In this document: positions 1 to 64,000 of the stretch, in pieces
How the letters are laid out: each line of letters begins with the position of its first letter
Numbering within the stretch: position 1 is the stretch's first letter
Assembly (NCBI RefSeq): GCF_025152575.1
Contig: NZ_CP102293.1
Coordinates: 62,001-126,000 of the forward strand
Length of the DNA: 64,000 nucleotides
Direction: 5' to 3'
Source: Subdoligranulum variabile
GTDB taxonomy: Bacteria > Bacillota > Clostridia > Oscillospirales > Ruminococcaceae
Program-made: the position numbers and the translations under genes
The notes under the pieces: model-generated
The model's input: the letters and a program-made list of their open reading frames with translations, nothing else
What the model was told of the DNA's origin: nothing
Database searches by the model: none

Positions 1-301
1 TTCTCCATTTGCCAACGAGATTTTACCGCTTGGTGAAATTATAGATTTTATAAAAAATCAGGAATTTTACTAGCTTAAAATCTCATTTCGCAGTTCTATA
101 TTCAGTTTTCAAGGTACATCTGTCCTTCGGACATCTGTCCGCCTCGCTTGCGCGATGCGGTGTACATCCATCCGTTGGACTCGACCATCGAGTGTGTTAT
201 ACTTCGTTCAACTCGCTCCGTGAAGGGCTCGTTTCACTCCGTATAGCCTTCGAGGTCTTTGCATAAGGATTCTTGGGTTACCCAGCGCACTGGATAACCA
301 G
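1..301 (-). other. 16S-23S spacer: distal part and 23S leader
   Basis: No gene is seen here. On the minus strand this is the spacer after tRNA-Ile, leading to the 23S gene, which must start left of the window. Reading minus, the text ACCTTGAAAACTGAATA at about 101-117 is the leader element commonly found shortly before 23S in Firmicutes. Nothing resembling the 23S 5' end is visible by position 1. The 120-300 part has short GC-rich inverted segments but no open frame worth calling. Confidence 0.7.
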
Positions 302-378
302 TGGTGGGCTGAAATGGACTCGAACCATCGACCTCTCGGTTATCAGCCGAGTGCTCTAACCAGCTGAGCTATCAGCCC
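302..378 (-). tRNA. tRNA-Ile (GAT)
   Basis: Minus-strand cloverleaf starting GGGCTGATAGCTCAG. The anticodon stem-loop has GAT in the loop, the TTCGAGTC T-arm is present, and the 3' CCA is encoded at 302-304. It lies in the 16S-23S spacer just downstream of tRNA-Ala, the usual Ile/Ala pair of bacterial rRNA operons. Confidence 0.97.
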
Positions 379-381
379 AAA

Positions 382-457
382 TGGTGGAGATAAAGGGATT
401 CGAACCCTTGACCCCCTGCTTGCAAAGCAGGTGCTCTCCCAACTGAGCTATACCCCC
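382..457 (-). tRNA. tRNA-Ala (TGC)
   Basis: Minus-strand cloverleaf starting GGGGGTATAGCTCAG, anticodon TGC in the loop CTTTGCAAG, T-arm GGTTCGAATCC, and encoded CCA at 382-384. The acceptor stem pairs with two G-T wobbles. It is transcribed between 16S and tRNA-Ile in the same operon. Confidence 0.97.
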
Positions 458-530
458 GCGCCTTACAGCGTTTCGGGTTTCGCTGTCCCTTATGCTTCTG
501 AAGGTCTGTCGTGCTTTCGCACTTCAGGGC

Positions 531-559
531 CTTCAAAATTGAACAATACTGAAACTTGT
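531..559 (-). repeat. 16S precursor processing stem, 3' arm
   Basis: This 29-nt segment is the reverse complement of 2268-2296 with two mismatches, so the two arms flank the 16S gene. In the minus-strand transcript they can pair into a long stem enclosing the 16S, the usual RNase III-type processing helix of pre-16S RNA. Pairing is seen directly; the processing role is from knowledge of rRNA operons. Confidence 0.85.
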
Positions 560-609
560 TTCCCTGTCCGTAATGACTCAGACCAGCTGACTCATTACGT
601 CTGACTCCC

Positions 610-2142
<1,533 letters not shown>

Positions 2143-2267
2143 TGGTATTAAATCACTTTATAAGTGTTTAATCTTGTAAATCACTCAGACACAATCGCTT
2201 GCGTCCTATTTGAATTACTTGTAATTTGGAATTGATTTACGTGGGTTTCCACCCACGATAAGGTTCC

Positions 2268-2296
2268 ACAAGTTTCAGTTTTGTTCAATTTTCAAG
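2268..2296 (-). repeat. 16S precursor processing stem, 5' arm
   Basis: Partner of 531-559: 27 of 29 bases are complementary. It sits in the leader between the promoters and the 16S 5' end. A small separate hairpin (GTGGG/CCCAC, near 2240-2257) lies between it and the 16S. Confidence 0.85.
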
Positions 2297-2335
2297 GTCC
2301 TGCCCGCTGTTCGCATCTCGCGTGACAGCCTATTT

Positions 2336-2364
2336 ATTATATCTCGCGAAGTTCATTTTGTCAA
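2336..2364 (-). promoter_or_regulatory. rRNA promoter P2 (proximal)
   Basis: Minus strand: consensus -35 TTGACA (2359-2364), 17-bp spacer, consensus -10 TATAAT (2336-2341). It lies about 190 bp upstream of the 16S 5' end. Both hexamers match the housekeeping sigma consensus perfectly, as expected for a strong rRNA promoter. Confidence 0.92.
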
Positions 2365-2487
2365 GAACTTTTTTGAGATTTTTTGAAGTTTTTTCGAGGA
2401 GCGAAGCTCCCGAAAAGCTCTCAAAGGCTGTTGTTATGCGGTTTTTCAGCGGCCATCCGCGTCGCTTCCGCGCCGGACAGCCTGACT

Positions 2488-2516
2488 ATAATACCACCCC
2501 GAACTCACTTTGTCAA
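2488..2516 (-). promoter_or_regulatory. rRNA promoter P1 (distal)
   Basis: Minus strand: -35 TTGACA (2511-2516), 17-bp spacer, -10 TATTAT (2488-2493). It forms a tandem pair with P2 about 150 bp downstream, the usual arrangement for rRNA operons. The rest of 2143-2681 holds the leader, AT-rich DNA upstream of the promoters, and no gene. Confidence 0.88.
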
Positions 2517-2681
2517 CACCTTTTTTCAGATTTTTTTCTCTCCGCACTTTTGTTTCCCTCTTTAACTCGAAAGCGGCTTTTCCTCTTAAAGAAACAATAA
2601 GCCTATAAAATCATTCCACTCTATTTTCTGTTGTTTAACTTCCGGTTAATTTTTGTGCCTCCCGATTGAAGTACGGCTCAA

Positions 2682-2709
2682 TTGTTCCTCGGAAAAAGAA
2701 ACGGTATAA
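2682..2709 (+). promoter_or_regulatory. promoter-like sequence inside the 5' end of the recombinase ORF
   Basis: Plus strand: TTGTTC (2682-2687), 17-bp spacer, TATAAT (2704-2709), followed by AAGGAGG near 2721-2727. If it is used, RNA would start near 2716, so the TTG at 2682 could not be the start codon. No ATG, GTG or TTG lies at good distance after the AAGGAGG in the ORF frame. Promoter activity is inference. Confidence 0.5.
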
Positions 2710-5159
2710 TGGGAGTATCGCAAGGAGGGATAAACGATAACCGTTTAAACGAACACGGTTATGGCTTGAATAACGCACTGGCCTGCTTGTCCGGCGGTAG
2801 CGGAGACTGGTGTATCTACACCCGTTGCCAGCCCGGTCCCTATTACAAGGTCAGCGGTCCCTTCGACCTCAACATGACGGTAAAAATGACAAATACAATC
2901 GACCTTCCTGATACGCTGAATCTCCAGTGGCCCGAGCCTTCGACGGTCATTTATGTGCGAGTGCCGATGTCTATGGCCCGCACTTTGCAACGTCAGGGAA
3001 ACCGTAAACTAAGCGATTTATCTACACTGCGTCAGTGGCTTATTGAACATCTGGGGGTTGCCTACCGTGGCTATCTAGAGCTGGACCCCATCTCACTTGA
3101 ACCCAGCGCTAAAATTGCAGTAACCATCGGGCAAAACAGCCTGCTGGTACCGCCCATCCCGGTTCCTATAATGATGGCACGAACCGAACGGCTGGAAGTC
3201 GAACTGGGTGGTCAGATAGTTCCGGTCACCTATGTTCACGGTACGCTTGACAAATCCAAGCGTGAGCACCTTGTACATGGCAGTAAAACTCGATTTTACT
3301 ATCAATGCAGCCAGCCTACCCAAGGCATTGATATTCGGCTTGGCAAGCGTGTAATCGCCACTGCCCAGTTGGGAGAGATTTGGCACCGTGAAGATGGAAG
3401 TCCCCTCTGTCGGCACAACAGCTACAACGAATTCGTAGGTGAGCTGATTTTACCCGAACTGCCGCGGGGAGTTCTTGCCACCCTTAACAACAAAACGGGA
3501 ATCGACCGAAACGATCCCGATTGGGAAACTGTTTTCGATGCGCTATCAGAGTTTCCTCCCCAGAAAAACGCCATAAAATACAGCGAGGATGAACTGAAAA
3601 AGAAATGGATGAAACTCCTCAAAGCCGCGAATCCTGAAGATGAAGTAACCAGTGAAATTTCTGTTTGGCCAACCGGCACTCGTATTGATGTAGTCGACAA
3701 AGGGACAAATGACAAGTACGACATCTACGAACTTAAGGCGCATAAGGCCGAACCTCAGGATTTATATCAGCTTAAGATGTACTGGGACGGCCTTGTCCTT
3801 GAGGGAATCCAACCCACACGAGGTTTTTTACTCGTATCGGAGTACAGTGATGCCATTCAAAAGATGGCAAATGCCATGAATAGGGGTCAGTACAAGATCC
3901 TTATGGATGAGATAAAAGGCTATACTGCGGAAGACCTTACCAAAGAAGTGTATACAGAACTTCAATATAAGATTTGTCGCCACGCCTTGGAAGCAACTCG
4001 TGGCACCACTCAATGGTCTCCCGGAATGGAAGCTCCAGAGTCAGCAAAGAAGCGTCTAAATCTGCTTTACGAATTGATTCTGGATTTACAAAAAGTAAGT
4101 GGCTACGAAATTCCTGTTATCCCGAGCCGATATAACGGAAAGCCTTCGCACGATGAATTATTGCTAGCCAGAACAGACAGTGCTCGGAGTCTTCCATTCA
4201 ATGTTCTCCAGCAGCTCTGCAGTACTTCTGAAATACATGGTCAGATAGCATTGCTCATTGATACTGGTTTGCGCATCAGTGAATGCACAGGCCTCTTATA
4301 CAGCTCTCTCCACTGCATCCAAGGCTCTCAGGGCCAACTCTACTATATCAGTGTCACTGGTCAGTTCGATACTAAAAATGGCAAAAGAACTGAGTTTCCG
4401 AAAACCAATCCATCCTATAGAACCATCCCGGTATCCGTTGATTTAGGACGTCAGCTTATCTGCGCCATTGGCACGAATACAAAGGATAACAATTATTTCT
4501 TATCTCTGATGTGTAATCAATTGGGTGGTGAAGTCTCGGAGTCAAACAGCGCCCCAGCCGCCTTCCAAGACTATACCAGTAAGTTGATTTCAGGGGTTCT
4601 TCGCAAAAAAGAGAATTTTACGTTAATATCAAATGAACGCGCCTACACATTCGCCTCTAAAAAACAAGACCAATCTTTGCAGTCTATGGCGACCTGTCAC
4701 GCTCTGCGAAGGAACTTCTGTACATGGCTGCACTGTCGAGGCATTTCCACGCAAGAGCTCTACCAGCAGATGGGTCATGCCATGAAAACCATAGATAGTC
4801 GTTCTATGAACCGAGGTAAAACGCCTTCTGAACTATATGTCATGTGCTTACAGAAGTACGTACGCTCTACGGTATTTAGTCCTGCCCGCCATTTACGGTA
4901 TAATGCCGGCGGCAAATATACCTATACTGAAGTTCCTGCCTGCGGCATTGAACTTTCATTACCTCCGAATGGAACCTACGAAATCACTATCCAGGATACC
5001 GAACCTCAAAATCAAATTCTGGTGATAACCAACAGTTTGAAGGTGGAAGTGCGCTACAAGGAATCGTTACCCGCCAGATCCGATTCTTCAGAATTTCTGG
5101 CTAGAAACAATTTATTGGCAATTCAAAGCAAACGGTATCCGTTTCGGTCCGGCAAATAA
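2682..5159 (+). CDS. GHKL-ATPase fragment + PD-(D/E)XK nuclease + tyrosine-recombinase-like fusion
   Basis: An 825-codon frame with three recognisable parts. Residues about 20-300 resemble the back half of a GHKL (gyrase/Hsp90/MutL-type) ATPase: NEHGYGLNNAL looks like the second glycine box, followed by a transducer-like beta-rich region. Residues about 325-400 fit a PD-(D/E)XK nuclease: D336, E350-L-K352, then Q363-xxx-Y367. Residues about 500-735 fit a tyrosine recombinase: TGLRISE (R531), KNGKRTEFPKT (candidate Lys 565 or 568), H673-xx-R676, MGH (H699). A beta-rich tail of about 90 residues follows. The ATPase N-box and first glycine box are missing, because an in-frame TGA at 2667 closes the frame. 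The recombinase nucleophile Tyr is absent at its normal distance from H699; the nearest is Y719. Start codon is uncertain (TTG 2682, TTG 2766, or ATG 2874). It may be a 5'-truncated gene. Base use is more AT-rich than its neighbours. Confidence 0.6.
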   Translation: MFLGKRNGIMGVSQGGINDNRLNEHGYGLNNALACLSGGSGDWCIYTRCQPGPYYKVSGPFDLNMTVKMTNTIDLPDTLNLQWPEPSTVIYVRVPMSMARTLQRQGNRKLSDLSTLRQWLIEHLGVAYRGYLELDPISLEPSAKIAVTIGQNSLLVPPIPVPIMMARTERLEVELGGQIVPVTYVHGTLDKSKREHLVHGSKTRFYYQCSQPTQGIDIRLGKRVIATAQLGEIWHREDGSPLCRHNSYNEFVGELILPELPRGVLATLNNKTGIDRNDPDWETVFDALSEFPPQKNAIKYSEDELKKKWMKLLKAANPEDEVTSEISVWPTGTRIDVVDKGTNDKYDIYELKAHKAEPQDLYQLKMYWDGLVLEGIQPTRGFLLVSEYSDAIQKMANAMNRGQYKILMDEIKGYTAEDLTKEVYTELQYKICRHALEATRGTTQWSPGMEAPESAKKRLNLLYELILDLQKVSGYEIPVIPSRYNGKPSHDELLLARTDSARSLPFNVLQQLCSTSEIHGQIALLIDTGLRISECTGLLYSSLHCIQGSQGQLYYISVTGQFDTKNGKRTEFPKTNPSYRTIPVSVDLGRQLICAIGTNTKDNNYFLSLMCNQLGGEVSESNSAPAAFQDYTSKLISGVLRKKENFTLISNERAYTFASKKQDQSLQSMATCHALRRNFCTWLHCRGISTQELYQQMGHAMKTIDSRSMNRGKTPSELYVMCLQKYVRSTVFSPARHLRYNAGGKYTYTEVPACGIELSLPPNGTYEITIQDTEPQNQILVITNSLKVEVRYKESLPARSDSSEFLARNNLLAIQSKRYPFRSGK
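2737..2762. promoter_or_regulatory. perfect 8-bp inverted repeat, possible operator
   Basis: ATAACCGT (2737-2744) and ACGGTTAT (2755-2762) are perfect inverted copies separated by 10 bp. They lie about 20-45 bp after the predicted transcription start of the recombinase ORF. That position suits a repressor site or an mRNA hairpin near the ribosome site, but no regulator gene is visible nearby. Confidence 0.35.
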
Positions 5160-5178
5160 CATAGATTTTTACCGATTT

Positions 5179-5435
5179 TATTCAATACGAGTTCCCTATG
5201 GACTAATCGCCCCTCAAATCTCCAAGATGGTGCGAAACGGAAAATGCCGGGTCAAAAAAGCAAAAACTTCTACGCATAAAATCATTGTGCATCGTGTACA
5301 ATTCCGTCTTTCAAAATTTTCTGTTTTGTCAAAGCCAGATTAAGTAAAAAAGCGCGAAAATTATGTATCTTTGATGCAAAAACAGCCCCTTCAAAATCGG
5401 GGTATTTTGCGCTATTCAATACGTATTCAATACGA
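5179..5435. repeat. three copies of TATTCAATACG after the recombinase ORF
   Basis: TATTCAATACG occurs at 5179-5189, 5413-5423 and 5424-5434; the last two are in direct tandem, and the first and third extend with GAG or GA. They lie between the recombinase stop and tRNA-Pro. Repeated short sites next to a recombinase gene and a tRNA can be recombination or accessory binding sites, but that is inference. The rest of 5160-5494 has no convincing gene; a 38-codon basic frame at 5227 has no good ribosome site. Confidence 0.6.
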
Positions 5436-5494
5436 GAGCCGAAAAAGCGCTCCATGCCGAAAATATAGAAGTCCGTTTTATGATACAAGCAAAG

Positions 5495-5534
5495 AAAAAG
5501 GACCTTGGAACCTACGTTCCACGGTCCTTTTTTA
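5495..5534 (-). terminator. terminator after tRNA-Pro (may also stop the plus strand)
   Basis: Hairpin with arms GGACCTTGGAAC and GTTCCACGGTCC around a CTAC loop, flanked by A-rich and T-rich tracts on both sides. It lies just past the 3' end of the minus-strand tRNA-Pro. Confidence 0.85.
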
Positions 5535-5556
5535 GCTGACCCTGACGGCCCTTGTT

Positions 5557-5633
5557 TGGTCCGAGTGGCGAGAGTCGAACTCACGGCCTCTTGAACCCCA
5601 TTCAAGCGCGCTACCAAACTGCGCTACACCCGG
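5557..5633 (-). tRNA. tRNA-Pro (GGG)
   Basis: Minus-strand cloverleaf: acceptor CCGGGTG/CACTCGG, D-arm GCGCAGTTTGGTAGCGC, anticodon arm CTTGA-ATGGGGT-TCAAG with anticodon GGG, T-arm GTGAGTTCGACTCTCGC, and encoded CCA at 5557-5559. It reads codon CCC. It has its own consensus promoter and terminator. The recombinase ORF ends about 400 bp from its 3' end. Confidence 0.95.
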
Positions 5634-5665
5634 TCGGAACTGGGCTGTCTCGAATCAGCTTGTTT

Positions 5666-5694
5666 ATTATAAGCCCATTTGCAAAAAATGTCAA
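5666..5694 (-). promoter_or_regulatory. tRNA-Pro promoter
   Basis: Minus strand: TTGACA (5689-5694), 17-bp spacer, TATAAT (5666-5671), about 33 bp before the tRNA. Both boxes are consensus. It lies between atpC and the tRNA. Confidence 0.92.
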
Positions 5695-5742
5695 CACATT
5701 TTTTGATTTTTTTCAAAACTTTTTTTGAGCTTACAATTCACG

Positions 5743-6147
5743 CTATCGACTTGCCACACTGCCACGTACCAGCGCACGCTTAAGCCGGGCTTCCGCCAGC
5801 TCAATTTCGTGCTTATCAATTCCTTTCTGGGCCAGAATAGCTTCCGCACGTGCCTTACTGCGCGCTACACGCTCTACGTCAATGGCATCCGCCCATTCAA
5901 AGGTCGTCGCAAGAAGACGACAATCCCCGCCTATCATACTGAGCATACCACCCATGCAGGCCGCCCGGCGTACAGTTCCATTCTCCGTGGTAATACGGGC
6001 TTCTCCCATACCTACCGCTGTGCAATAATCAATATGCCGCGCGAGCAGCTCCACCTGCCCGCCGATGGTGCGGCAAGACAGAGATTTGACCTCACCGTCA
6101 AATGCAACGCCATCCGGAGTCAAAATCTTCAGAGGGAAACTTGCCAT
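5743..6147 (-). CDS. atpC: F-type ATP synthase subunit epsilon
   Basis: 134 residues, normal length. It is the central-stalk subunit on the c-ring side of F1, coupling rotation to catalysis and often inhibiting ATP hydrolysis. The N-terminal beta-sandwich starts with FPLKILTPDGVAFDGEV; the C-terminal helical hairpin carries the charged stretch about residues 90-130. It is the last gene of the atp operon, 12 bp after atpD. No hairpin terminator is visible between its stop and the tRNA-Pro promoter, so some operon transcripts may run into tRNA-Pro. Confidence 0.93.
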   Translation of the reverse strand: MASFPLKILTPDGVAFDGEVKSLSCRTIGGQVELLARHIDYCTAVGMGEARITTENGTVRRAACMGGMLSMIGGDCRLLATTFEWADAIDVERVARSKARAEAILAQKGIDKHEIELAEARLKRALVRGSVASR

Positions 6148-6159
6148 AGGCCCGCCTCC

Positions 6160-8426
<2,267 letters not shown>

Positions 8427-8448
8427 CACCATCACCTCCCTTTACGGC

Positions 8449-9984
8449 TTAGTTCTCTTTCTGGAATTTTTCAGTAAACGCTGTCAGAACAGCCTTAAGT
8501 TTTTCCTCAGTTTCTGCTTTCAGATCCCCGGTCGTTCGGATGATTTCCATAACATCCGCAGCGTCCGAATCTTCATCGAGGTACTGGTACAGTTCCCGTT
8601 CATAGGATGCAATTGCGGGCACCTCAATTTCCTTCAGATATCCGTGTACCGTGGCATAGAGAATGGCCACCTGTTTTTCCACCGCAACAGGGCTGTTGCG
8701 GTCCTGCTTGAGGACTTCTACAATACGCTCCCCCTGGGCCAGACGCGCTTTGGTGTCGGCATCCAGATCAGAGCCAAACTGAGCAAAGCCCTGCAATTCA
8801 CGATACTGAGAATAAATCAGCTTCAGCGTACCGGCCACTTTCTTCATGGCCTTGATCTGGGCGTTGCCGCCAACACGAGACACCGAAATACCCGGGTTGA
8901 CAGCAGGACGAATGCCCGCGTGGAACAACTCGGTTTCCAGGAAGATCTGACCATCGGTAATAGAAATAACGTTGGTGGGAATATAGGCCGCCACGTCACC
9001 TGCCTGCGTCTCGATGATGGGCAGTGCCGTCAGAGATCCGCCGCCCTTCTCATCGCTGAGCTTAGCTGCACGTTCCAGCAACCGGCTGTGCAGATAGAAG
9101 ACGTCGCCAGGGTACGCTTCTCGTCCGGGCGGGCGCCGAATCAGCAGAGACAGCGCACGGTAAGCCACCGCATGTTTAGAAAGATCATCATAGATGATCA
9201 GCACATGCTTTCCCTTCTGCATGAAATACTCGCCCATGGCGCATCCGGCGTACGGAGCAATATACTGCAGCGGAGACAGTTCCGACGCAGTTGCACAAAC
9301 CACTGTGGTATAAGCCATCGCACCGTTCTTTTCCAGGTTTTCTACCAGCGAAGCAACGGTAGAACGCTTCTGGCCGATCGCCACGTAAATGCAAAGGACA
9401 TCCTTGCCCTTCTGATTGATGATCGTGTCAGTTGCGATGACCGTCTTGCCGGTCTGGCGGTCACCGATAATCAGCTCGCGCTGACCTCGCCCGATGGGAA
9501 TCATCGAGTCGATGGCCTTGATGCCGGTCTGCAGCGGCTGTTTCACCGGTTGACGGTCAATGATACCCGGCGCCGGAGATTCGATGGCTCGGTAATCTGC
9601 CGCTTCAATGGGGCCTTTTCCGTCAATGGGCTGTCCCAGGGCGTTGACCACACGGCCAATCATCTTCTCGCCCACCGGGACAGAAACTACTTTTCCAGTA
9701 CGGCGAATGCCGTCTCCCTCTTTGATACCACTGTCATCGCCCAGCAGAACAATGGAAACGCTGTTTTCTTCCAGATTCTGAGCCATGCCGTAGGTGCCGC
9801 TGTCAAACTGCACCAGTTCGCCAGCCATACAGTTATCAAGCCCCGAGGCGCGGGCAATACCGTCACCTACCATCGTGACAGTGCCGGTTTCGGACTGCTC
9901 AATGGCATTCTGATAGTACTTGATCTGGGAGCGAATAATGCGAGAAATTTGTTCGGGTTTCAGTTGCACGGTTTGTTTCACCAC
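8449..9984 (-). CDS. atpA: F-type ATP synthase subunit alpha
   Basis: 511 residues, full length. It is the non-catalytic nucleotide-binding subunit of F1, with Walker A GDRQTGKT and the [14 protein letters not shown] segment. The start is GTG (9984, or the adjacent GTG 9981) with a weak ribosome site, unusual for this operon. The gap to atpH is 27 bp, so translation may depend partly on upstream genes. Confidence 0.96.
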
Positions 9985-10011
9985 TCAATCTATAAAATGG
10001 GGCGTTCTTCG

Positions 10012-10548
10012 TTATAGAACCACGTTGGCAATGTCCTCGCGCAGCAATTCCAAACGACGCTGCACGGTACCATCCAAGCGTTCGCCCGCCAGATCGAGGC
10101 GCAATCCGGCAAGAACCGACGGGTCCGTCTTTTCGCTCAGATGGATGGTCTTGCCCGTTTTTGCCTCCAATTTGGCAATCAGCTTTTCGCGTTCTGCCTC
10201 GGACAGCGGTACTGCCGAGGTCACAGTCGCTTCCAAAATGCCATGCTCTTCATTGTACTGCTGCCGATAGGCTTCCAGACACCCGGAAAGCTCTCCTATC
10301 AGATCCGCTTCACACAAGACCTTGAGGAAATTCACCACATACGGATGCATCCCCTCAAAAGCCTTGTCCAGCAACGCACACCGTTCCCTTTTGGGAATGC
10401 TGGGCGTTTGCAGAAGTCGGAGATAGGAAGGTTCCTGCTTGCAGCAGGCATCAGCCAAAATGAGCTCCTGCAGAATAGGTTCCGTCAGCGATTCTTCCGC
10501 TGCCAGTTCGTAGAGACTGCTTCCATAACGCTTGGCCTGTTCGGTCAT
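10012..10548 (-). CDS. atpH: F-type ATP synthase subunit delta
   Basis: 178 residues, the peripheral-stalk subunit that links F1 alpha to the b subunits. The OSCP-like N-terminal helical domain starts with QAKRYGSSLYELA, and the C-terminal part has EAKTGKTIHL and PSVLAGLRLDLAGERLDGT. Its ATG overlaps the atpF stop by 4 bp (ATGA), suggesting translational coupling. Confidence 0.94.
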   Translation of the reverse strand: MTEQAKRYGSSLYELAAEESLTEPILQELILADACCKQEPSYLRLLQTPSIPKRERCALLDKAFEGMHPYVVNFLKVLCEADLIGELSGCLEAYRQQYNEEHGILEATVTSAVPLSEAEREKLIAKLEAKTGKTIHLSEKTDPSVLAGLRLDLAGERLDGTVQRRLELLREDIANVVL

Positions 10549-11051
10549 GAGGCATCCCCCACATTCCGGATGAATTCGTCAATCAAGGCCTGATGATCCG
10601 CCGTATTGATCTCGCGTTCCACTACCTTGCTGGCAATCTCTACCGCGATACCGCCGATCTCATTTTTCAGGTCATTGACTGCTTTTTTGCGTTCCTGCGC
10701 CATCTCAGCTTCGGCTGCATTCCGCAAAGCCTGCGCCTCGGCACGGGCCGCGTTTACGATTTCCTCTTCGCGCTTCTGTGCGCGGGTCGTAGCTTCCCGA
10801 AGCATGTCGTCCTGTTCGGCTTTGATGCTCTGCAAATGTGCCTGGTATTCTTTTTCAAGATCAGCCGCCTTTTGCTTTGCATCCGCCGCCTCGGCGTACA
10901 TGTTGTCGATTTCCTGTTGGCGGTCGTCGATCATCCGTTTGACCGGTTTAAACAGGAAATGGCGCAGCACCGCAAAGGTGATGAGCATATTGCAGAAGGT
11001 GAAAAGCGCCGTCCACGGATTAACGCCGACAAAGCTTTCAAATCCCGTCAT
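10545..11051 (-). CDS. atpF: F-type ATP synthase subunit b
   Basis: 168 residues. One N-terminal membrane helix (about residues 10-30, ALFTFCNMLITFAVLRHFLF) is followed by a long charged coiled coil rich in Ala, Glu, Lys and Gln, the peripheral stator stalk. Length and order match the family. It sits 34 bp after atpE. Confidence 0.95.
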   Translation of the reverse strand: MTGFESFVGVNPWTALFTFCNMLITFAVLRHFLFKPVKRMIDDRQQEIDNMYAEAADAKQKAADLEKEYQAHLQSIKAEQDDMLREATTRAQKREEEIVNAARAEAQALRNAAEAEMAQERKKAVNDLKNEIGGIAVEIASKVVEREINTADHQALIDEFIRNVGDAS

Positions 11052-11085
11052 AAGTCATCCCTCCTTCCGTATTCTTCGTATTTCA

Positions 11086-11325
11086 TCAGAAAACGAAGAG
11101 AAGCAGCAGGGAGATAACCAGCGAATAAATGCCGGTGGACTCGGTAATGGCGCAGCCCAGAATCATGTTGGTGCGCAGGACATTGGTCATTTCAGGCTGG
11201 CGGGACATACCCTCCAACGCCTTGCCCACAGCATTGCCTTCACCGATAGCCGGACCAATGGCTCCGAATCCGATTGCGATACCAGCACCAATCGCGCAGG
11301 CGGCTTTTACAATTGCAGCTTCCAT
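11086..11325 (-). CDS. atpE: F-type ATP synthase subunit c, two-carboxylate Na+-type
   Basis: 79 residues forming two membrane helices, the monomer of the rotor ring. The ion-binding helix reads ILGCAITESTGIYSLV, with E62, S63 and Y67; the first helix has GPAIGEG, giving a second carboxylate, E29. E29/E62 correspond by position to the two Glu of the Na+-driven Fusobacterium nucleatum c-ring, and ES-TGIY is the Na+ ligand pattern. Na+ coupling is therefore predicted, not proven. The start is ATG 11325 after ATAGGAGGAACCCCT; the upstream in-frame extension lacks a ribosome site. Confidence 0.95.
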   Translation of the reverse strand: MEAAIVKAACAIGAGIAIGFGAIGPAIGEGNAVGKALEGMSRQPEMTNVLRTNMILGCAITESTGIYSLVISLLLLFVF

Positions 11326-11354
11326 AGGGGTTCCTCCTATAATAAAATACAAAA

Positions 11355-12218
11355 TCAGGCTTCTTCCGGCGGGGGGCATGCATTGCCCACATAAACCATC
11401 GTCAGCAAACTAAAGACAAGGGCTTGTACCCCGCCGGAAAAAACATCAAAATAAAGGCTCAGGATGCCGGGAATGCCGACCTCCAGATACGGTACGCCGC
11501 TAAGTCCCAGCAAAGCAAGAATACCGGTAACCAGGAAAACAACGCCAAAAATTTTGCGCGCCATCTTTTTCTCTCGCACACCATTTATCAGCAATACGGC
11601 ACCGATCAGTAAAATCACCGCTGAAACCAGGACACTTTTCCCTACCAGCCCTAGCAGTGCAGCCGAGGCCGTGGCCAGCGCCGAATACACCAGACTGGTC
11701 AGCACACTGCCTCCCGCAATATTGCCGAAATGACGGAATGCCATGGAAATCGGCTGCGCGATTTCCGACACAAGATTCATCGGCGTCATAACGACAATCG
11801 GCTCGGTAAAACCTTTCAGCCATCCCAACACGCCATTGGCTCTGATGGAACAGCCCCAGCAAAGGAAGCTGGTCATCAAGGCCCATGTGACGGTTGTAGA
11901 AAGATCTGCTGTGGAAGAACGGAATATACCGGTCATTCCGATATAAGATCCAAACATGGAAGACAGAAACAGCGCGCCGATGTAAGGTGTCCAATAAGCA
12001 TTGTGTTTGCCCATGGTATCTTCCACCATGCCATACAGCATAGATACGCCTTTTTCTACCAGAACCTGACGCCGGGACGGCCGCTTTTGCAGATTGCGCC
12101 CCAGCAAAATACCGGCAACGCACAGGCAGACCATCACCACGAACGAGGAGACAATGGTTTGTGTGATTGGGATTCCACCGAACAGCGGTATGGTAAAATA
12201 AATTTTAGGACCATTCAT
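11355..12218 (-). CDS. atpB: F-type ATP synthase subunit a
   Basis: 287 residues with five to six membrane helices. It is the stator part that provides the ion half-channels. The essential arginine is in AFRHFGNIAGG, and the last helix region is GVQALVFSLLTMVYVGNA. Its ATG overlaps the stop of the atpI-like gene. The loop GVREKKMARK between helices is basic, as expected on the cytoplasmic side. Confidence 0.95.
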   Translation of the reverse strand: MNGPKIYFTIPLFGGIPITQTIVSSFVVMVCLCVAGILLGRNLQKRPSRRQVLVEKGVSMLYGMVEDTMGKHNAYWTPYIGALFLSSMFGSYIGMTGIFRSSTADLSTTVTWALMTSFLCWGCSIRANGVLGWLKGFTEPIVVMTPMNLVSEIAQPISMAFRHFGNIAGGSVLTSLVYSALATASAALLGLVGKSVLVSAVILLIGAVLLINGVREKKMARKIFGVVFLVTGILALLGLSGVPYLEVGIPGILSLYFDVFSGGVQALVFSLLTMVYVGNACPPPEEA

Positions 12219-12631
12219 ACGGCCGCATCACCGCCTTTATCATCGTTGCGGAAAAACTCCACAAGTTTCAGCACCGCTTGTGCCAGAAGCAACGGCAGCA
12301 GCGCTGCCACCGGATCACATACATGCGTCCGGAAAACCAGAATATAAATGACCGCAAGCACCAACAGCCGGACTACACTGGATGCTTGAATGGAAAGCTG
12401 CGCCCGCTGCGGGTCGTTATCCCGCGCTGCGCGATCCAACGCATTGGATACGGTGATGCTCAGCGACACAAAATTACCGATCGACAAGATAAAGCCGATT
12501 GCGGCGCCGGCAAGGACCTGTTTTGTGAACGCACCCAGCAGTGCATAAATCCCCAGCATGATTCCTACGCAGATCGCCAAAGCAATCGTCAGACGGCCAA
12601 CCTGACGCAGAATATCTCTGTGTTTTTGCAT
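12215..12631 (-). CDS. ATP synthase subunit I-like membrane protein
   Basis: 138 residues with about four hydrophobic segments (ALAICVGIMLGIYALLGA, AGAAIGFILSIGNFVSLSI, VVRLLVLAVIYILVF, and a C-terminal one). By position and topology it fits the AtpI family, which helps assemble the c-ring and may move Mg2+ or Ca2+. Sequence conservation in this family is low. Start ATG 12631 follows AAAGGAG; the frame is open upstream but lacks a site. Confidence 0.75.
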   Translation of the reverse strand: MQKHRDILRQVGRLTIALAICVGIMLGIYALLGAFTKQVLAGAAIGFILSIGNFVSLSITVSNALDRAARDNDPQRAQLSIQASSVVRLLVLAVIYILVFRTHVCDPVAALLPLLLAQAVLKLVEFFRNDDKGGDAAV

Positions 12632-12650
12632 CCGAAGGTTGCTCCTTTCC

Positions 12651-12920
12651 TTACCCGTGGTGATTAAAGGATACCGGTGGCGAAGATTTTTTCTTAGGTT
12701 CTCTTCCCTGCCGCTCAATGGCCTTCAAAGAATAGCGGAGGCTGCTCACTGCTCCCAGTATACCCAGAATCACACCCACCGCCACAATCCAGCTGCCGAG
12801 CGAAAGAGCTTTCCGCAACCAGACCGAAATCGGCACAAACAAAATGGGCGGCACGCAGACCGAGAGGCCGAACTGCGTCAGCCATACCAGATGCCGGGCA
12901 ACATCATACAGATCTTTCAT
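12651..12920 (-). CDS. AtpZ-like small membrane protein
   Basis: 89 residues with two membrane helices (about 15-35 and 45-65) and a basic C-terminus. First gene of the atp operon, the position of AtpZ in Bacillus and clostridia, where AtpZ and AtpI form a small complex. Start ATG 12920 follows GGGAGGTTCC. The frame runs 43 codons further upstream, but that part covers the promoter. Confidence 0.75.
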   Translation of the reverse strand: MKDLYDVARHLVWLTQFGLSVCVPPILFVPISVWLRKALSLGSWIVAVGVILGILGAVSSLRYSLKAIERQGREPKKKSSPPVSFNHHG

Positions 12921-12956
12921 GGAACCTCCCGCGTGCAAAAGCCGCTCAATGGCTAT

Positions 12957-12985
12957 AGTATACACCAGCACGCTTAATTTTTCAA
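12957..12985 (-). promoter_or_regulatory. atp operon promoter
   Basis: Minus strand: TTGAAA (12980-12985), 17-bp spacer, TATACT (12957-12962), about 37 bp before the atpZ-like ATG. The remaining DNA up to the plsY terminator (12986-13218) shows no gene. Confidence 0.85.
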
Positions 12986-13218
12986 CAGTTTCTTTTGTCT
13001 GTGTCCTATAATTTTTGTTCACTCTTGCCTGGATTTGGTTTTTTGACACGTTATTTCATCAACATATGTATGACTTTTAATTCAACGTTGCTATGCGCAA
13101 CCTGTATTCTCAGTACCTAAGAAGCATTTTACAGTATAAATTTGTTTTTACCATCGGCATGCAACGCCCAGCAAGGCAAAGTTTTCAAAGATTTCCAATA
13201 TATGGAAGTCCTCAAAAA

Positions 13219-13258
13219 GAAAAAGCGGTATGGGATCCTTATCCCATACCGCTTTCTT
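13219..13258 (-). terminator. terminator after plsY
   Basis: Perfect hairpin AAGCGGTATGGGAT-CCTT-ATCCCATACCGCTT with A/T tracts, just downstream of the plsY stop on the minus strand. It ends the DUF512-der-plsY run before the atp promoter. Confidence 0.92.
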
Positions 13259-13274
13259 CGTGTAGTTAAATCTT

Positions 13275-13937
13275 TTATTTTTGGGAGCCAAACCGATATT
13301 CCGTGCCGTTTTTCAGGCGCTCAATATTGGAACGATGCAACCAGATCACCATTGTTGCCATAATTACACAACACAGGGTATTGAAGATCACCGTGGGGAC
13401 GTTGACTCCGCACACAACCCAATAAATCAGCGTTACCACTGGGAACAACGCTGCCACCATAATGCTGCCCAGAGAAACAATGCGGGAGAAAGCGAACTGG
13501 ATGAGGAACACCAGCAGCAGAATTCCGCAAACAATGGGGCTGATGGACAGCGCTGCGCCAGCGCCTACCAGAACACATTTACCGCCCTTAAAACCAAAAT
13601 ACAGCGGACGGCTATGGCCGATCATACAGAAAATCGCCGCGAGATACGCACCGCATACCGGTGCCAGAAGGGCGTCTGTACCGATCAACGAGGCAAACAG
13701 CAGCCGGCCGAGGCTAGCTGCGGCCACACTTTTTCCCACATCGCCGATGATGGTCAATACCGCAGGCAGTTTGCCGTAGGTACGCAGAACGTTGGTCATA
13801 CCCGCGTTGCCGCTTCCGTGGGTACGGACGTCCTCGTTGAACATGGTTTTGGATACAAGCACGCCAAACAGGATGCTTCCCAGCAGATATCCCGCCAGCG
13901 CCGTCAGTACACAAGCCGCAATCACATGAAGTACCAT
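13275..13937 (-). CDS. plsY: acyl-phosphate glycerol-3-phosphate acyltransferase PlsY
   Basis: 220 residues with several membrane helices. PlsY transfers the acyl group from acyl-phosphate to glycerol-3-phosphate, the first committed step of phospholipid synthesis. Signature motifs are GSGNAGMTNVLRTYG (about 42-56) and the glycine-rich GFKGGKCVLVGAGA loop. It follows der by 6 bp, a common der-plsY pairing in Firmicutes. Confidence 0.95.
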   Translation of the reverse strand: MVLHVIAACVLTALAGYLLGSILFGVLVSKTMFNEDVRTHGSGNAGMTNVLRTYGKLPAVLTIIGDVGKSVAAASLGRLLFASLIGTDALLAPVCGAYLAAIFCMIGHSRPLYFGFKGGKCVLVGAGAALSISPIVCGILLLVFLIQFAFSRIVSLGSIMVAALFPVVTLIYWVVCGVNVPTVIFNTLCCVIMATMVIWLHRSNIERLKNGTEYRFGSQK

Positions 13938-13943
13938 GATTCT

Positions 13944-15287
13944 TTACACCTTCCCTGCTTTTACCGAGCCGTCTCCGTGTTCCCGCGTGATCATACGAAT
14001 AGGCGTTCCCGTCAGGCCGAACGTTTCACGGATCTGGTTTTCCAGATACCGCTGATAGGAAAAATGGAACAGTGCTTTCTGGTTCACAAAACACACAAAC
14101 GTCGGCGGACGGGTGGAAGTCTGGGTAATATAAAATACTTTCAGGCGTTTGCCTTTATCGGAAGGCGGCTGTACCTTGGCGGTAGCACGCGCCAGCATTT
14201 CATTGAGTGCACCGGTAGGTACACGGGTACCGTTCTGGATATCCACAAAATGAATCGTCTCAAACAGCTTGTCCACACGCTGTCCGGTCTTGGCACTGAT
14301 AAAAACAATGGGGGCATAGGACATAAAGCTGAAATCTTCTTCCAGCTGTTTGCGCATGGCATCCATCGTGTAGCTGTCTTTTTCGACCGCATCCCATTTG
14401 TTCACCGCAATGATGCAGGCCTTACCCTGTTCGTGCGCATAACCGGCAACCTTGGAGTCCTGTTCGGTAAATCCAACCGTCGCGTCGATCATAATGACGC
14501 ACACCCGGCTGCGTTCCACCGCCGCAAGGCTGCGCAGAACGCTGTAGCGCTCCACGCCGCTTTCCACCTTGCCTTTTTTGCGCAGGCCGGCCGTATCGGT
14601 AAAGACAAACTTGCCGTACTTGTTCTCCACCAGCGTATCGATGGCATCCCGGGTGGTGCCGGCTTCGTTGGCCACGATCAGACGGTTTTCGCCCAGAATG
14701 TGGTTGATGAGGCTGGACTTGCCCACATTGGGCCGTCCAATGACTGCCACCGTAATGCGGTCGTCGCCGTCCTCGTCATCCCGCGTGAAGTCAAGATGTG
14801 CGCACACTGCGTCGAGCAAATCGCCGGTTCCATGACCATGCACACCCGAGACCGGGATGATCTCTCCCAGACCCAGCGAATAAAAGTCATAGAGCTCCAT
14901 AGGCGGTTCGCCAATCTTATCGCACTTGTTGACGGCCAGCACAACCGGCTTACCGCTGCGCATCAGCATACCGGCAATATCCTGATCCTGCGGCGTGACA
15001 CCGTTGGTCAGCTCCGTAACCATGATGATGCAGTCTGCCGAGTCAATGGCAATCTGTGCCTGCTCCCGCATATGGGCCAGCAAACCGTCATCGATCCGAG
15101 GTTCAATGCCACCCGTATCAACCAGCAGGAATTTGTTGCCGCACCATTCGCAGTCGCAGAAAATGCGATCGCGGGTCACGCCCGGCGTGTCCTCCACGAT
15201 GGCCAGGCGCTGGCCGGTCAGTTTATTGAAAATCGTGGATTTGCCCACGTTGGGCCGTCCCACGATGGCAACGATCGGTTTTGCCAT
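13944..15287 (-). CDS. der: ribosome biogenesis GTPase Der (EngA)
   Basis: 447 residues with two tandem GTPase domains and a C-terminal KH-like domain. G1 motifs are GRPNVGKST (first domain) and GRPNVGKSS (second); NKCD and NKWD are the G4 motifs; DTPG and DTAG the G3 motifs. It acts in 50S subunit assembly. Start ATG 15287 after GGAGGGGTGGAC; an in-frame GTG two codons earlier is too close to the ribosome site. Confidence 0.97.
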   Translation of the reverse strand: MAKPIVAIVGRPNVGKSTIFNKLTGQRLAIVEDTPGVTRDRIFCDCEWCGNKFLLVDTGGIEPRIDDGLLAHMREQAQIAIDSADCIIMVTELTNGVTPQDQDIAGMLMRSGKPVVLAVNKCDKIGEPPMELYDFYSLGLGEIIPVSGVHGHGTGDLLDAVCAHLDFTRDDEDGDDRITVAVIGRPNVGKSSLINHILGENRLIVANEAGTTRDAIDTLVENKYGKFVFTDTAGLRKKGKVESGVERYSVLRSLAAVERSRVCVIMIDATVGFTEQDSKVAGYAHEQGKACIIAVNKWDAVEKDSYTMDAMRKQLEEDFSFMSYAPIVFISAKTGQRVDKLFETIHFVDIQNGTRVPTGALNEMLARATAKVQPPSDKGKRLKVFYITQTSTRPPTFVCFVNQKALFHFSYQRYLENQIRETFGLTGTPIRMITREHGDGSVKAGKV

Positions 15288-15299
15288 GTCCACCCCTCC

Positions 15300-16637
15300 T
15301 TAGTTGGGTCCTCGTTTGATTCTTCGTATACGTTTATGGGCACTGAGGCAAGCCTTGCAGCAGCCTGCGCCGTCAGTGGGAATCGCCATCGTCCGGCACC
15401 CCAGCGCCTCGGAAAGCTGCGGCAGCGTGATATCGTCAAGGAAACGATCTTTCTCGTCCCGCAACATCACTTCCGGCACGGCCAGCAGATCGCTCTGCAG
15501 GTTCCCTTTGCATTGCTTGATGATGTCGGTGCCCGTGACAAGCCCCGCCACACTGACATTTCCGCCAAAATACTCGTTGCGGATCTGATGCACCTTGATC
15601 TTTACCTGAGGATACTTTTGCATGAGCGCCCGAGCAGACTGTTCGATCAGCGGTCCGGCCAAAGTGCCGGTGACCACATCCATGCTGTGAGGCAATACCA
15701 GACCGCGATAGTTTTCCAGTTCTTCCAGAAAGGTATCGTGGTAAAGACGCCACATACCGACGCCGTCCTCCAGCTGGGCAAACTCATCATAGAATTCCGC
15801 CGGAGGCAATTCCCGTCCGGAAGTAAGATACCACTCATCACTGGGATAGACAATGCTGCGGCCGTACTCCTTACGGCAGCGATTGCTGTATTCTTCCAGA
15901 ATGGCCAGTGTCTCCGCCGCAGAATCCTTGTCATAGGCCTGTAATTTATAAAGACCTTTGCGGTAATCTGTCACACCAGCCGGCACCACCGCAATGCTGC
16001 CTACCTGCGGGCGCAGCGCCAGCAGGTCATCCAGCGTACGGCGCAGCTCATCCCCGTCATTGATCCCTCGGCACAGAACCAGCTGACAGTTCAGCTCGAC
16101 CCCGCCGGCAGCCAACCTGGGCAGGTATGCAAGCACTTCACCGCCCCGTTTGTTGGCCAGCATCCGGATCCGCAGCTGCGGATTCGTCGTATGCACCGAG
16201 ACGAAAATCGGGCTGATGTGCATCTCTATGATGCGGTCAATTTCCCGATCGCTGAGATTGGTCAGCGTAATATAGTTGCCGAAAAGAAAAGAGAGGCGCT
16301 CATCATCATCTTTAAAATAGAGGGGCTCCCGCATTCCGGGCGGCAGCTGATCAATAAAGCAGAACATACAATGATTGGCGCAGCTGTGTTTTTCATCTCC
16401 CAGATAGGTTTTGAAATTGCAGCCCAGCGGTTCATACTCGCCTTTTTCTACCGTCAGCGTCCGGTGCTGCTCATTTTCGCAAACCTCCAGCGTAAAGCGC
16501 GCCGGGGTTGTATAAAACTGATAGTCCAACGCGTCCCCGAGCGGATGCCCGTCGACGGCCAGCAGGGCGCAGCCTTCTCCGATGCCAAGCTTCTGGGCCG
16601 GTGAATTTTCATCAACCGAGGTCACATACAAGGCCAT
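15300..16637 (-). CDS. DUF512 / PDZ-radical SAM protein
   Basis: 445 residues. The N-terminal PDZ-like segment (about 1-65) contains NSPAQKLGIGEGCALLAVDG. A cysteine cluster CANHCMFCF (about 83-91) follows, like a radical-SAM CxxxCxxC, then a DUF512 C-terminal region ending in a short basic Cys-containing tail. The family is widespread in Clostridia and usually lies beside der, as here (13 bp upstream). Its substrate is unknown; a role in RNA or ribosome maturation is only suggested by context. Confidence 0.85.
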   Translation of the reverse strand: MALYVTSVDENSPAQKLGIGEGCALLAVDGHPLGDALDYQFYTTPARFTLEVCENEQHRTLTVEKGEYEPLGCNFKTYLGDEKHSCANHCMFCFIDQLPPGMREPLYFKDDDERLSFLFGNYITLTNLSDREIDRIIEMHISPIFVSVHTTNPQLRIRMLANKRGGEVLAYLPRLAAGGVELNCQLVLCRGINDGDELRRTLDDLLALRPQVGSIAVVPAGVTDYRKGLYKLQAYDKDSAAETLAILEEYSNRCRKEYGRSIVYPSDEWYLTSGRELPPAEFYDEFAQLEDGVGMWRLYHDTFLEELENYRGLVLPHSMDVVTGTLAGPLIEQSARALMQKYPQVKIKVHQIRNEYFGGNVSVAGLVTGTDIIKQCKGNLQSDLLAVPEVMLRDEKDRFLDDITLPQLSEALGCRTMAIPTDGAGCCKACLSAHKRIRRIKRGPN

Positions 16638-16710
16638 TGTCCCGGCCCTCCTCTCCTAAAATCAACTGTAACAAAAAGGGGGAAGGCATTGCCCTCCCCT
16701 AGCAAGAAAC

Positions 16711-16896
16711 TTACGCTTCCTTCTTGATGACTTCCTGGCCTTTGTAGTAGCCACACTTGCCGCAAACCTTATGGGGAACCTTCAGTTCGCCACACTGCGG
16801 GCACTTCACCAGCGTCGGCGCCTCCAGTTTCCAGACATTAGAGCGACGTTTGTCGCGGCGGGCTTGAGAATGCTTTCTCTTGGGTACGATAGCCAT
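16711..16896 (-). CDS. rpmF: 50S ribosomal protein L32
   Basis: 61 residues. Basic N-terminal half (VPKRKHSQARRDKRRSN) and a four-cysteine zinc ribbon, CPQCGELK...CGKCGYY. It is 24 bp downstream of the DUF177 gene, the classic yceD-rpmF pair. Zinc-binding form because all four Cys are kept. Confidence 0.97.
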   Translation of the reverse strand: MAIVPKRKHSQARRDKRRSNVWKLEAPTLVKCPQCGELKVPHKVCGKCGYYKGQEVIKKEA

Positions 16897-16920
16897 AATC
16901 GGACACCTCCTTGGTGAAAT

Positions 16921-17421
16921 TCAACTGAGCAGTTGTTTTAATATGCTAAGCCGAGCATCCGCAGGGGCAGCATTGTCTGCCGGTTGGCAGGTACATCCTG
17001 CCGCCTTCTTCTTGCCGCAGATGGGGCATAGACCTTGGCAATCGGTGCTGCAAAGCAGTACCGTGGGAACCTCGAAAATCAGTTCCTGAAAGACCAGTTC
17101 CTCGAGGTCGAGACAGCCTTTTTCCTGACAGGGCAATTCAAAATCAGGATCTTCCACATCCCGCATCCGAACGAGATATTCCCGCTCAAACGCATATTCC
17201 CTTTGGATTGGTTCCAGGCAACGGGCACACTCGGCATTGATTTGTGCCTTTACACACAACAGCAACGCCGCGCCATCAGCGGTGGGCGTTGCCGAGAAAT
17301 CACATTCTGCCGGTGCGGCCAGCGTATAGCCGCCGAAATCCGCCTGTGAAAGATCAGCCAGAAAATGTGTCTTGCAAGGCACTCTGGCATTTTCCAGAAA
17401 GGGTCGAAGATCAAATTGCAT
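16921..17421 (-). CDS. DUF177 (YceD-like) protein
   Basis: 166 residues. The family motif region around AECARCLEPIQREYAFEREY and the CPICGKKKAAGCTC cysteine tail are present. DUF177 proteins are found upstream of rpmF in most bacteria and have been linked to 23S rRNA accumulation. Start ATG 17421 lies 6 bp after TGAGGTG. The two CxxC pairs near the end could bind a metal. Confidence 0.88.
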   Translation of the reverse strand: MQFDLRPFLENARVPCKTHFLADLSQADFGGYTLAAPAECDFSATPTADGAALLLCVKAQINAECARCLEPIQREYAFEREYLVRMRDVEDPDFELPCQEKGCLDLEELVFQELIFEVPTVLLCSTDCQGLCPICGKKKAAGCTCQPADNAAPADARLSILKQLLS

Positions 17422-17518
17422 AGTACACCTCAAAAGGTTGCTTAAATAGTATACACAAGTGGCAGGGGCTTGTCAACCAGAAAACCGCAAAAAGTTGCGA
17501 TTTTTTTCGCATTTTTCG

Positions 17519-17553
17519 CAAAAAACAGGGCGGGAAACCTCTTTCCCGCCCTG
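17519..17553 (-). terminator. terminator after the small P-loop gene
   Basis: Hairpin CAGGGCGGGAAA / TTTCCCGCCCTG with a four-base loop, followed on the minus strand by a T-rich tract. It separates the P-loop gene from the DUF177-rpmF genes. Confidence 0.88.
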
Positions 17554-17580
17554 CAATCTTCTTCAAAGGGTCGTTTATGC

Positions 17581-17985
17581 TCAGATCACGTACTTCTTCA
17601 AATCTTCGGGCAGCTCGTCCGCATTTGCAGAAACCGTAACCACGACCTCGATGTTCTTGGTGATCTTGTCGATGGCCTTCAGAACCTTGTCTGCGGCGTC
17701 CAGATCATGATCGATGATGCGCAGGATACCGTCGATGAACAGCTCTGTAATATCATAGTTGCCTGCCAGAACGCCGGCCACAAAGCCGTACAGCATGTCC
17801 GCACCGACGACACCGTATTCGTCCACGTCCACCAGACGGGCAGCATGATTGATTTCAGTGGTGAGTTTCATGCACTTTTCGATCACCACAATGTTGCCGG
17901 AAGTGGTCTTGGTCGCCTTGTCGATCATGTCAATCATGGTCTTGGTCTTGCCAGAGCCTTTGGTTCCAACAATCAGTTTCAGCAT
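17581..17985 (-). CDS. small P-loop protein of unknown function
   Basis: 134 residues. Begins with a Walker A motif, LIVGTKGSGKTKT (about 4-16); the rest alternates strands and helices, with hydrophobic VVVTVSA near the end. It lacks a clear Walker B acidic pair or any signature of a named ATPase, so it is a truncated-looking P-loop fold. Strong ribosome site AAAGGAGGT. It lies 48 bp after pgi and has its own terminator, so it is likely co-transcribed with pgi. Function is not recognised. Confidence 0.8.
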   Translation of the reverse strand: MLKLIVGTKGSGKTKTMIDMIDKATKTTSGNIVVIEKCMKLTTEINHAARLVDVDEYGVVGADMLYGFVAGVLAGNYDITELFIDGILRIIDHDLDAADKVLKAIDKITKNIEVVVTVSANADELPEDLKKYVI

Positions 17986-18033
17986 AAGGGGGTACCTCCT
18001 TTATTCGTAGGCGCCTCACGGCGCGAGTTTCCG

Positions 18034-19368
18034 TCAGTCCTGCAGCTTAGCCTCCAGCTCCGCCTTGCGGTCTTCATAACCGGGCTTGCCAAGCAGTGCG
18101 AACATATTCTTCTTATAGCTCTCCACGCCGGGCTGGTCGAAGGGGTTCACAGAAAGCAGATAACCGGATACCGCACAGGCTTTCCAGAAGAAGTAAATCA
18201 ACTCGCCGATGTCATGCGCATTCAGCGAATCCACTTCGATGATGCCCAACGGCACGCCGCCATCGGTATGGGCCAGAATGGTGCCTTCCATCGCCTTGCG
18301 GTTGACAACACTCATATTCTGCTCGGCCAGGAAGTTCAAACCGTCGAAGTTGCCTTCCAGCGGCTCGATGTAGAAATCCTCCCGGGTGTTTTTCACATCC
18401 ACATAGGTTTCAAACATCACGCGGCTGCCATCCTGCAGGAACTGACCCATGGAATGCAGATCCGTAGAGAAGATGCAGGAAGTCGGCATCAGCCCCTTCT
18501 GATCCTTACCCTCGCTCTCGCCGAACAGCTGCTTGTACCATTCATTCATCATGGTAAAGTCCGGCTCAAAGCAAGCCAGCGTTTCCACGCTCTTGCCCTT
18601 GCGATACAAAATATTGCGGGTCATCGCGTAACGGTACGCGTCATTGTCCATGCTGCACTTGCCGAACTTTTCACGGCCATCTGCAGCACCCTGCATCAGT
18701 TCATCGATATCGATGCCGGCGCAGGCAATGGGCAACAGGCCTACAGCGGTAAGCACCGAGTAGCGGCCGCCGACATCATCGGGAACGACGAAGGTCGGCC
18801 AGCCCTGCTCATTGGCCAGCTGCTTGAGGGTGCCCTTGGCACGGTCGGTGGTGGCGTAGATGCGCTTGTTGGCTTCCTCGGGGCCGACGGAATCTTCCAG
18901 CAGCTTGCGGAGCACGCGGAACGCCAAGGCAGTCTCCGTGGTCGTACCGGACTTGGAAATAACGTTGATGGAGAACCGCTTACCCTTGGTCAGCTTGATG
19001 ATATCATTGAGTGCCGTGGGCGAAATGGTGTTGCCGCAGAAGTAAATCTTAAGACCATCATCCAGTTCATTGTGGTACAGACCGCGGACAGCCTCCACCA
19101 CAGCACGGGCGCCCAGGTAAGAGCCGCCGATACCGGCAACCAGCAGAACGTCGGAATCCGAACGAATCTTCTTGGCCGCCTCTTTGATGCGGGCAAACTC
19201 TTCCTTGTCATAAGTAACAGGCAGGTCAAGCCAGCCCAGGAAATCATTGCCGAATCCGGTTTTGGTTTCCAGTTGCTTGTGGGCCAACTCGACCTGCGGA
19301 TAAATTGCCTCATATTCTTCAGGACGGATGAATTTTGCCAGATGCTTGCCATTGAATTTGACAGCCAT
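18034..19368 (-). CDS. pgi: glucose-6-phosphate isomerase
   Basis: 444 residues, the short Firmicutes-type enzyme that interconverts glucose-6-P and fructose-6-P in glycolysis. Signature segments: [15 protein letters not shown] for the sugar-phosphate loop, and the Gly-rich [16 protein letters not shown]. Ribosome site AAAGGAGGGG. It has a clear promoter and is followed by the small P-loop gene. Confidence 0.97.
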
Positions 19369-19402
19369 CTTAATGCCCCTCCTTTATGTTTTGATTGTCT
19401 TC

Positions 19403-19431
19403 ATGATACCGTTTTGCGTCGGTATTGTCAA
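19403..19431 (-). promoter_or_regulatory. pgi promoter
   Basis: Minus strand: TTGACA (19426-19431), 17-bp spacer, TATCAT (19403-19408), about 35 bp before the pgi ATG. Confidence 0.88.
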
Positions 19432-19478
19432 GCAAATGTCCGGTATTTTTTTCGACTTTTTCATGAACATTGCACAAA

Positions 19479-20696
19479 TTAAACGTCGGATAAGGCAAGA
19501 CTCTGCACCAAAAGCCCGAAACAATACCCAAAACTCAACGCCTCTACGTCTTGTGCTGCAGTAATGGTAAATGTTTGCAATTCAGCTTCTCCATCCATCC
19601 AATGCACGGTGCCCACCTGGCTTCCCGCCTTCACCGGAGCCTGCAAGGTCTGCGGCAGCTCCACCTCAATCCGCAGGTTTTCCCCCTGCCCTTTTGGCAC
19701 AAGGCATTTTTGCGGTGTATCATATTCCAGAGCAACAGCATCGGCGGTGCCACGGGTTACCGGGATCGTCTGCGGTGCATCGTCCGGAAGTTCTGCCGTT
19801 ATATTCTCAAAGTTGGCAAAGCCGTAGTCCAGCAACGCAGTAGCGGCCTGGAAACGTTCTTTTCCGGAAGCCGACCCCAGAACCACCGCAATCAGACGCA
19901 GGCCATTGCGCTCCGCACTGGCAGAAATGCACACCCCCGCCTTGCTGGTCGTACCGGTTTTGAGGCCCGTAATGCCGTTATAGCTCTTGAGCAGCTTGTT
20001 GGTGTTGACGAGCTGTGTTGCACCATTGCGCAGGGTATCGGTCCAGATCGAGCAGTAGTCCCGGACCTCGGTATGGTGCAGCAGCATCTCCCGGCTCATG
20101 ATGGCCACGTCCCGGGCACTGGAAAGATGTCCCTCCTGGTCAAGGCCGCAGGCATTTTCAAAGTGCGTCGAAGTCATGCCCAGCTGCGCAGCGGTTTCAT
20201 TCATCATCTGCACGAACGCCGGTTCGCTGCCCCCTACAAACTCCGCCACCGCTACGGCCGCATCGTTGGCACTGGAAACACAGATCGCTTTCAGCATATC
20301 GTTCAGCGTCATCTGTTCCCCGGGCTCCAGCCAGATCTGACTGCCCCCCATACTGTAGGCATGTTCGCTGACAGGGACGTTGTCTTCCAGGCTGATTTTC
20401 CTGGATTCCAGCGCCTGAAAAGTCAACAGCAGCGTCATCACCTTGGTGATGGAGGCAATGGGGCGCTGTTCATCTGCATTTTTTTCATACAACACAGTAC
20501 CGGAATCTTCATCCACCAGAATCGCCGCTTCACAGGGAACGTCAAACTCGCTGGTTCCCGCTGGTGTAATTGTCTGCGCCTGCGGCGTCACCTCTGCCGG
20601 AACCGTCACGGCAGAATCCGCTTCGGCATACGCCCGAAATACCGAGAACAGCACCAGTGCCAGACACAATAGGATTGTCACGGTACGCTTTTTCAT
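19479..20696 (-). CDS. serine-type D-alanyl-D-alanine carboxypeptidase (DacF/PBP5-like)
   Basis: 405 residues. An N-terminal signal peptide (KKRTVTILLCLALVLFSVF..AYA) exports it. The three penicillin-binding motifs are SITK (82-85), SAN (142-144) and KTG (246-248), the complete active site. The C-terminal beta domain and a final hydrophobic stretch fit the PBP5 family. It trims the terminal D-Ala of peptidoglycan pentapeptides; the spore-specific DacB/DacF type cannot be separated from the vegetative type here. Divergent from mtaB. No convincing terminator hairpin follows it. Confidence 0.93.
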   Translation of the reverse strand: MKKRTVTILLCLALVLFSVFRAYAEADSAVTVPAEVTPQAQTITPAGTSEFDVPCEAAILVDEDSGTVLYEKNADEQRPIASITKVMTLLLTFQALESRKISLEDNVPVSEHAYSMGGSQIWLEPGEQMTLNDMLKAICVSSANDAAVAVAEFVGGSEPAFVQMMNETAAQLGMTSTHFENACGLDQEGHLSSARDVAIMSREMLLHHTEVRDYCSIWTDTLRNGATQLVNTNKLLKSYNGITGLKTGTTSKAGVCISASAERNGLRLIAVVLGSASGKERFQAATALLDYGFANFENITAELPDDAPQTIPVTRGTADAVALEYDTPQKCLVPKGQGENLRIEVELPQTLQAPVKAGSQVGTVHWMDGEAELQTFTITAAQDVEALSFGYCFGLLVQSLALSDV

Positions 20697-20702
20697 TGCA
20701 AC

Positions 20703-20749
20703 AACACCCCCGCTGCAAATTGACTTTGTTTAAGGCTATGCGGGGTGTT
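20703..20749. repeat. inverted repeat in the dacF leader
   Basis: AACACCCCCGC (20703-20713) and GCGGGGTGTT (20740-20749) are inverted copies separated by 26 bp. In the minus transcript the second arm ends next to the dacF ribosome site. It could be an mRNA hairpin or a regulator site; no family is recognised. Confidence 0.35.
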
Positions 20750-20761
20750 TCGGTTTTAGTA

Positions 20762-20790
20762 TTGCGCTTTTATGGCGTTTCCATTATAAT
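20762..20790 (+). promoter_or_regulatory. mtaB promoter
   Basis: Plus strand: TTGCGC (20762-20767), 17-bp spacer, TATAAT (20785-20790), about 44 bp before the mtaB ATG. Confidence 0.8.
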
Positions 20791-20833
20791 AAGGGCGCTA
20801 TTGAACACTTTTGATTGTAAAGGAACCATCACC

Positions 20834-22135
20834 ATGCGGGTAACATTTTATACCTTGGGCTGCAAGGTAAACCAGAACGAAACCGGCGCCCTGGCGCAGT
20901 TGTTTGAAGAAAGCGGGTACACCGTTGTTTCCAACGAGGAGGCAGCGGATGTCTATGTGGTCAACAGCTGCACCGTAACCAACTTCGGCGACCAGAAAAG
21001 CCGCAAATGGCTTCGGCGTGCCAAGCGGGAAAATCCCGGCGCAGTCACGGTGCTGACAGGCTGCTATCCGCAGGCTTTTCCTGAGGAAGCCTCTGAAATC
21101 GCCGAGGCTGACGTGGTAACCGGTTCCGGGAACCGCCGGTCCATTCTGCACGACGTGCAAATGGTACTGAACGGCGAACAGGAGCGGGTAATCGATATCC
21201 GCCCTCACGAGAAGGGCGAACGTTTTGAAGAGCTTCCCATGGATAAATTTGCTGAGCACACCCGCGCATTTGTCAAAGTGGAGGACGGCTGCAACCGCCG
21301 CTGCGCCTATTGCGTGATTCCCCGCGCTCGTGGTCCTGTGCGCAGCAGAGAGGAAAGCAGCATCCTGCAGGAACTGCATCGGCTGACCGAAGCCGGGTAT
21401 AAGGAGATCGTCCTGACAGCCATCAGTCTGCCGAGCTACGGTACAGACAGCGGGACCAGCCTGGTGGAGCTTGTAGAAAAGGCCGCCGCCGTACCGGGCG
21501 TGGAACGGCTCCGATTGGGCAGTCTGGATCCCGACATGCTGCATGATGAAGTCATTCTGCGCCTTTCCCGGGTGAAAAAACTCTGTCCTCAGTTCCATCT
21601 CAGCCTGCAAAGTGGCTGCGATAAAACGCTGCGGGCCATGCGGCGCCCTTATACCACTGCACAGTTCGCCAAAATCGCTGACAAGCTCCGGCATGCATTT
21701 GGCGCTGAAAATGTCAGTTTCACCACCGATGTGATTGTCGGTTTTCCCGGAGAGACCGAGGAGGACTTCGAGGCCAGCATGGCCTTTGTAACAGGCCAGC
21801 ATTTTCTCAAGGTGCACGTCTTCCCCTACTCCCGCCGCGAAGGCACCCCCGCCTACGATTTTCCGGACCAGATTCCCGAGCATGAGAAGGAGGACCGCAG
21901 CCGCCGGATGACCGCCGCCGTAGAAGCCGTGCGCGCCGAGGAGGCTGTCAAAATGCAGGGCCGTACCGCTGAGGTACTACTGGAAACACCGCTTTCCGCC
22001 ACCCTGTTTACCGGCTATACCAAGCAGTATCTTCCGGTCCTTGTCACCGCCCCCGATCATCACACAGGCGACATCGTCCAGGTCACATTGGGTGAGTGGG
22101 ACGGCAAACGTTGCCGGGCCACACTTTTCCGATAA
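20834..22135 (+). CDS. mtaB: tRNA t6A37 methylthiotransferase MtaB
   Basis: 433 residues. It converts t6A37 to ms2t6A37 in tRNAs reading ANN codons. The N-terminal UPF0004 domain has three cluster-binding Cys (TLGCKVNQNE, NSCTVTN, LTGCYPQ). The radical-SAM motif is CNRRCAYCVIPRARG. A TRAM-type RNA-binding domain forms the last 60 or so residues. Start ATG 20834; the frame is open much further upstream only as a shadow of the dacF region. Confidence 0.95.
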   Translation: MRVTFYTLGCKVNQNETGALAQLFEESGYTVVSNEEAADVYVVNSCTVTNFGDQKSRKWLRRAKRENPGAVTVLTGCYPQAFPEEASEIAEADVVTGSGNRRSILHDVQMVLNGEQERVIDIRPHEKGERFEELPMDKFAEHTRAFVKVEDGCNRRCAYCVIPRARGPVRSREESSILQELHRLTEAGYKEIVLTAISLPSYGTDSGTSLVELVEKAAAVPGVERLRLGSLDPDMLHDEVILRLSRVKKLCPQFHLSLQSGCDKTLRAMRRPYTTAQFAKIADKLRHAFGAENVSFTTDVIVGFPGETEEDFEASMAFVTGQHFLKVHVFPYSRREGTPAYDFPDQIPEHEKEDRSRRMTAAVEAVRAEEAVKMQGRTAEVLLETPLSATLFTGYTKQYLPVLVTAPDHHTGDIVQVTLGEWDGKRCRATLFR

Positions 22136-22179
22136 AGATAAGAAGTCACCAAAACAGAATCAATCAAAATAAAATTGGC

Positions 22180-22216
22180 AAACAGGGAAAATAATTTGTA
22201 TTTTCCCTGTTTTTTG
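22180..22216 (+). terminator. mtaB terminator
   Basis: Hairpin AACAGGGAAAAT / ATTTTCCCTGTT with a short AT loop and a T6 run on the plus strand, 45 bp after the mtaB stop. Confidence 0.9.
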
Positions 22217-22228
22217 TTGCCGTGCCTC

Positions 22229-22257
22229 TTGCCAAACGAGTGTCTTTTTGGTAAAAT
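22229..22257 (+). promoter_or_regulatory. [FeFe] hydrogenase promoter
   Basis: Plus strand: TTGCCA (22229-22234), 17-bp spacer, TAAAAT (22252-22257), about 80 bp before the ATG. The leader between them shows no obvious riboswitch or operator. Confidence 0.75.
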
Positions 22258-22335
22258 TTTAACAGGAGCGGTTATACCCCGCTCAGGTCGCGTCTTTTTG
22301 GAGAAATCGGAGCAAATGAAGAAGGAGCAATCACA

Positions 22336-23859
22336 ATGAGAGGTATTTACACCCCCGTTACGAATATCCGTCGCAAGGTGTTCACCGAAGTCGCGCGCAT
22401 GGCGTACGAAGTCAACGAAATGTCTGACTACGCCAATCTGATGCGCGAGCTGCCCTACAAGATCATTCCCGGCGAAGAAGGTTCTCTGCGCAGCAGCATT
22501 TTCCTGGAGAGAGCCATCATCTCGGAGCGCATTCGTCTGGCTATGGGCCTGTCCCTGCGCCCTCTGGATGAAAGCGTTCCCGCCAGCGAAGGTCTCGAGC
22601 ACAGCGTCATTGCGGATAAGTACTACGAACCGCCGCTGATCAACGTCATCAAGTTTGCCTGCAACCGCTGCCCGGAGAAGATCATCAAGGTCACTGCCAT
22701 GTGCCAGGGCTGCCTTGCCCATCCCTGCCAGGAAGTCTGCCCCAAGCACGCCATCAGCTTCCGCAACGGAAAGAGCCACATCGATCAGAGTCTCTGCGTC
22801 AAGTGCGGCCGCTGCGTCAACAGCTGCCCCTACAGCGCAATCGTCAAGACGGAGCGTCCCTGCGCTGCCGCCTGCGGTATGGGTGCCATCCACTCCGACC
22901 AGTATGGCCGCGCAGACATCGACTACGACAAGTGCGTTTCCTGCGGCATGTGCCTTGTCAATTGCCCGTTTGGTGCCATCGTGGATAAAGGACAGATCTT
23001 CCAGCTGGTACAGTCCATCAAGCGCGGTGACAAAGTCATTGCCATTGTGGCTCCTGCTTTCATCAATCAGTTCCCCGGCATGACTCCTTCCAAGCTCAAG
23101 GAAGGCATGCGGATGCTGGGCTTCTGCGACGTGGAGGAGGTCGCCATCGGCGCCGACCTGTGCACCATTGATGAAGCCAAAGATTTCATGGAAGAGGTCC
23201 CCTCCAAGCATCCCTTCATGGGCACTTCTTGCTGCCCCGCCTGGAGCGTTATGGCCAAGAAACTCTTCCCCGAATATGCAGATTGCATCAGTATGACGAT
23301 GACCCCCATGGTGCTGACTGCCCGTCTGATCAAGAAAGATCATCCGGATGCCCGCATCTGCTTCGTGGGTCCCTGCTCCGCCAAAAAGCTGGAGGCCAGC
23401 CGTCGTTCTGTCCGCAGTGAGGTGGACTTCGTTCTTACCTTCGAGGAATTGATGGGTCTGTTTGAAGCCAAGGAAGTCGACTTCGCTTCCCTGCCCAACA
23501 GTCCCGAAGATGCCTTTGAGAGCGCCAGTGCCGATGGTCGTGGCTTTGCTGCTTCCGGCGGCGTGGCCCAGGCCGTTGTCAACGCCATCAAGAAGATGGA
23601 TCCCGACCGCGAGGTCAAAGTTGCCAACGCCCAGGGCCTGGCCGATTGCCGCAAGATGATGACCATGGCCAAGGCCGGCAAATACAACGGTTATCTGCTG
23701 GAAGGCATGGCTTGCCCGGGCGGTTGTATCGCCGGTGCCGGCACGCTGGCAGATCCCGCCAAGAGCGCGGCTATGCTCAACAAGTACAAGAATGAGGCCA
23801 AGATGAAGAACTCTACGGAGACTCCGTACAAGGATTCCATCAGCCTGCTGAAGTATTGA
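22336..23859 (+). CDS. monomeric [FeFe] hydrogenase, group B-like
   Basis: 507 residues, cytosolic (no signal). H-cluster motifs: L1 TSCCPAW (297-303), L2 GPCSAKKLE (345-353), L3 GMACPGGCIAGAG (457-469). Cluster ligands C299, C347, C460 and C464 are present. Upstream, residues about 109-215 hold several 4Fe-4S Cys sets, including CVKCGRCVNSCP and CVSCGMCLVNCP; an unusual PCAAACGMGAI lies between them. The GPC form of L2, in place of MPC, and the domain order fit group B enzymes of gut Clostridia. It probably evolves H2 from reduced ferredoxin during fermentation. Its gene stands alone with its own promoter and terminator; no maturase genes lie nearby. Confidence 0.93.
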   Translation: MRGIYTPVTNIRRKVFTEVARMAYEVNEMSDYANLMRELPYKIIPGEEGSLRSSIFLERAIISERIRLAMGLSLRPLDESVPASEGLEHSVIADKYYEPPLINVIKFACNRCPEKIIKVTAMCQGCLAHPCQEVCPKHAISFRNGKSHIDQSLCVKCGRCVNSCPYSAIVKTERPCAAACGMGAIHSDQYGRADIDYDKCVSCGMCLVNCPFGAIVDKGQIFQLVQSIKRGDKVIAIVAPAFINQFPGMTPSKLKEGMRMLGFCDVEEVAIGADLCTIDEAKDFMEEVPSKHPFMGTSCCPAWSVMAKKLFPEYADCISMTMTPMVLTARLIKKDHPDARICFVGPCSAKKLEASRRSVRSEVDFVLTFEELMGLFEAKEVDFASLPNSPEDAFESASADGRGFAASGGVAQAVVNAIKKMDPDREVKVANAQGLADCRKMMTMAKAGKYNGYLLEGMACPGGCIAGAGTLADPAKSAAMLNKYKNEAKMKNSTETPYKDSISLLKY

Positions 23860-23869
23860 TTGTATGATA

Positions 23870-23906
23870 AAATGCCCTGCACGAAATCGTGCAGGGCATT
23901 TTTTAT
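23870..23906. terminator. shared terminator between hydrogenase and rlmH
   Basis: Perfect hairpin AATGCCCTGCACGA / TCGTGCAGGGCATT with flanking A and T tracts. It can stop both the plus-strand hydrogenase transcript and the minus-strand rlmH transcript, which converge here. Confidence 0.93.
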
Positions 23907-24388
23907 TTATGATATTTCATACCAGCATTGATGGTGCAGGCACGGTACAGTTGCTCTGTCAAGACCAGCCGCGCCAGTTGATGGGGCAAGGTGATGCGCC
24001 CCAAACTAATTCTGGCCTGCGCCGCACGCTTGACGCGTTCATCCAATCCATGGGAAGAGCCAATCGCAAATGCTACATCCCCCGCGCCGCTTCCCGCCCG
24101 TTGAGCCAACAAGTCTGCCAACTCTTCGCTGGAGATTTGCTTGCCTTCCACACAGAGCGCCACAAGATAAGCACCTTTCCGAACTGCATGTAAAATTGCC
24201 TCGCCCTCTTTTTCCAGCGCTTTGGCAATTTGCTTGTCGCTTGCGTTCTTATCTGCAATCGTGACCTCCGGCAACTCCAGAATACGGAAGTTGCAAAACC
24301 CTCCCAGTCGTTTCTGGTATTCTGCCACACCAGCTGCAAAATAACTGGCATTGAGTTTCCCCACACAAATCAGATCCACATTCTGCAT
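23903..24388 (-). CDS. rlmH: 23S rRNA (pseudouridine1915-N3)-methyltransferase RlmH
   Basis: 161 residues, a SPOUT-fold methyltransferase. The knotted C-terminal half contains AIGSSHGLDERV and the family ending ITLPHQLARLVLTEQLYRA. It methylates pseudouridine 1915 of 23S in assembled 70S ribosomes. Start ATG 24388 follows GGTGGGGGA and lies 13 bp after the walJ-like stop; a longer open frame upstream overlaps that gene and is not used. Confidence 0.96.
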   Translation of the reverse strand: MQNVDLICVGKLNASYFAAGVAEYQKRLGGFCNFRILELPEVTIADKNASDKQIAKALEKEGEAILHAVRKGAYLVALCVEGKQISSEELADLLAQRAGSGAGDVAFAIGSSHGLDERVKRAAQARISLGRITLPHQLARLVLTEQLYRACTINAGMKYHK

Positions 24389-24401
24389 AACATCCCCCAC
24401 C

Positions 24402-25193
24402 TTAAAATTCCAGGAAAGGACTGATGTCATTGCGCGTTTGTGCTTGGACCACCACATCACGTCCTGGCTGAATCCCCGCCGCCAGCAACACATTGTAAAC
24501 GGTGGTCAAGGCCAGTTCCGGAGAATTGTTTGTCTGGCTTAGATGGCACAAGGCGAACTTTTTGCAGCCTTCCTGGATCAGGTCCAAAATTGCCGCCGCG
24601 CAGGCTTTGTTGTCCAAGTGCCCCCGATCACTGGCAATGCGTTTTTTCAGATAATAAGGATAGGGTCCGCCATGCAGGCTGAACGCGTCATAGTTGGCTT
24701 CCAGCGCCACAAGATCGCACCCCATCAGATTGTCTTCCACCACCGGCGTCAGCACCCCCAAGTCGGTGGCAATGGCCATACGATGCTGATCCGGCGTTAT
24801 AATTCGGTAGCCGCAACAAGGGACATCATGGCTGGTAGGGAAAGCCGTTACCCGGAAATGTCCCACATCCATGGTCTGGCCACCGTCTACCGCAATTCCT
24901 TCCACCGCCGGAGGCAATGTGCCCCGAGATTCCAGTACCTCCAGCGTATCTGCCCGTGCATATACAGGAACCGGATATTTCTTCAAGAAGGTGTCCAATC
25001 CGGCTACGTGATCCGAATGTTCGTGGGTAACCAGGATGCCCGCACAATCGCTGATTGCCAGATCCAGTTTGCGCAATGCCGCCAAAGTCGTGCGGCAGCT
25101 CTTTCCCATATCGACCAGCAGATATGACCGATCCTGCATCACCAAACCGCAATTCCCGGAAGACCCCGAATACAAAGTGGTAAATAATGCCAT
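24402..25193 (-). CDS. MBL-fold metallohydrolase, WalJ/YycJ-like
   Basis: 263 residues. Metallo-beta-lactamase fold with the metal site THEHSDH (about 57-63), a later His in TSHDVPCCGY, and the Asp in ATDLGVL. N-terminal TTLYSGSSGNCGLV is typical of the YycJ/WalJ group, which acts in cell-wall and replication coordination as a proposed 5' exonuclease. In many Firmicutes it lies in the walRK operon with rlmH nearby; here only rlmH is kept. Start ATG 25193 after AAAGGAAA. Confidence 0.88.
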   Translation of the reverse strand: MALFTTLYSGSSGNCGLVMQDRSYLLVDMGKSCRTTLAALRKLDLAISDCAGILVTHEHSDHVAGLDTFLKKYPVPVYARADTLEVLESRGTLPPAVEGIAVDGGQTMDVGHFRVTAFPTSHDVPCCGYRIITPDQHRMAIATDLGVLTPVVEDNLMGCDLVALEANYDAFSLHGGPYPYYLKKRIASDRGHLDNKACAAAILDLIQEGCKKFALCHLSQTNNSPELALTTVYNVLLAAGIQPGRDVVVQAQTRNDISPFLEF

Positions 25194-25221
25194 AAAACAG
25201 TTTCCTTTTGCTCTCAACCCA

Positions 25222-25252
25222 TAAAAAGTGGGCCGCCGTTGGGCGGCCCACT
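25222..25252 (-). terminator. murA terminator
   Basis: Hairpin AGTGGGCCGCC-GTTG-GGCGGCCCACT followed by TTTTTAT on the minus strand, directly after the murA stop. Confidence 0.92.
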
Positions 25253-25260
25253 GACCTTTT

Positions 25261-26544
25261 TCAGATAGCGCGGGTAATGGCATTGGCCGGAATCTCGACC
25301 CGGCGAATATCCGCTCCCAGCAACTGCAATTTCTCTACAATATTCTCATAACCGCGTTCAATATGGATTGTCTCGTCGATCTCGCTCACTCCGTTGGCTG
25401 CCAAAGCAGCGACCACCATAGCAGCGCCGGCACGAAGGTCGGTAGCCCGCAGCGGCGCAGGACGAAGCTCTTTCACGCCTTCAATCACCGCGACCTGACC
25501 GTCCACCTGAATGTTAGCCCCCATATGAATCAGCTCATCCACATAACGGAATCTGTTTTCCCAGATTCCCTCGGTCACGATGGATGTTCCTTCCGCCAGT
25601 GTCAACAGGGCCGTCATCAGCGGCTGCATATCGGTGGGGAATCCCGGATGAGGCATCGTCTTGACTTTCAGCGGTTTAAGCGCCCCCGTGCGGGTGATCC
25701 GCAGCGCATCATCATACTCCTGAATGGTGCATCCGGCCGCCCGCAGCTTCGCGGTAATGGGCTCCAGATGCTTGGGAATAATGTTATGCAGCATCACATC
25801 GCCCTTGGTGATAGCCGTTGCCACCATATAACTGCCTGCCTCAATCTGATCCGGAATAATGGCATAATTACAACCGTGCAGCTTTTTGACGCCATGAATC
25901 TTGATCACATCCGTGCCGGCGCCATGCACATCGGCTCCCATCATATTCAGGAAGTTTGCCAGATCCACAATGTGCGGCTCACGCGCCACATTTTCCAGAA
26001 TCGTCGTGCCTTCCGCCAACACGGCAGCCAGCATGGCATTCATTGTGGCACCTACAGATACTGTGTCAAAGAAAACATGGGCACCGAGCAATTTGTCGGC
26101 TTTCACGTGAATCTGACCGTATTCGACCGAATCATCTGCGCCAAAAGCGGTAAACGCTTTCAGATGCTGATCAATGGGCCGAGGCCCCAGGTTGCAGCCG
26201 CCCGGCATGGCAACCTGCCCGGTACCAAAACGTCCCAAAAGCGCACCCAGGAAATAATAACTGGCACGCATCTGACGGGACAGTTCGTTGGACACCTCGG
26301 TGCAATCAATATGGGTGGTATCAATCTCGTAGGTACTGCGGCTGACCATGCGGATGCTGGCCCCCAGCTCGCTGAGGATCTGGAGCGACGCCATCACGTC
26401 ACTGATGCAGGGCAAATTTTCGATCAGACATTTATCAGCAGCCAAAATCGTGGCAGGCAAAATGGCCACCGCAGCGTTCTTCGCGCCGCCGATGTTCACA
26501 TCGCCATGCAGCGGGTTACCCCCGCGGATCACAAATTTTTCCAA
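25261..26544 (-). CDS. murA: UDP-N-acetylglucosamine 1-carboxyvinyltransferase
   Basis: 427 residues. Adds enolpyruvate to UDP-GlcNAc, the first committed step of peptidoglycan synthesis. The active-site cysteine, target of fosfomycin, is C117 in MPGGCNLGPRPID; the N-terminal RGGNPLHGDVNIGGAKNAA is typical. The best start is TTG 26544, 8 bp after AAGGAG, giving the usual MEKF start. Two TATAAT-like boxes lie upstream. Confidence 0.96.
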   Translation of the reverse strand: MEKFVIRGGNPLHGDVNIGGAKNAAVAILPATILAADKCLIENLPCISDVMASLQILSELGASIRMVSRSTYEIDTTHIDCTEVSNELSRQMRASYYFLGALLGRFGTGQVAMPGGCNLGPRPIDQHLKAFTAFGADDSVEYGQIHVKADKLLGAHVFFDTVSVGATMNAMLAAVLAEGTTILENVAREPHIVDLANFLNMMGADVHGAGTDVIKIHGVKKLHGCNYAIIPDQIEAGSYMVATAITKGDVMLHNIIPKHLEPITAKLRAAGCTIQEYDDALRITRTGALKPLKVKTMPHPGFPTDMQPLMTALLTLAEGTSIVTEGIWENRFRYVDELIHMGANIQVDGQVAVIEGVKELRPAPLRATDLRAGAAMVVAALAANGVSEIDETIHIERGYENIVEKLQLLGADIRRVEIPANAITRAI

Positions 26545-26614
26545 ATGTAGCTCTCCTTTGTGCGATATACCGAACGGAGTCCCTCCATCGGTAGATCTTT
26601 GCGCACTTTGTCTC

Positions 26615-26630
26615 ATTATACACCATTATA
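26615..26630 (-). promoter_or_regulatory. two -10-like boxes before murA
   Basis: GTGTATAATG occurs twice in a row on the minus strand (TATAAT at 26615-26620 and 26625-26630). No good -35 is found at 17 bp; TTTTCA is the closest. Probably a murA promoter of non-standard upstream part. Confidence 0.45.
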
Positions 26631-26722
26631 CACTATTTGAAAAGTATCCCCTATCACAAATGCAAAAACTTTGTGAAAAAGTGCCAGTGTTTGACGGTGT
26701 ACAGCCACTTTTTTAAGCGGGC

Positions 26723-28573
26723 TTACATGTTGGGGAACAAAGTCTGGGCACTGAACAGACTGCCGTTATAGAACATTTCAAAATGGCAATGATTGCCGGT
26801 CGAGTTGCCGGTCGATCCCACTTCACCAATCTTGTCGCCCTGTGCGATCGCCTGCCCCTGTGTGACCGCAATGGCAGACATATGTGCATACAGGGTCTTG
26901 TAGCCATTGCCGTGGTCGATTTCCACGTAGTTACCGTAAGAGTAGTGCCAGCCGGCTGCCACCACCGTACCGGAGTCCGAGGCAATGATTGTGGTCCCAT
27001 AGGGGGCGCAGATATCTGCGCCACGGTGTCCACTGCTCATCCAGCGGCTGACGTAGGTGTAGTTGGGAACCGGCCAGATAAAGCTGCCGGAACCGACCTG
27101 TGCCACCATGCCACTCTTCAGGCGAGTGCCGGTCACCGTAATTTCCGGAACAGTCGCTTTGGTCACCGTGTAAGAGATTGCCTGCCGGTCGGTAACCACA
27201 CCGTCAATCATGGTTACTTCGTAAGTGACATCCTCCGAGCCGTCTTCCCCTTCTTGGAGTGTCACGACTTTCCCGAAATCGTATTCCGAAGAATCTGTAT
27301 TCTGCGTATCAAAAGGAATTGCCACCGTCTCGGTCTCACGGCGAACCACCTTGACTTTGAGCAGTTCCGCCGATGCGGCACCGGTAATCAGCTCGGTACC
27401 CGCATCCACTTCCTGATCCAGTGTAAGCAGTTCAGGATTCATCTGCGCAAGGGAATCGAAGGAAACGCCTGTCGCATCCACAATGCTTTGGACCGTATCG
27501 CCATCCACCGCCGTATAAGTCTGGATACCAGAACCGGCGTTCAGTTCCTGAATGATATCTGAGTAGGAACTGATGGATTCATTCAGATACACACCGTCCA
27601 GCAAACGGATCTCATGGGCAAAAGCAGTATAGACCGAGGGATCCGTGGTATCTTCGTAAGGTTCCTTAATGCTTTCCAGATAGGTACGCAGATGGTCACC
27701 TTCGGTAGTGACAAAACGCAGTTCCCCATCGATGTAAACAGCCGTGGCATCAATGATCTCATCGCTGGCCGTGCGTAAAATAGCGTTGGCGATTTCACTT
27801 TCGGTCATTGTCTGGCCGGAAACCGCCAGTGTGTAAGTGGGCGATACATCCCACTGTGTATCCGGCACATTGGCGCCGCTCTCGATGAGCATGCTTTTGG
27901 CCGTATTGATACGGGACTGCACATCATCCCGTGCGTTCTCGAACACCTGCTCGTTGGCCACATATCCTACGCTCTCGCCGTTCACCTGAACATTGAGCAC
28001 AAAGCGAACATTCAGTCCATTGCGAACAATCACGATCAGGGCTGCTGCTGCCAGCGCCGGCAGGAAATATGTAATGGCGTTCCAGACCACCGGGTAATAT
28101 TTTTTGACGCCACGGCGGAAATACTGTACCTTGGCTGCGCGAATCTGTCCGGCGTCTTCTTCTTCCAACACATCCGGCAATTCCCGGATATGGCGGATTC
28201 CCGAAGCCATCCTGGTAAACGGGCTGGTAAGATCTTCAATAAAGGTCAGGATGCCCAACACAAAAGGCCGTACAATCATCAGCAAAAGGTTGCCGATGGT
28301 AGCCGCAATGGCACCTACAATTCCCCGCAGCTTTCGCCACGCACAAACGCCCGCATACTCGACCCAAAAGCCGACCATGTACAGGAAATCGCCGATCACA
28401 TAGGCATAGGGAATCTTATCAAGCAGGCCTGACATATGACGCCGGCGTTTGGCACGCTTCTTCCTGCGATGCCAGGAACGAACCGTCCGCTTGCAGCGCC
28501 AGTCATCCAGACGCTGGGACAGACCGCTCTTCTTTTTCTGATTGGGTTGTTTATCAGTCTGGGTGGAATTCAA
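26723..28573 (-). CDS. M23 peptidase with LysM and G5 domains
   Basis: About 616 residues. A basic cytoplasmic N-terminus (many Lys/Arg to residue 45) is followed by hydrophobic segments near residues 50-110 and 170-190 that anchor it in the membrane. Next come a long extracytoplasmic region, a LysM module (AVDGDTVQSIVDATGVSFD), a G5 domain, and a C-terminal M23 domain with the metal sites HRGADICAP and HCHFEM. It probably cuts or remodels peptidoglycan cross-bridges. Start TTG 28573 after AAAGGAGA; the frame runs 30 codons upstream without a good site. Confidence 0.88.
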   Translation of the reverse strand: MNSTQTDKQPNQKKKSGLSQRLDDWRCKRTVRSWHRRKKRAKRRRHMSGLLDKIPYAYVIGDFLYMVGFWVEYAGVCAWRKLRGIVGAIAATIGNLLLMIVRPFVLGILTFIEDLTSPFTRMASGIRHIRELPDVLEEEDAGQIRAAKVQYFRRGVKKYYPVVWNAITYFLPALAAAALIVIVRNGLNVRFVLNVQVNGESVGYVANEQVFENARDDVQSRINTAKSMLIESGANVPDTQWDVSPTYTLAVSGQTMTESEIANAILRTASDEIIDATAVYIDGELRFVTTEGDHLRTYLESIKEPYEDTTDPSVYTAFAHEIRLLDGVYLNESISSYSDIIQELNAGSGIQTYTAVDGDTVQSIVDATGVSFDSLAQMNPELLTLDQEVDAGTELITGAASAELLKVKVVRRETETVAIPFDTQNTDSSEYDFGKVVTLQEGEDGSEDVTYEVTMIDGVVTDRQAISYTVTKATVPEITVTGTRLKSGMVAQVGSGSFIWPVPNYTYVSRWMSSGHRGADICAPYGTTIIASDSGTVVAAGWHYSYGNYVEIDHGNGYKTLYAHMSAIAVTQGQAIAQGDKIGEVGSTGNSTGNHCHFEMFYNGSLFSAQTLFPNM

Positions 28574-28641
28574 AGTACGGGGTCTCCTTTCCGCGTAACA
28601 ACGTGGCAAAGACGAGGCGTTATTTCCTCTGCATGAAACGT

Positions 28642-29541
28642 TCAGAACTGATCCAATGACCATCCGTCAAGCAGATAATTAGCCTGCGCCAACCCCTCCA
28701 TATCGGAGGGCATTGGGCAGGATACCCGAATCGGTTTCCTGGTAACAGGATGGACAAAATGCAGTACAGCACAGTGCAGCGCATGCCGCCCGATTCGACG
28801 GATATTTCCGCCGTAGAGAGTATCTCCCGCCAGCGGGTGGCCTATGTAGGCCATATGCACCCGAATCTGGTGGGTCCTGCCGGTGCGCGGTATACACGCC
28901 ACCAGGCTGTGCTCCGCACTTGCAGCCAGCACTGTATACTCTGTCAGGCTGTACTTTCCCTCCGGCGTCACGCAGCGGCCGATGATGGAATCTCCTCGTC
29001 TGCCGATCGGTGCCTCAACCCGTCCCGGTCCCAGCGGCAGGGACCCTTGTACGATGGCCAGATAGCATTTTTTCGCTTGTCCCGCCAGAAGCGGAGCAGC
29101 GAAAGCATTCTGAGCACACAATACAAGGCCACTGGTATTTTTATCAATCCGGTTGACCGGCCGAAACACACCGTTTTTTCCCTGGCTCTGCAGATAATAA
29201 ATCCAGCCATTGGCCAGGGTATGGTCCGGATAATTCAATGTAGGATGAACTGCCAACCCGGCAGGTTTGTCCAACACCGCAGCAAATTCATCTTCATACA
29301 CAATGGATAAAGGAATCGGCTGGGGTATAACACTGGTAGCCGGTTCCGGCGGCAAAGCAAACGTGATACACTGCCCTGCGTGAACTTTTTGGTCGGTATG
29401 CAGCGCCTGACCATCAGCAAAAAAGCCTTGACCCGTGTGTTTGACCGACTTGATCAGCCCAGCAGTCACGCCGCAGGTACGCAAAAAAAGCCCCAGACGC
29501 TGGCCCTCGGCTTCGGACGGCACGACATAGTGCAGTTCCAT
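28642..29541 (-). CDS. RluA-family pseudouridine synthase
   Basis: 299 residues. Catalytic Asp in the motif RIDKNTSGLVL; later RTGRTHQIRVHMAYIGHPL fits RluA/RluD enzymes. N-terminal part is S4-like and divergent. Exact RNA target (rRNA or tRNA) cannot be told. Start ATG 29541 follows AAAGGAGG at some distance; 72 codons of open frame upstream overlap the promoter and rnpB. Confidence 0.92.
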   Translation of the reverse strand: MELHYVVPSEAEGQRLGLFLRTCGVTAGLIKSVKHTGQGFFADGQALHTDQKVHAGQCITFALPPEPATSVIPQPIPLSIVYEDEFAAVLDKPAGLAVHPTLNYPDHTLANGWIYYLQSQGKNGVFRPVNRIDKNTSGLVLCAQNAFAAPLLAGQAKKCYLAIVQGSLPLGPGRVEAPIGRRGDSIIGRCVTPEGKYSLTEYTVLAASAEHSLVACIPRTGRTHQIRVHMAYIGHPLAGDTLYGGNIRRIGRHALHCAVLHFVHPVTRKPIRVSCPMPSDMEGLAQANYLLDGWSLDQF

Positions 29542-29578
29542 TGCTTCGTGCGTCCTCCTTTTGCACCCATATGTGGGT

Positions 29579-29607
29579 ATTATAACACAAAGCCTCCGGC
29601 GATGCAA
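29579..29607 (-). promoter_or_regulatory. RluA-type gene promoter
   Basis: Minus strand: TTGCAT (29602-29607), 17-bp spacer, TATAAT (29579-29584), about 38 bp before the ATG. Confidence 0.8.
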
Positions 29608-29633
29608 ACCCAATGTTTGGTACCTTCGGACAA

Positions 29634-29676
29634 CAAAAACGGCACCCCCGCGCAGTGACGCTGCGGGCGTGCCGGA
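29634..29676 (-). terminator. rnpB terminator
   Basis: GC-rich stem CGGCACGCCCGCA / TGCGCGGGGGTGCCG with a loop near GCGTCAC and a TTTTTG run on the minus strand. It lies just past the rnpB 3' end. Confidence 0.8.
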
Positions 29677-29689
29677 ACGTTCATAAAAA

Positions 29690-30033
29690 ACGACTGGACC
29701 GTAAGCCGGGTTCTGTATCAAACGACGATCTATCTTGGCCTTGCGTCGCCGCAAGGCTCACGCCATCACCGGGACGCGCGAGGCTCCGCATAATGTCCCA
29801 TACGGATGTTGCTTCAAGCAGGGTTTACATAGCCGCAAAGTCGCCAGTGCGCTGGTGAGCTCTTACCTCGCCTTTCCATCCTTACCGTGCCAAAGCACGG
29901 CGGTTTCTTTCTGTTGCACTATCCCTGGGGTCACCCCCGGCTGCCGTTAGCAGTTGCTACGCCTCTGTGAAGCCCGGACTTTCCTCAGGCAGCTCTTGCG
30001 AGCTGTCCCGCCGCCGTATGTTCCACTCGTTTT
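29690..30033 (-). ncRNA. rnpB: RNase P RNA
   Basis: About 344 nt. The minus strand contains the conserved core GAGGAAAGTCCGGGC and the 3' signature ACAGAACCCGGCTTACGG. Ends can pair as P1 (AACGAGTGG with CCAGTCGTT). It is the catalytic RNA that matures tRNA 5' ends. The P1 pairing and the promoter place the 5' end near 30033. The open frames crossing it are shadows. Confidence 0.96.
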
Positions 30034-30039
30034 CGGCTT

Positions 30040-30068
30040 AGTATAGCATAAAATCATTCTCTTGGCAA
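30040..30068 (-). promoter_or_regulatory. rnpB promoter
   Basis: Minus strand: TTGCCA (30063-30068), 17-bp spacer, TATACT (30040-30045). The predicted start, 7 bp on, coincides with the RNA 5' end inferred from P1. Confidence 0.9.
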
Positions 30069-30071
30069 GTG

Positions 30072-30326
30072 CTACACAAGCAGTTGCAAAAGCAACAGTG
30101 CAATCACCCCCGGCATCCCCAGTACTACGGCAACAAATCCGGTAAGGCGATTGAGCGGCAGTGCTACCCCGGTGAGCGGTTCCAGCAGCGCCAGCAGCGC
30201 CAACGTGCCCAAACCGCAGATGGCGGCTCCCAGCAGTGCGCGAAGCGGATGGCGCTGGTGTGCCGCACAACGGCCTACCACTACCAAAGAAACACCTGCC
30301 CCCACCAGACACCACCAACTGTTCAA
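30072..30326 (-). CDS. BofA-like sporulation membrane protein
   Basis: 84 residues, two or three hydrophobic segments. The C-terminal LPLNRLTGFVAVVLGMPGV matches the BofA pattern. In Bacillus BofA holds the SpoIVFB protease inactive and so controls pro-sigma-K processing. The gene follows a yaaL-like gene with a 4-bp overlap, as yaaL-bofA in Bacillus, and the -35 of rnpB lies just beyond its stop. No spoIVFA/FB genes are in this window. Confidence 0.75.
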   Translation of the reverse strand: MNSWWCLVGAGVSLVVVGRCAAHQRHPLRALLGAAICGLGTLALLALLEPLTGVALPLNRLTGFVAVVLGMPGVIALLLLQLLV

Positions 30327-30550
30327 GGATCTTCACCTCCCGAACGAAGCACCCGCAGCAAGGCACGGCATCGGCACATCAGCGCCGCATGCTGATAAGT
30401 CAGCTGTTCGATGTAAAACGGGTCCTGTGCCTCCTCAAAAGCCACTTCGTTGGCACGCAACGCCTGCATGGCTTCCCTAAGTTCTCCCTGTACCGCGCGG
30501 CGTTCCTTTTCCTGGCGGGTCATTCGCTTAAACACAGGCCTCTCCCCCAT
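30323..30550 (-). CDS. DUF2508 (YaaL-like) protein
   Basis: 75 residues, charged and helical, with FEEAQDPFYIEQLTYQHAAL resembling the DUF2508 core. Function unknown in the family. It is placed directly between spoIVA and the bofA-like gene. Start uncertain: ATG 30550 has a weak site, and ATG 30523 follows GGGGGAGAGG at long spacing. Confidence 0.6.
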   Translation of the reverse strand: MGERPVFKRMTRQEKERRAVQGELREAMQALRANEVAFEEAQDPFYIEQLTYQHAALMCRCRALLRVLRSGGEDP

Positions 30551-30551
30551 C

Positions 30552-32027
30552 TCACAGCAAAATACAGATCAAACCATCACAGCCTTCGTTGATGATCCTT
30601 TCCAGCGTAACCTGCAGTCGATTTCTTGCTTCCTGAGGCATATGCAGCAGCTTGGCCTGCACGCCCTCGCTGACCAGTTCATTGAGACTTTTTCCGAAAA
30701 TATTGGTACTCCATAATTTTCCGGGGTCGGTCTCAAAGTCAGACAGCAGACTCTTGATCAGTTCCTCCCCCTGCTGCTCACTGCCCACCGTGGGAGAAAG
30801 TTCCGTATGGATATTGGCACGCATGATGTGCAGGCTGGGCGCACTGGCCGAAAGACGAACCCCGTACTGTCCCCCCTGCCGGACAATCTCCGGTTCTTCC
30901 AGCGTCAGTTCGTCAATGCCCGGCATTACGATTCCATAGCCAGTCGCCTCCACCTGATCCAATGCCGACTTGATCTTGTCGTAGGCTCGTTTAGCGCGGG
31001 CCAGGCTTACCACGCAGGGAAGCAGGCTTGCCTCATCCACGATTTCCAGCCCCGTCTGTTCCCCCAGAATCCTGTAAAAGATATCCGGCGCAATTCCGGC
31101 CGTGATGCGTACACTGCCGGTAGAAAGGTCCATCCCCGTGAGGGAGGTACTCACGATATACTCGCAGTCCAGCTGCGGCCGCCGGCCGGCCACATCCGCC
31201 ATCTTATGAACAGTTCCCGCATATTCCAGCATGGCCGTGTATACAGCATTTTGCAGCCAGTGCCCGGACTCCAGCATCGTCACCCAGCTGGGCATATGGA
31301 CTGCGATTTCCCGCACCGGAAATTCGTACAGCAGCTTCTGTAGCAGACCATCCACAGTTTCTGCCGTCATGGTTACGCAATTGACTGGGAACACGGTGTG
31401 ATTGTACAGTTCGCTCATCTGGGCTACCAACTGCTGAGCCGCATCAGACTCTGGTTCGGCACAGTTCAGCAAAATGATATACGGTTTACCGATGGCATCC
31501 AGTTCGGCCACAATGCGCTGTTCCGCCTCCCGATAAGCTTCCCGGGGCAAATCGGCCACTGATCCATCCGTCGTAACAACGACGCCGACTGTGGCGTGCT
31601 CCCGGATCACCCGACGGGTGCCGGTCTCCGCCGCCAGGTCAAAAGGAACTTCATGATCAAACCAGGGGCTTTTGACCAGACGCGGTGCATCATTTTCTTC
31701 GTGTCCCAATGCGCCCTCGACCATGTACCCGACGCAGTCGATCAGGCGCGCCCGAAAGCTTCCTCCCCCGGATAATTCAATGGTGACAGCTTTTTCGGGA
31801 ATGAACTTCGGTTCGGTGGTCATAATGGTACGCCCCGCGGCCGACTGCGGCAATTCATCATTGGCGCGCGCACGGCGGGCATCATTTTGAATGTGCGGCA
31901 GCAGCATCAACTCGGAGAACCGCTTGATGAATGTGCTTTTGCCACTGCGTACCGGGCCCACCACGCCAAGATAGATGTCACCTCCGGTGCGCTGCGCAAT
32001 GTTCTGATAAATTTGTTCCTGGGTCAC
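30552..32027 (-). CDS. spoIVA: stage IV sporulation protein A
   Basis: 491 residues, full length. The spore-coat basement ATPase, which polymerises on the forespore surface and is anchored there by SpoVM. Walker A is GPVRSGKST (24-32); the family stretch LIDCVGYMVEGALGHEE and the C-terminal ending GLICILL are kept. Preceded by AGGAACGAC and followed at 1 bp by the yaaL-like gene. Its membrane anchor SpoVM is encoded only about 1.7 kb upstream. Confidence 0.97.
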   Translation of the reverse strand: MTQEQIYQNIAQRTGGDIYLGVVGPVRSGKSTFIKRFSELMLLPHIQNDARRARANDELPQSAAGRTIMTTEPKFIPEKAVTIELSGGGSFRARLIDCVGYMVEGALGHEENDAPRLVKSPWFDHEVPFDLAAETGTRRVIREHATVGVVVTTDGSVADLPREAYREAEQRIVAELDAIGKPYIILLNCAEPESDAAQQLVAQMSELYNHTVFPVNCVTMTAETVDGLLQKLLYEFPVREIAVHMPSWVTMLESGHWLQNAVYTAMLEYAGTVHKMADVAGRRPQLDCEYIVSTSLTGMDLSTGSVRITAGIAPDIFYRILGEQTGLEIVDEASLLPCVVSLARAKRAYDKIKSALDQVEATGYGIVMPGIDELTLEEPEIVRQGGQYGVRLSASAPSLHIMRANIHTELSPTVGSEQQGEELIKSLLSDFETDPGKLWSTNIFGKSLNELVSEGVQAKLLHMPQEARNRLQVTLERIINEGCDGLICILL

Positions 32028-32040
32028 AGTCGTTCCTCCT

Positions 32041-33588
32041 TTACAGCGCCGCCGGAATCAGCAGGCACGCTGTTCCCGTTGTAAGATCCTGAGGAACCTG
32101 ACCGTCCGTTTCCAAACGATTGGCCGCCACAAGATCTTTTGCTCGCGCATGGTAGCGTTTGGCAATATCAAATACACGTTCCCCCGTCTGCGCGTAGTAA
32201 ATGTACAGCGCTGGCCCGTCCTTTCCTTCCGCATACTCTTCCCCCAGCTCCACTTCACAGAGCGCCTCACAAGCCATTGCCTGCAGCAGCATGCCCTGGG
32301 TTTCAACCTCCAGTTCCACACGAAGCCTTCCACCATTTTTGGAGCTGGAAACCCGTGCCGCCGAGGCCCCCATACACACACATGCATCGGCTGTTGTTCC
32401 GTTCCAGCTGCCTTCCGGCTGCCATGTAAAGGACTTATCATAGCACGTCAGTTCTCCGCGGGCATCCGCACAGAAAACATGAGCGGTTCCTTTTCCCTGT
32501 AAGGAAAATTTTCCCTCCTTATCATTTTCCTCCGCCACGGGTATGGCGTTCCCCAGGCTGACGAAGCAGCCCTTGACGGTCACTTCGGGGTCCGGCAGTT
32601 CATCTTCCAGCACAACGCTGGTGCGCCCCCCCAAATCTGCCGTCTGATTCAGCAGTTTACAAACCGTCTGGATCGTCTGCGTCTGGCAGACAGTCGAATA
32701 GGCATCCGCCACCACGGTTCGGGCAGCTCGATGCCAGACCTCCAAATGCAATTTCCAGGTAATATTCAGCACCGCTTCTCCGCTGACATCGGCGGCAGTG
32801 AGTGTACAGGCCATTACCTTTCCCCAGGCAATACAAGTGTCCTCTTCTGCCGCCCCCGGCAGTTCCACTGTCTGCTGTACGGGAATTTCCTTTTGCCGGA
32901 CTTCCAGCTCCTCAGAATCGGCCGCCTGATAGCACACCTGCATCTGCAGCGTCCCCTGTACACTGGCCTGACCGGTTTGCAGAGTAGCGCTTCCCAAAGA
33001 AAAATTGCCCCCAATGTCCAGCACCGCTTCTCCCACATCCGGAATCTGCAGAGTTGTTTCGGCGGTAAGTGTCTTTTCCTCCGCTGCAATGCGCTGCAGC
33101 CCATCCAGTTCCCGGGTTCTCTGTTCGATGCCGCAGTCCGCCAGGGAAGTCAGCAATTCACACTCCTTACTGAGCAGCACCGCGCCACACAGGATGTACG
33201 CTCCGCGCAGATCAATGCGGTGTTCGCTGACCGCTCTGCAATTGCAGTACTCCGGTTCTCCCCAAAGCTGCGCCGGTCCCTCAGCGTACAATCCTTCCGG
33301 CAGCTCGACCGACTTTTCAAAGGCAAATTTCTGCTCAGTACGGTACAACCGGCACCCCGGCTCCTCGCTTTGATAATAGACCGTACAACGCAGATACCCT
33401 TCCACCTGCCAGCGGCTTGCTGTCACGCGATTTTGCAGTACGACCGGTTCCATCAGGCATTTAACAATCTTGAACACCGCCGGCAGATAATCCGGAATCA
33501 GAATTTCCGTTTCCACCGGAAGTTCCAGCCGTGTTTCCCATCGGCCTCCATAGGCAGCTATGGTGTCTTTAAACACCTTAAGTTCCAT
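32041..33588 (-). CDS. SPOCS (DUF3794) and LysM protein, spore-coat type
   Basis: 515 residues. Two or more SPOCS-type beta repeats, each about 90 residues, e.g. IPDYLPAVFKIVKC and its later copies, are followed by a C-terminal LysM (YAQTGERVFDIAKRYHARAKD, about 455-500). This architecture is typical of clostridial spore-coat proteins such as SipL, which in C. difficile binds SpoIVA through its LysM. Here the gene lies next to spoIVA, so a SipL-like role is a reasonable inference. Start ATG 33588 after AAAGGGG. Confidence 0.88.
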   Translation of the reverse strand: MELKVFKDTIAAYGGRWETRLELPVETEILIPDYLPAVFKIVKCLMEPVVLQNRVTASRWQVEGYLRCTVYYQSEEPGCRLYRTEQKFAFEKSVELPEGLYAEGPAQLWGEPEYCNCRAVSEHRIDLRGAYILCGAVLLSKECELLTSLADCGIEQRTRELDGLQRIAAEEKTLTAETTLQIPDVGEAVLDIGGNFSLGSATLQTGQASVQGTLQMQVCYQAADSEELEVRQKEIPVQQTVELPGAAEEDTCIAWGKVMACTLTAADVSGEAVLNITWKLHLEVWHRAARTVVADAYSTVCQTQTIQTVCKLLNQTADLGGRTSVVLEDELPDPEVTVKGCFVSLGNAIPVAEENDKEGKFSLQGKGTAHVFCADARGELTCYDKSFTWQPEGSWNGTTADACVCMGASAARVSSSKNGGRLRVELEVETQGMLLQAMACEALCEVELGEEYAEGKDGPALYIYYAQTGERVFDIAKRYHARAKDLVAANRLETDGQVPQDLTTGTACLLIPAAL

Positions 33589-33652
33589 GTTTGATTGCCC
33601 CTTTCCATTGATCGCTTGGTTGGCTGTCTGGTGCATGTATATGCGGCAGGGC

Positions 33653-33690
33653 AAAAAAATAACCCCTGCCTTGCGGCAGGGATTGCGTAA
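33653..33690 (-). terminator. terminator after spoVM
   Basis: Hairpin CCCTGCC-GCAA-GGCAGGG followed by TTATTTTTTT on the minus strand, 10 bp after the spoVM stop. It ends the prpC-to-spoVM run before the SPOCS-LysM gene. Confidence 0.9.
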
Positions 33691-33698
33691 AGAAGACT

Positions 33699-33767
33699 TC
33701 AGACTTTGAACGCTGCACGAAGCAGCCAGCGCAGTGCGCGCGGGCAGCGGACCACGACCACATGCAT
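33699..33767 (-). CDS. spoVM: stage V sporulation protein M, 22 residues
   Basis: A tiny frame too short for usual gene callers. It starts at ATG 33767, 6 bp after GAGGTG; it begins MHVVVVRCPRALRWLLR and ends AAFKV, then TGA. This fits SpoVM: a short N-terminal hydrophobic strand, basic residues with proline (KxPK-like, here RCPR), and an amphipathic helix LLRAAF. SpoVM senses the curved forespore membrane and anchors SpoIVA. Position also matches: thiN-spoVM is the order in Bacillus subtilis, and spoIVA is close by. It is shorter than the 26-residue Bacillus form. An overlapping 67-codon frame (33578-33781) is a shadow. Confidence 0.85.
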   Translation of the reverse strand: MHVVVVRCPRALRWLLRAAFKV

Positions 33768-33829
33768 GGCATACACCTCACTTTCGTCGCGTGATGTATG
33801 CCATACTATGCGGGAACAGGTGTGTTGTG

Positions 33830-34465
33830 TTACCCGTCCGACCGGGTCAGCACTACAAGACCATGTCCGGTCACACACTCCAGGTGGGCGGTAGGGGCAA
33901 CGAACTCATTGCTTGTGCCCAACGGATAATCCAACTCCGACAGAGTCGCATCCTGCAAGGGATAGTACACCCCCCGCAGCGTGACACCTGTCATAGGCTG
34001 CCCCAGCGCAAAGACAGACAGGTACATCCAGTCTCTGTGTTCCAGATCCAGCGGATGTTCCGGCAAAAGGTAGTGCATTTCACTTCTGGCATCAGCCAGA
34101 ATAACCTCGACGCCTTGCAACGCCAGGTACAGCCCTGTGGAAATATTCGCAAACATATGTTCCACCCTGGCGCCGCCCAACGCGCCAAGCAGGACCACCT
34201 CGTCGAATCCGTGTTCCACAAGCCAGCGCGCGGCAAACTGGGTATCCGTGTCATCTTTGACATGCGGCAGCACGATGGTCTCTCTGTCGGTTACAGGCTG
34301 TGGCGCCGAATCAAAATCCCCGACGATCAGATCCGGATGAACCCCAAGTCTGGCTGCATTGCGATAGCCTGCATCGCAGGCCACAATGAAATCCTGCGGC
34401 CGCAGATAGGCAGCCATCTCGGTTCCAATGGGGACTGCCGAAAACACAACGGCACGTTTGCTCAT
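33830..34465 (-). CDS. thiN: thiamine pyrophosphokinase
   Basis: 211 residues. Transfers pyrophosphate from ATP to thiamine to give thiamine diphosphate. Family motifs: DAGYRNAARLGVHPDLIVGDFDS and KDDTDTQFAARWL; LGALGGARVEHMFANI forms the active-site core. Start ATG 34465 overlaps the rsgA stop (ATGA). Confidence 0.95.
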   Translation of the reverse strand: MSKRAVVFSAVPIGTEMAAYLRPQDFIVACDAGYRNAARLGVHPDLIVGDFDSAPQPVTDRETIVLPHVKDDTDTQFAARWLVEHGFDEVVLLGALGGARVEHMFANISTGLYLALQGVEVILADARSEMHYLLPEHPLDLEHRDWMYLSVFALGQPMTGVTLRGVYYPLQDATLSELDYPLGTSNEFVAPTAHLECVTGHGLVVLTRSDG

Positions 34466-35334
34466 TTTTCCCACTCTTTCCGGGCGTTGGCTTCTTCATA
34501 CATGGTCAGGTAACTGGCATACCGGGTCTTGCTGATTTTTCCCTGGTCCACGGCCTCACGCACCGCACAGCCTGTTTCACTGCGATGCGAGCATCCAGTA
34601 AACCGGCATTGTCCGAAATAGGGTTCAAAATCCGGAAAGGTATGCTGCAGATCTTCTTTGGGAATACGGCAAAGCTTTTGTGCTTCCAGGCTCGCAAAGC
34701 CCGGCGTATCCGCCAGACGTCCACCACAGACCTCAAAAATCTCCACTTCCCGGGTGGTATGCCGGCCACGTCCAAGCTTTTGACTGATCTGGCCGGTTTC
34801 CCGTTTCAGTTCCGGAGCCAGAGCGTTCAGCAGGGTTGACTTGCCCACGCCGGAGTTGCCGCAGAAGGCGCAAAGATGTCCCCGGATATATTCACGGATG
34901 GTATCCAGCCCTTCGCCCGTTTCATAGTGGAGCTGAATCAGCGGAATCCCACTGGTTGCATAATCCTGGGCCAGTTTGTCCGCCGTTGCCAGATCCGCCT
35001 TGGTCACCACAAAAACCGGCTGCACGTCTTTATATATGGCCGCCGCCGCCAGTTCATCCAGCACCAATGTACTCGGAACCGGCTGGGTGGTACTGGCCAC
35101 GATGAACAGCACATCCAGATTGGCCACCGGAGGGCGGACAAACACATTTTTGCGCGGCAGAATCTCGTCGATCATGGAACCATCGGCCGAAAGTTCTACA
35201 TTGTCTCCCGCCACGGGCGTAATACCGCGTTTCCGGAAAATGCCTCTTGCCTTGCATTCCACGATTCCGTCCGGTGTCCGGACATAGTAAAATCCACCGA
35301 TGCCTTTGGTAATATACTTCATTGCCCTCGCCAT
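34462..35334 (-). CDS. rsgA: ribosome small-subunit GTPase RsgA
   Basis: 290 residues. Circularly permuted GTPase that checks 30S maturation. OB-fold N-terminus (GFYYVRTPDGIVECKARGIF), G4 VTKADLA, G1 GNSGVGKSTLLNAL, G3 DTPGFAS, and a zinc motif C-terminal with CRFTGCSHRSETGC. Start is ATG 35334 or ATG 35322; the latter follows GAGGG. In Bacillus rpe lies between it and thiN, but here they overlap. Confidence 0.95.
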   Translation of the reverse strand: MARAMKYITKGIGGFYYVRTPDGIVECKARGIFRKRGITPVAGDNVELSADGSMIDEILPRKNVFVRPPVANLDVLFIVASTTQPVPSTLVLDELAAAAIYKDVQPVFVVTKADLATADKLAQDYATSGIPLIQLHYETGEGLDTIREYIRGHLCAFCGNSGVGKSTLLNALAPELKRETGQISQKLGRGRHTTREVEIFEVCGGRLADTPGFASLEAQKLCRIPKEDLQHTFPDFEPYFGQCRFTGCSHRSETGCAVREAVDQGKISKTRYASYLTMYEEANARKEWEK

Positions 35335-35337
35335 ACG

Positions 35338-37236
35338 TCAGATGGGGTTGCCCTGTGCGTCACACGGGACGCCATTTTCATTCACCATGGAGCCGTCAGG
35401 ATACTGATGGATCTGATGACTGCCGTCGCTGCTCCACCACCAGCTTTCCTGTATGGTTCCGTCGGTGCTGGGAGCAGGCGTTTCGGCAGGGGGCTCCGGC
35501 ACACCGGTGGAGACCACCAGCGTAATGATGGAGCTGACGCGCGCCTCTGTACCGGCCTCGGGAGACTGATTCAGAACGGTGCCGGCCGGCTCCTCGCTGG
35601 CCTGCTCGATGGTACGAACCGAGAAGTTTAGGACCTTCAGGTCATTCTTGGCGTCATCCAGCGTCTTGCCGGTAACGCTGGGCACATAGTTGGTGTTACT
35701 GATGACAGCGCGGCTGACATACAGAATCACGGTAGAATCGCCTTCCACCGTTTCGCCTGCAGCCGGGCTGGTATAAATGACCGCACCATTTGCCACCGTA
35801 TTATCCTGCATCGGCTTCTGAAGCACGTTGAGCCCCATATCTTTCAGGGTCTTCTCTGCATCTTCCGCCACCATATTCTTGGTTTCGGGAATCGTCACAT
35901 ACTGGGTACCCAGACTCACAGTCAGCGTGATTTTCTGGCCCTCTTTCACCGTACGTCCCGCTTTGGGATTCTGCCGGATGATGGTGCCAGCCGGATAGGT
36001 GGAATTGTATTCTTCCGCCTCCTGGAGCTTGAGCAGTGTATTATAGTCCGAAGCACGGTATTCATCCAGCGTCATACCCACGAAGTTAATGATGGTCACA
36101 TCTGCCCGGTTGGAGAACAGAAGGTTACTGGAATTGGTGAAGATCAGATACACAAGAATCGCAGCGCCGATGACAAAGGCAACCGCCATGCCAAAGAAAA
36201 TCGGCAGCACAGAGAAAGGCTTTTTCTCCTTGCGAGACTTCCTGGAAGATTTGCTGCGTCCCGGGTTGGACGTTCCCACGCGGCGGGCTTCCCCGGTCCG
36301 AATATTACTGGTTTTGTTGTTGGACTTCACGTTGTTTACCACTCGGTTGATACTCTTTTCCGGATTATCCTGGGTGTTGCGATATTCGTACTCAAAACGT
36401 GCCGAAGGATTGCGCTTGAATGCCTCGATGGCTTCCAGCATTTCCTGTGCACTCTGGTAGCGCTTGGCCGGATCTTTCTCCATCGCCTTTTCGGTGATCT
36501 GCCGAAGTCCCTCGGGCACATTCGGTGCTACCTGTGCCAGCGGCTTGGCTTTATCGGAAATCTGCATGATCGCAATGGATACCGCACCGTCGCCATCGAA
36601 AGGCAGCCGCCCCGAAAGCATCTCATACAGCATAACGCCCACCGAGTAGATATCGGTGCGTGCATCGGTCTTGTCGCCCTTGGCCTGCTCGGGGCTGATA
36701 TAGTGTACAGAACCGATGGCCTTATCGCTGACGGTCTGACTCTGTGCCCGGGAGAAGCGGGCGATGCCGAAGTCCATCATCTTGATGGAACCATCCGCCA
36801 GCAGCATAATGTTTTGCGGCTTGACGTCGCGGTGAATGATTCCCTTGGAGTGTGCGTGCTGCAGCGCCCCCAGGATCTGGGTGGCAAAATGCACCGTTTC
36901 CTTCCAGGTCAACGCGCCGCCGCGCTGTTTGAGATACTCCTTCAGCGTGATGCCATCCACATATTCCATCACGATATATTGCAGCTTATCGGTGACAGAA
37001 ACATCATACACCTTGACGATGTTGGGGTGATCCAGAATAGAAATCGCCTTGGATTCATTCTTGAAGCGGCGAACCAGTTCCTCATTGTCCAGGAATTCTT
37101 CTTTCAATACCTTAACTGCAATGGCATTGCCGGTCTTCTCGTCCACACCACGGTACACGTTGGCCATACCGCCGACGCCGACCAGGCTTTGAATCAGATA
37201 CCGGCCATCCAGTCGTTTCCCAATCAGATTATCCAT
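35338..37236 (-). CDS. prkC: PASTA-domain Ser/Thr protein kinase PrkC
   Basis: 632 residues. Cytoplasmic kinase domain (about 10-270) with the P-loop LVGVGGMANVYRG, catalytic HRDVKPQNIML and DFG. A basic juxtamembrane region (RSKSSRKSRKEKK) leads to one membrane helix near residue 365, then three extracellular PASTA repeats with the DAKNDL and SPAAG patterns. Senses muropeptides in the family and phosphorylates many proteins. Paired with the PP2C phosphatase upstream: its ATG at 37236 lies 8 bp inside prpC's end. The C-terminal tail is hydrophilic and short. Confidence 0.96.
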   Translation of the reverse strand: MDNLIGKRLDGRYLIQSLVGVGGMANVYRGVDEKTGNAIAVKVLKEEFLDNEELVRRFKNESKAISILDHPNIVKVYDVSVTDKLQYIVMEYVDGITLKEYLKQRGGALTWKETVHFATQILGALQHAHSKGIIHRDVKPQNIMLLADGSIKMMDFGIARFSRAQSQTVSDKAIGSVHYISPEQAKGDKTDARTDIYSVGVMLYEMLSGRLPFDGDGAVSIAIMQISDKAKPLAQVAPNVPEGLRQITEKAMEKDPAKRYQSAQEMLEAIEAFKRNPSARFEYEYRNTQDNPEKSINRVVNNVKSNNKTSNIRTGEARRVGTSNPGRSKSSRKSRKEKKPFSVLPIFFGMAVAFVIGAAILVYLIFTNSSNLLFSNRADVTIINFVGMTLDEYRASDYNTLLKLQEAEEYNSTYPAGTIIRQNPKAGRTVKEGQKITLTVSLGTQYVTIPETKNMVAEDAEKTLKDMGLNVLQKPMQDNTVANGAVIYTSPAAGETVEGDSTVILYVSRAVISNTNYVPSVTGKTLDDAKNDLKVLNFSVRTIEQASEEPAGTVLNQSPEAGTEARVSSIITLVVSTGVPEPPAETPAPSTDGTIQESWWWSSDGSHQIHQYPDGSMVNENGVPCDAQGNPI

Positions 37237-37978
37237 TGTTGACCTCCGTTGTTTCCACGCCCATAAGCAAAACCGTAATGTTGTCCTGACCACCGGCCTG
37301 TAAAGCCCGGTCTACCAGAATATTCGTCGCATCGAAGAACGGCACTTCCTTCAGAACCCGTGCAATCTCACCGTCCGGGATCATATTCGTCAGGCCATCC
37401 GTACACAGGAGCAGAATGTCCCCGGCTTCTATCTCACAGCGGTTGTATTCCGGTACGATGTTGGCCGCCACGCCCAGTGCCCGGGTAATCAGATTTTTCT
37501 GCGGATGCAGAGAAGCCTGCTCCCGGGTGATCTGTCCGCTGTCCACCAGCTGCTGGACCATCGAATGGTCCCGCGTGATCTGGCGAAGTTCCCCCTCGTG
37601 GTACAGGTACGCTCGGGAATCGCCCGCATGCACGATATGTGCGTATCCGTTTCCGGCATAGGCACAGACACCGGTCGTCCCCATACCCAGCATTTCAGGA
37701 TCCGACGTTGCCTTATCATAGACCGCGCGGTTTGTAACATCAAACCCCCGCATAATAAAGCTTTTTTCTCCGCCCGGCTGCAAAGCGCGCATCTGCCGGG
37801 CAAAGTACTGCTGCATGGTATCGGTGGCAATACGGGCGGCAATCCGTCCGCCATTCACACCGCCCATGCCGTCACATACAATCCCCCAGGCCGTACCGCC
37901 CGCCAGCTGCTGCGCACAGTAATTATCCTGATTTTCCTGGCGACAACTGCCGATATCGGTGATCGCGGCGATCTTCAT
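37229..37978 (-). CDS. prpC: PP2C-type protein phosphatase PrpC (Stp)
   Basis: 249 residues. Metal-dependent Ser/Thr phosphatase opposing PrkC. Metal-binding Asp motifs: NQDNYC near the N-terminus, VCDGMGGVNGG, HAGDSRAYL, LLCTDGLTN and the final GGQDNITVLL. Start ATG 37978 after AAGGAAAGGAAC. Confidence 0.96.
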   Translation of the reverse strand: MKIAAITDIGSCRQENQDNYCAQQLAGGTAWGIVCDGMGGVNGGRIAARIATDTMQQYFARQMRALQPGGEKSFIMRGFDVTNRAVYDKATSDPEMLGMGTTGVCAYAGNGYAHIVHAGDSRAYLYHEGELRQITRDHSMVQQLVDSGQITREQASLHPQKNLITRALGVAANIVPEYNRCEIEAGDILLLCTDGLTNMIPDGEIARVLKEVPFFDATNILVDRALQAGGQDNITVLLMGVETTEVNNG

Positions 37979-38043
37979 TCAGGATGTTCCTTTCCTTGGT
38001 GTAATTCATTACAAATTCCGGACTTTCCCGGATACTGATTGTT

Positions 38044-39090
38044 TCAGGTGGAAGCCTGCGCATCTTCACGGCGCAACTGTCCGCAGGCGGCGCTGATATC
38101 CGTTCCCAAGCGCCGACGCACCGTTGCGTTGACCCCCAGATGCTCCAATTCCTGCTGAAAGCGGCGCACATTGGCCTCATCCGTTGCGGAGTAGGGACTG
38201 CCATCCACCGGATTGATGGGAATCAGATTCACATGCGCACCCATACCATGGATCAGCCGGGCCAATTTCTGTGCCATCTCCGAACTATCATTGACGCCGC
38301 GCACCATGGAATACTCAAAGCTGATACGACGCCCTGTTTCCTTCTGATACCGGCGGCAGGCAGGAATCAGCTCCTCCAACGGATAAGCATCATTGACCGG
38401 CATCATGCCGGAACGGGTCACATTGTCCGGCGCATGCAGCGAAACTGACAAGGTGAGCTGCAGGTGCCGTTTGGCCAGTTCATCGATTTTCGGGACCAGA
38501 CCGCAGGTGGAAAGGCTGATATTGCGCATGCCAATATTGACGCCTTCCGGGCAGGATATAATCTCCAGAAAATCCATCACGTTGTCAAAATTGTGCAGCG
38601 GTTCTCCGATTCCCATCAGAACGATGTGGGAAACACGCTCACCGGAATCCTTCTGCGCCGTGTAGATTTCTGCTGCGATTTCCCCCGCCGTCAGGTCCCG
38701 CACGCGGCCAGCCTGGGTAGAGGCGCAGAAACGGCATCCCATGGCACACCCCACCTGCGTGGAAACACATACCGTGTTGCCATATTTATACCGCATCAGA
38801 ACCGTTTCAATACAGTTCCCGTCTGCCAGCTGCAGCAGATATTTGACGGTTCCATCCTTGGATTGCTGTTTGCGGCGGATCGTCGGTACCGCAATGGTAC
38901 ACTGCTCCTCCAGCACCGCCAAAAGCGTCTTGGGCTGGTCCGTCATCTGGGTGAACTCCGTCACCAGCTTCTGATGCAGCCATTTAAAGATCTGCTTGGC
39001 ACGGAATTTGGGCTGGCCCAGACCCACGATATAGGCAGTCAGTTCCGCCAGCGTATAATCCGACAAACAGATTTTCCGCATCTCGCTCAC
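38044..39090 (-). CDS. rlmN: 23S rRNA (adenine2503-C2)/tRNA A37 methyltransferase RlmN
   Basis: 348 residues. Radical-SAM methylating enzyme with CAMGCRFCASTQAG as its CxxxCxxC site. The substrate-linked Cys near the C-terminus is in TDISAACGQL. Start is GTG 39090 (9 bp after AAAGGGGG) or ATG 39081. The N-terminal helical domain, which binds RNA, is complete. Confidence 0.96.
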   Translation of the reverse strand: MSEMRKICLSDYTLAELTAYIVGLGQPKFRAKQIFKWLHQKLVTEFTQMTDQPKTLLAVLEEQCTIAVPTIRRKQQSKDGTVKYLLQLADGNCIETVLMRYKYGNTVCVSTQVGCAMGCRFCASTQAGRVRDLTAGEIAAEIYTAQKDSGERVSHIVLMGIGEPLHNFDNVMDFLEIISCPEGVNIGMRNISLSTCGLVPKIDELAKRHLQLTLSVSLHAPDNVTRSGMMPVNDAYPLEELIPACRRYQKETGRRISFEYSMVRGVNDSSEMAQKLARLIHGMGAHVNLIPINPVDGSPYSATDEANVRRFQQELEHLGVNATVRRRLGTDISAACGQLRREDAQAST

Positions 39091-39129
39091 AGGAGTTCCC
39101 CCTTTCCCATGATATAGTATAAACCAAAA

Positions 39130-40443
39130 TTATGTCGAAAGTTTTTCCAAAATGGCTACAAAAAAGCCGTCAGTTCCGGTTTTATGGGGCAGGAACAAGG
39201 TTCCGAAGGGTCCCTGCTCCATGCCCGGAAGCGTCAACTCTGGCGCAACCACACGGAACTCCGGGTGGTCACAAAGAAAATTCTCGACTTGTTTTTGATT
39301 CTCCTGCACATTGATTGTACAGGTAGAATACACCAAACGGCCGTTTTCGGCAAGAGAATCCGCGCCATTTTGCAAGATTTTTTGCTGAATGGCGCACAAA
39401 TTCTCCATGCCATCCAAATCTTTATAGCGGATATCGGGCTTTTTGGCTATGACGCCCAACCCGGAACAGGGCACATCGCACAACACGCGATCAAAGGTTC
39501 CCCACTCTTTGCGCGGAACCGTGGCATCATTTTGAACCGCACGGGCACAACGTATACCGCATCGTTCAAAAGCCTTCTGGATCAGGGAAACACGTCCGGG
39601 GAGCACTTCCCCACTGATGAGTTCCCCGGTATTCTGCATTTCTTCCGCCAGGGTCAGGCTTTTGCCGCCAGGTGCTGCACAGAGATCCAATACCTTCTGC
39701 CCCGGGCGCACTGCCAGCGAAAGAGCCGCGAACTGGCTGGCCAATCCCTGGACGTGGTAGTGCCCCTCCGCAAAGGAGTTGCCTGCTGCCGGCGATCCCT
39801 GAAACTCCACCAGCAATGCATGAGGCCACGGACCTGGACGTACCGTATGGCCTTCTGCCTGCAAAGCCTGAATCAACGCTTCATCCGTCGTACGCAGCGT
39901 ATTCACGCGCACAGCGGACACCGGTCGATTGCGAAAAGCCGCTGCCAAATCAAAGGTCTCTTCCCCGTATTCCTGGTACAGCAGTGCCGCCACCGGCCGG
40001 GACAGACAATCATAGATTTGCAGGCGTTCCAAAGGATCAGCAAAATCCTTTTCTTTGACCGGATAAACAGCAGCACGCCGCAGCACAGCATTGACCATTC
40101 CGGCCGCACTTGTTTTTCCCATTGCCTTGGTAAGTTTGACTGATTCGTTTACAGCGGCCGGCAACGGCACTTCCATAAACCGGGCCTGGGCCAGACCTGC
40201 ACGCAGGATAGCCCGCACCGGTGCATCTAACCTTGCAACCGGTTTCTTGCTGAAGCGATCAAGCAAAAAATCCAGCAATGGCTGATATTCCAGCACGGTG
40301 TAAAAGATCCGCGCTGCGAAAGCTGCATCCCGGCCTTCCAGAGGGGGCGTACACTTTTTCAGCTCGGCATCCAGCACCAGGTTGGCATATCCCGCCTGTT
40401 CCTGGTGCAGCAGTGCCTTGACAGCAAGACGGCGCGGCGTCAC
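39130..40443 (-). CDS. rsmB: 16S rRNA (cytosine967-C5)-methyltransferase RsmB
   Basis: 437 residues. NusB-like N-terminal domain (about 1-140) and a SAM-dependent methyltransferase domain with LDLCAAPGGKSLTLA. The catalytic cysteine is in CDVPCSGLGVIAKKPDIR, with a second Cys in STCTINVQENQ. Start ATG 40443 overlaps the fmt stop. Confidence 0.95.
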   Translation of the reverse strand: MTPRRLAVKALLHQEQAGYANLVLDAELKKCTPPLEGRDAAFAARIFYTVLEYQPLLDFLLDRFSKKPVARLDAPVRAILRAGLAQARFMEVPLPAAVNESVKLTKAMGKTSAAGMVNAVLRRAAVYPVKEKDFADPLERLQIYDCLSRPVAALLYQEYGEETFDLAAAFRNRPVSAVRVNTLRTTDEALIQALQAEGHTVRPGPWPHALLVEFQGSPAAGNSFAEGHYHVQGLASQFAALSLAVRPGQKVLDLCAAPGGKSLTLAEEMQNTGELISGEVLPGRVSLIQKAFERCGIRCARAVQNDATVPRKEWGTFDRVLCDVPCSGLGVIAKKPDIRYKDLDGMENLCAIQQKILQNGADSLAENGRLVYSTCTINVQENQKQVENFLCDHPEFRVVAPELTLPGMEQGPFGTLFLPHKTGTDGFFVAILEKLST

Positions 40444-41360
40444 AGGCTATCCCCCACTTTAAGACGTCGGCCTGCCGCCCAGGCCGTTCCGGGCATGGGC
40501 TTGCCGCCCTCCGGCGTTACCGTCAGAAGCTCCACCGCTCCCTCTGCCGCTGCAATCGTCAGCGGTTTCAGGGCAAGCACCGTTCCCGGCGCTGCACAGG
40601 CAGTTTCTTTGGCCACCCGGCATTCCAGCACTTTGATGCGCTTGCCGTCTTGCACAAACCACGCAACCGGCCAGGGATTCATACCGCGCACCCAATTATG
40701 AATATGGGCTGCAGTCTGTGAAAAATCAAACTTTGCCATATCCTTGGTAAGCGGCGGCGCCAGCGTAGCCAGTTCCTGCTGCTGTGGCACCGGCTCCAGC
40801 TCCCCGGCCTGCAGCTTTTCCAATGCCGCCACCAATGTCTTTGCCCCGGTGGCGCTGACACGATCAAAAAGCTGACCGCTTGTCTCTTCCGGCTCAATGT
40901 CCACAGGCTCCACCATCAACACGTCCCCGGTATCCAGCCCTTCGTCCAGCTGCATAATGGATACCCCCGTACGGGTATCGCCGTTCAGCACCGCCCACTG
41001 GATGGGAGCCGAACCACGGTATTTGGGCAGCAGTGAAACGTGCAGATTGATGCAGCCGTACCGGGCCACATGCAAAAGTTGCGGCGGGATGATGCATCCG
41101 TATGCCACCACGACAACAATATCCGGAGCCAGACTACGGATCAGATCATCGGAAGAGCCGTCCCGCAGCGTACGCGGCTGATATACCGGAATGCCATATT
41201 TCTCCGCCAGCTGTTTGACCGGCGGCGCTGTCAGGATTTGTTTGCGGCCTACCGGTTTGTCACGCCGGGTAAACACCGCACAAATCTCATGTCCGGCGTC
41301 AATCAGCGCCGCCAGACTTTCGGCAGCAATATCGGGGGTGCCCATGAACAGGATTTTCAT
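40440..41360 (-). CDS. fmt: methionyl-tRNA formyltransferase
   Basis: 306 residues. Formylates the initiator Met-tRNA. Starts MKILFMGTPDIAAESLAALI; the formyl-transfer motif NLHVSLLPKYRGSAPIQWA and the C-terminal OB-fold are present. Followed by rsmB with a 4-bp overlap and preceded by def at 3 bp: the def-fmt-rsmB unit. Confidence 0.97.
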   Translation of the reverse strand: MKILFMGTPDIAAESLAALIDAGHEICAVFTRRDKPVGRKQILTAPPVKQLAEKYGIPVYQPRTLRDGSSDDLIRSLAPDIVVVVAYGCIIPPQLLHVARYGCINLHVSLLPKYRGSAPIQWAVLNGDTRTGVSIMQLDEGLDTGDVLMVEPVDIEPEETSGQLFDRVSATGAKTLVAALEKLQAGELEPVPQQQELATLAPPLTKDMAKFDFSQTAAHIHNWVRGMNPWPVAWFVQDGKRIKVLECRVAKETACAAPGTVLALKPLTIAAAEGAVELLTVTPEGGKPMPGTAWAAGRRLKVGDSL

Positions 41361-41363
41361 GTA

Positions 41364-41879
41364 TTAGTCCTCGTTTTCTTCGGGATAATCGTCCTCATAG
41401 AAATGGGTAGCCAGATCCATGATTGTAATGCCATCCAGATGATTGTTTTCATGCTGGATGCAGCGCGCCAACATATCGTCAGCTTCCATCTCGAACCATT
41501 CACCATGACGGTCCTGTGCTTTCACCTTCACATGCTTGGAGCGAGAAATCGCGCCGTTATGTCCCGGGAAGGACAGGCAGCCCTCATAGAGTTCCACCTT
41601 TTCATCACTCAGTTCGAGGATCTCCGGGTTGATGAATTCAATGAACTTGTATTCGTAGTTTTCCGGAACCTCCTCGGGCATGTCCCGCTCATCCAGGCAG
41701 ATGAAAAGCCGCCGCATCATACCGACCTGCGGTCCGGCCAGTCCCAGACCGTTGGCGGCCAGCAGCGTTTCCTTCATATCATCCAGAAGAATTCTCAGAC
41801 GATCATCAAATTTCGTGACGGGGCGGCAGACCTTTTTCAGAATCGGATCGCCGTCCTGTACAATGGTACGAAGTGCCAT
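41364..41879 (-). CDS. def: peptide deformylase
   Basis: 171 residues. Removes the N-formyl group from new proteins. Metal ligands C101 (EGCLSFP) and HENNH (143-147), with the GLGLAGPQVG loop in place of the usual GLAAPQVG. It belongs with fmt downstream. Confidence 0.96.
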   Translation of the reverse strand: MALRTIVQDGDPILKKVCRPVTKFDDRLRILLDDMKETLLAANGLGLAGPQVGMMRRLFICLDERDMPEEVPENYEYKFIEFINPEILELSDEKVELYEGCLSFPGHNGAISRSKHVKVKAQDRHGEWFEMEADDMLARCIQHENNHLDGITIMDLATHFYEDDYPEENED

Positions 41880-41900
41880 ACAAATTACCTCCCGTTATCT

Positions 41901-44168
41901 TTACAAATCTCCATCGGAGTTGAAGTCCAAAATCACCGATGCCTTCTGCGGCAGTTTTTCCTGTGCATAGGCATCCAGGGTCTCCTGCAAAAGTGACCGA
42001 AACGCCGCATTGTTGCGGCATTTCAAAGTCAGTTTGTAACGGTATTTTCCGTTGAGCATCGTAATCCCCATGGGGGCCGGCCCCAAAAGGCGCAGCGGAA
42101 TCTGCGGATGCTGTGCAGCCCGTTCCGCCAGCAGCGTGCCGAAACGATGCGCTGCCATGGCCACAGTTCCCTCGGCGGCGCCCACAAAGCCCACCACACA
42201 AAACGCGCAGAAAGGCGGATACAGGCCAAACTTACGAAACGCAATTTCCTCCCGGTAAAACGCTTCATAATCCTGCGCGGCAGCCAGCTGCAGCACCGGA
42301 TGATTGGGCACAGTTGTCTGAATCAGTGCCCGTCCAGGCAAGGCAGCGCGGCCGCCCCGGCCGATTACCTGAGTAACCAGGCTGAAAACGCTTTCATACG
42401 CGCGGAACCCTTGTCCGAACAAAAGCGAGTCAATACCGAGAACGCCTACCAGCGTAACCTTTTCAAAGTCAAGACCCTTGGCCACCATCTGCGTTCCCAA
42501 CAGAATGTCATATTCCTGCCGCCCAAACTGCGCCAACATGGTTTCATGGGCATTTTTCTGGTTTGTGGAATCCTGATCCATGCGCAGAATCCGCGCCCCA
42601 GGCAGCAGTTCTGCCAGTTCTTCCTCCACGCGCTGGGTACCGAACCCGCTGTAATTCAGCTTGCCGCCGCATTCCGGGCATAGCTGCGGCAGCGGACGCA
42701 CGATATGCCCGCAATGATGACACATCAGCGCCTGCTGGGGCTTGTGGTATACCAGCGGAACGCTGCAGTTGGGACATTTCAGTACATGGCCGCAGGACGC
42801 ACACATGGCCACCGTATGATAACCTCGCCGGTTCAAAAGCAGAATACTTTGTTCGCCATTTTCAAGGTTTTCCTGCAGTTCACGGATCATTCGCGTGCTG
42901 ACTTCCCTGGGATTTCCGGCAGCCAGCTCCGCACGCATATCAATGAAATCCACCTGCGGCAGCGGACGTCCACCATAGCGCTGCGTAAGCGTAAGCAGCT
43001 TGTATTTGCCGCTTTCCGCCGCATGATAGGTCTCGGTCATCGGCGTCGCAGAAGCAAACACCAACAGGGAATTTTCCATCGCCGCGCGCTTTTTTGCCAC
43101 ATCATGGGCATCATACCGCGGCGCGGATTCACTCTGGTAGGTATGTTCCTGCTCTTCATCCATAATGATGAGGCCAATATTTTGCAGCGGTGCAAAAATA
43201 GCGCTGCGCGTCCCCACCACAATATCCGCGTGCCCTTGCTGGATCAGCCTCCACTGAAGCAACCGCTCGGTGTTGTTCAGTGCCGAATGCTGTACCGCCA
43301 GGCGACTGCCGAAAGTAGATTTCAGCCGGCGGATCATCTGCGGCGTCAGGCTGATTTCCGGCACCAGGACAATTGCCTTGCGCCCCAGTTCCAGCGTCCG
43401 CTCGATCAGTTTCAGAAAGACAATGGTCTTTCCGCTGCCCGTAACTCCATGCAGCAGTGCCGCATGGGGTTTTCCATCTTCCAGATCCGGCGCAAGGGCC
43501 GCAAAGGCCCGCTGCTGCTCCGGCGCCAATGTGATGGGCTGCGGCTCATACGGAATATCCGCAAAAAGATCCAGCGCTTTGTCCTGTTCGGCCACAGACA
43601 GGACACCTTTTTCGCAAAGGGTATCCAGCGTAGTTTTGGAGATCCCCACCTCATCCAACTGGTGAGCGGTGAGAGGCCCCTTGCGCAGAGCCTCCACCGC
43701 CGCCTTCTGGCGCGGGCCGGGCTTTGGCTTCTGAGGCAGTTCCCCTGTCAGCGTGTACACCCGTTCTGTAGAACGGCTGAGTCTGCTCTGCATGACCGGC
43801 TTGCCGTCAACCACTGCCGCACGATACTGTGCACCATATGGAATCACGGCTTTCACTGCCTCAAACCAGGTACAAAAAGTCCGATCTTTGAGAAAGTGAA
43901 CCAGTTCCAGCAGATCCGGTGTCAGTCTGGTCTGTTCCGGAGCGGCATCATGAAGCATCTTCAATCGTTTGGGCGCCGCCCCGGCATCCAGCTCTTCCAC
44001 CCGGAGCACCACCGCCATACGGGGTTTGTCTCCCCGCCCGAAAGGGACCAACACCATGCTGCCGGGCCAGACACGCCCTAGCAGTGCGTCTGGAATCCGG
44101 TAGGAATACAGTTTATCAAAATGAATTGTCGCGTTATCCACCGCGACCTGAACTGTTGTCAGGGTCAT
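41901..44168 (-). CDS. priA: primosomal protein N' (replication restart helicase)
   Basis: 755 residues. Restarts collapsed forks. Walker A GVTGSGKT, Walker B DEEQEHTYQ, and a zinc-binding block with four CxxC-like pairs from CASCGHVLKCPNC to LCPECGG (about 455-500). N-terminal 3'-DNA-binding domain begins TTVQVAVDNATIHFDKLYSY. ATG overlaps the gmk stop, so the rpoZ and coaBC genes usually found between are absent here. Confidence 0.97.
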   Translation of the reverse strand: MTLTTVQVAVDNATIHFDKLYSYRIPDALLGRVWPGSMVLVPFGRGDKPRMAVVLRVEELDAGAAPKRLKMLHDAAPEQTRLTPDLLELVHFLKDRTFCTWFEAVKAVIPYGAQYRAAVVDGKPVMQSRLSRSTERVYTLTGELPQKPKPGPRQKAAVEALRKGPLTAHQLDEVGISKTTLDTLCEKGVLSVAEQDKALDLFADIPYEPQPITLAPEQQRAFAALAPDLEDGKPHAALLHGVTGSGKTIVFLKLIERTLELGRKAIVLVPEISLTPQMIRRLKSTFGSRLAVQHSALNNTERLLQWRLIQQGHADIVVGTRSAIFAPLQNIGLIIMDEEQEHTYQSESAPRYDAHDVAKKRAAMENSLLVFASATPMTETYHAAESGKYKLLTLTQRYGGRPLPQVDFIDMRAELAAGNPREVSTRMIRELQENLENGEQSILLLNRRGYHTVAMCASCGHVLKCPNCSVPLVYHKPQQALMCHHCGHIVRPLPQLCPECGGKLNYSGFGTQRVEEELAELLPGARILRMDQDSTNQKNAHETMLAQFGRQEYDILLGTQMVAKGLDFEKVTLVGVLGIDSLLFGQGFRAYESVFSLVTQVIGRGGRAALPGRALIQTTVPNHPVLQLAAAQDYEAFYREEIAFRKFGLYPPFCAFCVVGFVGAAEGTVAMAAHRFGTLLAERAAQHPQIPLRLLGPAPMGITMLNGKYRYKLTLKCRNNAAFRSLLQETLDAYAQEKLPQKASVILDFNSDGDL

Positions 44169-44743
44169 TCGTCCTTCCCGTGCTGCAGCCGGAACTGAAT
44201 GATGGAATACAAACTTTCGGCGCAGGTTTCTACCTGCACGTTGACCACATGTTCGTCATAATCCACCGAGTTGGCAATTTCCGTTTTTGCACGCTCCAGA
44301 CGGCGCTGGATGGTCGCCTCATCCTCGGTGCCGCGATTGCGCAGGCGGCGCTCCAGTTCCTGCATATCCGGCGGCAGCACAAAAATCGTCGTGGCCCCGG
44401 GATACATCTTCTTGATATTACCAGCGCCTTCCACTTCAATGACAAGAATGACCGGAATGCCCCGCTCCATCCGTGTCTCGATCTCGCTGCGCAGCGTACC
44501 ATAATAGTTTCCGCAATACTGCGTGTGCTCTACGATCCGATCGTGTGCCAGGTGATCCTCAAAATCAGCCACCGACATGAAGTGGTAGTTGATTCCGTCC
44601 TTTTCCCCTTCGCGAGGCGCACGGGTGGTGGCCGAAACCGTATGCTGAATCTCCGGATGATTCTTCAGCAAGCTGGCCACAACGGTATCCTTGCCGGTTC
44701 CCGACGGTCCCGAAACCACGAACAGATATTTTTCACCTTTCAT
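44165..44743 (-). CDS. gmk: guanylate kinase
   Basis: 192 residues. GMP + ATP to GDP + ADP. P-loop SGPSGTGKDTVV with Asp-Thr after the lysine; the GMP-binding TRAPREGEKDGINYHF is typical. Directly upstream of priA with a 4-bp overlap, and downstream of remA by 15 bp. Confidence 0.96.
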   Translation of the reverse strand: MKGEKYLFVVSGPSGTGKDTVVASLLKNHPEIQHTVSATTRAPREGEKDGINYHFMSVADFEDHLAHDRIVEHTQYCGNYYGTLRSEIETRMERGIPVILVIEVEGAGNIKKMYPGATTIFVLPPDMQELERRLRNRGTEDEATIQRRLERAKTEIANSVDYDEHVVNVQVETCAESLYSIIQFRLQHGKDE

Positions 44744-44758
44744 CCTGCCTAACCCCTT

Positions 44759-45007
44759 TTATTCTTCCTTTTCTTCCTGTGCAAAACGTCCTGTGATACT
44801 GTCCAGCGCAATGCCGGACAATATCACATGGTCGGAATCCATAATCAGCACAGCTTGGGTACGCCGCCCGTAGGACGCATCGATCAGCGCGCCCTTTTCC
44901 CGTGCATCCTGGATCAGACGCTTGATCGGCGCCGAATCCGGGCTCACGATGGTGATGACCCGATCCGCATTGACCATGTTGCCGAAGCCGATATTGATGA
45001 GTTTCAT
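44759..45007 (-). CDS. remA: RemA/DUF370 regulator
   Basis: 82 residues. RemA is a small DNA-binding protein that activates biofilm-matrix and osmolyte genes in Bacillus. It starts [39 protein letters not shown] is the highly conserved DUF370 core. Located between yicC and gmk as in Bacillus (ylzA). Confidence 0.93.
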
Positions 45008-45016
45008 GGTTCCCTC

Positions 45017-45895
45017 TTACTCAATGTTCTGAATCTGTTCACGGATCTTTTCGATTTCGGACTTCAGCTCCACCACCAGACGCGTAATGGCCACATCCTG
45101 ACACTTGGAACCAATAGTATTGGATTCGCGGTTGAGCTCCTGCGTCAGGAAATCCAATTTCCGGCCGATCGGTTCGTTCAGCTCCAGAATTTCCCGATAT
45201 TGAGCCACATGGCTGTGCAGACGAACCGTCTCTTCATCGATGGCTGTCTTATCTGCGAAGATAGCCGCCTCTGTCACAAGACGGGCTTCATCAATGTTCC
45301 GGTCTCCCAGCAGTTCCTGCAAACGGGCATAGAGTTTATCACTATACGCCTGTACCCGTCCGGCACTGTCCTTTTCAATCTGTGCAACCAGTTCCTCGAT
45401 GGTTGTCAGTCGGCCTTCCACATCCTCCTTGAGCTTTTCCCCCTCCGTCGCACGCATGGCGACAAATGCTTCAATGGCCTGCTGCGCTACGGACTGTACA
45501 TCCTGCCAAAGCTCTTCCTCGTTTGTCGGTGCCGCCGTTTGGGTGAGCACATCCGGGAAACGAGCCAGCATACCGACCGTAACATCATTTTTCAGATCCA
45601 TCCGCTCTGACATGGCATTCAGTGCCGCACGATACCCCTGCGCCAACTGCCAGTTTACAGAAACAACGGTATCGGCCGCCGTAACCGTCTGAATGGAAAG
45701 ATTCAGTTCCACTTTTCCGCGGCTGACTTTGGCGGCAACCAGCTTTTTGAGCTTATCCTCCAAAAATGCGCAGGAGCGCGGCAGCCGGGAGGAATACTCA
45801 AAAAAGCGCGCATTGACACTGCGCAACTCTACTTTGATATCACGGCCATGCAACAGTGCACCTGCGCGGCCATACCCTGTCATACTCAAAACCAT
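45017..45895 (-). CDS. YicC/YloC-family endoribonuclease
   Basis: 292 residues. N-terminal MTGYGRA motif and a C-terminal DUF1732 region ending in KSEIEKIREQIQNIE. Family members have reported RNase activity. It heads the yicC-remA-gmk-priA operon and is 9 bp upstream of remA. Confidence 0.93.
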   Translation of the reverse strand: MVLSMTGYGRAGALLHGRDIKVELRSVNARFFEYSSRLPRSCAFLEDKLKKLVAAKVSRGKVELNLSIQTVTAADTVVSVNWQLAQGYRAALNAMSERMDLKNDVTVGMLARFPDVLTQTAAPTNEEELWQDVQSVAQQAIEAFVAMRATEGEKLKEDVEGRLTTIEELVAQIEKDSAGRVQAYSDKLYARLQELLGDRNIDEARLVTEAAIFADKTAIDEETVRLHSHVAQYREILELNEPIGRKLDFLTQELNRESNTIGSKCQDVAITRLVVELKSEIEKIREQIQNIE

Positions 45896-45953
45896 ATCCT
45901 ACACCTCGTGGCTATGTCTTTTTGTTCCGGTCGCACAAAAACATATATTGTAT

Positions 45954-45982
45954 ATTGTACTATTTTTACCGCCAAGATGCAA
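45954..45982 (-). promoter_or_regulatory. yicC operon promoter
   Basis: Minus strand: TTGCAT (45977-45982), 17-bp spacer, TACAAT (45954-45959), about 60 bp before the yicC ATG. A second option, TTGGCG with another TACAAT 7 bp downstream, overlaps it. Confidence 0.7.
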
Positions 45983-46035
45983 GGTGGGACAGCCGCTTTC
46001 CCCGTCTTTGACGCGAATTTTTACACAGACAACAC

Positions 46036-46064
46036 AAAACCGCCCTCGCAAACGCGAGGGCGGC
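46036..46064 (-). terminator. carboxyltransferase operon terminator
   Basis: Hairpin CGCCCTCGC-GTTT-GCGAGGGCG (minus strand) with TTTTG after it. It follows the 5S-like gene. Confidence 0.85.
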
Positions 46065-46075
46065 ATCTTCTTCAC

Positions 46076-47485
46076 TTAGACCGGATGAGACTTGTTCTCA
46101 TAGTCGGCATGCAGGGCATCCACACCCTGCAGACGGGCATTGCGCTTCTCAAAGAACTTGGGCGCGACCTGCGGGAACATGGCGTAGGTCAGCACATCCT
46201 CCTCCTGAATAGCGTACTTGGCTGCTTCTGCCTTCAGCTTATCCATCTCAGGCTCCAGCGTATCTGCAAAGCGGCAGGTAATGGGCTTTTCTCCCTTCAG
46301 GATAAAATCGCTGAATTCCTTCTTAATGGGAGCGGGCGTCTTGCCGTAATCGCCATGGACCAGGCCCTTGAACTCCTTGGTGACCATCTTGTAGCGCTCA
46401 CCCAGAATAACATTGAAGACAGCCTGAGTACCAACGATCTGACTGGTGGGCGTAACCAGCGGCGGGTAGCCGGCATCCTCACGCACGCGAGGAATCTCTG
46501 CCAGAACTTCATCCAGCTTGTCTTCCTTGCCAGCGTCCTTGAGCTGTTTGAGCATGTTGGAGAACATACCGCCCGGCACCTGATACAGCAGCGTGTTGGC
46601 ATCGACGCCCAGAGACTTCGGGCTGATCTGACCGTTGGCGATGTACTTTTCGCGCAGCTTGGCGAAGTAGGCACGCACCACATTGAGCTGGTTGAGGTCA
46701 AGACCGGTGTCGTAATCAGTCCCCTGCAGCGCAGCAACAAGGCTCTCGGTGGGCATATGGGAAGTGCCCAGTGCCAGCGGGCTCATGGCGGTATCAACGA
46801 TGTCAGCACCAGCTTCGATGCCCTTGAGGATGGACATGGAGGCCAGACCTGCCGTATAGTGGCTGTGGATATCTACCGGAATGCTGACGGTGGACTTGAG
46901 TTCTTTCACCAGATCGTAGCAGGTATACGGCTTCAGAAGGCCAGCCATATCTTTGATGCAGATGGAGTTGGCGCCCATCTCCTCAAGAGTCTTGGCATAC
47001 TTGGCAAAATACTCATTGTTATGTACAGGGCTCAGAGTGTAGCTGATACATGCCTGTACATGAGCACCTTCCTTGTTGGCCGCCTCGATGGCAGTCTGCA
47101 GGTTGCGAGGGTCATTCAGTGCGTCAAAAATACGAATCACATCGATGCCGTTGGCAACAGACTTCTGGACAAAGTACTCAACAGCGTCATCGGCGTACGG
47201 ACGGTAACCCAGCATGTTCTGGCCACGGAAAAGCATCTGCAGCTTCTGATGGGGCAACTCCTTGCGCAGGATACGCAGACGCTCCCACGGGTCTTCATCC
47301 AGGAAACGGATGCAGGAGTCGAAGGTGGCGCCGCCCCAGCATTCCACGGAGAAGTACGGAATTTTGTCCATTTCGGGCAGAATCGGGCGCATTTCGTCCA
47401 TCGTCATACGGGTGGCGAGCAAAGACTGATGCGCATCGCGCAGAACGACCTCGGTAATCTTAATCGGTTTCTTAGCCAATGTCAT
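46076..47485 (-). CDS. oxaloacetate decarboxylase alpha / transcarboxylase 5S-like subunit
   Basis: 469 residues. TIM-barrel carboxyltransferase that moves CO2 between oxaloacetate (or pyruvate) and biotin. The N-terminal TEVVLRDAHQSLLATRM and the metal-binding IHSHYTAGLASMSILKGIEAG are typical, with Lys in NSICIKDMAGLL as the carbamylated lysine position. It lacks the fused C-terminal biotin domain of classic OadA; the biotin carrier is the separate gene upstream. Second partner in the cluster with the PccB-like subunit. Confidence 0.9.
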   Translation of the reverse strand: MTLAKKPIKITEVVLRDAHQSLLATRMTMDEMRPILPEMDKIPYFSVECWGGATFDSCIRFLDEDPWERLRILRKELPHQKLQMLFRGQNMLGYRPYADDAVEYFVQKSVANGIDVIRIFDALNDPRNLQTAIEAANKEGAHVQACISYTLSPVHNNEYFAKYAKTLEEMGANSICIKDMAGLLKPYTCYDLVKELKSTVSIPVDIHSHYTAGLASMSILKGIEAGADIVDTAMSPLALGTSHMPTESLVAALQGTDYDTGLDLNQLNVVRAYFAKLREKYIANGQISPKSLGVDANTLLYQVPGGMFSNMLKQLKDAGKEDKLDEVLAEIPRVREDAGYPPLVTPTSQIVGTQAVFNVILGERYKMVTKEFKGLVHGDYGKTPAPIKKEFSDFILKGEKPITCRFADTLEPEMDKLKAEAAKYAIQEEDVLTYAMFPQVAPKFFEKRNARLQGVDALHADYENKSHPV

Positions 47486-47501
47486 TCACCTCGTCTTTCG
47501 A

Positions 47502-47876
47502 TCAGTTCATGGTGCACAGCAGCGCGCCGGAATCCACGACGTCGCCCTTGCGCACATCGATGCTGGCGATGGTGCCATCCTGCGGAGCACTGATCTCATT
47601 TTCCATCTTCATGGCTTCCAGAATGAGCAGCGTGTCACCGGCCTTGACGGAATCACCGGGCTTGACTTTCACATCCAGGATATTACCGGGCATGGGGGCA
47701 TTGACCACCACAGAACCGGCGGCACCGGCAGGTGCAGCGGGAGCAGCCGGCGCAGCAGGAGCGGCAGCCGGTGCCGGCGCAGCGGCGGGAGCAGCGGCAG
47801 CCACGGGCGCGCCGGTGCCTTCCTCAACCGTGACATTGTAAGCAACACCGTTGACGGTAACGATCAGGTTTTTCAT
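47502..47876 (-). CDS. biotin carboxyl carrier protein
   Basis: 124 residues. N-terminal beta hook (MKNLIVTVNGVAYNVTVEEG), a long Ala/Pro linker (about 26-55), and a C-terminal biotinyl domain with the biotin-lysine site LEAMKMENEI. The 1.3S-like carrier that swings between the two carboxyltransferases here. Start ATG 47876 after GGAGGAAC. Confidence 0.94.
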   Translation of the reverse strand: MKNLIVTVNGVAYNVTVEEGTGAPVAAAAPAAAPAPAAAPAAPAAPAAPAGAAGSVVVNAPMPGNILDVKVKPGDSVKAGDTLLILEAMKMENEISAPQDGTIASIDVRKGDVVDSGALLCTMN

Positions 47877-47930
47877 AGGAAGTTCCTCCTTAAAAATCAA
47901 GGTTTATGATTTTATTCTGTGAGCGGGTGC

Positions 47931-49253
47931 TTACAGTGTAATGTTGCCATGCTTCTTGGCCAGACGAACCGCACGCTTGCTGGCCAGCATATCCAGCGCC
48001 TGAGCGACAGCTCCGCGGGCGCCGGCTGCTTCGCAAACCGTATCCGCAGCACCGTTCTGTACGGCAGCCTGGGCACCGCAGACCTCCTTGGCATAGGCAG
48101 CAGCCTTGGCCTTGGTAGCGTTGGCAATATTGTCGGAAGCGTAAATTTCATCCTTGTACATGACGCTGACGGCCGTCTCAGGAGCCAGCGGAGCAACGGT
48201 GCATCCCTGAACCGCCACACGCCAGTCGGCACAGGCCGCAAAGACAGTGTAAACGGGCCCGATGGCATCTCCAACGAGTACGGCAACCTTCGCCGTGGTG
48301 GCTTCTGCATACACACCGGCCATACGGGCAGCCTGACGAATGCCGCCGGCCTGGTCATCCCCTTCGCTCTTGACAAAGCCATTGGTGTTGACGACCGTCA
48401 CTACGGGAATGCTGTAGGCATCACACAGGCGGACAAAACGGGCAGCCTTCGCTGTACACTTATGGCAGATGGCATCCTTCTCCGTTGCCACAATGCCCAC
48501 CGCGCTGCCGTTGATGGTAGCCAGGGCGGTGACAATGTTTTTGCCATAGCCGCTGTAAAGCTCCACCGCACTGTCAGCGTCTGCCAAAGCAGCCACCGCA
48601 TTGGCAGCGGAATACTGGGCCGCGTTGAGGTTCTTGCTGGGCGCAGCAAAGTCAAAAAGTGCAGGCCCAGCCAGGTTGTTTGCCGGCAGCAGGGCCACAA
48701 TGCTGGCCGCCTGCTTGGCCGCCGCCACTGCATCCGCGGCCGTCACAGCTGCAACACCAGCCTTGGCAGCAAACGCAGCAGAACCCGCTCCGCCGACATT
48801 ATCCTCAGCCGTAAAAGGAGCATTCAGGAACAGCTCGGCATCCTCTGCCATAATGCAGACATCGGCTGCTGCCGCATTGATGGCGTTGGTTCCGGCACAA
48901 GTACCGGTAATCACCGCAATCTGCGGCACAACGCCGGAAACGCGAGCAATCTCCGCTGTCAAAGCAGCGGTAGCATTGAGCAGTTCCAGACCACCATCCA
49001 ACTTGGCACCGGTGGAATTGTAGAATGTAACAACGGGTGCGCCGGTCTCAGCAGCCATTTCGAGCACGCGGATATTGTTTTTGATATCCTGCACGCCAAC
49101 GGCCTCACCGTTCTCGTACACAACGTACACGCTCTGCCCATTGGCACAGCCATACGCCGCACTGACGGCGCCCTCAGTATACAGCGGCGAATATGTACCG
49201 TCGTCAAAAAATGCTGCAAGGATTTCTGCCTTGCCGGGTTTGTTTGCTGCCAT
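47931..49253 (-). CDS. divergent acyl-CoA carboxyltransferase beta-like subunit
   Basis: 440 residues, shorter than the usual ~510 of PccB/MmdA. ClpP/crotonase-fold carboxyltransferase features can be seen: a GTCAGTNAINAAAADVCIM turn, and later CTAKAARFVRLCDAYSIPVV with NTNGFV in place of the normal DVPGF. The N-terminal half is poor in usual acyl-CoA motifs. Very Ala-rich. Heads a three-gene operon with the biotin carrier and 5S-like subunit. Whether it binds an acyl-CoA or only supports the complex is not clear. Start ATG 49253 after GGGAGGTC. Confidence 0.75.
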   Translation of the reverse strand: MAANKPGKAEILAAFFDDGTYSPLYTEGAVSAAYGCANGQSVYVVYENGEAVGVQDIKNNIRVLEMAAETGAPVVTFYNSTGAKLDGGLELLNATAALTAEIARVSGVVPQIAVITGTCAGTNAINAAAADVCIMAEDAELFLNAPFTAEDNVGGAGSAAFAAKAGVAAVTAADAVAAAKQAASIVALLPANNLAGPALFDFAAPSKNLNAAQYSAANAVAALADADSAVELYSGYGKNIVTALATINGSAVGIVATEKDAICHKCTAKAARFVRLCDAYSIPVVTVVNTNGFVKSEGDDQAGGIRQAARMAGVYAEATTAKVAVLVGDAIGPVYTVFAACADWRVAVQGCTVAPLAPETAVSVMYKDEIYASDNIANATKAKAAAYAKEVCGAQAAVQNGAADTVCEAAGARGAVAQALDMLASKRAVRLAKKHGNITL

Positions 49254-49323
49254 ACAGTGACCTCCCATGATAAGACTGACTGTTTTTTGTGAAAATGTTC
49301 ATAAAAATATGTCATTTGGCACA

Positions 49324-49352
49324 ATTATACTACTTTGTGTAAAATTCCACAA
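49324..49352 (-). promoter_or_regulatory. carboxyltransferase operon promoter
   Basis: Minus strand: TTGTGG (49347-49352), 17-bp spacer, TATAAT (49324-49329), about 70 bp before the ATG. Confidence 0.75.
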
Positions 49353-49420
49353 GTAGAAACGATTCAGTTTTTCTGGATTTTTTATTCTTTTTTCGTATTT
49401 TCCGCAGCATTTTGTGCGGT

Positions 49421-50224
49421 TCAATCCTTTTTGCGAGGCAACGGGCCGGGTCTACGCGGCGCATTTTCTTCCCGAACCGGCGCAGAACGAGTGTTTTTCT
49501 GTGCCGCATTGCGCAAAGCACTGACCTCCGACTTTTTCAGTTCGCGGTACTCGCCGGGCTGCAGCATTCCCAATTTGACGGGGCCCTCCGCACTGCGTTT
49601 GAGACGTACCACCTGAAGTCCCACCGCCGAACACATCCGGCGAATCTGGCGATTGCGCCCTTCATGAAGCGTGATTTCCAGAACCGTGCGTCCCGGTTCG
49701 TCTGTTACCACATGAATGACACAGGGCTGAGTCCGTACGCCGTCGTCAAGTACCACGCCGGATGCCATCTGCACAACCTGCTCCTCGGTGGCCCGCGGAT
49801 TGACCGTCACACGGTACAGCTTACCGACGCCACCCGAAGGATGCGTCAGCAGGTTGATGAAGGCGCCATCATCGGTCATCAGCAGAAGGCCTTCGCTGTC
49901 CTTGTCAAGACGTCCCACCGGACGCAGCATGGCCGGCACATCTGCCACAAGATCCATCACCGTTTTCCGTCCCCGGTCATCGGAACGAGTCGTCAGGTAA
50001 CCGCGCGGCTTGTGCAGCATGATATAGGTATACTGGCGTTTGCGCACAATGCGCACATTCTTGCCGTCAATCGAGACCTTATCATAATCCGGGTCCATTT
50101 TATCCCCCAGGCCGACCGGACGTCCGTTGACCTTGACTTTGCCCGCCGCAATCAGCCGTTCCGCTTCGCGGCGGGAGCAGATTCCCTGATCTGCCAGCAC
50201 CTTTTGAATTCGTTGTTCTGCCAT
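49421..50224 (-). CDS. RsuA/RluB-family pseudouridine synthase
   Basis: 267 residues. S4 domain at the N-terminus (RIQKVLADQGICSRREAERLI) and the catalytic Asp in GRLDKDSEGLLLMTDDG. NRQIRRMCSAVGLQVVRLKR is the family C-terminal motif. Likely modifies 23S rRNA (RluB group). A basic Arg/Pro/Lys tail of about 30 residues follows the domain. Last gene of the scpA-scpB-gerW-rluB run. Confidence 0.93.
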   Translation of the reverse strand: MAEQRIQKVLADQGICSRREAERLIAAGKVKVNGRPVGLGDKMDPDYDKVSIDGKNVRIVRKRQYTYIMLHKPRGYLTTRSDDRGRKTVMDLVADVPAMLRPVGRLDKDSEGLLLMTDDGAFINLLTHPSGGVGKLYRVTVNPRATEEQVVQMASGVVLDDGVRTQPCVIHVVTDEPGRTVLEITLHEGRNRQIRRMCSAVGLQVVRLKRSAEGPVKLGMLQPGEYRELKKSEVSALRNAAQKNTRSAPVREENAPRRPGPLPRKKD

Positions 50225-50233
50225 GCTTACTCC

Positions 50234-50626
50234 TTATGCTTCGGACGAAGACGCTTCGTCCTTGTCCTTTTTGATCATGGCCGTAATCTTCTCCACAAGA
50301 TCCGGCAACGCGGCAATGGCGTTATCCACTGCCGTCACTTTTTCAATCAGCTGTACCGTGCGCACATTCCCGCCCGAAATAACCAGAAATGCCACAGGTG
50401 TTACCGAAACCCCGGCACCGGTCCCGCCGCCAAACATCTGCTTGTCGGATTTGGGCGCCACATCAGAGCCGCCTGACGCAAACCCAAAGGTGACACGAGA
50501 CACCGGAATAATGGTTGTAGCGCCATCCACACGGATGGGATCTCCGATAATTGTGCTGGTGTCCACCATTTCGCGAATCTTGTCGATGGTAACGCCCATA
50601 AGACCTTGAATCGGATGTTCTGCCAT
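50234..50626 (-). CDS. gerW: GerW/YtfJ-family spore protein
   Basis: 130 residues. Core GDPIRVDGATTIIPVSRVTFGFASGG and the glycine-rich GGGTGAGVSVTPVAFLV match YtfJ/GerW, needed for spore germination receptor function in Bacillus. Lies 9 bp before the rluB-like gene. Confidence 0.9.
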   Translation of the reverse strand: MAEHPIQGLMGVTIDKIREMVDTSTIIGDPIRVDGATTIIPVSRVTFGFASGGSDVAPKSDKQMFGGGTGAGVSVTPVAFLVISGGNVRTVQLIEKVTAVDNAIAALPDLVEKITAMIKKDKDEASSSEA

Positions 50627-50662
50627 AATAAACTCCTCCCAAGAATAGGTTTTATGAATGAA

Positions 50663-51397
50663 TCAGATCTTTTGTGGTTCAGGTTGTGTTTGCGGCTGAA
50701 GCAGCGGGTCTTTCCAGACACGATACAGAAGATGCAGCATCAAAATGGCGCTGGCTGACACCGTGCAGGCAATTTTTCGTTCGGCACGGCGATTACCGGT
50801 AAAATCCGGTTCCAGCCACAGGCGGTCACTTTGCAGACGAACCGTTTGCTGCACCAACGCAATCGCTGTGTTCAGGGCCGCCATTTCTGCACCGTAGGCA
50901 ATGGCCGTCTTAGCCGCATCCCCGCAGGTTACGGTCCAGAAGACATCCGCATGTCGGATGCTCATTTTAAAAATCGAATGCCGATGCAGCCACCGCATAT
51001 GCCCCAGTACACAATCCGCCAAAGCTTTCGGGTTATCTTCCAGAAGCAAAATCATTCGCTCCAGCCGTCCCATAGCGCCGGACGGAAGTTCTTCTTCCTC
51101 TTCTTCCTGCGACGGTTCCGGCGGCACGACTTCCTCTTTTGCGGCGGGCGGCGCCGGTGCTTCAGTGGCCGTTTCTTTCGGGACGTCCACTATTTTTCCT
51201 TGCTTCGGCCGGTGCATCCGATGAGACCAGACCGTACGGCGAAACGGACCGTAAACCGCCGACACCCGGAACCGATCCGGCCGATATTCCAACGCAAACC
51301 CCAACGGCAGGAGCAACGCCACAACCGCCAACACCACAAGGATCACCAGCAGAACCGCCAGAATTTTCAGCACCGCAAGCAATACAGGCATTGGCAC
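50663..51397 (-). CDS. DUF2953 membrane-anchored protein
   Basis: 244 residues. N-terminal hydrophobic helix (about 5-35), a charged Pro/Glu-rich stretch (about 70-110), then a DUF2953-type region ending ASAILMLHLLYRVWKDPL. Function unknown; it is typically found beside gerW (ytfI-ytfJ in Bacillus), as here. Start uncertain between two nearby ATGs. Confidence 0.8.
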   Translation of the reverse strand: MPMPVLLAVLKILAVLLVILVVLAVVALLLPLGFALEYRPDRFRVSAVYGPFRRTVWSHRMHRPKQGKIVDVPKETATEAPAPPAAKEEVVPPEPSQEEEEEELPSGAMGRLERMILLLEDNPKALADCVLGHMRWLHRHSIFKMSIRHADVFWTVTCGDAAKTAIAYGAEMAALNTAIALVQQTVRLQSDRLWLEPDFTGNRRAERKIACTVSASAILMLHLLYRVWKDPLLQPQTQPEPQKI

Positions 51398-51973
51398 TCA
51401 CTTCCATTCCAGCTGTTCAGCTTCGTCGTCACGATTTTCTTCCTGCACGGTTCCTCCGGCCTCATCATGCAGCGGCGGCAGATCGTTGAGACTTCCCAAT
51501 CCAAACACGCGCAAGAACGTATCCGTCACCTGAAACGCCACCGGCTTTCCGGGCAAATCCAATCGTCCCGCTTCCTCGATCAAACCTTTTTCCAGCAGTT
51601 TCGTCACAGTGGAGGAGGAATCCACTCCGCGCACCTGCTCGATGAAACTGCGAGACACCGGCTGATTGTAGGCAATGACCGACAACACTTCCAGCGCAGC
51701 CGGCGAAAGCGGCGCATTACGCCGGGTATCCAGTATTCGTTTGACCATTTCCCCGTAATAAGGGCGGGTTGTCATCTGCCAGCGGTCCGGTTCGAACCGC
51801 AGCAAAGCCAGTCCGCTTTCCTGCTCATCGTAACGCTTTTGAAGCCGTTCCAACAGTTCCTGCGCTTCCCCGACAGACAGGCGCAGCGCATCCGCCAGTC
51901 GCTCTGTTTCCACCGGTTCCGCATGAGCGAACAGCATCGCCTCCAATGCACCGATATGCTGTGCTTCATTCAT
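51398..51973 (-). CDS. scpB: segregation and condensation protein B
   Basis: 191 residues. Two winged-helix domains; IGALEAMLFAHAEPVETERLADAL and PAALEVLSVIAYNQPVSRSFIEQVRG are family hallmarks. Works with ScpA and SMC in chromosome segregation. The start overlaps the scpA end by 8 bp. Confidence 0.95.
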   Translation of the reverse strand: MNEAQHIGALEAMLFAHAEPVETERLADALRLSVGEAQELLERLQKRYDEQESGLALLRFEPDRWQMTTRPYYGEMVKRILDTRRNAPLSPAALEVLSVIAYNQPVSRSFIEQVRGVDSSSTVTKLLEKGLIEEAGRLDLPGKPVAFQVTDTFLRVFGLGSLNDLPPLHDEAGGTVQEENRDDEAEQLEWK

Positions 51974-52697
51974 GGGCTGTGCCCTCCTTTCGTCTGTGAT
52001 GGCTACGGTCCAGATCCAATGTTCCGTTATCCTCTACGCGGATACGCCCTGCACGAATCAATTCCAGCAGCGCCAGAAAAGTGGCCACATTGGTACTGCG
52101 GCTTTCCTCCCGGCTGAACAGCTGATTCATCTTGCGCAGACTCCCGCGCAGCAAGCCGCGCAGCATATGAGATACTCGGCTGGCCACCGAAACAAACGGT
52201 GCCGTCACCAACGGCTCAAAGCGTTCCTGCGTGGGCTTGCGTTTTCGAAGGCTGCGGCCCATCAAATTAAACCACGCCTGCACCAAAAGGTTGGGATCAT
52301 GACGGCGTGTATATTCAGCCGCCCCCACCAGCGGCATCGGTTCCCGTACCGCTGTATACAGGTCCCTGGCGCGGCTGCCGAGCTGGGCAGCCACCTCCTT
52401 GCAGGCGCTGTATTCGATCAGCCTTCCGGTCAATTCCGCTTTCATGCGCTCCGCTTCCGGACTGCGCGGCAACAGCAAGGCGCTCTTCATCTGCACCAGA
52501 TGAGCTGCCATATCAATGAACTCGCTGGATACATCCATGCGGTTCTGTTGCAGCGTACGGATGGCCGTTGTATATTGGTCGATCAACTCCATGATGTTCA
52601 CATCATAGAGATTCATCTTGTTCTTCCCCACCAGATACAGCAGAAGATCCAGCGGTCCTTCAAAATCTTCCAGTTTGAATGTCAGTGTTTCCTGCAA
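51966..52697 (-). CDS. scpA: segregation and condensation protein A
   Basis: 243 residues from a TTG start at 52697. Kleisin bridging the two SMC heads. N-terminal FKLEDFEGPLDLLLYLVGKNKM is conserved, and the C-terminal winged helix includes FLALLELIRAGRIRVED. The TTG lies immediately after the stop of the site-2 protease gene, so it is probably coupled by re-initiation; the longer frame from ATG 52751 overlaps that gene. Confidence 0.94.
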   Translation of the reverse strand: MQETLTFKLEDFEGPLDLLLYLVGKNKMNLYDVNIMELIDQYTTAIRTLQQNRMDVSSEFIDMAAHLVQMKSALLLPRSPEAERMKAELTGRLIEYSACKEVAAQLGSRARDLYTAVREPMPLVGAAEYTRRHDPNLLVQAWFNLMGRSLRKRKPTQERFEPLVTAPFVSVASRVSHMLRGLLRGSLRKMNQLFSREESRSTNVATFLALLELIRAGRIRVEDNGTLDLDRSHHRRKEGTAHE

Positions 52698-52699
52698 AG

Positions 52700-53365
52700 T
52701 TACCCCCAGAGCATATCTACAAAGCCCGTTGCGTCCACCATGCGATCCCAAAGAAAATCCACCGTAACGGAAAGCGGCAGATTGAGAATGCCTAAAAACA
52801 CAAGCAGCAGAACCACAAGCATAATCTGACGTTCATACCGCATGGCCTTGAAATACAGACGCTGCGGCAAAAACAGTAAGGCGATACGGCTTCCGTCGAA
52901 CGGCGGGATCGGAATCAGGTTGAACACCGCCAGACTCAGATTCATGGCCACCATATAATAAAAGAAAATGCTCACAGCAGGCACTTTTCCTCCCAGGCCG
53001 CTGTAAACAACGCATTTATATAGAATCATGGAAAACCAGGCCAGCAAAAAATTGCTGACAGGGCCGGCTGCCGCCGATACAGCCATTCCGACTTTCGGAT
53101 TTTTATAGTTTCGCACATCGATGCCAACCGGTTTTGCCCACCCCACACCGCCAATGAGCATGCAAAGCGCTCCCAGCGGATCAAAATGGCGCATAGGATT
53201 GAGCGACAGCCGCCCTGCGCGAACGGCTGTATCGTCTCCCAGCCAGTGACTGACAAGCGCATGGGCAGCCTCATGAAACGGGATGGCGATCAGCACAACA
53301 AGAGCCCGCAGCAGATAGAGTGCAATCTCATACGGCGAAAGCAAGCCGTTCAAAGGAAACACCAC
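52700..53365 (-). CDS. site-2 protease-type M50 peptidase
   Basis: 221 residues, about five membrane helices. Zinc motif HEAAH (31-35); the third ligand segment is NLIPIPPFDGSRI. Belongs to the YwhC-like S2P group usually next to scpAB. Substrate unknown. Start ATG 53365 has the ribosome site GGGGTGGTG and lies just before a plus-strand promoter region. Confidence 0.93.
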   Translation of the reverse strand: MVFPLNGLLSPYEIALYLLRALVVLIAIPFHEAAHALVSHWLGDDTAVRAGRLSLNPMRHFDPLGALCMLIGGVGWAKPVGIDVRNYKNPKVGMAVSAAAGPVSNFLLAWFSMILYKCVVYSGLGGKVPAVSIFFYYMVAMNLSLAVFNLIPIPPFDGSRIALLFLPQRLYFKAMRYERQIMLVVLLLVFLGILNLPLSVTVDFLWDRMVDATGFVDMLWG

Positions 53366-53506
53366 CCCATGGAAAGAATCACTTTATTATATCGTACAAA
53401 ATGGCGCAAAACAAGTCCTGTACCGCCAGTGGGAGAAGGGTTTTGCCCCGAATTCTCCCAAAAGGACGATTTTACAAAAAAACTTCAACTTTTTTGTGCA
53501 AAGGGC

Positions 53507-53535
53507 TTGCATTTCCGGGAAATATTCGCTATAAT
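53507..53535 (+). promoter_or_regulatory. rpmB promoter
   Basis: Plus strand: TTGCAT (53507-53512), 17-bp spacer, TATAAT (53530-53535), 33 bp before the rpmB ATG. Confidence 0.88.
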
Positions 53536-53568
53536 TGTAAAGCTATTGAAAAGGAGGTGCAAGCAATT

Positions 53569-53757
53569 ATGGCCAAATGTTCTTGCTGTGGCAAGGGTGT
53601 CACGTTCGGTATCAAGGTTTCCCATTCTCATCGTCGGAGCAACCGTACCTGGAATCCCAATGTCAAGCGCGTGAAGGCGATCGTGGACGGTTCCCCGAAG
53701 TATATCTACGCCTGCACCCGCTGCCTGCGCTCTGGTAAAGTTACCCGCGCGGTCTGA
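53569..53757 (+). CDS. rpmB: 50S ribosomal protein L28
   Basis: 62 residues. MAKCSCCGKG starts a zinc-binding form; second CxxC in YACTRCLRSGKV. VSHSHRRSNRTWNPNV is the family core. Strong ribosome site AAGGAGGTG. In Bacillus it lies next to spoVM; here the two are 20 kb apart. Confidence 0.96.
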   Translation: MAKCSCCGKGVTFGIKVSHSHRRSNRTWNPNVKRVKAIVDGSPKYIYACTRCLRSGKVTRAV

Positions 53758-53772
53758 TTGGAAAGAAAAATT

Positions 53773-53802
53773 GCCGGTCACTTCGCGTGACCGGCTTTTT
53801 CT
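53773..53802 (+). terminator. rpmB terminator
   Basis: Hairpin GCCGGTCAC-TTCGC-GTGACCGGC with a T5 run, 15 bp past the rpmB stop. Confidence 0.93.
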
Positions 53803-53831
53803 CTTTTCAGAGATTGTAAAGGAGTTTGCTT

Positions 53832-54005
53832 ATGCCGCCCCGTGACCCTATCATTTTACTAAGCTACGTCAACACCAAACTGCGTGACCGTGATGCCAGT
53901 CTGGCAATTTTCTGCGAGGAAGAGGAAGCCGATGAAGCTTCTTTGCGTGCGGCCCTTGCAGAAGTGGGATACGAATACGATCCCGCGCGTAATCAGTTTG
54001 TTTGA
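53832..54005 (+). CDS. DUF4250 protein
   Basis: 57 residues, too short for common gene callers. Sequence MPPRDPIILLSYVNTKLRD and the end GYEYDPARNQFV fit the DUF4250 family of Clostridia, which has no known role. Ribosome site GGAG 7 bp before the ATG at 53832. It is 33 bp before the ATP-grasp gene. Confidence 0.8.
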   Translation: MPPRDPIILLSYVNTKLRDRDASLAIFCEEEEADEASLRAALAEVGYEYDPARNQFV

Positions 54006-54038
54006 TCGCGCTTTGTGAGAGAGGAAGTACAACAACCC

Positions 54039-55232
54039 ATGAATTTTGTTTTCGTCAGCCCGCATTTTCCCAAAACCTACTGGAATTTTTGCGAGCGCTT
54101 GCGCCGCAACGGTGTCAATGTACTGGGCATCGGCGACGCCCCCTTCGACGAGATCCCCCACGAATTGAAAGATTGCCTGACCGAATACTATCGTGTGAAC
54201 AATCTGGGCAACTACGACGAAATGGTACGTGCTGTCGGTTACTTTACATTCCATTACGGAAAGATCGACTGGCTGGAATCCAACAACGAGTACTGGCTGG
54301 AAATGGATGCCCAGCTGCGCACCGATTTCAACATCACCACCGGTGCGCAAAACGATTTTATCGAACGCATCAAGTTCAAAAGCAAAATGAAAGACAGCTA
54401 TCGCGCAGCAGGGGTACCTGTTGCGCGTTATCACATGGTGCATACCATCGAAGCCGCTCGTGAATTCATCCGCACAGTCGGGTATCCCGTTATTGTGAAA
54501 CCGGACAACGGCTGTGGCGCAGAAGCCACCTACAAACTGAAAAACGACGAGGACCTGCAGGCGTTCTTTTCCAAACTGCCCACCATCCCTTATATTATGG
54601 AAGAGTACATCGACGGCACCATCGTAAGTTTTGACGGTGTGGCAGATTCCCATTGTGTACCGCTGTTTTATACTTCCAATGTGTTCCCCACGCCTTTGCT
54701 GGACATCGTCAGCCAGAAAGGCGATCTTGCCTACTGGACACAGAAGTCGGTACCTGCTGCACTGAAGGACGTAGGCTTTCGTACCATCAAAGCCTTTGGA
54801 GCCAAAAGCCGTTTTTTCCACTGTGAATTTTTCCAGCTGAAAAACGACAAACCAGGGCTGGGCCGCAAAGGGGATTATGTGGCGCTGGAGGTCAACATGC
54901 GCCCCGCCGGCGGTTACACCCCGGATATGATCAATTACGCAAACTCAGTAGACTGCTATCAGATTTGGGCAGATATGGTCTGCTACGACGAAGTACGGAA
55001 TCTGGATCTGAATGGCCCCAAATTCTATTGCGTATATGCCTCCCGCCGAGACTGCCACACTTACAAACATTCTCATGAACAGATCATGGCTCGCTATGGC
55101 GGCCGCATGAAAATGTGCGACGAACTGCCCCCCGCTCTTCGCCTGGATATGGGCGATCGGATGTATACCGTCAATCTGCGCACAAGCAGCGAACGGGACG
55201 CCTTCATCCGTTATGTACAGGAACGAACCTGA
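54039..55232 (+). CDS. ATP-grasp protein
   Basis: 397 residues. N-terminal Rossmann-like part (NFVFVSPHFPKTYWNFCERLRRNGVNVLG), then an ATP-grasp fold with VIVKPDNGCGAEATYKL and VALEVNMRPAGGYTPDM, the metal-binding segment. Such enzymes form a carboxyl-amine or similar bond with ATP; substrate is unknown. Start ATG 54039 is 12 bp after GAGGAAG. Co-directional with the DUF4250 gene and ends at a hairpin. Confidence 0.85.
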   Translation: MNFVFVSPHFPKTYWNFCERLRRNGVNVLGIGDAPFDEIPHELKDCLTEYYRVNNLGNYDEMVRAVGYFTFHYGKIDWLESNNEYWLEMDAQLRTDFNITTGAQNDFIERIKFKSKMKDSYRAAGVPVARYHMVHTIEAAREFIRTVGYPVIVKPDNGCGAEATYKLKNDEDLQAFFSKLPTIPYIMEEYIDGTIVSFDGVADSHCVPLFYTSNVFPTPLLDIVSQKGDLAYWTQKSVPAALKDVGFRTIKAFGAKSRFFHCEFFQLKNDKPGLGRKGDYVALEVNMRPAGGYTPDMINYANSVDCYQIWADMVCYDEVRNLDLNGPKFYCVYASRRDCHTYKHSHEQIMARYGGRMKMCDELPPALRLDMGDRMYTVNLRTSSERDAFIRYVQERT

Positions 55233-55253
55233 CGCCTTGAGCCAAACAAAATC

Positions 55254-55294
55254 ACACCCCACGGAGAACTGTGTTCTCCGCGGGGTGTAGTTTT
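55254..55294. terminator. convergent terminator
   Basis: Hairpin ACACCCCACGGAGAAC / GTTCTCCGCGGGGTGT with a TTTT run on the plus strand and A-rich flank on the other. It serves the ATP-grasp gene and probably the minus-strand operon that ends at 55299. Confidence 0.85.
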
Positions 55295-55298
55295 ATGA

Positions 55299-56807
55299 TT
55301 ATTCTTTTTCCGGCACAATCACAACGGATTCCTTGTCATAGTAAGGAGTCAGGCCCCACAGATCAGGCCCCACCGAGACATCTGTATAATACAAAAGCCA
55401 CGGGCACTCCCCTTCTCCAAGAGGCGTGATTTCAGCATTTTTCAGGGAGGGATCCTTCAAAATAGCCTCTCGCTCATCCAGCGCGTCTGCAAAAGCGGCA
55501 GCCTCCCCGCTGGCCAATTCATAAGCAGCCTCCAGACTGGTAGCGAAATGATTGTCCTGTCCCTCCTTGACGGTATGGCTGCCAATGCAGGCCATACAGG
55601 CCAACAAAACAACCGAAACCCGCGGGAGTACATGGTGGTACTTTTGCAGAAAATACTCTGCCGGCGCCAGGGAAATCATCCGCACACGTTCGATCCAGCC
55701 GAACAGCAAAAACTCGGAAACCGCAAGTCCCAGTATAAAAGTCATCCATACGACGTTCAGCAACCGTCCGGCACCGATCCCCCCCATGGTATAGGACGGC
55801 AGAAAAATCATAGCCCACATCAGCACAAACGCCCCCGCCGGACCTGCCCAGGGATGTCGGAACAACCGGTCCGGCACACAGGTGCTTTTCGCCAGGCGAT
55901 GCATGGGAAGCGCCAGCAGGACCAGCAAACACAAAAGCGGCACGTCCAGCCACCGGATCCACTCCATAGCGGCTAAAACGAAGCTTTTTACAAATGCCTC
56001 CAGCAAGCCTGCCTGGGCAAACCCCTCGGTGCGGACCCTCGTCCCGGGGGCAGTCACATTGAAAACCAGTCCGGCAACGGATGCTGCCAACGCCGGACAA
56101 AGCCAGAGATTCCGGCAGCGCAGGCACAACGCTGTCAGGAAAAGCAGCACCAGAAGATTCAGTTCCCCGACAACCTGATGGCCTCCGCCAATCACCAAGC
56201 CGATAACAACTCCCGCAGCCGCAAACAGGACACGACGATCGAAAGAAAGTCGCTCCGGCTCCAAAAGCGTGATTGCAAGCCCCGTATTGAGAACTGCAAC
56301 CGAAAAATACGGCAGATAATTCATGGCGCCGTTAAACCAGTAAAGACCTTCTACCGGCGACGGCATTCCTTCTACAAACGCAAACAGAAGTAAAACCGCC
56401 AACGCCAGCGGAAGGCGTTTCTGTGCCGGTTCCAGACGATGGACAATGAGTTTGGCGCAGCCATATAAACACAGAAACAATGGTACAAGAACGCATAGAA
56501 AAGTCAGTCCATACCACCGATTTCCAAAAATAGCGGGCTGCAGTGCCAATACAAAACCGGAGACATACAGGCCCTGCCAGTTCTGAAAGAAGTAGACCGT
56601 TGTCTCCCACGCAGCCGCCAGCAAACGCGGCCAGCTGGCACCATACTGCTGTACCACAGCATGCGTCCGTGCCGCATAGACGTAATCATCCGCAGAGGGA
56701 CGGGCATAAAATGCCAGAACCGCCGCAGGCAGCAACAGAATCACGACCAGCAGGACGAACCGACGGAGCCAGCGTTTCTGAGCCACTGCATCATGCCAAA
56801 AATCCAT
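55299..56807 (-). CDS. polytopic membrane protein, DUF6056/GT-C-like
   Basis: 502 residues, about ten hydrophobic helices. Early PSADDYVYAARTH, after the first helix, resembles the acidic loop of GT-C glycosyltransferases, and GLYWFNGAMNYLPYFSVAVL fits the DUF6056 type. A soluble tail follows (about 430-502). Probably acts on a lipid-linked sugar at the membrane, but this is a guess from fold only. Last gene of the deoB operon. Confidence 0.65.
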   Translation of the reverse strand: MDFWHDAVAQKRWLRRFVLLVVILLLPAAVLAFYARPSADDYVYAARTHAVVQQYGASWPRLLAAAWETTVYFFQNWQGLYVSGFVLALQPAIFGNRWYGLTFLCVLVPLFLCLYGCAKLIVHRLEPAQKRLPLALAVLLLFAFVEGMPSPVEGLYWFNGAMNYLPYFSVAVLNTGLAITLLEPERLSFDRRVLFAAAGVVIGLVIGGGHQVVGELNLLVLLFLTALCLRCRNLWLCPALAASVAGLVFNVTAPGTRVRTEGFAQAGLLEAFVKSFVLAAMEWIRWLDVPLLCLLVLLALPMHRLAKSTCVPDRLFRHPWAGPAGAFVLMWAMIFLPSYTMGGIGAGRLLNVVWMTFILGLAVSEFLLFGWIERVRMISLAPAEYFLQKYHHVLPRVSVVLLACMACIGSHTVKEGQDNHFATSLEAAYELASGEAAAFADALDEREAILKDPSLKNAEITPLGEGECPWLLYYTDVSVGPDLWGLTPYYDKESVVIVPEKE

Positions 56808-56833
56808 AAGAAATTCCTTGATCTTTCAGGCCG

Positions 56834-57595
56834 TCACGGGTTGCCCAGTGTCATCTGGAGGAAATAGGTCCACTGCTTTTCCCACCAGGGCCAGTCATGG
56901 GACACATCGGTTCCCCAGATATCCACAATGGGATGAATATCCTTGCTTTCCAGAATGGACTGCAATTCCTTCGTGGAGGCCAGCAGATCCCCTTCCCAGG
57001 CGCCCTGTCCACAACACATGATGAACTTATCCGCCTGGGCATAGAGCTTTTTATAAGGATGATCGTCAGGGAAATTGCGCATGTAGTCGCAGGGAGAATT
57101 GCGATATACCAGGTCATCCATATAATCACCGAAGAACATCCGGGAAGAATACAGGCCACTGAGCGCGATCGTGCCATTATACAGATCCGGACGGCGCAGA
57201 TAGAAGTTTACCGCATGACCGGCGCCCATACTGGCACCACCGACCAGCACACGACCGGTGTGGTCTTCTCCCTGTTCCCGATTGATTTGCAGAATTCGCG
57301 GTGTCAGTTCCTCGCACACATAGTTATACCAGCGTTCCTGCATCTCGATGCGCGGGCGCTCCGGACCATGGTTGTCCCAGCTTTCCGGGTCAATACTGTC
57401 TGCGGTAAAGATCTGCAGCTTCCCGCTGTCGATCCACGGCGCGGCCAAATCGCACATATGGCGGTCTTCCCAATCATAAAAGCGACCGCTTTGGCACGGG
57501 AAAATGATGATCGGCCGGCCGGCATGACCGTAGGCCTTGAATTCCATAAAACGGTCCAGATAACGACTATACTCCTTATAATAGCGGATCTGCAT
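56834..57595 (-). CDS. alpha/beta-hydrolase esterase
   Basis: 253 residues, no signal peptide. Nucleophile in VLVGGASMGAGHAVNFYL; conserved His in DVSHDWPWW and an Asp in HPIVDIWGTDVSHDW. Fits the esterase D/FrsA-like 'esterase family protein' group of Firmicutes. Substrate unknown. Ribosome site AGGAGGGAACTGCC. Confidence 0.88.
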   Translation of the reverse strand: MQIRYYKEYSRYLDRFMEFKAYGHAGRPIIIFPCQSGRFYDWEDRHMCDLAAPWIDSGKLQIFTADSIDPESWDNHGPERPRIEMQERWYNYVCEELTPRILQINREQGEDHTGRVLVGGASMGAGHAVNFYLRRPDLYNGTIALSGLYSSRMFFGDYMDDLVYRNSPCDYMRNFPDDHPYKKLYAQADKFIMCCGQGAWEGDLLASTKELQSILESKDIHPIVDIWGTDVSHDWPWWEKQWTYFLQMTLGNP

Positions 57596-57607
57596 GGCAG
57601 TTCCCTC

Positions 57608-58444
57608 CTATTGATAAAAAAATCGTTTATTCAAATCCAAAAATCCCACCAGCGCATGCATCGGCCCGCTGGCGGATGTTTTGAATACCCAATAATACGC
57701 CAGCGCCAATGCCTCCCGCAGGTAGCACGGAATCACACTGCGCCAGGGTGTGGCGGCCGGCAGAGCCGTCACTGTCGTAAATCCAGCCCGCTCCGCATAG
57801 TGCCCGGCTCGATAGCAGTGAAAAGCGTTGGACACATATACGATGGGCGTAGATTCATCATAACCACGTTGGCGCAGAATCTCAAGAGAAAACGCAAAGT
57901 TTTCTTCTGTAGATGTAGACGCATTTTCTGCGACAATCTGTTCCGGGTCCAGCCCTTTTGCAATCAGATACTCCCGCATAGCCTGACCTTCCGGTATCCA
58001 CTCATCACGCCCCTGCCCACCGCTCGTAATGACCAGCACATCGGGATGTGCCGCCGCATAGGCATAGGCCTTGTCCAGGCGGTATCGAAGCAATGTACTG
58101 GGTTTGTCGCGCCGCAGCCCGGCCCCCAGTACGATGACGACCTTTTCCTGTCCCGTGGGAGGGTTGGTATAGCCGCTGACTGCAACAAACCCGATCAGCA
58201 ATGCATAGAGAATGCCGCCAACAACCAACCCCCACCAAACAACACGCCCCAGTCCAGGCGCATGAAGCCATGCGTGCAGCGGTTTGTGCCAGATTGCATA
58301 AACTGTGACCACCGCTGCCAGAAGCCACACCATCAGGTTTCCCATATTGAAATTGCTGGTGAACACCAGACCGATGGAATATATTACCAGCGCCGCCGCC
58401 AGCAGATACAGCAGAGTCAAGGGCATCTTATTTAGAAATTTCAT
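57608..58444 (-). CDS. YdcF/SanA-type DUF218 protein
   Basis: 278 residues. Two to four N-terminal membrane helices (to about residue 100), then DUF218: VVIVLGAGLRRDKPSTLLR, TSGGQGRDEW and ENASTSTEENFAFS. DUF218 proteins are implicated in envelope or peptidoglycan-precursor steps. Overlaps the deoB end by 17 bp at ATG 58444; another in-frame ATG at 58426 would avoid the overlap. Confidence 0.87.
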   Translation of the reverse strand: MKFLNKMPLTLLYLLAAALVIYSIGLVFTSNFNMGNLMVWLLAAVVTVYAIWHKPLHAWLHAPGLGRVVWWGLVVGGILYALLIGFVAVSGYTNPPTGQEKVVIVLGAGLRRDKPSTLLRYRLDKAYAYAAAHPDVLVITSGGQGRDEWIPEGQAMREYLIAKGLDPEQIVAENASTSTEENFAFSLEILRQRGYDESTPIVYVSNAFHCYRAGHYAERAGFTTVTALPAATPWRSVIPCYLREALALAYYWVFKTSASGPMHALVGFLDLNKRFFYQ

Positions 58445-59603
58445 CGTACACGCCGCATCCGGCCGGGCAATAGGGAACGTTCAAACTCCGGCAGACCGTA
58501 TCCGCGATGGTGGCAAAGCTATACCGCGTATGCAGATTGATTCCTCCCTGAATCTCGTCGCCGCAGATCAGGAACGGCACATACTCCCGGGTATGATCGG
58601 TGGTTTTGGTATAGCTGGGGTCGCAGCCATGGTCGGCTGTCACCATCAGGATATCCCCCGGGCGCATCTTTGCCCTGAAACGCGGCAGCCAATCGTTAAA
58701 TTCCGCCGCCGCAGCAGCATAACCAGCCACATCCCGGCGATGTCCGTACAGCATATCAAAGTCCACAAGATTCACAAAGGCCAGGCCTTCAAAGTCCCTG
58801 TCAGCCAGCTCCAGCGTTACCTGCAGGCCTTCGGTATTCCCGCTGGTGCGGATGGTTTCCCCTACACCTTTGCCTGCAAAAATATCATGGATCTTGCCAA
58901 CACCGATTGTTGCTTTGCCAGCCGCCTGCAAGGCATCCAGCATGGTATCGTTTGGCGGAACCAGGCTGTAGTCATGACGGCGGGCAGTCCGCGTAAAGTT
59001 GGCAGCGCAGTCACCGACAAAGGGCCGTGCAATCACGCGGCCCACTCCGTATTTTCCCACCAGCAGCTCACGGGCCTGCTCACAGATCTGATACAGCTTT
59101 TCCACCGGCACAATAGCCTCGTTGGCCGCAATCTGGAACACACTGTCTGCCGAGGTATAAACGATCAGCGCGCCGGTCTTTGCGTGTTCTTCCCCATAAT
59201 CCCGGATCACTTCTGTTCCAGAATAGGGCTTGTTGCACAGCACCTTATACCCGGTTTTGGCGGTGAAAGCGTCCAGCAGTTCCTGGGGAAAACCGTCCGG
59301 AAAAGTCGGCAAAGGCTCTGCACTGAGCAAGCCGGCTATTTCCCAATGTCCGATCGTCGTATCTTTGCCAGCACTGGCCTCTCGAAGGCGGGCAAAACTG
59401 CCTGCGGGATGCTCCACAGGCGTGCCGCAGGTTACGCCATCCAGATTGAACAGCCCCAGTTCTGCCAGGTGTTCTCCCTTGAAATCGGGATGTGCCGCAA
59501 TCGCCGCCAGTGTATTGGTTCCTGCATCGCCGAACTGTGCGGCATCAGGTTCTGCCCCCACACCAAAGCTGTCCAGCACAATGAGAAAGACTCGTTTTGC
59601 CAT
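58428..59603 (-). CDS. deoB: phosphopentomutase
   Basis: 391 residues. Interconverts (deoxy)ribose-1-P and -5-P. Alkaline-phosphatase-like fold; metal and phospho-site motifs FLIVLDSFGVGAEPDAAQFGD, DTTIGHWE and ADHGCDPSY. Start ATG 59603 after AGGAGATTATACT. First gene of a mixed operon. Confidence 0.97.
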   Translation of the reverse strand: MAKRVFLIVLDSFGVGAEPDAAQFGDAGTNTLAAIAAHPDFKGEHLAELGLFNLDGVTCGTPVEHPAGSFARLREASAGKDTTIGHWEIAGLLSAEPLPTFPDGFPQELLDAFTAKTGYKVLCNKPYSGTEVIRDYGEEHAKTGALIVYTSADSVFQIAANEAIVPVEKLYQICEQARELLVGKYGVGRVIARPFVGDCAANFTRTARRHDYSLVPPNDTMLDALQAAGKATIGVGKIHDIFAGKGVGETIRTSGNTEGLQVTLELADRDFEGLAFVNLVDFDMLYGHRRDVAGYAAAAAEFNDWLPRFRAKMRPGDILMVTADHGCDPSYTKTTDHTREYVPFLICGDEIQGGINLHTRYSFATIADTVCRSLNVPYCPAGCGVYDEISK

Positions 59604-59660
59604 AGTATAATCTCCTGTCTGCAAAATAGGAAAGGCTACAATACGCCATTGTTGTTTTAC

Positions 59661-59689
59661 ATTATACCCGATAGCGGCAAAAATGTAAA
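59661..59689 (-). promoter_or_regulatory. deoB promoter
   Basis: Minus strand: TTTACA (59684-59689), 17-bp spacer, TATAAT (59661-59666), about 58 bp before the deoB ATG. Confidence 0.8.
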
Positions 59690-59769
59690 ATGTTTCATGA
59701 TTTTTTCTAACAAAGCGTTTGCCGTATCAGCAGAAGCGGTAAAATGCGAGTAAAAAAGACGAGGAGGAC

Positions 59770-59799
59770 TTGTCTATCCGCCGGAAATTGTAGTATAAT
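59770..59799 (+). promoter_or_regulatory. pyk promoter
   Basis: Plus strand: TTGTCT (59770-59775), 18-bp spacer, TATAAT (59794-59799), 48 bp before the pyk ATG. Confidence 0.75.
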
Positions 59800-59847
59800 A
59801 ACGCCGTATAGTGTTTATGAATAAAGAATCCATGGAGGCATTTGTAT

Positions 59848-61593
59848 ATGCGTAAAACAAAGATCGTTTGCACGATGGGCCCTTCCACCGACAAGCCCGG
59901 CATTCTGCGCCAGCTGCTTGAAAACGGTATGGATGTCGCCCGTTTTAATTTTTCCCACGGTGATTATGAGGAGCACAAAGGACGCCTGGATGCGCTGCGT
60001 GCCCTGACGGCCGAGATGGATCTGCCGGTCGCTGCCATGCTGGACACCAAAGGTCCCGAAATCCGTCTTGGCGTTTTTGCCAATGGTTCCGAGAATCTGA
60101 GCGCCGGGCAGAAATTCACTCTCACCACCCGGGAGCTGGAAGGCACCAACGAGATTTGTTCCGTCACCTACAAGGACCTCCCTCACGATGTAACCCCCGG
60201 CGGCCGTATCATGCTGGACGACGGCCTGATCGAGCTGACGATTGATTCTGTAGAGGACACTGAGATTCATTGCACCGTTCAGAATGACGGCGTCATCAAG
60301 ACCAAGAAGGGCGTCAACGTCCCCGGCGTCCATCTTTCCATGCCGTATATGAGCCAGCGCGACCGCAACGATATCCTCTTCGGCATCGAGCAGGGATTTG
60401 ACCTGATTTCTGCCAGCTTTACCCGCAACGCACAGGACATCATGGAGATCCGTCACCTGCTGGACGAGCACGACTGCACGATGCGCATCATTGCCAAGAT
60501 CGAAAACCAGGAGGGCATCGATAACATTGACGAAATTCTGACGGTCGCCGACGGCATCATGGTTGCTCGCGGAGACATGGGCGTCGAGATCGATTTTGCC
60601 GAGATCCCCGCCATTCAGAAACATCTGATTGATCGCGCCATGAGCGCCGGCAAGATCTGCATCACGGCGACTCAGATGCTGGATTCCATGATCGTCAATC
60701 CCCGTCCCACCCGTGCCGAGATCACCGACGTGGCCAATGCCATTTACGACGGCACTGGTGCGGTTATGCTTTCCGGTGAGACCGCTGCCGGCAAATACCC
60801 GGTGGAGGCCCTGAAAGCCATGGCCACCATTGCCGAGACCACCGAGGCCGATTCCAGCTTTGACAGCCTCGTCCACCATGCGGGCAATCAGGATTCCCAC
60901 CTGACGATCGGCGCCGCTGTAGGCCACGCCGCCTGCACCACTGCCAGCGACATTGGTGCTTCTGCCATTATTTCCGCTTCCAAGAGCGGCGAAACCGCCC
61001 GTCTGCTGAGCCGTTTCCGTCCCGATACGCAGATTATCGCCTGTGTTCTCGATGAGCGCACCCGCCGTCAGATGAACATCTACCGCGGCGTCACACCGCT
61101 TTTGATGGAGTACGCCAACTCCACCGACGAGCTGATCAGCATGTCGGTAGCTGCGGCTGAAAAGGCAGACCTGATTCATTCCGGTGACCTGGTAGTCGTA
61201 ACGGCTGGTGTTCCGGTGGGCGTCTCCGGCACCACCAATATGATCAAGATCCACCTGGTCGGCAATACCCTGCTGGCTGGTGTCGGTATCGGTCAGCACA
61301 ACGCCAAGGGCGAGGTCTGCGTCTGCCGCAGTGCTGCCGAGGCCGCCAAGAAATTCAAGCCCGGCCAGATTCTGGTTCTCCCCTTCACCACCAACGCGGC
61401 TCTGCCCTTTATGCGCGATGCTGCTGGCATCATCACCGAAGAGGCCGGCACCAACAGCCATTCCGCCATTGTCGGTCTGACGCTGGACAAGGCAGTGATC
61501 GTCGGCGCCACCAACGCCACCCGTACTTTGAAGGACGGCATGATGATTTCGATGGACTGCTCCCGCGGTGTCGTGCAGGTCATGCCGGAGTGA
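59848..61593 (+). CDS. pyk: pyruvate kinase with C-terminal PEP-utiliser domain
   Basis: 581 residues; about 100 longer than the basic form. Catalyses PEP + ADP to pyruvate + ATP. N-terminal RKTKIVCTMGPSTDKPG, active-site IIAKIENQEGIDNID and ITATQMLDSMI. After the allosteric C-domain comes a PEP-utiliser-like domain (about 480-581) with TNSHSAIVGL, as in Bacillus and some clostridia. Start ATG 59848 after TGGAGGCATTTG. Confidence 0.97.
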   Translation: MRKTKIVCTMGPSTDKPGILRQLLENGMDVARFNFSHGDYEEHKGRLDALRALTAEMDLPVAAMLDTKGPEIRLGVFANGSENLSAGQKFTLTTRELEGTNEICSVTYKDLPHDVTPGGRIMLDDGLIELTIDSVEDTEIHCTVQNDGVIKTKKGVNVPGVHLSMPYMSQRDRNDILFGIEQGFDLISASFTRNAQDIMEIRHLLDEHDCTMRIIAKIENQEGIDNIDEILTVADGIMVARGDMGVEIDFAEIPAIQKHLIDRAMSAGKICITATQMLDSMIVNPRPTRAEITDVANAIYDGTGAVMLSGETAAGKYPVEALKAMATIAETTEADSSFDSLVHHAGNQDSHLTIGAAVGHAACTTASDIGASAIISASKSGETARLLSRFRPDTQIIACVLDERTRRQMNIYRGVTPLLMEYANSTDELISMSVAAAEKADLIHSGDLVVVTAGVPVGVSGTTNMIKIHLVGNTLLAGVGIGQHNAKGEVCVCRSAAEAAKKFKPGQILVLPFTTNAALPFMRDAAGIITEEAGTNSHSAIVGLTLDKAVIVGATNATRTLKDGMMISMDCSRGVVQVMPE

Positions 61594-61603
61594 GGTGAAC
61601 AGG

Positions 61604-62065
61604 ATGGAACGCATTGCCAGTTTTTGTGTAGACCATACCAAGCTGCTGCCGGGGATGTACCTTTCCCGCCAGGATGGCCCCAACGGTGAAATCCGTACCT
61701 GGGATATCCGCATGAAGCGTCCCAACCAGGGTCAATATCTTTCCTCTGCGGCGGCCCATACTCTGGAGCACTTGTTTGCCACCTACGCACGCAACAGCAA
61801 ATACAGCGAGGGCGTTGTCTACGTGGGCCCCATGGGTTGTCTGACTGGATTTTATCTGCTGACCACCGGTCTGTCCGATGCCGAAGCGTTGGATCTGGTG
61901 CGCAGTGCCTTCCTTTGGATGGCCAGCTACGAGGGCGAAATTCCCGGCGCATCTGCCGTGGAATGCGGCAATTACCTGCTGATGGATCCGATTGCTGCCC
62001 GTGCAGAAGCTGCGGCTATGCTTCCCATTCTGAATGCCCTGGATGCCGATCATCTGCGGTATTGA
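61604..62065 (+). CDS. luxS: S-ribosylhomocysteine lyase
   Basis: 153 residues. Splits S-ribosylhomocysteine to homocysteine and DPD, the autoinducer-2 precursor. Metal site HTLEH (H52, H56) and C121, with catalytic C79 in GPMGCLTGF. Lies 10 bp downstream of pyk, so it is probably co-transcribed. Its own terminator was split by the IS downstream. Confidence 0.97.
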   Translation: MERIASFCVDHTKLLPGMYLSRQDGPNGEIRTWDIRMKRPNQGQYLSSAAAHTLEHLFATYARNSKYSEGVVYVGPMGCLTGFYLLTTGLSDAEALDLVRSAFLWMASYEGEIPGASAVECGNYLLMDPIAARAEAAAMLPILNALDADHLRY

Positions 62066-62085
62066 TTCGCTCTGAATTATAAAAA

Positions 62086-62100
62086 AATCCCGGAACAGCA
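62086..62100 (+). terminator. left arm of the luxS terminator, split by an IS
   Basis: AATCCCGGAACAGCA pairs at 14 of 15 positions with TGCCGTTCCGGGATT at 63411-63425. Without the insertion the arms would be separated by a four-base loop and followed by TTTTT, a typical terminator. They are now 1.3 kb apart. Confidence 0.85.
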
Positions 62101-62165
62101 ATTATGAACTGCACCCCATTTGTTAGACAGTATGGTATACTGAATAACAAGTGGGGTGCTTTGCT

Positions 62166-62519
62166 ATGCCAAAAGGAATACCAAACAAACGATACACACC
62201 TGAATTCAAGAAGCTAGTGATCGAGACCATGCTGGAGGAAAAGCTGAGTTACAGTGAAACAGCGCGACGGTTCGATATAAGCGATCATCATAGCATCCAG
62301 AATTGGGAACGCATCTATTTGACCGAAGGCGCGGAAGGCTTTGCGGTGGAACGACACGTCAGGAAGCGCAAAGGGAACCCGAAAAAGCAACTGCCAAAAC
62401 AAGTGGAAGAGGATTTGCTTGCTGAGGTACAACGGCTGCGGGCAGAGAACGAGTACTTAAAAAACTTGCAAGCCTTGGTTTTGGAGAGAGCGCGACGCCA
62501 GGGGAAAAAGCCCAGGTAG
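62166..62519 (+). CDS. IS3 transposase OrfA
   Basis: 117 residues. Helix-turn-helix (YTPEFKKLVIETMLEEKLSYSETARRFDIS) followed by a leucine-zipper-like helix with AEVQRLRAENEYLKNL. The frame ends at TAG just after GGGGAAAAAGCCC, the likely site of -1 frameshifting into orfB. Confidence 0.9.
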   Translation: MPKGIPNKRYTPEFKKLVIETMLEEKLSYSETARRFDISDHHSIQNWERIYLTEGAEGFAVERHVRKRKGNPKKQLPKQVEEDLLAEVQRLRAENEYLKNLQALVLERARRQGKKPR

Positions 62520-62545
62520 TCCAAAAGCTGAGGCCGAGATATCCC

Positions 62546-63358
62546 TTGTGGCTTCTGCTTGAAATCGCTCACTTACCTCGTGCTACTTTCTATTACCATC
62601 TGAAGCGAATGGGAAAACCAGATAAATACGCAGAAGCAAAAGCAGAAATTTCCTCCATTTACCACGAAAACAAAGGCCGGTATGGTTACCGACGTATCAC
62701 CGCGGCATTACACAACAAGGAGATATATCTGAACCACAAGACGGTGCAGCGACTCATGAAGGAGTTGGGGTTGGTTTGCCGTGTCAGAGTCAAAAAATAT
62801 CGCTCTTACAAAGGGGAAGTGGGGCGGATCGCACCCAATCTGTTGAACAGAAACTTCCATGCGGAAAGACCGAACCAGAAGCGGGTTACGGATGTGACTG
62901 AGTTCAGCCTGTTTGGCCAGAAGCTCTATCTTTCTCCCATTCTGGATCTGCACAACGGGTATTGGGTGAGCTATGCCATCTCTGAACGACCGGTTTTGAG
63001 CATGGTAACAACGATGCTTACCAAAACTTTTTCAACCATACCAGATGGGACAGGTCTCATTCTTCACTCCGACCAGGGCTGGCAATACCAGCATAAGCAG
63101 TACCAGCGTATGTTCAACGCAAAAGGCATTCGGCAAAGTATGAGCCGCAAAGGAAACTGCCTGGACAATGCAGTAGCAGAAAACTTCTTCGGCCTGCTCA
63201 AGAGTGAATTGCTTTATCTGCAAAAGTTCCACTCCATGCAATACTTCAAACAAGAGCTTATTGACTATCTGGACTACTACAATAACCGACGGATTAAGGC
63301 AAAGCTAAAGGGCCTGCCACCTGCGGTTCACAGACAACAAGCCCTTTCGGTTGCTTGA
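62546..63358 (+). CDS. IS3 transposase OrfB (DDE integrase domain)
   Basis: 270 residues from a TTG, but the frame is open upstream into orfA, so the active protein is probably an OrfAB fusion made by a -1 shift at G-AAA-AAG (62504-62510). The DDE residues are in VTDVTEF, LHSDQGWQYQ and NAVAENFFGLLKSE. YYNNRRIKAKLKGLPP is the family end. In the -1 frame the junction reads EKAQVVQKL, as in intact IS150-like elements. Confidence 0.9.
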   Translation: MWLLLEIAHLPRATFYYHLKRMGKPDKYAEAKAEISSIYHENKGRYGYRRITAALHNKEIYLNHKTVQRLMKELGLVCRVRVKKYRSYKGEVGRIAPNLLNRNFHAERPNQKRVTDVTEFSLFGQKLYLSPILDLHNGYWVSYAISERPVLSMVTTMLTKTFSTIPDGTGLILHSDQGWQYQHKQYQRMFNAKGIRQSMSRKGNCLDNAVAENFFGLLKSELLYLQKFHSMQYFKQELIDYLDYYNNRRIKAKLKGLPPAVHRQQALSVA

Positions 63359-63410
63359 ACAATTTTTATTTGAAATTATTGTCTAACTTTTTGGGGTCAC
63401 TTCACAATTA

Positions 63411-63428
63411 TGCCGTTCCGGGATTTTT
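63411..63428 (+). terminator. right arm of the split luxS terminator
   Basis: TGCCGTTCCGGGATT plus TTTTT; partner of 62086-62100. On its own it cannot form the original hairpin. Confidence 0.85.
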
Positions 63429-63431
63429 ATG

Positions 63432-63465
63432 CAAAAGAGCGTCCGGCGCACCGGACGCTCTTTTT
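63432..63465. terminator. pta terminator, bidirectional
   Basis: Hairpin GAGCGTCCGG-CGCA-CCGGACGCTC with an A4 tract on one side and T5 on the other, 10 bp after the pta stop. It may now be the first functional stop for plus-strand read-through from luxS and the IS. Confidence 0.92.
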
Positions 63466-63475
63466 ATGTACAAAA

Positions 63476-64000
63476 TCAGATGAGCGCTGCCGTAATGAGA
63501 GCCATCTTATAGACTTCCTCTGCATTGCAGCCACGGGACAGATCATTGATCGGTGCATTCAGCCCCTGCAGGATAGGGCCGTACGCCTCAAAGCCACCCA
63601 AACGCTGGGCAATCTTATACCCGATGTTGCCGGCATTGATGTTGGGGAAGATAAAGGTGTTGGCATAGCCGGCCACCTGGGACCCCGGCGCCTTCAGCTG
63701 GCCGACTTCAGGCGCCACAGCGGCATCAAACTGCAGTTCGCCGTCCACTTTCAGTTCCGGATGGGCCTCCTGGACGCGGATCGTTGCATTGCGCATCTTA
63801 TCCACCGTTTCGCCCTTACCAGAGCCTTTGGTGGAGTAGGACAGCAGTGCCACACGCGGATCGATGCCGAAGATCTGCGCTGTGTGAGCCGTCTCCACCG
63901 TAGACTCCACAATTTCGTCCTCACTGGGATCGATGTTGATTGCACAGTCACCCATGGCGATGCTTTCTTCACCGCGCATGAGAATAAAGCAAGAGCTAAC
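63476..64000 (-). CDS. pta: phosphate acetyltransferase, C-terminal part
   Basis: Partial: the frame runs off the right edge, so about 174 residues are visible. Interconverts acetyl-CoA and acetyl-phosphate in acetate production. Seen: GDCAINIDPSEDEI, RVALLSYSTKGSGKGETVDKM, FDAAVAPEVGQLKAPGSQVAGYANTFIFPN and the end SRGCNAEEVYKMALITAAL, all typical of the Pta C-terminal domain. ATG codons inside the visible part are not starts. Confidence 0.93.
   Translation of the reverse strand, partial: VSSCFILMRGEESIAMGDCAINIDPSEDEIVESTVETAHTAQIFGIDPRVALLSYSTKGSGKGETVDKMRNATIRVQEAHPELKVDGELQFDAAVAPEVGQLKAPGSQVAGYANTFIFPNINAGNIGYKIAQRLGGFEAYGPILQGLNAPINDLSRGCNAEEVYKMALITAALI

Follow-up and report, generated by a model that had tools for sequence, protein, structure and literature searches.

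MORC-type ATPases are known from DNA compaction, silencing and restriction systems. The paraMORC3 proteins, in the outline given by Iyer, Abhiman and Aravind (2008; PMC2292703), comprise a GHKL ATPase, an S5-like middle domain and a C-terminal restriction-fold nuclease with an E-D-ExK motif, are patchy in distribution and mobile, and are described as RM-linked or standalone. VcSduA, a Shedu protein of the GHKL type that is reported to restrict phages, has an N-terminal GHKL ATPase and a C-terminal PD-(D/E)XK nuclease, the outline of that work placing the nuclease in DUF4263 (PMC12137116). Genomic islands integrated at tRNA genes, of the type covered by Islander, are outlined as having a tyrosine integrase beside the tRNA gene and a displaced 3' fragment of the tRNA at the far end (PMC4383910).

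The open frame considered here (Table 1) lies in a 64,000-nucleotide stretch of the Subdoligranulum variabile genome (contig NZ_CP102293.1, positions 62,001 to 126,000), referred to below as the window. The host genome (G000) is a single 3.24-Mb contig, 99.9% complete, in which the ORF sequence occurs once. The first-pass annotation had presented it as a continuous frame of 825 codons joining sequence of the GHKL, PD-(D/E)XK and tyrosine-recombinase types, in AT-richer DNA with an rRNA operon on one side and tRNA-Pro on the other. The frame is indeed present, all three types of sequence were recognized in it, the named motif sets (GHKL, nuclease and recombinase) sit at the residues given for them, and the setting is correct, with 16S rRNA at 613–2141 and tRNA-Pro at the far side. 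The further idea of one stable protein with three domains was not borne out. We consider it very likely that a deletion has left the ORF as a scar within what remains of an island once integrated at the tRNA-Pro 3' end.

Table 1. Features of the window in and around the chimeric open frame.
Feature	Position	Strand	Remarks
Probable end of an rRNA-operon leader	2480..2537		85–95% matches at three other places in G000 and in many relatives
Promoter and ribosome-site region	2624..2735	+	80–82% to two copies in G021:C37, upstream of an XRE-like gene
Chimeric open frame, 825 codons	2682..5159	+	TTG start, TAA stop
ATPase-nuclease fragment	2733..3881	+	ORF 18–400, corresponding to P0003 residues about 99–481
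Surviving GHKL G2 motif NEHGYGLNNAL	2748..2780	+	ORF 23–33
Nuclease-like region, NucS/Cas4-like	3585..3875 (limits approximate)	+	D336, ExK 350–352, Q363, Y367
Probable deletion junction, in frame	3881..3882		AMN / RGQYK
TnpB-like tyrosine recombinase, C-terminal 425 residues	3882..5156	+	ORF 401–825; R531, H673, R676, H699
Probable right end of the former island	5160..5529		Like the DNA from TnpB to tRNA-Pro in G021
tRNA-Pro(GGG), probable integration target	5557..5633	-	3' end toward the relic

Two truncated genes make up the ORF. Its ATPase-nuclease half is 97% identical to P0003 (519 aa) over ORF 17–400, matched to P0003 residues 98–481, and lacks the first ~97 residues, with the N-box and G1, as well as the C-terminal 38 residues; its recombinase half is 92% identical to P0001 (560 aa) from residue 136 to the end and lacks the first 135 residues. 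Identities of this size mean a likeness far beyond chance. At the junction (...AIQKMANAMN/RGQYKIL...) the intact proteins diverge on each side. The best 120 of the 231 homologues listed are 471–565 aa long and each covers just one half of the ORF (44–52% of its length; six of these 120 carry the integrase domain); none has the fused order, which is also absent from the 198 other genomes searched. With the ORF's own genome counted, 15 of 199 genomes had a match, and that genome alone had both halves in one frame. The search for the same order elsewhere, proposed in the first-pass annotation as the check on the fusion, thus gave only separate proteins among the matches listed, and the fusion fails by that measure. 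At the near-invariant positions, those conserved to 95% or more, the ORF shows no change (0/86 in the ATPase part and 0/62 in the TnpB part), the corresponding figure in 14 relatives used as a control being 0–2; the fusion is either recent or still constrained.

The intact parent family has the N-box, G1 and G2 motifs and the Bergerat fold of GHKL ATPases. E41, D44, D77 and G81 of P0003, which represent the N-box and G1 and are each found in 44/44 relatives, are deleted from the ORF, so that the window copy lacks the N-box (E/D) and G1 (DxGxG) of a GHKL ATPase. The nuclease residues D336, E350, K352, Q363 and Y367 of the ORF correspond to D417, E431, K433, Q444 and Y448 of P0003, each present in 44/44 aligned family members (an alignment of 44 sequences from the best 120 of the 231 homologues listed). 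Assignment to the PD-(D/E)XK type follows from the D..ExK kept in the ORF together with a nuclease-fold profile match: the nuclease part matches the NucS structure (E 8.5e-4), and 19 of the 44 members match NucS_C in Pfam. The Cas4-like (ORF 315–423) and NucS-like (334–397) Pfam matches of the ORF are both below the cut-off, as is the nuclease match of P0003 alone. PADLOC returned nothing for the ORF and, for intact P0003, only Cas4 (E 0.0042). On the recombinase side, Phage_integrase matches ORF residues 521–701 above the Pfam cut-off. R531, H673-xx-R676 and H699 correspond to R266, H408, R411 and H434 of P0001, each present in 35/35 aligned sequences, and there is no tyrosine at the canonical spacing, about 9–10 residues, past H699 in this half. 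The predicted structure of the whole ORF has a pLDDT of 44.5 and was set aside.

In architecture the intact parent is like paraMORC3, with GHKL, S5 (inferred from the MORC alignment) and restriction-fold nuclease regions in one chain, whereas in the window copy the ATP site is gone. VcSduA differs in its DUF4263 nuclease: no member of the parent family (0/44) matches DUF4263 in Pfam at E<=0.1, and a DUF4263-type structure is absent among the best 50 structure matches listed, which by itself excludes nothing. The eukaryotic MORC2 and MORC3 ATPases show 15% identity over P0003 residues 19–382 only, the nuclease part lying outside the match. The parent protein would work as an ATP-gated, MORC-like DNA clamp controlling its nuclease, most likely in an island-borne defence.

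Upstream of the ORF, the segment ending at 2537 is probably the end of an rRNA-operon leader, judging from its place upstream of 16S. The promoter region that follows has a TATAAT box at 2705–2710 and AAGGAGGG at 2722–2729 (the promoter box names and 'XRE' were assigned by eye, without a family or promoter search). In both G021 copies the ribosome site is followed by an ATG start; the window reads ATA there, in another frame, and the ATPase fragment thus stands behind a foreign promoter and ribosome site without a matching start codon. As for the TTG at 2682 and the ATG at 2709, these precede the -10-like box or fall inside it and would be outside any transcript made from it, which leaves translation of the fusion doubtful. 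Two XRE-like gene copies (by eye) with this promoter region are found at L109:30-536 and 1757-1945, one of them apparently truncated.

The order of the intact genes in relatives is, on one strand, xis, Int371, ATPase-nuclease, DUF6809, TnpA and TnpB, followed by tRNA-Ala(GGC) or tRNA-Pro(GGG), TnpA and TnpB being our labels for two large recombinase-like genes. This full order is present in Fournierella massiliensis (L039), in Gemmiger (L040 and L041) and in L029, L144 and L145; L044 lacks xis and Int371 but is otherwise the same. In L030 and L031/L042 the first four genes are present, and TnpA-TnpB lie farther away on the opposite strand or outside the DNA examined. The run from ATPase through DUF6809 and TnpA to TnpB is co-oriented in L029, L039, L040, L041/L143, L044, L144 and L145. 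A DUF6809 gene (for example, L039:9301-9597) lies 3' of the ATPase-nuclease in eight Int371-type loci as well as in L044 and L045, the assignment being by Pfam for L039 and by similarity for the remaining loci. The G021 island (L029/L108, G021:C83 22.8-45.4 kb), which lies between tRNA-Pro repeats, also carries genes for an HKD+Snf2 helicase, a PDC-S20 protein that we take to be KAP-like, a TIR-like protein and a type III restriction enzyme; the L035 island has a type I-like restriction subunit. The suggestion of a mobile or defence origin was upheld. The island type is rare and occurs in relatives from the Gemmiger/Fournierella group. In Gemmiger sp. An87 there are four partial ATPase copies (L043, L046, L047 and L048), each of them broken off by the end of its contig, a pattern that a repeated element would produce. 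The ATPase of L031/L042 holds one or more stop codons, and the ATPase-nuclease at L036:9917-11155 lacks about 90 internal residues with no loss of frame, which makes it a further case of in-frame deletion in this family.

A tRNA-Pro or tRNA-Ala gene is found no more than 1.5 kb from TnpB in 11 of the 13 distinct loci including the window (L029, L030, L034, L037, L038, L039, L040, L041/L143, L044, L048, L144, L145 and the window itself; TnpB-like matches in G052, G006, G017 and G042:C12 fall outside this count), the exceptions being L030 and L034, which have no tRNA nearby in the DNA examined. G021 contains a 77-bp copy of window 5527–5603, in the same orientation and 22.5 kb from tRNA-Pro, and G042 has two tRNA-Pro repeat copies 47 kb apart; in both genomes ATPase, TnpA and TnpB are all located between the repeats. 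Direct repeats of the tRNA-Pro 3' half thus flank the island in G021 and G042, and the window has one copy only. Across 11 genomes the repeat is found in two copies in six and in one copy in five (G000, G026, G034, G004 and G1424, the last having the element and a single repeat); in G1293, G1302, G1453 and G059 the two copies are on different contigs, so that flanking repeats were seen in two genomes only. No left-hand copy was detected in the G000 genome at up to three mismatches, and there were no direct repeats of at least 13 bases in the stretches compared at the guessed island ends of L039–L042, L044 and L045. These islands share the layout outlined for Islander-type elements (PMC4383910) but differ in that the fullest of them have three recombinase-like genes, including one pair with unusual catalytic residues.

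To the right of the ORF, window 5311–5634 is 77% identical to L029 (G021). Four relatives that lack the element at this site (L082, L083, L084 and L086) match the window only from 5506–5529 rightwards, near the tRNA 3' end, and a fifth (L085) matches it over 5486–5724. In G034 and G026 the match to the window (85% identity) begins as early as 5402, so that the island end is less sharply placed. These two relatives also have 39 bp of the tRNA-Pro 3' end as a partial copy about 2.7 kb from tRNA-Pro (L080:6981-9704 and L081:7470-10193); the ATPase is absent there and the two genes in between seem unrelated. The tRNA-Pro site of G034 and G026 may have been taken by a different element, which perhaps left another relic.

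The reading of the ORF as a scar is based on the truncations, the junctions, the gene order in relatives and the tRNA repeats of relatives, all of which are observed. The parent would have been an island with xis, integrase, ATPase-nuclease, DUF6809, TnpA and TnpB beside the tRNA. A single deletion of ~2.6 kb, with its ends at ATPase codon ~481 and TnpB codon ~136, would have put both genes in one frame, a random join having a 1 in 3 chance of staying in frame; on the coordinates of L039, removal of the stretch between about 9.2 kb and 11.8 kb as a single event would yield the order seen in the window. A second rearrangement may have removed the left end through ATPase codon ~98 and placed there a foreign promoter and ribosome site without a start codon. 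We infer the number and order of these deletions. If made at all, the fused product would probably be inactive, since it has no ATP site and only part of the DNA-binding domain of the recombinase. The lack of a matching start codon makes a recent origin of the fusion likelier than continued constraint.

That the ORF might instead encode a working three-domain protein, and thus a new mobile or defence gene, is suggested by a frame that stays open for 825 codons with the nuclease residues and the R/K/H/R/H set intact and with no damaged conserved position. A functional enzyme would hardly be expected to have lost the N-box, G1 and the recombinase N-terminus, to follow a ribosome site with no start codon and to have no counterpart of the same order among the best 120 of the 231 homologues listed or in 198 other genomes, and we regard such a protein as highly improbable. 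An assembly error at the join might be suspected from the position of the ORF between tRNA-Pro and an rRNA operon, which is a repeat, yet the genome is one nearly complete contig and offers no second copy of either half to mis-join; no TnpA copy was found in it (an empty search without a positive control), and neither junction was seen in repeated DNA of the host. Such an error appears a shade more improbable still. The deletion scar therefore remains the best explanation of the ORF. A phage or a plasmid origin of the ORF was also considered and rejected, the matches amounting to a single distant phage record (26% identity), a weakly matching viral contig (41% over 32 residues) and four distant plasmid records (under 60% identity).

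In contrast to paraMORC3, where the main text of the original paper uses neither 'integrase' nor 'recombinase' (PMC2292703), the ATPase-nuclease gene here mostly adjoins an integrase gene. Of the 16 distinct loci in which both neighbours of the ATPase gene are seen, 14 show a co-oriented tyrosine integrase gene immediately next to it: xis-Int371 is upstream in eight (L029, L030, L031/L042, L039, L040, L041/L143, L144 and L145), Int415 is upstream in one (L032) and Int341, of 341 aa, is directly downstream in five (L033, 8676-11235; L035, 407-2981; L036, L146 and L151). These 16 loci represent three arrangements, several of them come from close relatives, and they are hence not 16 independent events. 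There is no adjacent integrase in L044 and L045. Seven further loci at contig ends were left out: L147 and L149, where the 5' side is seen, have no integrase upstream, and L043/L150, L046, L047, L048 and L148, where the 3' side is seen, have DUF6809 downstream and no integrase directly behind the ATPase. Together with L044 and L045, these loci indicate a sub-lineage in which no integrase adjoins the ATPase. The survey leaves aside the ATPase matches in G017 (38 residues) and G439 (29%). Three Lactobacillaceae plasmids with distant relatives (26–32% identity) have no tyrosine integrase directly adjacent; the neighbours on one of them include a serine-type recombinase. The co-oriented integrase in 14/16 loci, drawn from two distant groups (Int371 versus Int415/Int341, ~25% identity) and found on either side of the ATPase, could mean that the parent protein is an accessory of integration or excision, serving the integrase as a DNA clamp or a processing enzyme, and not a defence gene. 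Against this stand an architecture equal to that of paraMORC3 and of phage-restricting VcSduA, the other defence genes in the islands, the loci that lack an adjacent (L044 and L045) or upstream (L147 and L149) integrase and the Lactobacillaceae plasmid relatives. We give the accessory role appreciable but less than even weight.

Multi-recombinase elements, such as Tn554 and the RIT elements, contain two or more adjacent recombinase genes. The TnpA/TnpB pair is like them in this respect and differs in that it seems to divide the catalytic residues. The two genes are adjacent and slightly overlapping (L039:9805-13075, L044:10329-13570 and L029:6354-9667). In TnpB, the Arg-I, Lys, H-xx-R and His residues of tyrosine recombinases (R266, K309, H408, R411 and H434) are present in 35/35 sequences, and a catalytic Tyr at +8 to +10 past H434 in 0/35 (two have one at +7, one at +11 and two at +12); the only invariant Tyr is at P0001 position 475, and C457 is invariant as well. 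In TnpA, Arg at the Arg-I position is found in 0/36 sequences and, by eye, there is no H-xx-R at the expected place, but the canonical Tyr, Y458, 11 past the Gly of an FG found in place of GH, is present in 36/36, as is a second Tyr at +19. The two sets were aligned separately, without one-to-one pairing: for TnpB, 30 of the 35 matches plus five loci, with five fragments dropped; for TnpA, 31 of the 48 matches plus five loci, from a search that scored only 8000 candidates. By eye, the diverged overlapping pair p467/p493 (L033, L035, L036 and L151, near-identical copies; for example, L036:5903-8766) shows the same division: p467 has no Arg-I, keeps a partly degenerate H/R motif and has a Trp-to-Tyr spacing of 10, whereas p493 has Arg-I, xxR and GH and no Tyr at such a spacing. 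In a search of only eight sequences, p493 matched the TnpB profile at E 1.7e-16 and p467 the TnpA profile at E 1.5e-5.

Direct profile comparison of TnpA with TnpB is weak (probability 2.9%, P-value 0.015), with the Arg-I region aligned; TnpA also matches a profile of four island integrases (E 6.6e-6) and the XerA-type NCBIfam (E 7.3e-4). No recombinase was matched by TnpA among solved structures, and its best PDB match, HisF at E 0.008, was taken as chance. From the conserved motifs, then, the catalytic residues seem divided between TnpB (Arg/His/Arg/His) and TnpA (Tyr), although Y475 could serve TnpB in cis, contrary to a divided active site. A bolder scheme, in which the parent islands would have a two-subunit tyrosine recombinase, TnpB contributing Arg-I/Lys/His/Arg-II/His and TnpA, without Arg-I, the tyrosine in trans, with the MORC-like ATPase-nuclease as a core of the same integration machinery and the window ORF as a relic of such elements, strikes us as rather unlikely.

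The ATPase-nuclease family is rare, being found in 4/394 genomes sampled from the order, 1/391 from the class, 1/398 from the phylum and 11/396 from the family; the own genome is counted each time and the samples overlap. ATPases of about 50% identity also occur in other phyla, for example P0113, labelled Acidobacteriota. We recognized no description of the operon, the island or the recombinase pair among the matches listed from the open-access literature. The chimeric ORF is most likely an accident, and its annotation as a new three-domain enzyme is unwarranted. The lasting interest is in the intact island family, with a MORC-like ATPase-nuclease that usually adjoins integrase genes and with paired recombinases that appear to share catalytic residues. 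Either the link between ATPase and integrase or the shared recombinase active site, if confirmed, would surprise specialists.
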